In this document: in pieces, positions 1-34,136 of the stretch
Layout: the number at the start of each line of letters is the position of its first letter
Position numbering within the stretch: the stretch's first letter is position 1
Source of the DNA: an uncultured Dorea sp.
Lineage (GTDB): Bacteria; Bacillota; Clostridia; Lachnospirales; Lachnospiraceae
Reading direction: 5' to 3'
NCBI GenBank assembly: GCA_947647815.1
Contig: CANSLW010000009.1
Coordinates: 1 to 34,136 of the forward strand
DNA length: 34,136 nt
Position numbers and translations under genes: made by a program
Notes under the pieces: generated by a model
The model's input: the letters and a program-made list of their open reading frames with translations, nothing else
Told to the model about the DNA's origin: nothing
The model's database searches: none

Positions 1-1119
1 GATTCTATGTAATTCTTTTCGAGGATTCACTAAAAGATCATTAAATCTAATAGCCAGCTTATCATTCGTGACAAATCTGTACTGGGTAAACACAGGCAAG
101 TGCTCTGTGTACACAATATTTTTGTCTTTGTCATATACCACAGTACAGTTCGTCCCTATTGCTTTCTGAGTTCTATCATACTTATAATCGTCTGCAAAGT
201 AGTCCATCTCAATATCTTGAAACTGTGCATCTGTCAAGCTAACCTGCAGTCCTGAATTGAATAATGTTTCAATGGATTTTTTATCATTTTCTCTTTTTAT
301 ATAAGAATCCGAAGAGACCTTGGAATTATTTACTAAACTAACCGATACAAGATATCGGTCTTTTAATTTCTTAACAGCTACTTCAACATAAATATTCCAC
401 CTCTGATTTATTTTAGGACCATTTTTTGCATACGAATTAATGAAACTGATTAATTCTTCCTCACTGCTAAGATGGGAGATTTTTGTTTTTTCATTAACAA
501 CAAAACGATAGAAATCCTCCTCATTCTGGATATCTAACATAAGTTGGTCTAAGAACTCTTCCAATGCCTTATTGATTTCATGTTTTTCATCAACATATCC
601 ATAAAGTTTATCTTCCTGGAGTATGTCCTTTAGCTTAACATGAATAAAATAATGCTTTTCGGTAATAGACATCTTCTTATAAACCGGCACAAGCTTTATC
701 TCCGTATTTACAAACTTTCCAGGATTAGCTTTGTACGCACTGGCTAACTCATCATAGGATGCAAACTTTTCGTTTGTAGTCTCATATACACTTCTAATAA
801 CAGCCTGCCGCTGCTCATCAAGCGTGGGATAAGCCCTGTAAAAGAATTCTCCTTTAGGGCAAATTGTAAGAACCGCATTTTCTATGTCTTTCTCTGAGAT
901 GTAAAAATCCACACTGATGCTCTCAATAAAAGTCTTGGAAGAAAAAGCCTTATTCTTTCCTTCCTCATTATTTATAGACATAAGTTTTCCAACAAAAAAT
1001 GCTTCCTCAGGATTGATACCTACGACCCGTTCCTGATGCTCTCCTGTTATTTCACTCTTAAAATCACGTAATAACTGTTCCGTAAGAATTTCTCGAGCTA
1101 TCTCCTCTTTTAACCTCAT
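1..1119 (-). CDS. N-terminal part of a probable DrmA-like helicase (partial)
   Basis: The frame opens at ATG 1119 and stays open for 373 codons to the left edge, so the gene is cut off. It starts one base after the stop of the upstream beta-helix gene, as expected for the fourth gene of an operon. No helicase motif lies in the visible part. Its layout resembles what I remember of DISARM DrmA N-terminal regions: an opening helix, then a segment reading NPEEAFFVGKL, then ESISVDFYIS, then RYLVSVSLVNNS, a LFxxxLxV segment, and AIGTNCTVVYD followed by VYTEHLPVF. In DrmA the corresponding blocks are roughly a YLxGxLxP segment, SxGLSF, VSVFLVN, FQxxLxV and a GHGCxVxW block. The match is by pattern and order, not alignment. 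If correct, the missing part would hold DEAD-like and helicase C domains. It could instead be an unrelated large protein of the same system. Confidence 0.5.
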   Translation of the reverse strand, partial: MRLKEEIAREILTEQLLRDFKSEITGEHQERVVGINPEEAFFVGKLMSINNEEGKNKAFSSKTFIESISVDFYISEKDIENAVLTICPKGEFFYRAYPTLDEQRQAVIRSVYETTNEKFASYDELASAYKANPGKFVNTEIKLVPVYKKMSITEKHYFIHVKLKDILQEDKLYGYVDEKHEINKALEEFLDQLMLDIQNEEDFYRFVVNEKTKISHLSSEEELISFINSYAKNGPKINQRWNIYVEVAVKKLKDRYLVSVSLVNNSKVSSDSYIKRENDKKSIETLFNSGLQVSLTDAQFQDIEMDYFADDYKYDRTQKAIGTNCTVVYDKDKNIVYTEHLPVFTQYRFVTNDKLAIRFNDLLVNPRKELHRI

Positions 1120-1120
1120 A

Positions 1121-2146
1121 TTAACCTCTCTCAAACAGCTTCTGGACAAAGCTGTATCTTAAACCTATAGAAGAAAAAATCTTATCAGCAAATTCTTCTA
1201 ATTCATCTCTAAATATCGTCGTTACTATCTTTAATGAAAATGTAAACTGCAATAAATTTTCTGCAGAGTAATCAAGTTCAGTAAAGTCAACCTCTCTTAG
1301 CATATCCGTAAACACATGTTCAATCGTTTCATATGTCAAAAGTGATTCCGGGAATGTGCTTTCCGCATATTTAACAAGAATATAATCTCTTAAATTAGCA
1401 ATATCATCCATATACGATATTCTGCTTATTTCACCAAACAGGTAACATAACTCTTCAAAAGATACTCTTTGATTCTTTGCACATTTTGATAACTCCTCAA
1501 TAATTGTATCCTCATCTTTTTGAATAACAGTAATCCAAAAATCATCCAAAAGCTTTTTAAGCAGCTTATCAAAATTTCGACCATTCATATTGTCAGAATC
1601 TATTATATTTGAACTAACAGCTTCAAACATTGTCGCAATTTCATATACATTCGCTTCAACATTTCCATCTAAGTCAAAATAATCTCCAACAACAACGCCA
1701 TCGGCATGCAAAGATCCCGAACCTGAAATCCCTTCGCCTGCCATAATATTCCCATCAACAAAGCATTCATCAGCTACAACCAACGCATCTTCAACCATCA
1801 CTGAACCTTGTACTTGGACTGTATTCCCTGTAAGAAACTTTGTCAGCACATCCTCATCACACTGCATATCCCCCACCCAAGTTCTTCCAGTGCATACCAA
1901 TTTATGGCATCTCACTTTCTCTGCTTTCAAATTCCCATTAACGACAAGTTCACCATTCACTTCCACTGCTTCCGCTTCCAAGTCTCCAATGATAATTAGA
2001 TCATAATTGGCATAAATTTTTCCGGCACATAGTTTTGATCCTGTTACAACATACGTCTCGCTGAAAAACAGGTCATCTGATGTTTCGACCGCCTCTGTTA
2101 TATTTGTATCTCCAACTAAAATATCTGATGTTTCGTATTGAATCAA
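1121..2146 (-). CDS. Bactofilin-like (polymer-forming) beta-helix protein
   Basis: This 341-residue protein has no predicted signal peptide or membrane segment. Residues about 20-175 are short alternating hydrophobic strands with recurring Gly/Asn turns, such as IIIGDLEAEAVEVNGELVV, VNGNLKAEKVRC and VDGNIMAGEGISGSG. That periodicity is typical of right-handed beta-helices of the bactofilin/polymer-forming type. Residues about 190-341 are different: acidic, helical and without the repeat. Bactofilins self-assemble into filaments without nucleotide; whether this protein polymerises is inference. It lies 9 bases after the helicase stop and 1 base before the DrmA-like gene, so it is probably a structural or scaffold subunit of the same complex. 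Other beta-helix folds cannot be excluded. Confidence 0.55.
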   Translation of the reverse strand: MIQYETSDILVGDTNITEAVETSDDLFFSETYVVTGSKLCAGKIYANYDLIIIGDLEAEAVEVNGELVVNGNLKAEKVRCHKLVCTGRTWVGDMQCDEDVLTKFLTGNTVQVQGSVMVEDALVVADECFVDGNIMAGEGISGSGSLHADGVVVGDYFDLDGNVEANVYEIATMFEAVSSNIIDSDNMNGRNFDKLLKKLLDDFWITVIQKDEDTIIEELSKCAKNQRVSFEELCYLFGEISRISYMDDIANLRDYILVKYAESTFPESLLTYETIEHVFTDMLREVDFTELDYSAENLLQFTFSLKIVTTIFRDELEEFADKIFSSIGLRYSFVQKLFERG

Positions 2147-2155
2147 TTTTTTCTC

Positions 2156-4117
2156 CTATCCTTCCTCCATTGCGTCTAAAAGCATTTTTATATAAAGTGA
2201 CTCCTCCTTATCTTCCGGTTGAATGATATACAAGAGGTCTCTTGCTCTTGTACATGCAACATAGAGCATCCGAATATTGTTTTTAATACTTTCTATCGAA
2301 TCACCATGCTCGTCCAACAGTCGTATATCATTTTCATCTAGATATTTTGTCTTATCATAATCTCCAAATGGTTTTAAACCGCATACGATAACAGTTCTAA
2401 AATCTAGCCCTAATACCGATTCAAATGAAATCAATCCAACACCGTCATTTGCACCGTATCTAACTGCATTCGCATTTTGGCTGGTATACATCATGCTATG
2501 CGGAATATTTCCGGCATTCATCTCAATCAGCAAAAAACTCTCTAAGTTATAATAATTTTCCTGCCATCCTTTCATCCTTTTGGAATAGGTTTTATGATAT
2601 ATGACAACGGCTATTTCATCATAAGGAATTCTGTATTCATCATGGGCTTCGTGTATCGCCTCTATCACACTCTTTGCCTCTGCTCTCGAAGTGCGTGCTC
2701 CAATCCGTTTTACGAATGTACCGATTCCATTTCTAAAAGCTTTTCCCCTTAAAAACATATCCGGGTCCACAGCTCCGCTTCCAGGCAGTATTCCATAGAT
2801 CTTTTTTGCATAAGATACATAACTATTTATATAGCTATTAACTTCTATACAATTTCTATAATTTTTTTCTATTCTTATACTTTTATTCCCGCCTCGGTAA
2901 TTCGGATATCCCGCACCGGCATTCCACGGAGCAGTTCCTCTTTTCTGCCGCTTTATAATTTCTTGAGTCTTATCGCCACAAATTACGAATAAATGCTCGC
3001 CAGAGTCTTTGTTCTCCAACAAATTAAAACACAATTTATACCACTCTTGTTCAAAAAGCTGTACTTCATCTATAAAAATACCATAGTACTTTTCTTTAAT
3101 GTATCCCTGGTTAAACCTTGCAATCGTATCTTGCGGCCATAATTCAATATTTCCGTTAACATAGCTTCCGCTTTTTTCCATTAACTGCTTGCACAGTTTA
3201 TGAAATGTTACACATTCAACATTTCTTTCTCTTAATCCTGCTCTATCTATATACCATGCATATAAAGATTGTAATTGCTTGTTTCTACATGTAATCAAAA
3301 ACTTTTTATCAGGATTCATCTGTGCCGCCTTAAAACATTTTGAGATCAGAATAACACTTTTCCCACTGCCCGCACATGCCAGAATCAATTGATCTCCTTT
3401 TAGTATCTTATTCACAATATTAATCTGTTCCTGATCCAGCATAAACGCTCTCACAGCTACATCATCCGGCGTAACAATAAGCAGTTCATCATCCGCACCT
3501 CTATAAGCAGTTTCATCTTCTACTCTGCTTACTCTTATCGTTGTATACTCCGGTGCAATCCTCTGCATAATCGCATTCACAGAATTTCCGTCTATTATTT
3601 GTGGATAAATCGAACAATCCCTTTCCTTCTTCTCAAAATATGATTTCATCTTGCCCGAAAAATCTCTTTTCAAGTCCTGAATATCATTCTGAAACAAACA
3701 ACATGTCTCTACAAACTCCTTAAACTCACCTTGAAACGAATGACTGTTAATCTTCTCAAGATTCGGAAAAACACATATATACGAATATCCGATCGACAAT
3801 AACCCGTCTTTACCAATCAACGCTTTATTTGTACACAATTTCTTTCTAACGGCTGTATACGTCCCCGTGTATACTCCGTCATAATAAATCTTCATAACAG
3901 TTTCAAACATCGCAGGATCAGTAAAGGTGTCGAAAAACTTTACCAATAACACCCCCTTATCGAAAATAACGATATGTTGTTTTTCTCCTTCAATCATTGC
4001 GGCATTCGTATTTAGTAAAAGATAACCAAAATCCTCCGCCGACTCCGCATATCGTACAAATAATTTCTCTACTCTTGTCAATCCCTGCTTTTGATATTCA
4101 CTTGGTACTATCTCCAT
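2156..4117 (-). CDS. UvrD-like superfamily 1 helicase with degenerate NERD-like N terminus
   Basis: This 653-residue protein carries the SF1A motifs in order. Walker A is ACAGSGKS (Lys253), motif II is FIDEVQ (Asp350-Glu351), motif III is GDKTQ (381-385) and motif IV includes KNYR (about 418-421). A motif V-like GLISFESVLGLDF lies before motif VI, LYVACTRAR, near the C terminus. DEVQ replaces the usual DExQ of UvrD/Rep, as in GajB- or DUF2075-like helicases. The first roughly 110 residues contain LLLNTNAAMIEGEKQHIVIF and KGVLLVKFF, which recall a NERD nuclease fold, but the catalytic Glu/Gln-x-Lys is not evident. The start lies 2 bases after the GHKL ATPase stop, implying translational coupling. 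It probably unwinds or translocates on DNA in a defence or repair complex; the substrate is unknown. Confidence 0.75.
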   Translation of the reverse strand: MEIVPSEYQKQGLTRVEKLFVRYAESAEDFGYLLLNTNAAMIEGEKQHIVIFDKGVLLVKFFDTFTDPAMFETVMKIYYDGVYTGTYTAVRKKLCTNKALIGKDGLLSIGYSYICVFPNLEKINSHSFQGEFKEFVETCCLFQNDIQDLKRDFSGKMKSYFEKKERDCSIYPQIIDGNSVNAIMQRIAPEYTTIRVSRVEDETAYRGADDELLIVTPDDVAVRAFMLDQEQINIVNKILKGDQLILACAGSGKSVILISKCFKAAQMNPDKKFLITCRNKQLQSLYAWYIDRAGLRERNVECVTFHKLCKQLMEKSGSYVNGNIELWPQDTIARFNQGYIKEKYYGIFIDEVQLFEQEWYKLCFNLLENKDSGEHLFVICGDKTQEIIKRQKRGTAPWNAGAGYPNYRGGNKSIRIEKNYRNCIEVNSYINSYVSYAKKIYGILPGSGAVDPDMFLRGKAFRNGIGTFVKRIGARTSRAEAKSVIEAIHEAHDEYRIPYDEIAVVIYHKTYSKRMKGWQENYYNLESFLLIEMNAGNIPHSMMYTSQNANAVRYGANDGVGLISFESVLGLDFRTVIVCGLKPFGDYDKTKYLDENDIRLLDEHGDSIESIKNNIRMLYVACTRARDLLYIIQPEDKEESLYIKMLLDAMEEG

Positions 4118-4119
4118 AA

Positions 4120-5646
4120 TTATTTCTTCCCATTCAACGCTTCAACTATTTCTTCAATGATTTCATCTACAAGAAACTTAGACAATTTTGTCGATAAAAT
4201 ATCACTTATAATAGCCAAAATTCTTTTGTTTTTCCGCCCCACACTTGATCTGATTTTATTTATTTTATAATTCGAACTGGCAGATACCTGTTCCGTAGTA
4301 ACATGAATTCTTTCAATGAGTTCCTCTTTCTTTTCGACTAAATCGTCTCTTATCTTTGTACTTTCAAGTTTATCTGCACTCTGCCCCAGCTGTTCAATAA
4401 GTTTCTTTTTATCAACCGCTGAATTAAATCCCTCCTTCAAATCACACTCAGCCTCTGTGATTGTTCTCTCTACTTCTCTTATCATCTTAGCAGATACGTC
4501 ATTTCTCTTACCAGATGCTTCTCTTATCTGCCTGGAAATATCGCTGCCAATCCCTTCTCGAAGTTTTTCAATAAACTTAAAGTAAGCTTCATTTTGTTCA
4601 AAATCATCCCGTCGGGCATTCGGAATCAATTTATCTGTCACAACAAAAATTTCACCTTGAACCCATCCATTAAATCTGCTTTCTTTAAAAATTAGATTCA
4701 TGGTTCTTGAATCACCGATTAATATATTTCCTTTTCTTATGCGCATTCCGGAAATCATAGATTCTGAAATTGTGCCAAGCCATCCGCTTTCAGCATACCA
4801 TCCATAAGCAAAGCATTCTTCATCTACAATCACATCAAAATAATGAATTCTGTTTATCACATCTTCTTTTCGCTTATTTCTATCCGCATGGAATCTATGT
4901 CTGTTAGGTTTACAGACTGGCTCAAGTGATCTGTAGTCCGATCCTAAAAACAATGGAAATTCCTCAATTGTATATCCCTTCTCTTCCACATGTCTGTGTA
5001 CGACTGTACTGTAATAGAAATTTTTTTTACTATAGGGAACAGGCGCCACCTGACTTATGTACTCTCTAACTTTATCCACATTTAATAAATCTGAAAAATC
5101 AGACACTTCTTCTAACTCAACCAAGAAGTAATGTTGATTCTTTTTTTCGTTTTCCACTGATATTGTCGTTATTTCTTCCAGAACTGTATTCAACCGGTAT
5201 TGCTCATACTCTCCCGGAATGAGTAATTCACGCAATCTCTTGCAATCAAATTGAACAATTGTCTTTTTATCTTCCCCTGCTGCCGAAGTTACAAATCTTA
5301 AAACATTACAATAACTCATTCCTCCCAAGCGGCCTATTCCGCGAAATCCACGATTATTACTGCTTGTTTTGCTTGAATTACCTATATTTAATAATTTTGA
5401 AGGAGCTTTACCCACAGGGATACCCAACCCATTATCACGAACTGATATTATTGAATTTTCTGCATCTACTATAATGTCAACCCGCATTCCTTGTTCTTCT
5501 ATCACGCCCAATGCAACCGCTTCTTCTAACGAATCAACACTATTTTGTATATACTCTCTGTAAACAATCTTCGGTTCTGAATACATTCCCGTTGTCAAAG
5601 ACTCCAATGTATACTTGCCGATTTCTACGTTTATTGTCTCTTCCAT
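4120..5646 (-). CDS. GHKL-type (Hsp90/MORC/MutL-like) ATPase
   Basis: This 508-residue protein opens with a GHKL ATP-binding fold. The N box is REYIQNSVDS (Glu31, Asn35), the G1 box is DNGLGIP (Asp71, Gly73, Gly75) and the G2 glycine loop is RGFRGIGRLGG (100-109). The arrangement fits the Hsp90/MORC/MutL group rather than histidine kinases, since no His phosphoacceptor domain precedes it. The middle region (about 170-370) resembles a transducer domain. Residues about 375-470 are charged and helical, probably a coiled coil used for dimerisation. ATP-dependent dimerisation as a DNA or protein clamp is the family behaviour; a sensor or clamp role here is inference. The start is supported by GAGGAAG five bases upstream. 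This is the first gene of the left-edge operon. Confidence 0.7.
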   Translation of the reverse strand: MEETINVEIGKYTLESLTTGMYSEPKIVYREYIQNSVDSLEEAVALGVIEEQGMRVDIIVDAENSIISVRDNGLGIPVGKAPSKLLNIGNSSKTSSNNRGFRGIGRLGGMSYCNVLRFVTSAAGEDKKTIVQFDCKRLRELLIPGEYEQYRLNTVLEEITTISVENEKKNQHYFLVELEEVSDFSDLLNVDKVREYISQVAPVPYSKKNFYYSTVVHRHVEEKGYTIEEFPLFLGSDYRSLEPVCKPNRHRFHADRNKRKEDVINRIHYFDVIVDEECFAYGWYAESGWLGTISESMISGMRIRKGNILIGDSRTMNLIFKESRFNGWVQGEIFVVTDKLIPNARRDDFEQNEAYFKFIEKLREGIGSDISRQIREASGKRNDVSAKMIREVERTITEAECDLKEGFNSAVDKKKLIEQLGQSADKLESTKIRDDLVEKKEELIERIHVTTEQVSASSNYKINKIRSSVGRKNKRILAIISDILSTKLSKFLVDEIIEEIVEALNGKK

Positions 5647-5768
5647 GTTATCTTCCTCACTATGAAATTCCTCTTATGTATTTTCCAGGCTTTACTCTTT
5701 TGCTTTGAATCTTTTCTACATTTTCGTTAATAAATCAATATCTTCCCATTTTATAACACACTAAAATC

Positions 5769-5815
5769 TTAACCTCTCTATTGATTGCTCTAGTTCCTTG
5801 ACATCCAGAGGTTAA
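5769..5815 (-). promoter_or_regulatory. Inverted repeat at the operon promoter, candidate operator
   Basis: The arms TTAACCTCT (5769-5777) and AGAGGTTAA (5807-5815) are perfect 9-bp inverted copies separated by 29 bases. The left arm covers the -35 position of the putative minus-strand promoter (TATAAA at 5750-5755, 17-base spacer). A poor -35 overlapped by a repeat suggests regulated transcription of the four-gene operon. No regulator gene is next to it, so the binding protein is unknown. Confidence 0.35.
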
Positions 5816-6110
5816 CATTAAATTAATCCGAACATTTCAAAATCCACTTCTATATTCAATCTCTTACATTAATTTATACTATTTATAATTTTAAAGCATA
5901 GTACTCTTTATGTCTATTGTTTATGTCGATTTTTCTCTAATTTTATCTTCTACAATATTCCATTATTCAATTTTGTGAAATTACCTTTATAAGTTTCAGG
6001 AACTCATCTATCTTATGCACATTAAAGGAATCTCCATAGACAGGTTTCACCCTTGCAAGATTAATGGTCCTTTATCGGACACACAATTCGATGTTACCCA
6101 TAAGAAAATA

Positions 6111-6137
6111 GCAGTGAATCTATTTCTGACTCACTGC
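6111..6137 (-). terminator. Probable intrinsic terminator of phd-doc
   Basis: The arms GCAGTGA (6111-6117) and TCACTGC (6131-6137) form a 7-bp stem with a 13-base loop, starting 27 bases past the doc stop. On the minus strand the stem is followed by TATTTTCTTA, a T-rich but imperfect tract. Confidence 0.5.
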
Positions 6138-6164
6138 ATAAATATGACTATAATTTCTTATTTT

Positions 6165-6542
6165 TCATTTCTGATGCTCAAGAATCCATTTCAGAAGATC
6201 TTCAAATTCTATTTCACCTGCTGCAACGCCAATAATTTCTTCATAAAGTTCCTGCTGTGTATATTGAATCTCAATCCCATTTAAGGCAAGAAAAACCAAC
6301 ATTGCATGTGTTCCGATTCTTTTGTTTCCATCAATCATAGCATGATTTTTAATCAAACCATATCCCAGTCGAGCTGCCTTTGACTGTACCGTTGGGAATA
6401 GTTCCAGGTCTCCATAAGACTGAAAAGGTGCTTCTAATGCTGACTCAAGCAACCCTTCATCCCGTATTCCATCACTTCCTCCTGTTGTTTCAATCAATTG
6501 GGAATGAAGTAATATAATTTGTTTTTTTGTTAATTTAATCAT
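6165..6542 (-). CDS. doc: Doc-type (death-on-curing) Fic-fold toxin
   Basis: This 125-residue protein matches the Doc length (about 126). The Fic-fold active site reads NHAMIDGNKR, with His67, Asp71, Asn73, Lys74 and Arg75. Doc enzymes carry this degenerate Fic motif and phosphorylate EF-Tu, halting translation; that activity is assumed from the family. The residue two after the His is Met where Phe is usual. An N-terminal KKQIILLHSQLI helix and the DGIRDEGLLESALEAP segment are typical of the family. Its ATG overlaps the antitoxin stop by four bases (ATGA), the standard toxin-antitoxin arrangement. It lies just upstream of the left-edge operon's promoter region, as a separate unit. Confidence 0.85.
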   Translation of the reverse strand: MIKLTKKQIILLHSQLIETTGGSDGIRDEGLLESALEAPFQSYGDLELFPTVQSKAARLGYGLIKNHAMIDGNKRIGTHAMLVFLALNGIEIQYTQQELYEEIIGVAAGEIEFEDLLKWILEHQK

Positions 6543-6781
6543 TTTGCCAACGCTTTATATACTGCATGATTTTTTTCAATCAGACGCTTGGAAATTGTCA
6601 ATACATCGTCGTCTTGCGCATTTACATCTGCATCTGCCTGGCTAAAATCAATGACAAGATATCTGGGAACATTATTTTTCAAGATTATTGCAGTTCCAAG
6701 TTCATCCACAAGTCTTGCAACCTTAGAAAAATTCTGATTAGCTTCTGTAATAGAAACCATTGCATTTGTGTTAATCTTCAT
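6539..6781 (-). CDS. phd: Phd/YefM-type antitoxin
   Basis: The start is set at ATG 6781, giving 80 residues beginning MKINTNAMVSITEANQNF. GGAGG lies nine bases upstream, whereas the in-frame ATG nine bases earlier would leave no spacing. The N-terminal VSITEANQNFSKVARLVDE block is the Phd/YefM DNA-binding and dimerisation motif. The segment GTAIILKNNVPRYLVIDF is the usual strand-turn-strand, and the C-terminal acidic and helical tail (ADADVNAQDDD onward) should bind and neutralise Doc. Phd-Doc complexes normally repress their own promoter with conditional cooperativity. The four-base overlap with doc supports a functional pair. Confidence 0.85.
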   Translation of the reverse strand: MKINTNAMVSITEANQNFSKVARLVDELGTAIILKNNVPRYLVIDFSQADADVNAQDDDVLTISKRLIEKNHAVYKALAK

Positions 6782-6864
6782 AGCTATCATCCTCCATGCA
6801 TATACTGTTTCTATTATATCCAGCTTATAGGACGAATTCAACCTATTTTATTCAAATTTTCAGA

Positions 6865-7962
6865 CTAACCACATCTATACTTCCCCTTACACAACACAAT
6901 CTCCGGCCTGACCGGACATCCGCCCATACATGCCGTCCTCTTCTCGCATCCCGGACAAGCCGTCTTAAAATGTTCCCGAAAATCCTCGAATTCCCTACTA
7001 TTCCAAGCCTCTTCAATCGTATAATTCCTAAGGTCAACTGCCCATCGCATTTCCTGATTATCGAAGCTGCACGGCATCATCTTCATGTCCGCCGAGATAT
7101 ATGCCGACCATCGTGCGCCTTCGCACGTATCCAGACTATCCTCAGCTATCTTCCCCCTCTTATCACTCCTATTATCACTTCTAAGATTGACCAGCGCCGG
7201 CACCGTACACGAATCAAACCCAATCTTGTAAGCCGTCTGATCAGAAGCCGCCAGTTGAAGCAAACTCCAAAATTCCTCATGGTCATCCGTAATAACATTC
7301 TCACTTTTCCCAAGGCCAACCGGTTTATGCAAAAGAAATACAATAGCATTAATACCTTCCGGAAAATCGTGAGAACGTAACCGCTCCACTGCCTCATGCA
7401 CCGTAAATTTATTCAAAACATAATGAATATTCGTTTTTACCTCGGCTTTTGCCAAAATCTGAATCGCTCTTCTGCTATATTCACTGCGATACCAGCTTAC
7501 TGCTACTGCGCCGCAATATTTGCTGCAAAGGCGAGCCTCTTCTTCTGTGATTCCAAAACCTGAAGTCGTAAAATTCGGCACAATTCCCTCTTGCCTGCAG
7601 ATTTCAAGAATCTCCTGAAAATGCTCATGCTGATCCGGGTCGCCGCATCCGCCAAGTGCAAACTGGTATGTCTGCTGCCTGCACTGACGCACTATATTTT
7701 CAAAATCCCGAAGATGCATATTCGGTTTGCTCTGATGCAAGCCGTCCTGATAGCACTCAATCCCCGCCTTGATACAAAGACCACTCTGCCCGTGGCTGCA
7801 ATGTCCCATAATACCAATATCCAGTAATTCCGGGAAGGATGCCATAAACGGATCAACACCGGTATCTATCCCGTTTTTTATGATACCTGTCCGGAGATAT
7901 CTCCCTGTTTCCGGGTCAAAAAGGGAGATAAAATCCTTTTCTTTTCGTGTCTTCATCTTCAT
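6865..7962 (-). CDS. Radical SAM protein with SPASM-like C terminus and unusual cysteine spacing
   Basis: This 365-residue protein has a radical SAM-like N-terminal half and a cysteine-rich C terminus. The expected CX3CX2C is replaced by Cys55-X7-Cys63-X6-Cys70, ending ECYQDG. The CYQDG tail matches radical SAM enzymes that have the normal CxxGCxxCYQ motif, so this looks like a motif with inserted residues rather than a different fold. LGGCGDP further on fits the SAM-binding GGE-like strand. The C terminus has TCEGA, MMPCSFD and CPGCEKRTACMGGCPVRP, as in SPASM auxiliary-cluster domains of peptide-modifying enzymes. It follows the MKIRSDFVTNSSSSSF gene by eight bases and is surely co-transcribed. 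A role in modifying that protein is a hypothesis. ATG 7962 has a weak AGGG site. Confidence 0.7.
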   Translation of the reverse strand: MKMKTRKEKDFISLFDPETGRYLRTGIIKNGIDTGVDPFMASFPELLDIGIMGHCSHGQSGLCIKAGIECYQDGLHQSKPNMHLRDFENIVRQCRQQTYQFALGGCGDPDQHEHFQEILEICRQEGIVPNFTTSGFGITEEEARLCSKYCGAVAVSWYRSEYSRRAIQILAKAEVKTNIHYVLNKFTVHEAVERLRSHDFPEGINAIVFLLHKPVGLGKSENVITDDHEEFWSLLQLAASDQTAYKIGFDSCTVPALVNLRSDNRSDKRGKIAEDSLDTCEGARWSAYISADMKMMPCSFDNQEMRWAVDLRNYTIEEAWNSREFEDFREHFKTACPGCEKRTACMGGCPVRPEIVLCKGKYRCG

Positions 7963-7970
7963 CCCATGCC

Positions 7971-8348
7971 CTAATAACTGAGATCGCCGTCTATGATTTC
8001 AAAATCCTTTTCATCAGCGTCGCTTAATCTCTTCCAAAGCCTCTCATATAAAGACGCATAGTCATACTCGCAGCATTCAAACATAATACTATCACTATAT
8101 ACTACTTTTCCCTCTTTCAACGCTTTACGAATTTCCTTCTGCTGCCGTTCATCCCCGATATAGTTCTCATCAAAAACCTTTAGAATCTCTTCCTCTTTGC
8201 TGTCGGGTGAAAGCAGTTTTTCACCAAGCATCTCTTCCTGTACAAACTTGACGATGATTTCTTTGAGATGTTCTGACATCTCTTCCTTTCTGGCAATAAT
8301 AAAACTACTGCTGCTTGAATTCGTCACAAAATCTGATCTGATTTTCAT
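7971..8348 (-). CDS. Small protein with N-terminal MKIRSDFVTNSSSSSF motif
   Basis: This is a 125-residue acidic protein of unknown function. Its first 17 residues read MKIRSDFVTNSSSSSFI, a block I remember from unrelated-looking hypothetical proteins of Firmicutes and phages, with no known function. The rest is mainly charged helix (EEILKVFDENY, ERQQKEIRKALKEGK), with MFECCEYDYASLYERLWKRL near the C terminus. The identical N terminus on variable bodies suggests a targeting or recognition sequence. The radical SAM gene starts eight bases downstream, so the serine-rich block may be a modification target. The start follows GGAGGGACAATTAG, and the gene begins the two-gene unit. Confidence 0.65.
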   Translation of the reverse strand: MKIRSDFVTNSSSSSFIIARKEEMSEHLKEIIVKFVQEEMLGEKLLSPDSKEEEILKVFDENYIGDERQQKEIRKALKEGKVVYSDSIMFECCEYDYASLYERLWKRLSDADEKDFEIIDGDLSY

Positions 8349-8500
8349 CTAATTGTCCCTCCATCCTTTGATTTTTATCAATCAAAAGTGTAACATAGAA
8401 ATCCGACATAATCATTGTAGCTGTAGTATAATCATACCTAATGCCTGCAAAAATGTTCATCCTTTATACAAGACTGTTCATATACCAAGCTGGTTATCAT

Positions 8501-9505
8501 TCAGCATTCACATATTTCTATATCAAGTGCCATCGCATCTGCCGTCATACGCTTCCAGGCAATCACCTTTTCCTGCCTAATCGCATACACCACATTGCCA
8601 TAGCTTACAGAAAATCGTCTTGATTTCTTATTATAGATACCTGTCTGCCATGACAACCGGTTATTCTTATCTTTCCAGACATAGACGCAGATTGTCTGGT
8701 CCCTTGGATATCCCTGCTCAGAAGTAAGTTCAAATCCATCAAACCCAAAGAGAGATTTCCTTCTGAACATGCCACAAAAAAATAATTTGATTCTCTTCCA
8801 TATTGACTGCGAATCGGAACGTTCTTCCGACAAGTCTTCTATAGGCAGCACAGTCTGCTCCATCACCTCAAACTCTTTTATCCTCACTTTCTTCCTTTCC
8901 CTTTCAGCCGGATTCCCACTATTACTGTGGAGGGCATATTCCTCCGGTTTGTATTCATAGTTTTTGATAATGCTTAATGCATATCGAATATTCGTATCTT
9001 CACAGGAAATATTCTGAATGTGAAATCCCTGTACAAATTCTCTGATGCCATTCTCTCTAACCACATAATTATTGTGATATAGCTGAACATGTCCCTTCCT
9101 CGGCAGCTCTTTGATACGCCAGGTATCTTCTCTATGCCATATTGTCATAGTGTCGTGAAAAATCCGTGTCGTCATACCATACTCAACATATATACTGCGG
9201 ATTTGCTCATCCGTCATCCTTTCCTTCTCAAAAAATCGCAGATACCTGTCTATTTCTTCCGGATCTTTTGCTCCGGCAACGATATACGCCTGAGTCATAC
9301 ATGTCCGGCACGGACGAAGCGCTGAAATATATTCACTTGACCATCCCAGGTCGTCATCCGTAATTGTCTTTGCACAATCGCAATGCTTATCATGAATCTC
9401 CTTCGAATGTTTAGAATACAGATATTTAATTTTCGGATTGCTCACAATTCTATGTCTGGTTTCGGATTCTTTTTGAGTTGGAAATATTACATCTTTCCGG
9501 CTCAT
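8501..9505 (-). CDS. Uncharacterised protein with Ada-like zinc-binding N terminus
   Basis: I do not recognise the full 334-residue protein. Residues about 28-72 read like the Ada metal-binding domain: KYLYSKHSKEIHDKHCDCAK followed by ALRPCRTCM. His38 or His41, Cys42, Cys66 and Cys69 are the likely ligands; Ada uses four cysteines as C-X3-C and C-X2-C, and Cys44 is an extra. There is no methyltransferase domain and no helix-turn-helix of the Ada type. A charged middle region (about 195-225) is followed by a C-terminal part rich in Trp and aromatic residues, with KRIKLFFCGMFRRK too short and basic for a clear membrane span. It sits alone with its own promoter (9567-9596). The function is unknown; zinc binding is inference. 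Confidence 0.55.
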   Translation of the reverse strand: MSRKDVIFPTQKESETRHRIVSNPKIKYLYSKHSKEIHDKHCDCAKTITDDDLGWSSEYISALRPCRTCMTQAYIVAGAKDPEEIDRYLRFFEKERMTDEQIRSIYVEYGMTTRIFHDTMTIWHREDTWRIKELPRKGHVQLYHNNYVVRENGIREFVQGFHIQNISCEDTNIRYALSIIKNYEYKPEEYALHSNSGNPAERERKKVRIKEFEVMEQTVLPIEDLSEERSDSQSIWKRIKLFFCGMFRRKSLFGFDGFELTSEQGYPRDQTICVYVWKDKNNRLSWQTGIYNKKSRRFSVSYGNVVYAIRQEKVIAWKRMTADAMALDIEICEC

Positions 9506-9566
9506 AAATCACCTTCTCCCTTCTCGTGTGCTGATCTGTTGTTCTACATCTTGTCATCAAACTTCT

Positions 9567-9596
9567 AGTATACAATTCATAAAAAATCAAAGTCAA
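9567..9596 (-). promoter_or_regulatory. Sigma-A promoter for the Ada-like gene
   Basis: On the minus strand TTGACT (9591-9596) is followed by an 18-base spacer and TATACT (9567-9572), each one base from consensus. The start of transcription would be near 9560, leaving a leader of about 55 bases before ATG 9505. Confidence 0.65.
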
Positions 9597-9664
9597 TCCC
9601 ATAGTGCAAAGAAATATTCTTTCCGAATATCCCATGCTTTATCCTTACACATATGAACCTCACT

Positions 9665-9982
9665 CTACCCCGCCCGAAGCTGCCGGAACTTTTCACAATA
9701 TAGAATAACGCGCCGGTCCATCATGTCCTTTGGCATTCTGTAATCAAACTCTCTATCCCCTTTCAAAATTGCGTCCACCGGCAGGCGAAAGAGTTCACTC
9801 AATGCATATAAGTTATCTATCGTCGGCATATTTCTTCCGTCAAGCCAATGGTAAATGCTCTGAGGAGTGCTCAATTCCAGAAACTCCTGGACATTCTTCA
9901 CAGTCATTCCTCTCATCTGCATAATCTCCTTGATATTCTGACCGGTTCTTTTCATATCAATCACAGGATATCTTCTCTTCAT
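9665..9982 (-). CDS. XRE-family helix-turn-helix regulator
   Basis: ATG 9982 gives 105 residues. AAGGAG lies 11 bases upstream of it, while the GTG at 9994 has almost no spacing to that site. Residues about 10-70 form a Cro/C1-type helix-turn-helix: TGQNIKEIMQMRGMTVKNVQ, then LELSTPQSIYHWLDGRNMP and a third helix with IDNLYALSELFRLPVDAIL. The C-terminal tail (FDYRMPKDMMDRRVILY) is unknown. It is divergent from the DUF6440 gene across a shared 175-base region that holds the palindrome ATGACATCCTGTCAT, next to its own promoter, so autoregulation is likely. The target genes are unknown. Confidence 0.75.
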   Translation of the reverse strand: MKRRYPVIDMKRTGQNIKEIMQMRGMTVKNVQEFLELSTPQSIYHWLDGRNMPTIDNLYALSELFRLPVDAILKGDREFDYRMPKDMMDRRVILYCEKFRQLRAG

Positions 9983-10051
9983 ATCAACACACACTCCTTG
10001 TTAACTCTACTATTGTCAAATATACATTTTCCTTTTATTATACTTCTAATT

Positions 10052-10066
10052 ATGACATCCTGTCAT
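10052..10066. promoter_or_regulatory. Palindrome in the HTH/DUF6440 divergent region, candidate operator
   Basis: ATGACATCCTGTCAT has 6-bp inverted arms around a 3-base centre. On the minus strand it contains the ATGACA -35 hexamer of a promoter whose TATAAT -10 lies 18 bases on, reading toward the HTH gene. A dimeric regulator bound here would block that promoter. The neighbouring XRE protein is the natural candidate; this is inference. Confidence 0.4.
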
Positions 10067-10091
10067 TGTACTTGTAGTTTAATTTCAGCAC

Positions 10092-10120
10092 TGGAAAAAA
10101 GCACCGCCTCATGGTAGAAT
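10092..10120 (+). promoter_or_regulatory. Extended -10 promoter for the DUF6440 gene
   Basis: TGGAAA (10092-10097, four of six matches to TTGACA) is followed by a 17-base spacer and TAGAAT (10115-10120). The base triplet TGG directly before TAGAAT makes it an extended -10. ATG 10158 lies about 30 bases past the expected start. Confidence 0.5.
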
Positions 10121-10157
10121 AACTATTAACATAAAATCAGAATTGGAGGTAACTAAG

Positions 10158-10337
10158 ATGGCTAAGAGCGATAGATTCGAGAGAGTTTATTCACAGGGAA
10201 CCCTGAATGTTATGGAAATCTGGGTAGATAAAGAGACTGGTGTGAACTATGTATTTCACGTAAGCGGCAATGCCGGCGGAATGACACCGCTATTAGATAG
10301 AGAAGGGAAGCCGGTTATTTCTACGCTTGTAAATTAA
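10158..10337 (+). CDS. DUF6440-family small protein
   Basis: The start is ATG 10158 because GGAGG (10145-10149) sits eight bases upstream; a TTG at 10143 overlaps that site and is unlikely. The 59-residue product reads DRFERVY, then IWVDKETGVNYVFH and GNAGGMTPLLDREGKPV. The DKETGVNY and GGMTPLLDxxGKP blocks are the hallmark of the DUF6440 family, which is common in Firmicutes and of unknown function. There is no signal peptide or membrane segment. It is monocistronic, divergent from an XRE regulator and followed by a hairpin at 10370-10401. Confidence 0.75.
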   Translation: MAKSDRFERVYSQGTLNVMEIWVDKETGVNYVFHVSGNAGGMTPLLDREGKPVISTLVN

Positions 10338-10369
10338 TAAATCCTTTTTGCCCGTAGGGAACATTATCA

Positions 10370-10401
10370 GGCTATGGTATTGTCTTATTCATTCCATAGC
10401 C
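10370..10401 (+). terminator. Hairpin after the DUF6440 gene
   Basis: The arms GGCTATGG (10370-10377) and CCATAGCC (10394-10401) make a perfect 8-bp stem with a 16-base loop. No T-tract follows on either strand, so it is at best a weak terminator or an mRNA 3' end. Confidence 0.3.
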
Positions 10402-10530
10402 CCTGTCCCCTAATATATCCGTGATTTCTTATTCCAATTTCTGCTCATCCATTTTGACAACTCATTGTCTTTCATAGGACTTTCTTGCATCAACATTTTT
10501 ACCGGCTGATAACTTTACATGAAAAATTTT

Positions 10531-10545
10531 CGTAAAAAATTTACG
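10531..10545 (-). terminator. Weak terminator after the GNAT gene
   Basis: CGTAAA and TTTACG form a 6-bp stem with a 3-base loop, 15 bases beyond the GNAT stop. The minus strand continues AAAATTTTTC, so a T-run follows four bases later. The stem is AT-rich and short. Confidence 0.35.
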
Positions 10546-10560
10546 CTGAACTTTTGCAGA

Positions 10561-11043
10561 TTATAAGTCCAGTTTCATATAAATTGACGATTCCACAGGA
10601 CTGTCGTTATAACTCGATATTTCATAAAAACCATACGCCTTATATAGAGAGACAGCACTTTTCAAAAACGGAAGTGTATCAAGCAGCATGTGTGAATATC
10701 CTATTTCTTTTGCATCTTCTATGAGACGCTCCACAAGTTCTCTGCCTATATGTTTCCCCCGAAAAGCAGGTCGGACATATAGTCTTTTCATTTCGCAATT
10801 TTCCTCATCTATTTTTCTCATCCCTATACATCCTGCCAACTCTCCATGGTAAAATGCAATATATAATCTTCCGCCGGGCAATCCATATTTTGTATCCAAA
10901 TGTTGTAACTCTTCATCATAATGCTGAATTTCCAGATATTTTTGAAACGAGCTATCGCCTGCTATCAGCATTTTTGTGTATTCAGAAAATAATATATGAA
11001 TCTCCTCCGTGAAATTATATGCGGGTTTTATCGCTAAATCCAT
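10561..11043 (-). CDS. GNAT-family N-acetyltransferase
   Basis: This 160-residue single-domain protein has the GNAT fold. Strand 4 and the acetyl-CoA loop read MKRLYVRPAFRGKHIGRELV, containing the RGKHIG form of the R/Q-x-x-G-x-G/A pyrophosphate loop. LYKAYGFYEI near the end is the usual strand 5/helix 4 motif. The substrate cannot be read from the sequence. ATG 11043 is preceded by GGAGGTTTGAGGAT. Upstream lies an unusual leader with nested repeats (11060-11135), one arm of which ends about two bases before the GGAGG, so RNA folding may affect translation. Confidence 0.8.
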   Translation of the reverse strand: MDLAIKPAYNFTEEIHILFSEYTKMLIAGDSSFQKYLEIQHYDEELQHLDTKYGLPGGRLYIAFYHGELAGCIGMRKIDEENCEMKRLYVRPAFRGKHIGRELVERLIEDAKEIGYSHMLLDTLPFLKSAVSLYKAYGFYEISSYNDSPVESSIYMKLDL

Positions 11044-11059
11044 ATCCTCAAACCTCCAA

Positions 11060-11135
11060 ACTTTGGATAATCAGCTAATCATAATCTCTGCATATGAAAT
11101 ACAAGATGCATCTGCATATGAACATTATCCAAAGT
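11060..11135 (-). repeat. Nested inverted and direct repeats in the GNAT leader
   Basis: A perfect 12-bp inverted pair, ACTTTGGATAAT (11060-11071) and ATTATCCAAAGT (11124-11135), encloses 52 bases. Inside are two direct copies of TCTGCATATGAA separated by 12 bases. In the minus-strand transcript the second arm sits just upstream of the GGAGG of the GNAT gene, so the fold could expose or hide that site. A small miniature element is another reading, although no target duplication was found. Confidence 0.5.
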
Positions 11136-11184
11136 CTTTTGCTTCAATTTATTCATCCCACTCACAAGTCTTACACTTTCCACC

Positions 11185-11210
11185 CCAACACTTCTTACCA
11201 ACACTTCTTA
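11185..11210. repeat. 13-bp tandem duplication
   Basis: CCAACACTTCTTA occurs twice without a gap (11185-11197 and 11198-11210), in the short region between the two acetyltransferase genes. Two perfect copies suggest recent replication slippage. Confidence 0.7.
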
Positions 11211-11224
11211 TCAAGCTTAGTCAT

Positions 11225-11989
11225 CTACACGCTGCAGGTCATCTCATGCCATTCTTCTTTGCCCCAGCTGGAATTGGCAATACCTCTATCCACAAAACCG
11301 AACTTCTTATACATCTTTACCTTGTTAGCAAGGCATGTCAAGTGGAGCATATCACGGCCCTTTTCACGCTCTCTTCGGCAGTACTGATAGACAATCTCTC
11401 TTGCCAGCCCCTGCCTTCTATACTCAGGAATCACGTCCAGTCCAAGCAGCATAATATGCTTTCCATCCGGATCATACAGACTGGCATCAGTAAAAAACTC
11501 ATCTCTGAACTGGCATTCCTTTGTGGATAACCCATTGAGAAATCCGGCAATCCTACCGGTAGACTTATCGACTGCAACTAAAAACAATTCCGGAGCGGCT
11601 GCAACGCGCTCTGCCATATCCTTAGGAGAACATGCTTCATTTGGCGGAAAGCAAATCTGCTCTATCGCAATCGCCTGATCCACTTCATCCTGACGGATAT
11701 TCCTGAATTCAAATCTTTCCATCAAATCCTTGTCTGCGAGATTATATTTCTCCAAAAGTTTTCTCGCTCTGACTTTTCCCTCTTCCGATAAATAGCATAT
11801 CTTGGACTTATCGGGCTGAAACAACAGCTCCTGCTCTTCAAGTTTCCCAAGAGTATCAAAGTCATATCCCTTCCAGCTTGGCTCCATGAATTTGCTTCCA
11901 TACTCACTGCTTTCAGGAAATCTATTCAAATATAAAAGCATAAGGGTAAGCTCTTCTATTGCCTGCTCCCTGCTCTTCTTTTCATTCAT
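11225..11989 (-). CDS. GNAT acetyltransferase with DUF6429-like N terminus
   Basis: This 254-residue protein has two parts. Residues about 8-75 (EELTLMLLYLNRF, PSWKGYDFDTLGKLEEQELL, YLSEEGKVRARKLL) resemble the DUF6429 winged-helix-like domain. Residues about 92-250 are a GNAT domain: FEFRNIRQDEVDQAIAIEQ, FPPNEACSPKDM, then the acetyl-CoA loop IPEYRRQGLAREIV and MYKKFGFVDRG. The FPPNEA segment recalls arylalkylamine N-acetyltransferase-like members. The combination suggests a regulator-like or substrate-recognition module fused to the enzyme; the substrate is unknown. A plausible promoter (12021-12050) lies upstream, and the next gene downstream is another GNAT. Confidence 0.75.
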   Translation of the reverse strand: MNEKKSREQAIEELTLMLLYLNRFPESSEYGSKFMEPSWKGYDFDTLGKLEEQELLFQPDKSKICYLSEEGKVRARKLLEKYNLADKDLMERFEFRNIRQDEVDQAIAIEQICFPPNEACSPKDMAERVAAAPELFLVAVDKSTGRIAGFLNGLSTKECQFRDEFFTDASLYDPDGKHIMLLGLDVIPEYRRQGLAREIVYQYCRREREKGRDMLHLTCLANKVKMYKKFGFVDRGIANSSWGKEEWHEMTCSV

Positions 11990-12020
11990 AGTTCATTCTA
12001 TCCCTTCTTCAATTCTTTAT

Positions 12021-12050
12021 ATAATAGAAGGCCTCTATATCTCTACACAA
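12021..12050 (-). promoter_or_regulatory. Putative promoter of the DUF6429-GNAT gene
   Basis: TTGTGT (12045-12050) and TATTAT (12021-12026) on the minus strand are spaced by 18 bases. Both hexamers deviate from consensus. The leader to ATG 11989 would be about 25 bases. Confidence 0.4.
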
Positions 12051-12066
12051 TCTTCGTATCTAAATC

Positions 12067-13926
12067 TCACCTTGTCTTAACGCTTACTTTTTTACCAGAA
12101 AATGCAATTCCAAATTTCAAAATATCACGGATACCATCTTCCTTCATTTCAGCGTCATATCTCATTTCATCAATCTGAGCCAGTGCTTCATCTGCAAGTC
12201 GGGCAAGTGCCTTCTCATTCAATTCCTTTTTCCACTTAAGCTCCATAATAATTCCAGGATATCTTTCCTCTCTGGGAATCAGGCTAATATCATATCGTCC
12301 ATCTCCAGATTCTCTGTTAGATTTAATCTTGTACTGATTATCCATCAAAGCAATCAATCCCAGCACCAATCCATGATAGAATCCTTCTGCACCAGAGTCG
12401 TAAAAGCTGATTGATTTATCCATGTATTCTGCAATAGCTTTCTGCAGTTTCTTATAATCATTCGTATAAAGGCTTTCTGCGATCTTATTTGCAGTAGTTC
12501 TTGTAATAGCTCCAATCTGCAACAAGCGGGATAAAATCTCGCTCTTGAAAACAGCTGCTATCTCTCTGTTCGGTATTGATACTTCACACATATAAGAACC
12601 ATCTGCCTGCAATTCTTTCTTCGGAGTCTTCAAATATCCGGCAACTAATAAGAGACTGTATATATTCGCCGGATCTTCAGAAAGAGATCTATAAACGACA
12701 TTCTGATCAATCCTTGCAATGACCCTCTCGCCTTGCAACAGCGAATGTAGTCTTTCTGTTATATCATCATCAGCTATCTTCAGAACATCTCCAAGAATTT
12801 CGTTCTTTCCGGTATTTACCCAATAAGCCTGCGGAATACAACCCTTTGAAATATAGTTAATTACTGACCATGGATTATAGATTTCTGCATGGCCAAACAA
12901 ATATCCGTCATACCAATCCTTCAGCTCATTTTCCTTCTTCGATACTCCGTAATAACTAAGCATCTCTGACACTTCTTCTTCAGTAAATCCAAAATAATTA
13001 TCATATTCATCGTCCATAACAGAATTCACCGTCAGGTTATTTAGTCCACTGAAGATGCTCTCCTGTGCGATCCTAAAAATACCAGTCAGGAAACCATAAG
13101 TAAGATTCTTGTTATCCTTAAAAGCTCCTGAGAAAAAGTTTCTCATAAATCCAATTATCTCATCATAAAACTCCTTGGAATAACCTTCTTGAATAGGTGT
13201 ATCATACTCATCAATAATAATGATCGGAGCTTTGCCATAATGCTTTGTAAGCATCTGTGACAATTTCGCTAAAGACGCAGCCAAATCAACCTCGGTGGCC
13301 TCTCCATTAATAATCTTAGCAAAATAGGTCTTTTCATACTCAGCAAGCTTATCGCTGTTAGCAAGTTCCTGGTGTCTTCCAAACTCTTCCTGAAGAATAT
13401 CTCTGATCTTATCAAGCGTTGCTTTCCAGGAGTCAAACATCACATCCTTGAAAGTAAGGAATACAACTGGATATTGACCTTGTTGTTTACGATATTCTTC
13501 CCCATATTTCCAGATTGCTTTATCTTCAAAATATTTACTTGTATCTTCTTTTGATATTTCAAAAAAGACTCTGAGCATATCCATGTTCAACGTCTTTCCG
13601 AAACGCCTTGGTCTTGTAAACAGAGAAACTAGTGGCTTCTGATCAAGGAACTCCTTAATCAACAAAGTCTTATCTACATAGTAATAATCAGCCTGTGCCC
13701 GAACATAGTCCGAAATACCGATAGGCAATGATTTATTATTGGCAGTCCTTTTCTTTACATATTTTCCAGAAGACACTCGCCTATCAGCAGGTCTGACTGC
13801 ATCATCAGGAACGAGCCATTTTCTTCCTTCCTTAATAGCGCCAGGAATCTTCCCTTTGTTACACAAATCATTTATTGTACGCTTAGAAAGCTCCCATTCA
13901 ATTGCGAATTGTTCACTGGACTTCAT
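12067..13926 (-). CDS. AAA-ATPase-like / PD-(D/E)XK nuclease family protein with N-terminal HTH
   Basis: This 619-residue protein belongs to the AAA-ATPase_like plus PDDEXK_9 family (DUF1703), often present in many copies in gut Firmicutes and Bacteroidetes. Residues 1-50 form an excisionase/MerR-like helix-turn-helix, FAIEWELSKRTINDLCNKGK with KEGRKWLVPDDA. The ATPase part begins IGISDYVRAQADYYYVDKT; its Walker A-like TRPRRFGKTLNMDM (Lys111) and Walker B IIIIDEYDTPIQ follow. The C-terminal nuclease-like core reads GRYDISLIP then GIIMELKWKK, giving the D, E and K of PD-(D/E)XK. The family's role is unsettled, with a mobile or defence-related origin suspected. AAGGAG lies seven bases before ATG 13926. 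A 41-base hairpin stands in its leader. Confidence 0.85.
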   Translation of the reverse strand: MKSSEQFAIEWELSKRTINDLCNKGKIPGAIKEGRKWLVPDDAVRPADRRVSSGKYVKKRTANNKSLPIGISDYVRAQADYYYVDKTLLIKEFLDQKPLVSLFTRPRRFGKTLNMDMLRVFFEISKEDTSKYFEDKAIWKYGEEYRKQQGQYPVVFLTFKDVMFDSWKATLDKIRDILQEEFGRHQELANSDKLAEYEKTYFAKIINGEATEVDLAASLAKLSQMLTKHYGKAPIIIIDEYDTPIQEGYSKEFYDEIIGFMRNFFSGAFKDNKNLTYGFLTGIFRIAQESIFSGLNNLTVNSVMDDEYDNYFGFTEEEVSEMLSYYGVSKKENELKDWYDGYLFGHAEIYNPWSVINYISKGCIPQAYWVNTGKNEILGDVLKIADDDITERLHSLLQGERVIARIDQNVVYRSLSEDPANIYSLLLVAGYLKTPKKELQADGSYMCEVSIPNREIAAVFKSEILSRLLQIGAITRTTANKIAESLYTNDYKKLQKAIAEYMDKSISFYDSGAEGFYHGLVLGLIALMDNQYKIKSNRESGDGRYDISLIPREERYPGIIMELKWKKELNEKALARLADEALAQIDEMRYDAEMKEDGIRDILKFGIAFSGKKVSVKTR

Positions 13927-13979
13927 AAAACATCTCCTTTGAAATTAGAGTTTCTTACCTTGCTCAAAGCATACAATAT

Positions 13980-14020
13980 TTCGAGCGAAATATCAATTTA
14001 TTTTTGATTTTTCGCTCGAA
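13980..14020. repeat. Long inverted repeat upstream of the AAA-ATPase gene
   Basis: TTCGAGCGAAA (13980-13990) and TTTCGCTCGAA (14010-14020) are perfect 11-bp arms; pairing continues inward for about five more pairs after one mismatch. It lies 54 bases upstream of ATG 13926 and 91 bases past the SEC-C gene stop. The tract after the stem on the minus strand is AATATTG, not T-rich, so it may be an operator for the HTH-bearing protein rather than a terminator. Confidence 0.5.
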
Positions 14021-14111
14021 TTTGTCTTTTCGCCCGATAATTAATGCCGAACCATGCTATATCCCTAATCTGTTTTGCCATTCGGCATCGAATATCGAGA
14101 ACAGATGTCTT

Positions 14112-16334
14112 TTATCTTCCACAGCACTTTTTATATTTCTTCCCGCTTCCGCAAGGGCATGGATCGTTCCGCCCAATTTTCGGCAACTCTCTTCGAAACG
14201 TCTCTACATTGGATTTCGGCAACTTTCCATCCATCATATCCCAGACAGACCATTCCGCCTCCTCTTCTTCCTCTTCAAAGCATATCTTCTCTTTGAACTT
14301 TGTCATTTCTTCCATCGTAGACAGAATCAGCTTCACCGACTCATCTTTCGGATATGCCTTTTGAATATCCTTGAAATATCCCTCGGCTTCCTCATACTTT
14401 TCCTTTTGAATGAGTTCTGTTCCCAGAAGAAACTCTAACTCGTAATTTTTGCATCCGATTTCCTGAAGAATCTCCTTCAGTTCTCCTATCCTCTCATCAT
14501 CCGACGCATAATGGACAGCCTCAAATATTCTCGACTGCATATCCTGCGGCATCTCATACAGATGTGTCTTTGCCATAATTTTCTTTACCGGTTTCCAGTT
14601 TCCATAGATGCCCAGCTCCAAAGGCGAGACACCCGTAAGCCTGGCGTACTCTTCTCTTGAATACCCCTTAAGCGCCGGAATTCCGGTGGTCAGACATACT
14701 CCGAAAAAGTAATCCCAGAAACTCACGTAACACTCGACAGACTGCAGCATATGCAGCCTGCGGACTTTCTCCCACAATACCTCTGCCCGCTCTCCATTTC
14801 TGACCGCATAATAATCCTCGTGCAGATACTCTTCTGTCTCCTCATCATTCAGTCCATATACATATGTCACATATTCATAATACTCCGACCATATAGGATA
14901 TAGTTCCCCATACCCTTGCAAAGCAGTTTTTCGCTCCTGCGGTGAGAATGAACGGTATTCGATCTCCACACCGGTATCCCTCTGTTCTATGAACACCTTA
15001 TCCATATTGATCGGATACTCAGCTATATACGCGCTGCCATTCTCACTTTCCGCTGTCTGAAGCGAACGGCTAAGCGTACCCGCAAGATAGACACACCTTA
15101 ATACTTCCTCTTTCTTTACGGAGGGTTCGAAATATTCCTGATATTTTTCACAGAAAACATCCAGTTCCATCATGCTATAGAGATGGAGCAGGCTGTTGGT
15201 TTTCTCAATTCTCTGTTGACATCTTTTACAGATACGTATCCATTCAGCCTGGGAATACTGGTTCAGCAATCCTGTTGCCTCCGCTGCCGGATACAATACG
15301 ATATATTGATTGCGATTCACCTTTTCTTCACTGATATCAAAGAGCCCTAAAGCAATCGCCCTCTCTACCGCCGCCTGGTCCGGCAGCTCGTTAAGCGCGC
15401 CATTAGGAGCCTCTACAAGTTTCATCAGCTCTTTCAATTCCGTCCAATCAAAAACATACGCCAGATACTCCGGATGCTTTTCCAACTCTTCCCAAAACTT
15501 TTCCACACACTGTCCGACACCATCTGTCCCCTCTATATCCGCTCCGATGTATTTGCAGTATTCCTGTGCTCCTTTGAGATTTAGCTCATTAAGAAGCTCC
15601 ACACTGCTTTTTTTGCTGACGTTCTTTAAGAACTTCCCGCTCCATGACATCCTGTTTTTGTCATAAAGGAACACCCATCGGCGGACTTTTCCAGCCAGTT
15701 CTGAGAGTTGCGTCTCTTCTATGAATCCCATTCTTTCCGAGTGTTTTTGAACCTCTTTCTTCAGCTCTTTAAAGTTCATCTTGGAGAATCTACGCATTGC
15801 GTCCTGAAACTTAATCTCATCTAAGAGTTCTCCGCCGTCCTTCGTTTCTCTCTGGACTGGAAAGTGCATCTTTTGAAGCTTCTGATTCACCTCATCCATA
15901 TGAAAAGGAATTCTGAACGTTCCGTCTTCATTCCCCCATACTCCTCCTGAGTCTTCTTCAAAACTGTCTCCTTTATGCTTTACTACCATAGCGCAGCGCG
16001 ACTGATAATCCGGGTCTTCCTTCTCAAACACAATCTTATGTCTCCAGTCGTCACCGAAATCATAAATATAACGGATAAATCTACATTCTCTTAAAAATTC
16101 GTCAATCCGTACTTTCTCCTCGCTTACTCCTCCTGCTCCATGCTCATCTTTCATCACAATGCGGATTCTCCCGTCGGGAAGCATAAATTCATGCAGATGT
16201 TCATCTTCCCACTGAAATACTGCCTGCAGTATCCTGTGAAGACTCTTGAAATTAATCTTTTCCGGCACCACTATTCTCCGCCACACCGGAGGATGCGTAT
16301 TCTCTATCGTTACTTTTATGACATATCCCGCCAT
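14112..16334 (-). CDS. pRiA4b ORF-3-like / SEC-C motif protein
   Basis: The N terminus (about 1-190) matches the plasmid pRiA4b ORF-3-like family, also named for an IS1096 passenger protein: [20 protein letters not shown], then [12 protein letters not shown] and [13 protein letters not shown]. The last 25 residues are a SEC-C zinc motif, [18 protein letters not shown]. Between them are about 500 residues of mostly helical, acidic sequence; the segment near 640-690 ([23 protein letters not shown]) looks like a TPR unit. The family is of unknown function; SEC-C motifs bind zinc and often contact SecB or other partners. AGGAG lies seven bases before ATG 16334. At 740 residues it is much longer than a bare pRiA4b ORF-3 protein. 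Confidence 0.8.
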
Positions 16335-16419
16335 GTTTTATCTCCTGTTCTTTCACCGATTTGACCAATTCTCCAATTACTGCTATCAGCTTATCATTGT
16401 TTGTACGTTAACACAAGTT

Positions 16420-17295
16420 TTAATATTCTGAACTAAGCAGAAAATCCGCTATGTGCATCGTCTTAATACCCTCATAGTTTCCTCCTGCAAATTCATCTGC
16501 CCTGAGTACATATTTCGGGTAATTATCGTGTATATCAAGCAGACGGTTGTATTCACGTTTTTCCGTTTTTTCTGAACCTATCTCCTGCGTAACCTGTACA
16601 TAAAGTTTTTCATTCTGTCTTACCGCCACAAAATCGATTTCTCCGTCATTTGTTTTTCCAATATGAACAGTGTATCCTCTGCGGCAAAGCTCCAGGTACA
16701 CAATGTTTTCAAGGCTTGCAGCAACGCTGTCCGCATTATAGCCGAGCACACTATACCGCAGGACATGATCTGCAAGATAAAACTTCTCCTGTGTTTTCAG
16801 TATTTCTCTGCCCTGCAAATCATATCTGGAACAACGATGAAGCAGGTACGCCTTTTCCAGCTTCTCAAGATAGCTGTACACAGTTTCATTATCCAACGTC
16901 CTGTGTTCTGATTTCAGGTAATCGGAAATCGACTTTGCGGAAAATGTGTTTCCGACATTTTGGAAAGTATATTTGACTACCCGCTCTAACTGATCTATTT
17001 TCCTGACTTGATTACGTTTCACAATGTCGGAAAAAATAGTTGAGTTATAAATATCACGAACAATTGTGTATATCTCGTCCTGCGAATACTTCTGCAAATG
17101 AGTTGCCGGAAACCCGCCCAAACGGACATACTCTGCAAGCTCGTCTCTTGGATTGCCAACTGTATCGTATTTTCCCTTAAACATCAGATATTCTGAAAAA
17201 GAAAGGGTAAAGATACGAAAAGCAATATATCTTCCGGTCAGGTAGGTTGAAATCTCCGAGGACATCATACAGGAATTAGAACCTGCCACATACAA
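16420..17295 (-). pseudogene. Truncated AAA_14/DUF4143 ATPase remnant
   Basis: The 291 readable codons match the middle and C terminus of DUF4143 ATPases: YVAGSNSCMMSSEIS, LTGRYIAFRIFTLSFSEYL, then the DUF4143 winged-helix region and a nuclease-like DGEIDFVAVRQNEKLYVQVT. Full-length members have about 100 more N-terminal residues with Walker A and B, which are absent. The frame opens only at a TTG (17295) that matches an internal position of the family (EGLYVAGSNS). Upstream, coding-like fragments KKFERA and NALRCLNEAVEK appear in the other two frames to about 17350, ended by stops. So it looks truncated and frameshifted, and it stops at the lysS terminator. Expression of a shortened protein from the ATG in SCMMSS cannot be excluded. 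Confidence 0.65.
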
Positions 17296-17368
17296 CCCTT
17301 CTATTTTTCTACTGCCTCATTTAAACATCGAAGCGCGTTCAAACTTCTTGGATAACCAATATATAGAA

Positions 17369-17406
17369 GGCATGGCCAAAAACAGCAACCTGTTTTCAGC
17401 CATGCC
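17369..17406 (-). terminator. Intrinsic terminator of lysS
   Basis: An 8-bp outer stem (GGCATGGC 17369-17376 with GCCATGCC 17399-17406) and a 7-bp inner stem (AAAACAG 17379-17385 with CTGTTTT 17390-17396) are separated by a 2x2 mismatch, with loop CAAC. It begins 32 bases past the lysS stop. The minus strand continues TTCTATATATT, a weak T-tract. Confidence 0.6.
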
Positions 17407-17438
17407 CCACTGCCAGTCAATCTATCGTCTATATATCC

Positions 17439-19568
17439 TTATTCCATCTTCTCCATCGCCTCAGCCACAGCCGCCTCGCAGCTTCTCATCGCCAGGATTG
17501 TCTTATCAAAGAGCTCATCCAGCTCCCATCCAAGACGCTCCGCCCCCTGAGAAATCACATCTCTTGAGCATCCTGCCGCGAATCTCTTGTCCTTGAACTT
17601 TTTCTTCAGGCTCTTAACTTCCAGATCCATCGTGCTCTTGGACGGACGCATCAGTGCACAGGACCAGATAAGCCCTGTCAGCTCATCAGCCGCAAAGAGT
17701 ACCTTCTCCATCTCATGCTTCGGCTCTTCCTCGCTGCACAGCCCGTATCCATGAGAGCAGACAGCGTATATCATATCTTCGCTTACCCCTGCCTCACGCA
17801 AAAGTTCCGGCGCTTTCTTACAGTGCTCCTCCGGATAAAGCTCAAAATCAATGTCATGGAGAAGTCCGGTGATTCCCCAGTATTCTTCTTCCTTCTCATA
17901 TCCCAGTTCCTTCGCAAACCAGCGCATCACGCCTTCCACAGTCAGGCCGTGCTGGATATGGAACGGTTCTTTATTATATTTCTTAAGCAGTTCTAATGCC
18001 TGCTCGCGGGAGATACTGCTTTGTCTTGCAGGACCGTCAGCCTCATCTTTTCCAGACTTTGCCTGACCAGAAGATTTCTTATCCAGGCTCTTCATGGTCG
18101 GAAAGGCGAGCACATCGCGAATCGCAGCTGCCCCGGTAAGTAACATGCACATCCTGTCGATTCCGAATCCGATTCCACCTGTCGGCGGCATTCCAATCTC
18201 AAGCGCATTGAGGAAATCCTCATCCGTCGTATTCGCCTCTTCATCACCCTGCGCCAGCAATTCTTCCTGCGCCTTAAACCGCTCTCTCTGATCAATCGGG
18301 TCATTTAACTCAGAATACGCATTTGCCATCTCCCAGGTATTCATGAATAATTCAAACCGTTCTACATACTCCGGATTCTCCGGTTTCTTCTTCGTAAGCG
18401 GTGAGATCTCAATCGGATGATCCATTACAAATGTCGGCTGAATCAGGTGCTGTTCCACGAACTCTTCAAAGAACAGGCTTAAGATGTCACCCTTCTTATG
18501 ACGCTCCTCAAACTCAACATGATGCTCCTTCGCGAGCTCTCTTGCCTGTTCTAACATCTCTACTTCATTCCAGTCAACGCCTGTATATTTCTTCACGGCA
18601 TCTACCATCGTAATCCGCTCGAACGGCTTGCCAAGATCCATCTCCACGCCGTTATATACGATAGTCGTAGTTCCTAAGACTTCCTGCGCCACATGGCGGT
18701 ACAGGTCTTCTGTCAGATCCATCATTCCGTTATAATCCGTATATGCCTGATAGAGCTCCATCAACGTGAACTCCGGATTATGCCTTGTATCCAGGCCTTC
18801 GTTACGGAACACGCGGCCTATCTCATATACTCTCTCAAGTCCGCCTACGATAAGACGCTTCAGATAAAGCTCCAGAGAAATACGAAGCTTGAAGTCCTCA
18901 TCCAACGCATTAAAATGCGTCTCGAACGGCCTTGCCGCCGCTCCGCCTGCATTGCTGACAAGCATCGGCGTCTCTACCTCAAGGAAGCCCTGTGCGTCCA
19001 GATGCCTTCTGATCGTGCTGATAATCTTAGAACGCTTGATGAATGTATCCCTCACCTCCGGATTCATAATCAAATCCACGTATCTCTGACGGTAACGGAT
19101 ATCCGTGTTGGTCAGTCCATGGAACTTCTCCGGAAGAATCTGGAGACTCTTGGATAACAATGTCACGGACGACGCATGGACAGAAATCTCCCCTGTCTTC
19201 GTCTTAAATACTTCACCCTGAATGCCTGCGATATCTCCGATATCCATCTTCTTGAAATCCTTATATGCATCCTCACCAATGCTGTCTCTTGCAACATAGC
19301 ACTGGATGTCTCCGCTCTGATCAAGAATATTGCAGAAGGAAGCTTTGCCCATCACACGCTTCTGCATGATACGTCCTGCCAATGTCACCTGCTTTCCTTC
19401 CATCTCCTCATAATGATCCTTGATGTCCACGGCATGGCATGACACATCAAACTTCGTGATCTCAAAGGGGTTCTTTCCATTACTTTGCAGGTCTGCCAGT
19501 TTGTCCCGGCGGACCTTCCTTAACTGATTAACGTCCTGTTCCTGTGCTTTCTTCTGCTGTTCGGCCAC
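17439..19568 (-). CDS. lysS: Lysyl-tRNA synthetase (class II) fused to a C-terminal HD domain
   Basis: It charges tRNA-Lys with lysine. I place the start at GTG 19568 (709 residues), where AAAGGAG lies nine bases upstream; earlier codons from 19649 do not resemble LysS. The OB-fold anticodon domain precedes class II motif 2 ([20 protein letters not shown]) and motif 3 ([16 protein letters not shown]). The synthetase ends near residue 495; a charged linker (about 496-519, [16 protein letters not shown]) joins about 190 more residues. These hold an HD-type core, GLLHDIDFE then SHGYG, and helices like separate HD hydrolases of clostridia. Bacterial LysS usually has about 500 residues, so this is a fusion. 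The HD substrate is unknown. It follows greA by about 120 bases. Confidence 0.95.
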
Positions 19569-19664
19569 GTTCTCCTTCTCCTTTCTCCATCTCCTGATCC
19601 AATTAACTCCAGATAAGCTTCCATAATCATTTCGCGTACATCGATACAATGAACAGAATAAGTA

Positions 19665-19692
19665 AGTTGGATAATCTTGTGATTATCCAACT
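19665..19692 (-). terminator. Strong hairpin between greA and lysS
   Basis: AGTTGGATAATC (19665-19676) and GATTATCCAACT (19681-19692) are a perfect 12-bp stem with loop TTGT. The first arm overlaps the greA stop codon (19691-19693). The minus strand continues TACTTATTCTGTTC, an imperfect T-rich tail. It could attenuate read-through into lysS or stabilise the greA 3' end. Confidence 0.55.
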
Positions 19693-20173
19693 ACATAGAC
19701 CGACTGATATGCAGTACCTCGTATTCCATAATACCTGCCTGAGTCTCCACTTCTACGTGATCTCCTACTTTACAGCCGATAAGAGCCTGTCCTACCGGAG
19801 ATTCATTTGAGATCTTTCCTTCCAGGCTGTTAGCCTCTGTAGAGCCTACCAGTTTGAACTCCATCTCTTCGTCAAACGTCTTGTCGTAAACTTTCACCGT
19901 ACATCCCACATTAATCTTATCGAAATCTACCTCGTCCTCAACTACGACTTCCGCATTCTTAAGAATACCTTCCAGTTCCTCAATACGTGCCTCGATATCA
20001 CGCTGTTCATCCTTCGCCGCATCATATTCTGCATTCTCGGACAAGTCACCCTGCTCTCTCGCTTCTTTAATCTTTCCGGCAACCTCTTTACGCTTTACCA
20101 CCTTCAGGTGTTCCAGTTCGTCTTCCAGCGCTTTTAAGCCTGCGTAAGTAAGTAATTTTTTCTTTGTTTCCAT
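19691..20173 (-). CDS. greA: Transcription elongation factor GreA
   Basis: This 160-residue protein is a full-length GreA. The N-terminal antiparallel coiled coil carries LTYAGLKALEDELEHLK and REQGDLSENAEYDAAKDEQ, which places the acidic tip Asp and Glu in the RNA polymerase secondary channel. The C-terminal FKBP-like domain has NVGCTVKVYDKTFDEEMEFK and SPVGQALIGCKVGDHVEVET. GreA stimulates RNA cleavage in backtracked complexes. The gene is transcribed from a near-perfect promoter (20304-20332) with a leader of about 120 bases. lysS follows, giving a greA-lysS transcription unit. Confidence 0.97.
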   Translation of the reverse strand: METKKKLLTYAGLKALEDELEHLKVVKRKEVAGKIKEAREQGDLSENAEYDAAKDEQRDIEARIEELEGILKNAEVVVEDEVDFDKINVGCTVKVYDKTFDEEMEFKLVGSTEANSLEGKISNESPVGQALIGCKVGDHVEVETQAGIMEYEVLHISRSM

Positions 20174-20303
20174 GTGTTCTGCTTCCTTTCCTTCTCATAC
20201 TTTCTATATAAATGATCTATCATCTGTCCTGCTGACCATAGCTTTCATTCATCTGTCAGTATCCCTCATACAGTGAGAGTAAAGAGACTTTCACAATTTC
20301 ATA

Positions 20304-20332
20304 ATTATAACGAAATGCCCTTGGTATGTCAA
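20304..20332 (-). promoter_or_regulatory. Consensus sigma-A promoter of greA-lysS
   Basis: TTGACA (20327-20332) and TATAAT (20304-20309) on the minus strand are both perfect hexamers, with a 17-base spacer. Transcription should start near 20297. This is the strongest promoter in the window, fitting a constitutive housekeeping unit. Confidence 0.9.
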
Positions 20333-20379
20333 CTGATTTTCCGTGTATTTTACTCTGTATTTGTAACAGTTCAACCCAC

Positions 20380-20442
20380 GCTATTCACAAAACGCGCCTA
20401 CGTTGCTTCTTTGCTGCCGCGCGGCTGATTTTGCTATTCACA
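20380..20442. repeat. Intergenic repeat-like element between dusB and greA
   Basis: Two direct copies of GCTATTCACA (20380-20389 and 20433-20442) flank a region with the perfect 10-base palindrome GCCGCGCGGC (20416-20425). It is much richer in GC than the rest of the 305-base gap. It lies after the dusB stop and could act as a transcript end. It may be a dispersed repeat; that needs the genome. Confidence 0.4.
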
Positions 20443-20478
20443 GCATATGCATAACCCCTTCTTTTCATTCAGGTTTTC

Positions 20479-21435
20479 TTATACAAAATGCAGCTCTAAT
20501 AGTTCTTCCAGTTCCCCGTAAGACTCCACCCGGTTGATTGCCTCTCGAAGCCTTGCTGAACCTTCCATCCCTTTGGTATACCATGCCACATGCTTACGCA
20601 TTTCCCGAATCCCAAGGTATCCTCCCTTGAATTCAATCTGCATCCGTGCATGACGCAGCATACCGCTCTTGATTATCTCCTTCGACGGTCTCGCCGGATT
20701 CTTGCCCGTTCTCTCATATTCCGATAATTCATGGAATATCCATGGATTCCCCTGTGCGGCACGGCCAATCATCACCCCGTCGCAGCCGGTCTCATCCATC
20801 ATCTCCAGAGCCGTCTTTCCTGAAACCACATCGCCATTTCCAATAACCGGGATTGATACGGCTTCTTTTACCTGACGTATAATATCCCAGTCTGCCCTGC
20901 CAGAATAATACTGTTCTCTGGTCCTTCCATGGACTGCAACGGCCGCGGCGCCTGCTTCTTCGACAACCTTCGCAATCTCCGGCGCATTGACACTGCCATC
21001 ATCAAATCCCTTACGGATCTTCACGGTAACTGGTTTGTGAATTGCACGCACAGTCTGCGACACAATCTCATACACCAGCTTTGGATTCTTCATAAGCGCA
21101 GAACCCTCACCGTTCCTGACGACTTTTGGGACAGGACACCCCATGTTAATATCCAGAATCTGAAATGGCAGTTCCTCTATCTGCTTTGCCATCTCACTGA
21201 CGATATAAGGATCCGAACCAAATAACTGTAGTGAGACCGGATATTCATCCGGATGTATGGCAAGCAGAACCTTCGTATTCTTGTTCTTATATTGCAATGC
21301 CTTTGCACTGATCATTTCCATACATAAAAGACCCGCCCCCTGCTCCATACAGAGCAGCCGGAACGGTAAGTCTGTTACTCCCGCCATGGGAGCAAGAATA
21401 TATGGATTTTTAAGTTCTACATTTCCTATTTTCAC
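20479..21435 (-). CDS. dusB: tRNA-dihydrouridine synthase DusB
   Basis: The enzyme reduces uridine to dihydrouridine in tRNA using FMN and NADPH. The start is GTG 21435, with GAGGGG eight bases upstream; the TTG at 21456 is improbable. The 318-residue product has NPYILAPMAGVTDLPFRLL, EMISAKALQYKN, the catalytic-Cys segment DINMGCPVPKVVRNGEGSAL, VHGRTREQYYSGRADW and the flavin-binding IPVIGNGDV. It is the last gene of the operon that begins with the RNA methyltransferase, 23 bases after coaX. In many bacteria dusB sits near fis, ntr or coaX genes, as here. Confidence 0.95.
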   Translation of the reverse strand: MKIGNVELKNPYILAPMAGVTDLPFRLLCMEQGAGLLCMEMISAKALQYKNKNTKVLLAIHPDEYPVSLQLFGSDPYIVSEMAKQIEELPFQILDINMGCPVPKVVRNGEGSALMKNPKLVYEIVSQTVRAIHKPVTVKIRKGFDDGSVNAPEIAKVVEEAGAAAVAVHGRTREQYYSGRADWDIIRQVKEAVSIPVIGNGDVVSGKTALEMMDETGCDGVMIGRAAQGNPWIFHELSEYERTGKNPARPSKEIIKSGMLRHARMQIEFKGGYLGIREMRKHVAWYTKGMEGSARLREAINRVESYGELEELLELHFV

Positions 21436-21458
21436 ATTCAGTACCCCTCGCTGCAATA

Positions 21459-22229
21459 CTATCTCTTGTTCTTCTCATAGATAATCCTCAGGCCCTTTAG
21501 CGTAAGCTGTGAATCGTACACGTCAATCACATCCGTTTCCGGCGCAATAATCTTCCCAAGTCCTCCGCTTGCGACTACCTTCGCATTCAGATAACCGGAC
21601 TCTTCCTTAATCTTCCTGACTATATATTCTGTCTGCCCGATCTGCCCATACACGATACCCGCCTGCATACAGGAGATAGTCTCCTTTGCGACAATGGTAT
21701 CCGGCTTCTTAATCTCAATTGCCGGGAGCATTGCCGCCTGTTCCGTCATCGCCTGCGCCGAGATACGGATTCCCGGGGCGATTACTGCGCCCTCGAAGGT
21801 TCCGTCCGGTCCCACGATATCATAAGTCGTCGCCGTACCAAAGTCTATCACGATTACTGGACCGCCATGCAAAGTGTACGCCGCAACTGCATCTACAATC
21901 CTGTCTGCGCCTACCTGCTTCGGATTCTCCGTAACGATACGAATTCCAGTCTTAATCCCTGCCGACACCACCATAGGTTTGATTCCAAAATATTTAATAA
22001 ATGCACTTCCAAGAGAATGCATGATATCCGGCACAACAGACGCCACGATTACCGCATGGATCTCTTTGCTTGATATCCCCTGGCACTCTACCAGTTCCTT
22101 CAATGTAATTCCATATTCGTCAGACGTTCGTGGCTGCTTTGTCATCATCCTGAATGTACAAAGCAATTCTTCTTTCTTAAATACACCCACCGTAATATTC
22201 GTATTTCCCACATCAATTACCAGTAACAT
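21459..22229 (-). CDS. coaX: Type III pantothenate kinase
   Basis: CoaX phosphorylates pantothenate, the first step of coenzyme A synthesis, and needs a monovalent cation. The 256-residue protein starts [16 protein letters not shown] (phosphate-1 motif) and carries [27 protein letters not shown] and [11 protein letters not shown], all typical of the ASKHA-fold kinase. There is no type I P-loop. Its ATG shares one base with the stop of the DUF6145 gene (TAATG), which indicates translational coupling. It has birA two genes upstream, a common pairing in Firmicutes. Confidence 0.96.
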
Positions 22230-22555
22230 TATTCTCCTCCCAGAAAAAACACCTTGTAATACATCTGCAAAGCCTCCAGCAAATCCTGCTTCTCTCTCTG
22301 TATCTGCTTAATCTTCAGATGACTTCCAATCTCGTCAAACATCGGATCGAATTCTTCCGATGAGACCTCAAAACACAGATTTCCCTCCTCATCATATGCC
22401 AGTACCAGGATTCCTCCCACGTCATTTACATAGAGTACGCACATAATCTGCAGTTCTTCCTTAACTGCCTCCGGCAATTGTTCAAAATCCGGATTCAGGT
22501 AATATTTTTCTTCATAAGAATTGGCGCCGCAGAGCACCACCTTCCCATCATACAT
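22229..22555 (-). CDS. DUF6145-family small protein
   Basis: This 108-residue protein starts at ATG 22555, nine bases after GGAG; an ATG two codons earlier (22561) has only three bases of spacing. It reads [41 protein letters not shown], then IEVS-like strands and a final helix. I associate this with DUF6145 of Lachnospiraceae; the function is unknown. It overlaps the birA stop and the coaX start, so the three are translated together, perhaps in cofactor metabolism. No catalytic motif is visible. Confidence 0.65.
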
Positions 22556-23528
22556 ATCCATATACTCCTCTCACAGATACTTCCCCTGCATAGACAGTCT
22601 TTTCTTCGCCGTCTTCTGTCCGAATAATAAGCTCACCTTTTTCATTGATGCCTGATGCGTGCGCGTAATACTCATTTCCCGGCTCTAAGATCTTCACATC
22701 CTGATCTTTATTCACGAGCAGAGCGTTATATCTTTCCTTTAATCCGGACAAATCTTCTGTCTTAAGAAATGTCTCGTAACATTCTTCAAAACTCTCCATC
22801 ACTGCCGCAATTAATTCTGCCCGGCGTATATTACATCCAAGCTCCATCCGCAATGACGTCGCCCTGTCTTCTATCTCCTGTGGAAAAGTTTCCTGGTTTA
22901 CATTGATTCCTGCTCCAATAACCACATAATTGATATATGTCATCTCTGAACTCATTTCCGTCAGGATGCCGCAGATCTTCTTCCCGCGGCACACAATATC
23001 ATTGGGCCACTTAATCCCACAGCAAAGCCCTGTTACCTTATGAATTCCCTCCACAACAGCAACCGCCATCAACAGCGTCATCTGCGGCGCTTTCACCGGC
23101 TGTATATCCGGACGCAGCAGGATCGTCATATAGACGCTCATGCCCGCCGGAGATTCCCAGCCTCTTCCTCTGCGGCCTTTTCCTGAAGTCTGCCTGTCGG
23201 CAACAAACAGGGTTCCATGTGCTTCTCCTTTCTCACCTGCATCCTTCGCACGGTTATTCGTCGAATCTGTCTCCTCATAAAAGACAACATGTCCTCCTGC
23301 CCAACGGCCTTTCGACATACTCTCAATCTCTGCCCTTGAGATAACATCCGGACTTTCTGTCAGATGATACCCTTTGTTTCTTACCGCCTCAATTTGATAC
23401 CCTTCTTTTTTTAACTGCTCAATTACCTTCCATATAGCCGTCCGTGACACTTGAAAATAATCACAGATCTGCTGTCCGGACAGATAACCGTCGCTTTCCT
23501 TTAACAAACGTAGTATTTTTGATTTCAT
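22548..23528 (-). CDS. birA: Bifunctional biotin-protein ligase / biotin operon repressor
   Basis: BirA activates biotin to biotinyl-AMP and attaches it to carboxylase carriers. The 326-residue protein has an N-terminal winged helix (about 1-65, GQQICDYFQVSRTAIWKVIE), so it is the regulatory type that represses biotin genes when charged. The catalytic domain holds STNNRAKD, GKGRRGRGWESPAG (the adenylate loop), CGIKWPNDIV and VVIGAGINVNQ. The C-terminal SH3-like domain ends [10 protein letters not shown]. It follows argF by 32 bases and overlaps the next gene. Confidence 0.95.
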   Translation of the reverse strand: MKSKILRLLKESDGYLSGQQICDYFQVSRTAIWKVIEQLKKEGYQIEAVRNKGYHLTESPDVISRAEIESMSKGRWAGGHVVFYEETDSTNNRAKDAGEKGEAHGTLFVADRQTSGKGRRGRGWESPAGMSVYMTILLRPDIQPVKAPQMTLLMAVAVVEGIHKVTGLCCGIKWPNDIVCRGKKICGILTEMSSEMTYINYVVIGAGINVNQETFPQEIEDRATSLRMELGCNIRRAELIAAVMESFEECYETFLKTEDLSGLKERYNALLVNKDQDVKILEPGNEYYAHASGINEKGELIIRTEDGEEKTVYAGEVSVRGVYGYV

Positions 23529-23560
23529 TATCTTTCCCCAAACAAAATTTCCCCAAAAAT

Positions 23561-24553
23561 CTATCTCTCTCCGAGCGTTGCTGTCATCACTGCCTTAATC
23601 GTATGCATACGGTTCTCGGCCTCGTCAAATACCTTCGACTGTGCTGACTCGAACACCTCATCCGTCACTTCCATATCTGTGATTCCGAATTTCTCATAAA
23701 TCTCTTTACCAATCTTCGTCTTCAGATCATGGAATGCCGGCAGACAATGCAAGAATATCGCACTTTCCTTTGCATTTGCCATCACACCGGCTGTTACTTT
23801 ATACGGAGTAAGCTCGCGAATCCTCTCTTCCCATACATCGTCCGGCTCACCCATAGATACCCACACATCTGTATAGATAACATCTGCATCTTTCGTTCCT
23901 TCTTTTACATCGGAAGTCAGGGTAATTGTTGCCCCGCTCTCTTTTGCATACCCCTGACAAGTTTCTACCAATTCTGCATTAGGGAAATAGTTTTCCGTTG
24001 TACACGCCACAAAGTGCATCCCCATCTTCGCACAGGCAATCATCAGCGAATTCCCCATATTATATCTTGCATCCCCCATATACACCAGCTTAATACCTTT
24101 CAGACATCCAAAATGTTCACGAATCGTCAGCAGGTCCGCCAGCATCTGTGTCGGATGATATTCATTCGTCAGTCCGTTCCACACTGGAACTCCTGCGTAT
24201 TTTGCCAGGTTCTCCACAATCTCCTGTCCGAATCCACGATATTCAATTCCGTCATACATCCGTCCAAGCACCCTTGCAGTATCCTCGATGCTCTCCTTCT
24301 TCCCAATCTGTGAACCACTGGGATCAAGGTAAGTCGTTCCCATCCCCATGTCATGCGCCGCCACCTCGAAAGAACATCTTGTCCTGGTACTGGTCTTCTC
24401 GAAAATCAGCGCGACATTCATACCTCTATACTTATCAACCGGCACACCGTCTTTCTTCTTCTCCTTCAGATCCGCCGCAAGGTCCAGCAGATAACTTATT
24501 TCTTGTGCAGTATAATCCTTCAATGTCAAAAAATTTCTTCCTTTTAAGTTCAT
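23561..24553 (-). CDS. argF: Ornithine carbamoyltransferase, internal start
   Basis: From ATG 24553 the frame gives 330 residues, the normal OTC length. It makes citrulline from ornithine and carbamoyl phosphate in arginine synthesis. Motifs are [18 protein letters not shown] (carbamoyl-phosphate loop, about 51-68), [17 protein letters not shown] and HCLPAFHD. The internal AAAGGAAG-AAACG-ATG is a good initiation site, so a separate OTC is likely even if the patatin frame reads through. The [18 protein letters not shown] start is typical of OTC. No other arginine genes are in the window; an anabolic role is assumed from the sequence type. Confidence 0.9.
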
Positions 24554-25654
24554 CGTTTCTTCCTTTCTTAGTCTTATCAGTATATGGACGAATCTCGGAA
24601 GGTTCGCCTGGTCACTTAAGGTTTCGTATTTCTTATATACCATATCATATAATTGATCTACTGTGTATATCTGATATTTGGGAATCTGAAGTAATTTTGC
24701 CGCAGCCTCTAACATCCCCATGAATAATTCTTTATCCGTATACCCCAGGGACAGTTTCAACACGAATGCGATCTCCGCCTTCTCCATATCCCGTATATCC
24801 TTAAGCCGCCTTTCATAATACTCATCATCATGATTCTGATCCAGATAATATATGGTACCCTCCAGGCCATACAGCATCCTCTTGGCGTCATAATATCCGA
24901 TTACCAGATTCTGCCGGCTCCTTTTACCTGAGAACTCAATGATGCTTCCCAGCTTCACCCGGGGCGCTATCTCATGCTTCTCACTTGCTTCCGGCATCCG
25001 CACATAAGGTTCTCTGCCGGGCCCGTAGATCCGTATCTCGATGATATCCTCATATCCCCTTTTTACCAGAGACTTTAATGGTACATTATTCACGACGCCC
25101 CCGTCAATATATTTTTTCCCTTGTATCCGTTCATTCTTGAATCCTATCAGATACGCGCTTGCCAGAAGGAAATCCTCCAAAAATCCTTTTGGAATATCCT
25201 TAATACTCAGGTCCAGTTCTTTGAATTCTGACACCGAGAATGTAAGCAGACAGAATTCCTTTCCACAATTTCGGATTGCTTCTTCATCAACCGTCTCATG
25301 AATCAACCGCTTAAGGGGCGCTATATCCACTCCGCCGTCTCTTAAGACTCTTCTGCTCTCCTCTAAGAATTCATGTAACGGCATCTCCTTGCTGAAGAAC
25401 CGCTCCATCCATGCATCATCCACGTCCATAACTGTGGAAAATGTCATCTCATTCCAGATATTCTCCGCTTTCTCCACATCGCCCATGCAGATCAGCGCGC
25501 CATTTAATGCGCCCACAGAAGTCCCAGCCACGGCATTAATCTTCACTCCGGCTTCCACAAGCGCCTTCCACGCTCCAATCTGATATGCGCCTCGCGCGCC
25601 TCCGCCGTCCAAGACAATCCCATACTCTTTTGACGTATCAATGACAAGATTCAT
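23561..25654 (-). CDS. Patatin-like phospholipase fused in frame to ornithine carbamoyltransferase
   Basis: One frame of 697 codons covers two enzymes. Residues 1 to about 365 are a patatin: oxyanion loop [14 protein letters not shown], nucleophile GTSVGAL (Ser46) and catalytic [11 protein letters not shown] (Asp184), followed by a helical region. Residues 368-697 are OTC. There is no stop at the boundary, which reads [14 protein letters not shown]. The DNA there contains a ribosome binding site, AAAGGAAG, and ATG for argF. In the next frame the tail of the patatin meets TGATAA (24574-24579) and then TAA. So the fusion could arise from a one-base indel near the patatin end, or be a true read-through. 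The start has AAAGGAAG seven bases upstream, 23 bases after the methyltransferase. Confidence 0.8.
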
Positions 25655-25677
25655 ATATCCGCTTCCTTTCTAGAAAA

Positions 25678-26481
25678 TTATAATTTCCGCCGTCTCTGCC
25701 TCCCCGCCTCAAACATCAGCACAGAGGCTGCAATTGCCGCATTTAACGACTCCACCTGCCCTGCCATAGGTATCTTAATATACGCATCTGCAAGATCTGC
25801 AATCTCTTTCCTTAGACCATTGCCTTCATTTCCTATTAAAAATGCACATGGCTGGCAGTAATCCTCTTCATCGTAATCCTTTCTTCCCTCCAGATGTGCC
25901 GCATATGTCCTGATTCCCCGCTTTTTCAGGCTCCTTACTGCATCTGTCAGACTCTCCGCATAACAGAAGGGCATCCGGTAGACCGACCCCATGGTAGAAC
26001 GTATTGTCTTAGGATTATAGATATCCACACATTCTCTGTCCATGACCATTCCTGTCACGCCGGCTCCTTCCGCAGTCCGCAGGATTGTCCCCAGATTCCC
26101 CGGATCCTGCAGATGATCCAATACTACGATGTGAGGGCACTCACCCTTTGCAACATCATCCAATGTATAATCCATCTGCTCCACAACACATAATACTCCT
26201 TGCGGCGTCCTTGTATCCGCCGCATAATCGAACACCGTATCCGACAACACCTCAAAAACCACCGGCTTTTCCTCGCGTTCTGCCAGCATCTGGTCTATTA
26301 TGCCCCGTTCTCTTTTATAAAATGTCTCCGTCACATAGATCTCTCTAAGCTTTGCAGCCGGTGCTTCCCGGAACATACGAAGCCCCTCTATCAGGAATAC
26401 TCCCTCTTCGTCTCTTGCTTTCCGTTTTTTCTTCAGATTCACAAGATGTTTCACTTTTGCATTGGCTGTACTTGTAATCAT
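25678..26481 (-). CDS. TrmH/SpoU-family RNA 2'-O-methyltransferase
   Basis: This 267-residue protein methylates the 2'-OH of an RNA ribose using SAM. The N-terminal substrate-binding part starts ITSTANAKVKHLVNLKKKRK and VFLIEGLRMFREA. The SPOUT knot has motif 1 LDHLQDPGNLGTILRTAEG (Asn and Arg present), motif 2 AFLIGNEGNGLRKE and motif 3 IKIPMAGQVESLNAAIAAS. It is closest in type to RlmB/TsnR-like enzymes, but the target (23S rRNA or tRNA) cannot be set. It heads the operon continuing into patatin-argF, birA and coaX, with its promoter at 26505-26533. Confidence 0.9.
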   Translation of the reverse strand: MITSTANAKVKHLVNLKKKRKARDEEGVFLIEGLRMFREAPAAKLREIYVTETFYKRERGIIDQMLAEREEKPVVFEVLSDTVFDYAADTRTPQGVLCVVEQMDYTLDDVAKGECPHIVVLDHLQDPGNLGTILRTAEGAGVTGMVMDRECVDIYNPKTIRSTMGSVYRMPFCYAESLTDAVRSLKKRGIRTYAAHLEGRKDYDEEDYCQPCAFLIGNEGNGLRKEIADLADAYIKIPMAGQVESLNAAIAASVLMFEAGRQRRRKL

Positions 26482-26504
26482 CCCAGTCTTCCTCCATTAG
26501 TAAT

Positions 26505-26533
26505 ATTATAATCGCAATATCACGATACAACAA
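26505..26533 (-). promoter_or_regulatory. Promoter of the methyltransferase-argF-birA-coaX-dusB operon
   Basis: TATAAT (26505-26510) is a perfect -10; TTGTTG (26528-26533) lies 17 bases upstream and matches only the first three bases of the -35. GGAGGAAG precedes ATG 26481. The same intergenic region must also drive udp on the plus strand, where I could not fix a clear promoter. Confidence 0.55.
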
Positions 26534-26688
26534 GAGTTATACAATCAACTGTTAAGTTGCACATAATTTAGATTATATTTTTGTTGAAAATGCTATTATT
26601 CACAAAAAAATCCCAAAATCCTTTCTTCATAATCTGATTATTTGTAAAATAAAAGCAGCCTCAGAAAACAGGAAAGGATGATGAATCT

Positions 26689-27465
26689 ATGAACTATTCA
26701 GAAAATGCCGGTAAACAATATCATATCCAGGTAGGAAAAGGCGATGTAGGCAGATACGTAATCCTGCCCGGAGACCCAAAACGCTGTGCGAAGATTGCAA
26801 AATATTTTGACAATGCAGTACTGATGGCTGACAGCCGGGAATATGTCACCTACACAGGATATCTGGACGGCGTAAAGGTAAGCGTAACTTCCACAGGTAT
26901 CGGCGGCCCGTCGGCTTCTATTGCCATGGAAGAACTCGTGATGTCTGGCGCAGACACCTTTATCCGGGTCGGCACCTGCGGCGGCATGCAGACTGATGTA
27001 ATGAGCGGCGACATCGTCATTGCAACCGGCGCTGTCAGAATGGAAGGCACCAGCCGGGAATATGCACCCATTGAATTCCCTGCTGTTGCTGATATACAAG
27101 TTACAAATGCACTCACAGATGCCGCTAAGAAACTAGGGCAAAACTATCACGCAGGCGTGGTACAATGCAAGGATTCCTTCTATGGACAGCATTCTCCCGA
27201 GTCTAAACCGGTCGATTATGAATTACTGAACAAATGGGAAGCCTTTAAAAGGCTTGGATGTCTGGCGTCCGAGATGGAATCAGCTGCCCTGTTCGTTGTT
27301 GCAAGCAGCCTCCGTGTCAGAATCGGTTCCTGTTTCCTCGTAATGGCAAACCAGGAACGGGAAAAGGCCGGACTTGAGAATCCCGTCGTTCATGATACGG
27401 ACATGGCAATCCGGGTGGCAGTTGAAGCGCTCCGAAGTCTGATAAAAAAAGATGCGAACCCTTAG
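26689..27465 (+). CDS. udp: Uridine phosphorylase
   Basis: It cleaves uridine to uracil and ribose-1-phosphate. The 258-residue protein belongs to the nucleoside phosphorylase family: [14 protein letters not shown] (phosphate-binding Gly-Asp-Pro), [38 protein letters not shown] and [11 protein letters not shown] (ribose-binding Glu-Met-Glu). The insert and SFYGQHSPE segment favour uridine over purine specificity. It stands alone on the plus strand, with AAAGGATG before the ATG and a strong terminator after. A four-codon out-of-frame reading ATG ATG AAT CTA TGA overlaps the start codon. Confidence 0.92.
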
Positions 27466-27502
27466 AGTATTCAGCTGCATAGATACTATCATATGCAAAG
27501 TC

Positions 27503-27538
27503 AAAAGAGACAGGAACGATATAGTTTCTGTCTCTTTT
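27503..27538 (+). terminator. Terminator of udp
   Basis: AAAAGAGACAG (27503-27513) pairs with CTGTCTCTTTT (27528-27538), 11 bp, with four more inner pairs (GAAC with GTTT). A T-run (TTTTT) ends the arm at 27535-27539. It starts 38 bases past the stop. Confidence 0.85.
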
Positions 27539-27583
27539 TCATACTTTCATACCCAAACTGCCTGTTGAATCATGTTCTCCCGC

Positions 27584-27606
27584 AGCCACGCAGCAAGTAC
27601 GTGGCT
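27584..27606 (-). terminator. Hairpin after the SDR gene
   Basis: AGCCACG (27584-27590) and CGTGGCT (27600-27606) form a 7-bp stem with a 9-base loop, 31 bases beyond the SDR stop. No T-tract follows on the minus strand, so its terminator role is uncertain. Confidence 0.3.
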
Positions 27607-27636
27607 CGGATGTGAAAAGTAACTTCCGTATCCCCT

Positions 27637-28380
27637 CTATGCTCTCATCGCGCCGTCTACAGACAGGACTTCTCCTGTTACATAACTTGCCATGTCACTT
27701 GCCAGGAATAAGAATGCATTGGCGATATCTTCCGGCTCACCAATTCTGCGAAGCGGAATTCCTGCAATCATAGGCTGAATCATCTGATCCGGCAGCGCCG
27801 CAACCATATCCGTCTTAGTAATTCCAGGCGCAACTGCATTTACACGGATATTGCTTGGTCCAAGTTCTCTTGCTAGAGACAGCGTCATACCGTTTACGGC
27901 AAATTTACTCGTCGGGTATGCCACGCCGCCCGGCTGTCCGGAAATGCTGACCATAGAACTTGTATTCAGGATACATCCGCCGCCCTGCTCTCTCATAATT
28001 GCAACGGTTGGCTGAATCGCATTAAAGAGTGCATCTACATTCAGCTTCATAACCTTCTCAAACTGCCCCTCTGCATAGTTCTCTATCTTCGTACTGTCAG
28101 ATATTCCAGCATTATTAACCAGTATATCAATCTTGCCAAACTTATCTTTTACCTTCTGGATTGCAGCCTTAACTGCCTCAGCATCAGAAAGGTTCGGGTA
28201 ATCTCCTTCTACTTCCCAGCCCGCATTCTCTTCCTTCAAAGAAGAGAGCGCTTTCTCTACGGTCTCTTCCCTGGAACCAAACAGTACAACTTTCGCGCCG
28301 TTCTCCAGATATTTCTTTACGATTGCATAACCGATACCTCTGGTGCCGCCTGTGACAACAGCTACTTTACCTTTTAACAT
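27637..28380 (-). CDS. Short-chain dehydrogenase/reductase, FabG or hydroxysteroid dehydrogenase-like
   Basis: ATG 28380 with AGGAGG upstream gives 247 residues. The N-terminal nucleotide motif is VTGGTRGIGYA; NNAGIS, SSM (Ser) and the active-site YPTSK follow. After the second strand the sequence is LFGSREE, without the acidic residue that favours NAD, so NADP(H) is likely. The motif set (VTGGTRGIG, ENGAKVVLFGS, AFLFLASDMASYVTGEVLSVDGA) is close to what I remember of bile-acid hydroxysteroid dehydrogenases of C. scindens-like bacteria, including BaiA and 12-alpha types. A plain 3-oxoacyl-ACP reductase is also possible, but no fab genes are near. It is monocistronic, with an unusual perfect palindrome in its leader. 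Confidence 0.75.
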   Translation of the reverse strand: MLKGKVAVVTGGTRGIGYAIVKKYLENGAKVVLFGSREETVEKALSSLKEENAGWEVEGDYPNLSDAEAVKAAIQKVKDKFGKIDILVNNAGISDSTKIENYAEGQFEKVMKLNVDALFNAIQPTVAIMREQGGGCILNTSSMVSISGQPGGVAYPTSKFAVNGMTLSLARELGPSNIRVNAVAPGITKTDMVAALPDQMIQPMIAGIPLRRIGEPEDIANAFLFLASDMASYVTGEVLSVDGAMRA

Positions 28381-28411
28381 CTTCGTTCCTCCTGTTTTCA
28401 TATAATGATGT

Positions 28412-28437
28412 TGGGGGCAAAAGGTATTTTGCCCCCA
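28412..28437. promoter_or_regulatory. Perfect 11-bp palindrome in the SDR leader
   Basis: TGGGGGCAAAA (28412-28422) and TTTTGCCCCCA (28427-28437) are perfect inverted arms with a 4-base centre, 32 bases upstream of ATG 28380. On the minus strand no T-run follows, so it is not a terminator. A TATAAT lies about 50 bases further upstream (28490-28495). It would be either a regulator binding site or a structured leader. Confidence 0.6.
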
Positions 28438-28521
28438 TGATATTACGGATTGTTCCACATTTCCTGCTCCCACAATCCTAAAAATATTATACACTATTTT
28501 CCTCAGATACGATATATTTAT

Positions 28522-29211
28522 TTAAACTTTAAATCGGTAACCGACTCCCCATATCGTCTCAATATACTGTGGGTTCGAAGTGTCCATCTCCACCTTCTCA
28601 CGTATCTTCTTGATATGGACTGTCACAGTCGCGATATCACCAATAGATTCCATATCCCAGATCTCACGGAACAGCTCCTCCTTCGTATACACATGATTCG
28701 GATGGCTGGCAAGGAAAGTAAGCAGGTCGAATTCTTTCGTGGTAAATGTCTTCTCTTCTCCATTAATCCACACACGTCTCGCTGTCGTATCAATCTTAAG
28801 GCCGCGAATCTCAATGACCTTATTCGCTTCCACAGCACTTCCAGTCAGCCGGTCATATCTCGCCAGATGCGCCTTTACACGCGCCACCAGCTCACTGGGA
28901 CTGAAAGGCTTCGTCATATAATCATCTGCTCCAAGACCAAGCCCGCGGATCTTGTCAATATCATCCTTCTTCGCTGACACCATGATAATCGGCGTATTCT
29001 TCACATCCCTTACCTGGCGGCAGATGTCAAACCCGTCGATCCCTGGCAGCATCAGATCCAGGATAAACATATCATAATCTTCATTCAGCGCCTTCTGAAG
29101 ACCGGTTGCCCCGTCATTCGCCACCTCAACCGCAAAGCCGCTTAACTCCAGATAATCTTTCTCCAGATCCGCAATCGCTTCTTCATCTTCTACAATCAAT
29201 ATCTTACTCAT
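28522..29211 (-). CDS. OmpR/PhoB-family response regulator
   Basis: This 229-residue protein has a receiver domain (about 1-120) with acidic EDEEA near the start, phosphoacceptor Asp52 in FILDLMLPGIDGFD and the conserved Lys in VSAKKDD. The C-terminal winged helix (about 130-229) has KIDTTARRVWINGEEKTFTT, KEFDLLTFLASHPNHVYTKE and IWGVGYRFKV. It should bind DNA as a dimer when phosphorylated by the kinase encoded upstream; the ATG overlaps the kinase frame by eight bases. Target genes are unknown; the SDR downstream is a candidate only by position. Confidence 0.95.
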   Translation of the reverse strand: MSKILIVEDEEAIADLEKDYLELSGFAVEVANDGATGLQKALNEDYDMFILDLMLPGIDGFDICRQVRDVKNTPIIMVSAKKDDIDKIRGLGLGADDYMTKPFSPSELVARVKAHLARYDRLTGSAVEANKVIEIRGLKIDTTARRVWINGEEKTFTTKEFDLLTFLASHPNHVYTKEELFREIWDMESIGDIATVTVHIKKIREKVEMDTSNPQYIETIWGVGYRFKV

Positions 29212-30700
29212 ATACCGGTACCTCCTGATATTTTCTCAGAACGAAATACATCGTCGTTCCTGTCTCTTCCCTGCTGGTTGCCCAGATCTTGCCGCCATGT
29301 TCCTCTATAATCTTCTTCACAATCGAAAGTCCAATGCCGCTTCCTCCCTTAGATGAATTACGTGAAGCATCCGTCCGGTAAAAACGGTCGAATATGTTGG
29401 GCAGATCCTTTGCCGCGATTCCTCTTCCATTATCCTCCAGCTCAATCTGTACAAAATCCCCGACATCCTTAACCCGCAGGTTAATCTTTCCTTTGGGCTT
29501 ATCCATATATTTCATCGAATTGTTCACGATATTATGTACAACCCGCTTAATCTGTTCTGCATCCGCGATAATCTTCACGCCTGCTTCCACATAGTTGAAA
29601 TATCCAAATTCCACACCACGCGACTCCAATTCCAAAGAAAGATCCTCTGCACAGTCTTCAAAATATGCATCCACAGACAATGTATTGAAATTATATGGAA
29701 TCCTGTTAGTATCTATCTTAGTATACAATGTCAGCTCATTAATCAGCGTATCCATCTCGCTGGCTTTATTATAGATTGTCCGGATATATCGTTCCATCTT
29801 CTCTGGTGTATCCGCGACCCCGTCCATAATCCCTTCCGCATATCCCTTGATCGCCGTAACCGGCGTCTTCAGGTCATGGGAAATATTGCTGATCAGTTCC
29901 TTATTCTCTTTATCGAACTTCAGTTTCTCTTCTGCATTGTCCTGAAGCCGCTGCCGCATATCCTCCAGGCTCTGGCAGAGCTGGCCCAGTTCATCATCTG
30001 CTTCTGCCTCAAGTTCGAAGTCAAGGTTGCCTTCCTTAATCTTCTGTGCTGCAATCTGCATCTTTCCAAGCGGTCCCATAACCCCCCGGTATATCCAGAG
30101 TATCAGAAGCGCTGCTGTCAGAATCAATACTATAATAATCCCTACAACAACTTCTGTATACAGCCGCTCTACCTCGGGAATCACCCCGCGTACATTTACA
30201 ACGACGAATGCGCTGCCTTCTTTCTTATCCGGATAAAGAAAATCCACCTGTTTGACCAACGCCTGGGCTTCTCCGCCAAGAAAAAGTCCGTTCTCCGATT
30301 CCAGTTCCGAATCCCCATATCCCGGAAGGCGGGAAATCACGGGCTCCGCCTCTTCTATATCTGCTCCGACATAGATTAGCATACTTTCCTTACGCACAAG
30401 CAGATACGCATTCTTCTTCAGCAGCTTCTGGTTGAATTCTTCGAGAAAGGTAGCATCCTCCATCTTCCGGGGGTTCTCCTCTACCATCTGATCCAGCTCG
30501 CCGTAGAATTTCTCCGTAAGTCTCGACATAACCGAGACGGAATTCGACAGACTCTCCGTCGTCATCCCTGTAATATCATATGCCTTCTCTATAGCGCTCA
30601 TCTGGTATTTTCCAAGCAGGAATATCATGGTAATCGTTAAAAGAATCGGGATTAAGATAACTGTCAGAAAAGCTATGATCAACCTTGTCTTTAACTTCAT
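29204..30700 (-). CDS. Membrane sensor histidine kinase
   Basis: ATG 30700 has GGAGG seven bases upstream, giving 498 residues; the frame further upstream lacks features. Transmembrane helix 1 is about 7-30 (LIIAFLTVILIPILLTI), an extracellular sensor region of about 150 residues follows, and helix 2 is about 184-205. A HAMP domain (about 206-258) leads to the HisKA box SNISHDLKTP (His275) and the HATPase boxes: N box NIVNNSMKYM, G1 DNGRGI, F box DRFYRTDASR and G2 GGSGIGLSIVKKII. It phosphorylates the response regulator encoded downstream. The signal is unknown; the extracellular region has no recognisable domain. Confidence 0.93.
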   Translation of the reverse strand: MKLKTRLIIAFLTVILIPILLTITMIFLLGKYQMSAIEKAYDITGMTTESLSNSVSVMSRLTEKFYGELDQMVEENPRKMEDATFLEEFNQKLLKKNAYLLVRKESMLIYVGADIEEAEPVISRLPGYGDSELESENGLFLGGEAQALVKQVDFLYPDKKEGSAFVVVNVRGVIPEVERLYTEVVVGIIIVLILTAALLILWIYRGVMGPLGKMQIAAQKIKEGNLDFELEAEADDELGQLCQSLEDMRQRLQDNAEEKLKFDKENKELISNISHDLKTPVTAIKGYAEGIMDGVADTPEKMERYIRTIYNKASEMDTLINELTLYTKIDTNRIPYNFNTLSVDAYFEDCAEDLSLELESRGVEFGYFNYVEAGVKIIADAEQIKRVVHNIVNNSMKYMDKPKGKINLRVKDVGDFVQIELEDNGRGIAAKDLPNIFDRFYRTDASRNSSKGGSGIGLSIVKKIIEEHGGKIWATSREETGTTMYFVLRKYQEVPVYE

Positions 30701-30763
30701 CTTCGCGCCTCCACGGTAAAATACATCACATGTATATCGTACATTTAAGTATAACACGAAAAA

Positions 30764-30786
30764 GGACGCTTCACAGCAAAGCGTCC
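30764..30786 (-). terminator. Terminator of metK
   Basis: GGACGCTT (30764-30771) and AAGCGTCC (30779-30786) make a perfect 8-bp stem with a 7-base loop. On the minus strand the stem is followed by TTTTTCG, a proper T-tract. It separates metK from the two-component genes. Confidence 0.85.
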
Positions 30787-30823
30787 ATAAACTATTATAA
30801 AATTTTTATAAATAGAACATCAA

Positions 30824-32011
30824 TTACAAGTATTTCTTAAGTAACTCTACTTTATCAGTCTTCTCCCACGGCAGATCCAGATCTGTGCGTCCAAAGTGTC
30901 CATATGCCGCCGTCTGCTTATAGATTGGCCTTCTTAAGTCAAGCATCTTTATAATCCCTGCCGGACGAAGGTCAAAGTTCTCACGAATCATCTCTACCAG
31001 CTTCTCATTGCCAATCTTTCCTGTTCCAAATGTATCCACCATGATGGATGTCGGATGTGCCACACCAATCGCATAAGATAACTGGATCTCACATTTTTTC
31101 GCAAGGCCTGCTGCCACGATATTCTTTGCAACATAACGTGCCGCATAAGCCGCAGAACGGTCTACCTTCGTACAGTCCTTCCCTGAGAATGCGCCGCCGC
31201 CGTGGCGTGCCATCCCGCCGTAGGTATCTACAATAATCTTCCGCCCCGTAAGGCCGCTGTCACCGTGAGGTCCTCCGATTACAAAACGTCCGGTTGGATT
31301 AATGAAGAACTTCGTCTCATCGTCCACCATCTCTGCCGGAATCACTGCGTCGAATACATATTTCTTAATATCCTCGTGAATCTGCTCCTGTGTCACTTCC
31401 GGGTCATGCTGGGTAGAAAGCACTACCGCATCCAGACGAGTCGGAATCCCTTCTTCGTTATACTCAACGGTTACCTGTGATTTTCCGTCCGGCCTTAAGT
31501 ATGGCAGTGTGCCGTCCTTTCTAATCTCTGCAAGCCTTCTTGACAGCTTGTGCGCCAGCGCGATTGGATATGGCATCAATTCTGGCGTCTCATCTGTCGC
31601 ATAACCAAACATCATGCCCTGGTCACCAGCGCCGATTGCCTCGATCTCCTCATCTGACATCTTATTCTCTTTTGCTTCCAATGCTTTATCTACACCCATC
31701 GCAATGTCACTGGACTGTTCATCAATCGCTGTCAGCACTCCGCAGGTCTCCGCATCAAATCCATATTTTCCACGAACATAACCAATCTCTTTAATCGTGT
31801 CTCTTACAATCTTCTGAATGTCCACATAAGCCTTTGTCGTAATCTCACCCATAACAAGGACAAGCCCTGTCGTCGTACTCGTCTCACATGCCACACGGCT
31901 CATAGGATCCTGTTCCATCAATGCATCCAAAATCGCGTCCGAGATCTGGTCGCACATCTTATCCGGATGGCCTTCTGTTACTGATTCTGATGTAAATAAA
32001 TGTTTCTCCAT
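30824..32011 (-). CDS. metK: S-adenosylmethionine synthetase
   Basis: It makes SAM from methionine and ATP. ATG 32011 (395 residues) has AAGGAG nine bases upstream; 45 extra codons before it belong to the leader. Motifs are [29 protein letters not shown] (the GAGDQG signature), [20 protein letters not shown] and GGAFSGKD. It is controlled by a SAM-I riboswitch and terminator in its leader. It is monocistronic, ended by the terminator at 30764-30786. Confidence 0.98.
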
Positions 32012-32108
32012 AGCTTTCCACTCCTTCTTGTGACAGCGTACTTTCTCTTTGTTCAAAGCCATGTAATTATGGCTCCTTATGACTGATTCACTGAGTGATG
32101 TAAGTAGA

Positions 32109-32137
32109 AAAACAGCCCACGCTAAGCGGACTGTTTT
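32109..32137 (-). terminator. Riboswitch-controlled terminator of metK
   Basis: On the minus strand a 12-bp stem (32137-32126 with 32120-32109, including two G-T pairs) with loop TTAGC is followed by TC; the arm itself ends in TTTTT. It lies directly after the riboswitch aptamer and before the metK start, so it is the expression platform that ends transcription when SAM is bound. Confidence 0.8.
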
Positions 32138-32155
32138 ATATCTCATAAACCAATC

Positions 32156-32254
32156 CTCTTATTGTTCGATTACTCGCTCAGGTTGGCACCTTCCCGCACC
32201 GGGGGTTGCCGCAGCTTCACAGATCCTTTGTATCTCCACTGCTCTGAATAAGAG
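32156..32254 (-). ncRNA. SAM-I (S-box) riboswitch
   Basis: On the minus strand P1 is CTCTTATT (32254-32247) with AATAAGAG (32163-32156). Inside are the S-box core elements CAGAGCAGTGGAG, then CTGTGAAGCTGCGGCAACC, then GGTGCcAAcCTG-like and GAGCGAGTAATCGAAC segments. They match the conserved order AGAG, GGAG, TGAAgCC, GGCAACC, GGTGCtAAnTCC of the family. SAM binding stabilises the aptamer and lets the downstream terminator form, turning metK off. Confidence 0.93.
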
Positions 32255-32291
32255 AAAGTCAGCATTATTAATTTGTCTGTTTCCATATATG

Positions 32292-32320
32292 AATATACTC
32301 GCTTTTATGTATGTTGTCAA
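32292..32320 (-). promoter_or_regulatory. Promoter of the metK riboswitch leader
   Basis: TTGACA (32315-32320) and TATATT (32292-32297) on the minus strand, 17-base spacer. Transcription would start near 32285, about 30 bases before the riboswitch P1. Confidence 0.8.
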
Positions 32321-32337
32321 TATGGTCATAAAGAATT

Positions 32338-34136
32338 TTATTCCTTTATACTGGTAACCGCATTCGGATGAGTTGTGGCAAATGCCGCAATAGCGTCAAG
32401 GAACCTCTTGCCGTATTTCTGAAACTTATTTTCCCCAACACCGGACACTGCAAGCATCCCCTGCTTATCCTTCGGCATTTTTATACACATATCAATCAAC
32501 GTCTTATCATTGAAAACGATATAAGGCGGTATTCCCGCTTCCTTTGCAATTGCCGTGCGCAGCTGCCGGAGTTCTTCAAACAATTGATATCCGGCGCTGG
32601 TAAATGAATCCGTTCTTCCCGCTTTTTTCTTTCTGCCTGCCGCCGGTATCTCCTTTTCCTTAAACTTCTTAATCACTACGCGGGCATCCCTGCTTTTTAA
32701 GCCGCTGATATCTCCCATCCTGAGAACAGGATAATCCCCGCTTGTCTGGATAATATACCCTTCGCTTAACATCTGGTCAATCAATATCTGAATATCCTTT
32801 TCATTAATGCCCGATAAAGCTCCGTATGATTTATAATCCGCTGCGCCGGTTTCTCTTATCCGGGCACGTCTGGCTCCAGCCAAAGTTCCTGCCACAATAT
32901 TCCGTCCATACCTGCCCCTGGTCTCCGCCACACAGTTAACCACCCATTTCGCCGCGTCCGTCATATCGGCTTCTGTATAATCGCGATGGCAGTTGCCGCA
33001 GTTATCACAAGGCGCATATGTCTTCTCGCCAAAATATTCCAGTATGTAATTCCTGAGACAGGCAGTCGTCTTGCAGTATCCTTCCATAACCTGAAGCCTG
33101 TGGGCATCTCTCTGCTTCACAAGTTCAATATCTTCGTCATCCATTTCTTCAAACGTCTTATTATCAAGCAAAAACTTGTCTATCATGACATCTTGCGCTG
33201 AGAACAGAAGAATACACTGTGAATTCTCTCCGTCACGCCCTGCACGTCCAGCCTCCTGGTAATAATTCTCCATACTCTGAGGCATATTATAGTGTATAAC
33301 GAATCTTACATTGGACTTATCAATTCCCATGCCAAATGCATTAGTCGCCACCACCACCTGAGCCCTGTCATAGATAAAGTCTTCCTGATTACTCTTTCTC
33401 ATGACATTATCGATTCCTGCATGGTAGCTGGTCACAGGCACTCCCCGCTTAAACAGCTTCTCATACAGAGTATCTACATTTTTCCTCGTCGCACAATAGA
33501 TAATCCCGCTTTCATACGGATGCTTCTCAACATAATTTATAACGAAATCATCCTTCTTCTTTCCTGAAACATGCTCCACACTATAATACAGATTCTCCCT
33601 GTCAAACCCCGTCACAACCACATTGGGCCGTTTCAGCCTCAGGATACATTCGATATCCGTCTTTACTTCTGCCGTTGCCGTTGCTGTAAATGCACTGATG
33701 ACTGGTCTTTCCGGTAAATGTTCTATAAAATCAACAATCTTCAGATAACTTGGCCTGAAATCCTGCCCCCACTGAGATATACAGTGCGCCTCATCCACCG
33801 TAACCATCGATATCTCACTGTTTAGAGCAAACCTCATAAACCTGTCGCTTTCAAGTCTCTCAGGCGCTGCATAGATAATCTTATATACGCCTTGCGCCGC
33901 CAGGTCAAGAGCTTTGGCTATCTGCGTCTCTGTCAGGGAAGAATTGATGAATGCCGCATGAATCCCGGCTTCATTCAGAGATTTGACCTGATCCTGCATC
34001 AAAGAGATTAGTGGTGATATCACAAGAGTGATGCCCGGAAGCAGAAGCGCCGGCACCTGATAGCAAATTGATTTACCCGCGCCCGTCGGCATGATCGCCA
34101 GTGCGTCCCGGCCGGATAGAATCGACTGAATAATAT
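32338..34136 (-). CDS. recQ: RecQ-family ATP-dependent DNA helicase (N terminus missing)
   Basis: RecQ unwinds DNA in recombination and repair. The frame is open to the right edge, so only the N-terminal end is missing; the first visible residues read QSILSGRDALAIMPTGAGKS, the motif 0/Walker A region. DEAHCISQWGQDFRPSY is motif II, SAFTATAT motif III, NAFGMGIDKSNVR motif V and QEAGRAGRDGE motif VI. A zinc site (CRNYILEYFG, then CDNCGNCH), an RQC winged helix and a C-terminal HRDC-like domain (LIDMCIKMPKDKQGMLAVSG) follow. ATG 34092 is inside the helicase fold and is not the start. It ends about 17 bases before the metK promoter. Confidence 0.95.
   Translation of the reverse strand, partial: IIQSILSGRDALAIMPTGAGKSICYQVPALLLPGITLVISPLISLMQDQVKSLNEAGIHAAFINSSLTETQIAKALDLAAQGVYKIIYAAPERLESDRFMRFALNSEISMVTVDEAHCISQWGQDFRPSYLKIVDFIEHLPERPVISAFTATATAEVKTDIECILRLKRPNVVVTGFDRENLYYSVEHVSGKKKDDFVINYVEKHPYESGIIYCATRKNVDTLYEKLFKRGVPVTSYHAGIDNVMRKSNQEDFIYDRAQVVVATNAFGMGIDKSNVRFVIHYNMPQSMENYYQEAGRAGRDGENSQCILLFSAQDVMIDKFLLDNKTFEEMDDEDIELVKQRDAHRLQVMEGYCKTTACLRNYILEYFGEKTYAPCDNCGNCHRDYTEADMTDAAKWVVNCVAETRGRYGRNIVAGTLAGARRARIRETGAADYKSYGALSGINEKDIQILIDQMLSEGYIIQTSGDYPVLRMGDISGLKSRDARVVIKKFKEKEIPAAGRKKKAGRTDSFTSAGYQLFEELRQLRTAIAKEAGIPPYIVFNDKTLIDMCIKMPKDKQGMLAVSGVGENKFQKYGKRFLDAIAAFATTHPNAVTSIKE

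Follow-up and report, generated by a model that had tools for sequence, protein, structure and literature searches.

A candidate defence array of eight genes, related to DISARM, in an uncultured Dorea sp. and at six other loci

What is the role of a compact run of genes for a GHKL ATPase, a helicase, a bactofilin-like protein and part of a DrmA at the end of a contig from an uncultured Dorea sp., and do these genes form the whole unit? The window analysed here (34,136 nucleotides of contig CANSLW010000009.1, below C9) opens with these four genes on the minus strand, and the gene coordinates confirm the gaps of 2, 9 and 1 bases between them. The first-pass annotation had read them as a four-gene operon. 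The operon is real, but the actual unit comprises eight genes: extending it leftward, as had been suggested, leads onto contig C3 of the host genome, which opens with the missing part of gene 4 and adds four more genes, encoding DrmB, a NERD-helicase, a radical SAM protein and a second GHKL ATPase. We regard the whole, with a probability of about 0.6, as an eight-gene, horizontally moving, DISARM-related defence array acting on foreign DNA.

The order of the full unit is GHKL1 – UvrD-like helicase – acidic bactofilin-like protein – DrmA – DrmB – NERD nuclease/SF1 helicase – radical SAM protein – GHKL2. The expectation that the genes stay together across genomes held, as order and strand are kept at seven loci (the Dorea copy counted), as far as the contigs extend. 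All eight genes lie on a single contig at three of the seven (G013, G014 and a viral contig), at three others (own, G015, G016) the array is split over two contig pieces, and in G012 it is truncated at a contig end. Genes 1 to 4 are found on one contig in identical order and strand at 4/6 other loci (G012, G013, G014, viral contig), while G015 carries genes 1-2 and 3-4 as pairs on two contigs and G016 has genes 1-2 followed by the contig end; since this arrangement recurs across six other loci, it is not a matter of chance. The radical SAM gene directly follows gene 6 in every array contig that extends that far (six loci: own, G012, G013, G014, G016, viral). DrmA was not found in the whole G016 assembly and GHKL2 was not found in G012 and G015, with missing contigs as a possible cause in each case. 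What links the two halves of our own copy, on C9 and C3, is homology together with an unusually oriented overlap of 55 bases. Because the array is rare, its spread rests on seven loci, all of them draft, MAG or viral contigs, and the Spirochaetales and Planctomycetales labels of some copies could be binning errors, judging from how close these copies are to the Lachnospiraceae copy (66-95% in 10 protein comparisons, seven of them at 75-90%). Catalytic motifs of the array proteins are present wherever the available sequence covers them.

The assignments of the first two genes have been borne out. Gene 1 (GHKL1, 508 aa, 4120..5646, minus strand) is an Hsp90/MutL-type GHKL ATPase, which matches Pfam HATPase_c_3 above the cut-off (2.1e-9) and shows 43-61% identity to the six other copies; the ATP-site motifs E31..N35, D71xGxG75 and RGFRGIGRL, picked from the alignment, occur in all seven copies, and the similarity is Hsp90/TopoVI-B-like only. 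Gene 2 (653 aa, 2156..4117, minus strand) is a UvrD-like SF1 helicase with matches to PF00580 (9.5e-10, above cut-off) and PF13361, and it retains Walker A, Walker B and motif VI in 6/6 complete copies. Among its PADLOC matches are C3a187 (NERD+UvrD, 2.2e-21) and GajB. The former suggested a dead NERD domain in the N-terminal region (residues ~1-225), which is without an assigned fold, and this idea was not borne out, as hhalign aligned only the stretch around the helicase cores. For gene 3 (341 aa, TTG start, 1121..2146, minus strand) a likeness to bactofilins stands, but it is not a bactofilin proper: the match to PF04519 (1.7e-4, 22.2 bits) stays under the Pfam cut-off of 27.9, FapA matches are likewise below threshold, and the PDB bactofilin 2n3d is reached with an E of 0.97 only. 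Its N-terminal half is probably a beta-solenoid, and both halves are acidic, with a pI of 4.1-4.6 in the five copies measured. As the fastest-evolving array member, it shows 27-33% identity to five others, compared with 35-68% for the three helicases; that it was not found in any of the 11 other genomes of the genus is thus a weak test, made with a single query sequence of a fast-evolving gene.

Gene 4 (1..1119, minus strand, running off the window) covers the N-terminal third of DrmA (373 aa with the ATG as start, 383 aa with an upstream TTG) and matches complete DrmA orthologues at 44-46% in tblastn. The remainder lies outside the window, on C3 at ~56-2350, and the matches of a DrmA query on C9 and C3 almost abut, at query residues 370 and 380. 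Taken alone, the fragment gives no match over any curated cut-off; the full-length orthologue in the L005/G014 copy matches PADLOC DrmA at 2.6e-161, in support of the original reading as a partial DrmA-like gene, and our own C-terminal part does so at 1.2e-155. The G014 DrmA also matches the PDB DrmA 7s9v (9.1e-49), and a weak BrxH match (4.5e-3) lies within DrmA. In a tree, the array DrmAs form one clade (support 100/100). Gene 5 matches PADLOC DrmB (5.6e-62) and is a separate gene adjoining drmA, with an open frame in five loci (own, G012, G013, G015, viral); in G014 it adjoins drmA as well and is split by a frame change, and the junction is not on the G016 contigs. The NCBIfam DrmA equivalog cut-off (950 bits) is far above four array copies (356-365) and also above the Halomicrobium DISARM control (382), and the DrmB cut-off is missed by three array copies and again by this control. 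Since the DISARM control fails too, the DrmA cut-off does not discriminate, and neither cut-off was used to judge DISARM membership. Judged by sequence, genes 4 and 5 are clear relatives of DrmA and DrmB. In the PADLOC check that had been proposed, there was no good model for genes 1, 3, 7 and 8.

Gene 6 combines a NERD (PD-(D/E)xK) nuclease with conserved active-site residues and an SF1 helicase, which matches PADLOC GajB models. The last two genes form a pair that reaches beyond the array: the radical SAM gene adjoins a GHKL gene of this family in each of the eight other genomes of the class with such a gene, and likewise in 5/5 additional viral loci picked up by the GHKL1 profile. As the pair is present also in other, unlike arrays without DrmAB, it is a separable module leading an independent life there. 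Its partners are DrmAB and the NERD nuclease in the eight-gene array, a SNF2 helicase with a ParB-like or DGQHR protein in another setting and, tentatively, a HerA-like ATPase with a ~385-aa partner. ParB-like and DGQHR proteins are typical of phosphorothioate and 7-deazaguanine DNA-modification systems, and such neighbours give a hint that the radical SAM protein may act on DNA. It is conceivable, as a distinctly tentative proposal, that the pair supplies the modification side of a new restriction-modification class. In such a class the radical SAM enzyme, with an Hsp90-like ATPase as its driver or chaperone, would label self DNA with a mark other than a methyl group, and the pair would have been joined to at least three different attack machines. 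Separately, a G012 fragment 88.5% identical to our own radical SAM protein had raised the idea that the module is exchanged between lineages; this was ruled out, since over these 227 residues G012 and G014 agree at 95% and our own protein and that of G014 at 87.7%, so that the stretch is simply the conserved N-terminus.

The surroundings of the array point to mobility. GC content is 0.34-0.38 inside the array and 0.43-0.49 beyond it, and phage-type replication genes lie beside three copies, one of which is the IMG/VR contig (the flanks scanned against PHROGs were those of G012, G013 and the viral contig). Directly in front of the array the viral contig carries a Lamassu operon (LmuA, LmuC, LmuB), and ABC-3C genes precede the G012 array, while G013 has homologues of these. 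When IMG/VR was scanned by pattern with five profiles, one contig with the complete array was obtained; in a phage collection DrmA had no match, and eight records had partial radical SAM matches. No further full-length match was obtained with the radical SAM profile in 392 genomes of the order, and no further full match with an N-terminal DrmA profile in 398 genomes of the phylum. In our genome, the array is flanked by a Phd-like antitoxin and a Doc/Fic toxin (6165..6841, minus strand), and this toxin-antitoxin pair, already pointed out in the first-pass annotation, is real (TIGR01550 3.1e-19, above cut-off; PF02604 3.5e-4 for the partner, below). It is a neighbour outside the conserved array, as it finds no tblastn match (>=35 bits) in the 2.5 to 10 kb preceding GHKL1 in the six other copies. 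A terminator-like hairpin (6111..6137, minus strand; 10-pair stem, T-rich tail) separates the toxin gene from gene 1, which suggests that the array starts its own transcript. Between 5500 and 7000 there are two terminator-like sites compared with 0.6 (sd 0.7) in shuffles, and promoter-like sites show no excess (8 compared with 6.6, sd 2.2). Behind GHKL2, a class I methyltransferase follows after 22 bases in our own genome and a DNA-methyltransferase-like ORF, judged by eye, in G016; neither is conserved at the corresponding place in G013 or G014.

From these data we infer an antiviral activity, a chemistry and each step of a possible working; the Lamassu, ABC-3C and prophage context makes the antiviral role considerably more likely. 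DrmA-DrmB would be sensor and motor and, by analogy with DISARM, would load onto phage or plasmid DNA that enters the cell or is being replicated, at places where single strands or ends lie exposed. They would then pass the DNA to the gene-6 NERD nuclease/SF1 helicase, which would stand in for DrmC of DISARM, while the gene-2 helicase may help with unwinding. As in the MutL, MORC and Hsp90 ATPases, GHKL1 could be an ATP-driven clamp or gate on this DrmAB–NERD machine, and the acidic gene-3 protein may act on it as a scaffold or as an inhibitor. In the position that the methyltransferase has in DISARM, the radical SAM protein and GHKL2 would most likely mark self DNA or otherwise set the trigger.

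Several other explanations have to be weighed against this one. Helicases of the UvrD, NERD and YprA types are found in repair too, so that the genes might form a DNA repair or housekeeping operon, and for the YprA type such a role is described in the portion of PMC12458937 consulted. Against it stand the low-GC stretch and mobile context, the lack of further full matches in the order and phylum genomes and, as a weak test, the failure to find gene 3 in the other genomes of the genus, which together make this explanation very improbable. The array could also serve a mobile element and not the cell, in competition between phages or plasmids or as a DNA-processing module of prophages. The copies next to phage-type replication genes, including the IMG/VR contig, favour this, and nothing decisive speaks against it; we consider it unlikely, and it overlaps with the main reading because prophage-borne defence serves both parties.

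The remaining two concern the boundaries of the system. In a strict variant of DISARM, DrmAB would work as it does there, DrmC and the methyltransferase would come from other places in the genome, and the remaining six genes would be accessory. The homology of DrmAB agrees with this, as do PLD-domain proteins on other contigs of our own genome and the weak placement of the array DrmAs in the tree as sister to the haloarchaeal class 2 DISARM DrmA (81/83), and DrmC appears to be non-essential in DISARM (PMC9142583, as far as consulted). Yet the six other genes hold their place as strictly as DrmAB across the seven loci, a DrmC model finds no match in the cassette stretches and the array has no conserved methyltransferase, so that a strict variant appears improbable. 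Alternatively, two neighbouring systems might travel together, namely a restriction array of six genes with DrmAB and NERD and, separate from it, a self-sufficient radical SAM–GHKL system of two genes. That the pair occurs without DrmAB at other loci fits this view; in the array, however, the radical SAM gene comes next at all six loci whose contigs pass gene 6, and in the GHKL tree GHKL1 and GHKL2 group together, with L027 and L079b, albeit weakly (84/83). Two separate systems are therefore doubtful, and the single DISARM-related defence array remains the preferred reading.

DrmAB-type helicases are central to several defence systems, and how these systems recognise self and which effectors they use is poorly understood. 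That the radical SAM–GHKL pair is common to three or more arrays of different make-up suggests that prokaryotic immunity includes an enzymatic module of which we found no description in the literature searched, and makes the substrate of the radical SAM enzyme a directly testable question.

In comparison with known systems, no description of the eight-gene set was found in the literature searched either. The original claim that no described system has such a combination holds to this extent, but the array is not wholly outside the known kinds, because DrmA and DrmB together make it DISARM-related. The YprA-family systems ARMADA, BRIGADE and TALON are likewise arrays of several genes built on a helicase of the YprA family and frequently located on mobile islands, and TALON also uses a NERD nuclease (PMC12458937, consulted in part); the terms GHKL, Hsp90 and bactofilin were not found in the main text of that paper. 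ARMADA is described there with BrxHII-like and PglX-like partners and has its YprA helicase and OB-CON-DUF1998 in one chain, whereas the array has DrmB as a separate gene. BrxHII, PglX and also GajA do not appear in the lists of matches to the eight genes (for gene 2, the best 25 of 36), nor do these lists show the TPR-CSD and TBP genes of TALON. With Gabija, the array shares the GajB-like helicases of genes 2 and 6. The MORC/paraMORC restriction systems also unite a GHKL ATPase, an SF2 helicase and a restriction-fold nuclease in one operon, with helicases of Rad25-like, SWI2/SNF2 and a third SF2 type (Iyer 2008, PMC2292703, as far as consulted), and the main text of that paper does not contain 'radical SAM', 'HerA' or 'YprA'. 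Lamassu and ABC-3C, which precede the array in three loci, are neighbouring systems and not parts of it.

The closest relative is class 2 DISARM (DrmE–DrmA–DrmB–DrmC with DrmMII), which has the same DrmA-type SF2 helicase with a separate DrmB gene right after it. The best match to the array DrmA in a plasmid collection is the Halomicrobium DrmA (31% over 99% of the query), whose locus reads DrmE–DrmA–DUF1998–PLD. The PLD-type nuclease DrmC was sought in 12 cassette stretches with a model of eight DrmCs (8/8 leave-one-out recovery), which gave no match even at E values up to 10; this profile test replaced an HKD pattern scan that had recovered 2/3 positive controls. The lack of DrmC is not unique to the array, as 2/10 DrmA-bearing plasmid regions are also without an annotated PLD gene, one of which starts at the record edge. 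DrmE gave no match in the cassette stretches with a model of limited sensitivity (3/5 known DrmEs recovered in leave-one-out), the PADLOC lists for the eight genes (for gene 2, the best 25 of 36) do not contain DrmD, and none of the eight conserved genes is a DNA methyltransferase of the DrmMI/DrmMII kind. With DrmA and DrmB present, no match to DrmC or DrmE and no conserved methyltransferase, the array is, by its gene content, DISARM-related and not DISARM. It differs from DISARM in six other genes, and by retaining DrmAB together with another nuclease, two Hsp90-like ATPases, a bactofilin-like protein and a radical SAM enzyme, it provides a natural test case for the exchangeability of DISARM components.

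Four minus-strand genes separated by gaps of 2, 9 and 1 bases begin the window, as the first-pass annotation had described when it proposed a candidate defence operon of a GHKL ATPase, a UvrD-like helicase, a bactofilin-like and a DrmA-like protein. Its ATPase and helicase calls both score above the Pfam cut-offs; the bactofilin call for gene 3 scores below its cut-off, and the gene 4 fragment on its own matched no curated family above that family's cut-off. With the complete DrmA orthologue of locus L005 as query, residues 4-370 fall on C9:16-1110 in the window, which is C9:1-34136, and residues 380-1149 on C3:50-2344, on a second contig of the same draft assembly (3.09 Mb, 271 contigs, 78% complete). 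There, genes for DrmB (C3:2334-4226), a NERD nuclease/SF1 helicase (C3:4208-5845), a radical SAM protein (C3:5866-7893) and a second GHKL ATPase, GHKL2 (C3:7890-9350), lie on the same strand. Since the drmA halves nearly abut and relatives show that gene order, we read C3 as the continuation of C9. The two tips have exactly 55 bases in common in the same orientation (window 1-55 is identical to L011:1-55, the start of the C3 stretch); along drmA these bases read forward in the C9 part and backwards in the C3 part, with the halves leading away from them in opposite directions, which makes a simple join odd. We take the overlap as an assembly-graph tip or chimera; the data are also compatible with a small inversion carried by some of the population.

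When the genome collection was scanned by pattern for GHKL1 (gene 1), five loci emerged (59-61% identical), which, with extensions, bring the comparison to seven loci together with the Dorea copy and one IMG/VR contig. All eight genes share a single contig in G013, G014 and the viral contig IMGVR_UViG_2619619281_000003. The Dorea array is split over two contig pieces, as are those of G015 (genes 1-2 and genes 3-5, gene 5 incomplete) and G016 (genes 1-2, gene 2 incomplete, and genes 5-8, gene 5 incomplete); G012 carries the first six genes and 227 residues of the seventh before its contig ends. Wherever two neighbouring genes share a contig, order and strand are kept in all seven loci. Against a shared array count the lack of any DrmA match in the G016 assembly and of GHKL2 in G012 and G015; these MAGs may lack the contigs in question. 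The Dorea proteins are 43-61% (GHKL1), 35-52% (gene 2 helicase), 53-68% (C-part of DrmA), 39-59% (DrmB), 40-51% (NERD-helicase), 53-89% (radical SAM, the highest value coming from the 227-residue fragment) and 41-55% (GHKL2) identical to the others. Gene 3 is the fastest-evolving member (27-33%), and its product is acidic in all five copies measured (pI 4.1-4.6 for each half). In G014, drmB is broken into two overlapping frames (L005:18038-19913), which may be a genuine disruption or an error in sequencing.

Catalytic motifs, picked from the array protein alignments and then scored per copy, are retained throughout: the ATP-site motifs of GHKL1 (7/7) and GHKL2 (5/5), Walker A of the gene 2 helicase (7/7, with all three motifs in the six complete copies), GGGKT, DELH and QAYSRxGR of DrmA (5/5), the NERD active-site residues and Walker motifs (6/6) and the radical SAM CxxxCxxC (5/5). 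Motif VI of the NERD-helicase is present in five of six copies, the stretch being cut in G012. Read to its true end, the viral radical SAM frame is free of stops.

The array has a GC content of 0.34-0.38 (2-kb steps, C9:1-6000 and C3:1-10000), lower than the 0.43-0.49 found beyond it from base 14,000 on in both contigs, with in-between values in the part between. In the Dorea genome, Phd/Doc genes stand in front of it; past this pair, a SPASM-type radical SAM protein (window 6865-7962) has family matches different from those of the array's protein. Directly behind GHKL2 (L011:9373-11108) lie a class I methyltransferase and an HNH_4 (Cas9-type HNH) protein, neither of which tblastn found in the sequence stretches that contain the other copies, and further along C3 we noted by eye a nucleotidyltransferase-like ORF and RtcB. 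On the viral contig, PADLOC matches to LmuA (7.4e-90), LmuC (6.1e-55) and LmuB (1.7e-213) end 255 bases before GHKL1. Two genes in front of the G012 array bear the ABC-3C domains CTD11 and DUF2326, and both have homologues in front of the G013 array (29% and 42%); no such pair is among the ORFs listed in front of the G014 array. Ten flank proteins of the G012, G013 and viral copies were compared with PHROGs: seven matched a named phage function, two matched families of unknown function only and one was unmatched. The functions are primase, helicase, Sak4-like and Gam-like in G012, polymerase and helicase on the viral contig, and polymerase in G013, whose phage evidence is this one gene.

The few matches in our scans show the array to be rare. 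Gene 3 occurs in one of 12 genomes of the genus, the Dorea genome itself. Across the order, 34 of 392 genomes, this one included, have some radical SAM match, and in it alone does the match span the whole profile (1,361 bits, against 405 for the runner-up). The N-terminal DrmA profile was found in 4/398 genomes of the phylum, the three besides Dorea being partial (about 1e-14). The GHKL1 profile at E 1e-20 or better occurs in 9/391 genomes of the class; a radical SAM gene adjoins a GHKL gene in all eight others, and the stretches fetched from these (13-20 kb) hold no DrmA, DrmB or gene 3 match of at least 45 bits. The array's known spread rests largely on MAGs. Because proteins of the Spirochaetales- and Planctomycetales-labelled copies are 66-95% identical to those of a Lachnospiraceae copy (10 comparisons, seven at 75-90%), these labels may be binning errors. 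With its gene content, homology, motifs and context established here, the eight-gene array is real, conserved, rare and mobile.

The radical SAM-GHKL pair also occurs outside the array. In nine loci (seven class genomes, two viral) it follows proteins of ~385 and ~557 aa, as in L082:6513-12818 (~385-aa, ~557-aa, GHKL, radical SAM) and also in L031, L032, L079-L081 and L083-L085. The radical SAM gene directly adjoins in eight of the nine; L079 has an extra gene in between and a second GHKL (L079b) behind. Relative to L082, the other eight loci are 30-58% (385-aa) and 44-72% (557-aa) identical. As the L082 557-aa protein resembles HerA and mad8 just weakly and has no match in Pfam, we call it a HerA-like ATPase tentatively. 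Three of the four L082 proteins had no PADLOC match at E 0.05, and we therefore regard this conserved arrangement as a candidate for a separate defence system. In a second arrangement, the pair follows a ParB-like protein, an SNF2 helicase and another ParB-like protein (L027:6001-13473), with homologues of these three in L033:1408-8783 and L035:3223-11494, the latter with one extra gene before radical SAM. The L027 ParB_N match falls just under the Pfam cut-off, and the second ParB-like protein is so named from shared PADLOC matches; by eye, the L027 array sits behind seeming phage lysis genes. In the three alphaproteobacterial plasmids examined of 14 matching plasmid records, an annotated DGQHR protein directly precedes radical SAM and a GHKL annotated as ATP-binding (L061:12982-17122, L062:12968-17191, L063:12935-17212); a PIN-like gene and a further ATP-binding protein lie nearby in the first two. 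Different genes neighbour the pair in L034, which is a contig tip, and in L086. In the GHKL tree, GHKL1 forms one clade (99/97), and GHKL2 groups with L027 and L079b (95/90) without a settled internal order.

We infer that the array targets DNA. By analogy with DISARM, in which DrmAB binds to single-stranded DNA and to 5' overhangs (Bravo et al., PMC9142583), the array's DrmAB might do likewise, with the NERD nuclease as putative cutter, a GHKL ATPase as possible clamp and gene 3 as scaffold or inhibitor. GHKL control of a defence nuclease has been hypothesised for VcSduA (PMC12137116). The radical SAM protein, whose profile matched no PDB chain at E 0.1, could serve in self-marking or as a trigger, or might instead make a nucleotide analogue, as viperin does, or modify RNA or protein.

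PADLOC and PDB matches identify genes 4 and 5 as DrmA and DrmB relatives by sequence, and through this core pair the array is related to DISARM. Among 15 DrmA-like proteins, the five array sequences form one clade (100/100), placed weakly (81/83, with several long branches) beside DrmAs of haloarchaeal DISARM, which we label class 2 from the DrmE gene in front. Unlike DISARM, which has DrmC, the array has none detectable with a DrmC model built from the PLD genes of eight of ten DrmA-bearing plasmid regions compared, and we therefore do not file it as DISARM; a DrmE model of limited sensitivity (3/5 controls recovered) likewise found no DrmE. DrmC absence alone is not unique to the array, because the Roseomonas and Priestia plasmid regions also lack an annotated PLD gene, the Priestia region being cut by the record's start. 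In these (L067:9392-14139 and L097:7047-12485), a DrmA-like gene precedes a DrmB-sized one, hypothetical in Roseomonas and DUF1998 in Priestia; they are possibly further DISARM-like classes. DrmAB is the DISARM core and DrmC appears non-essential (Bravo et al., PMC9142583). Neither the array's gene set nor the radical SAM-GHKL module is described in the main-text passages searched, from largely open-access literature that included PMC12458937, PMC10853773, PMC4158269, PMC12137116, PMC7824862, PMC2292703, PMC7159879 and PMC9142583. The uncharacterised DISARM-like classes mentioned in PMC12458937 may include the array; its novelty lies in the gene combination and in a radical SAM-GHKL module common to other arrays.
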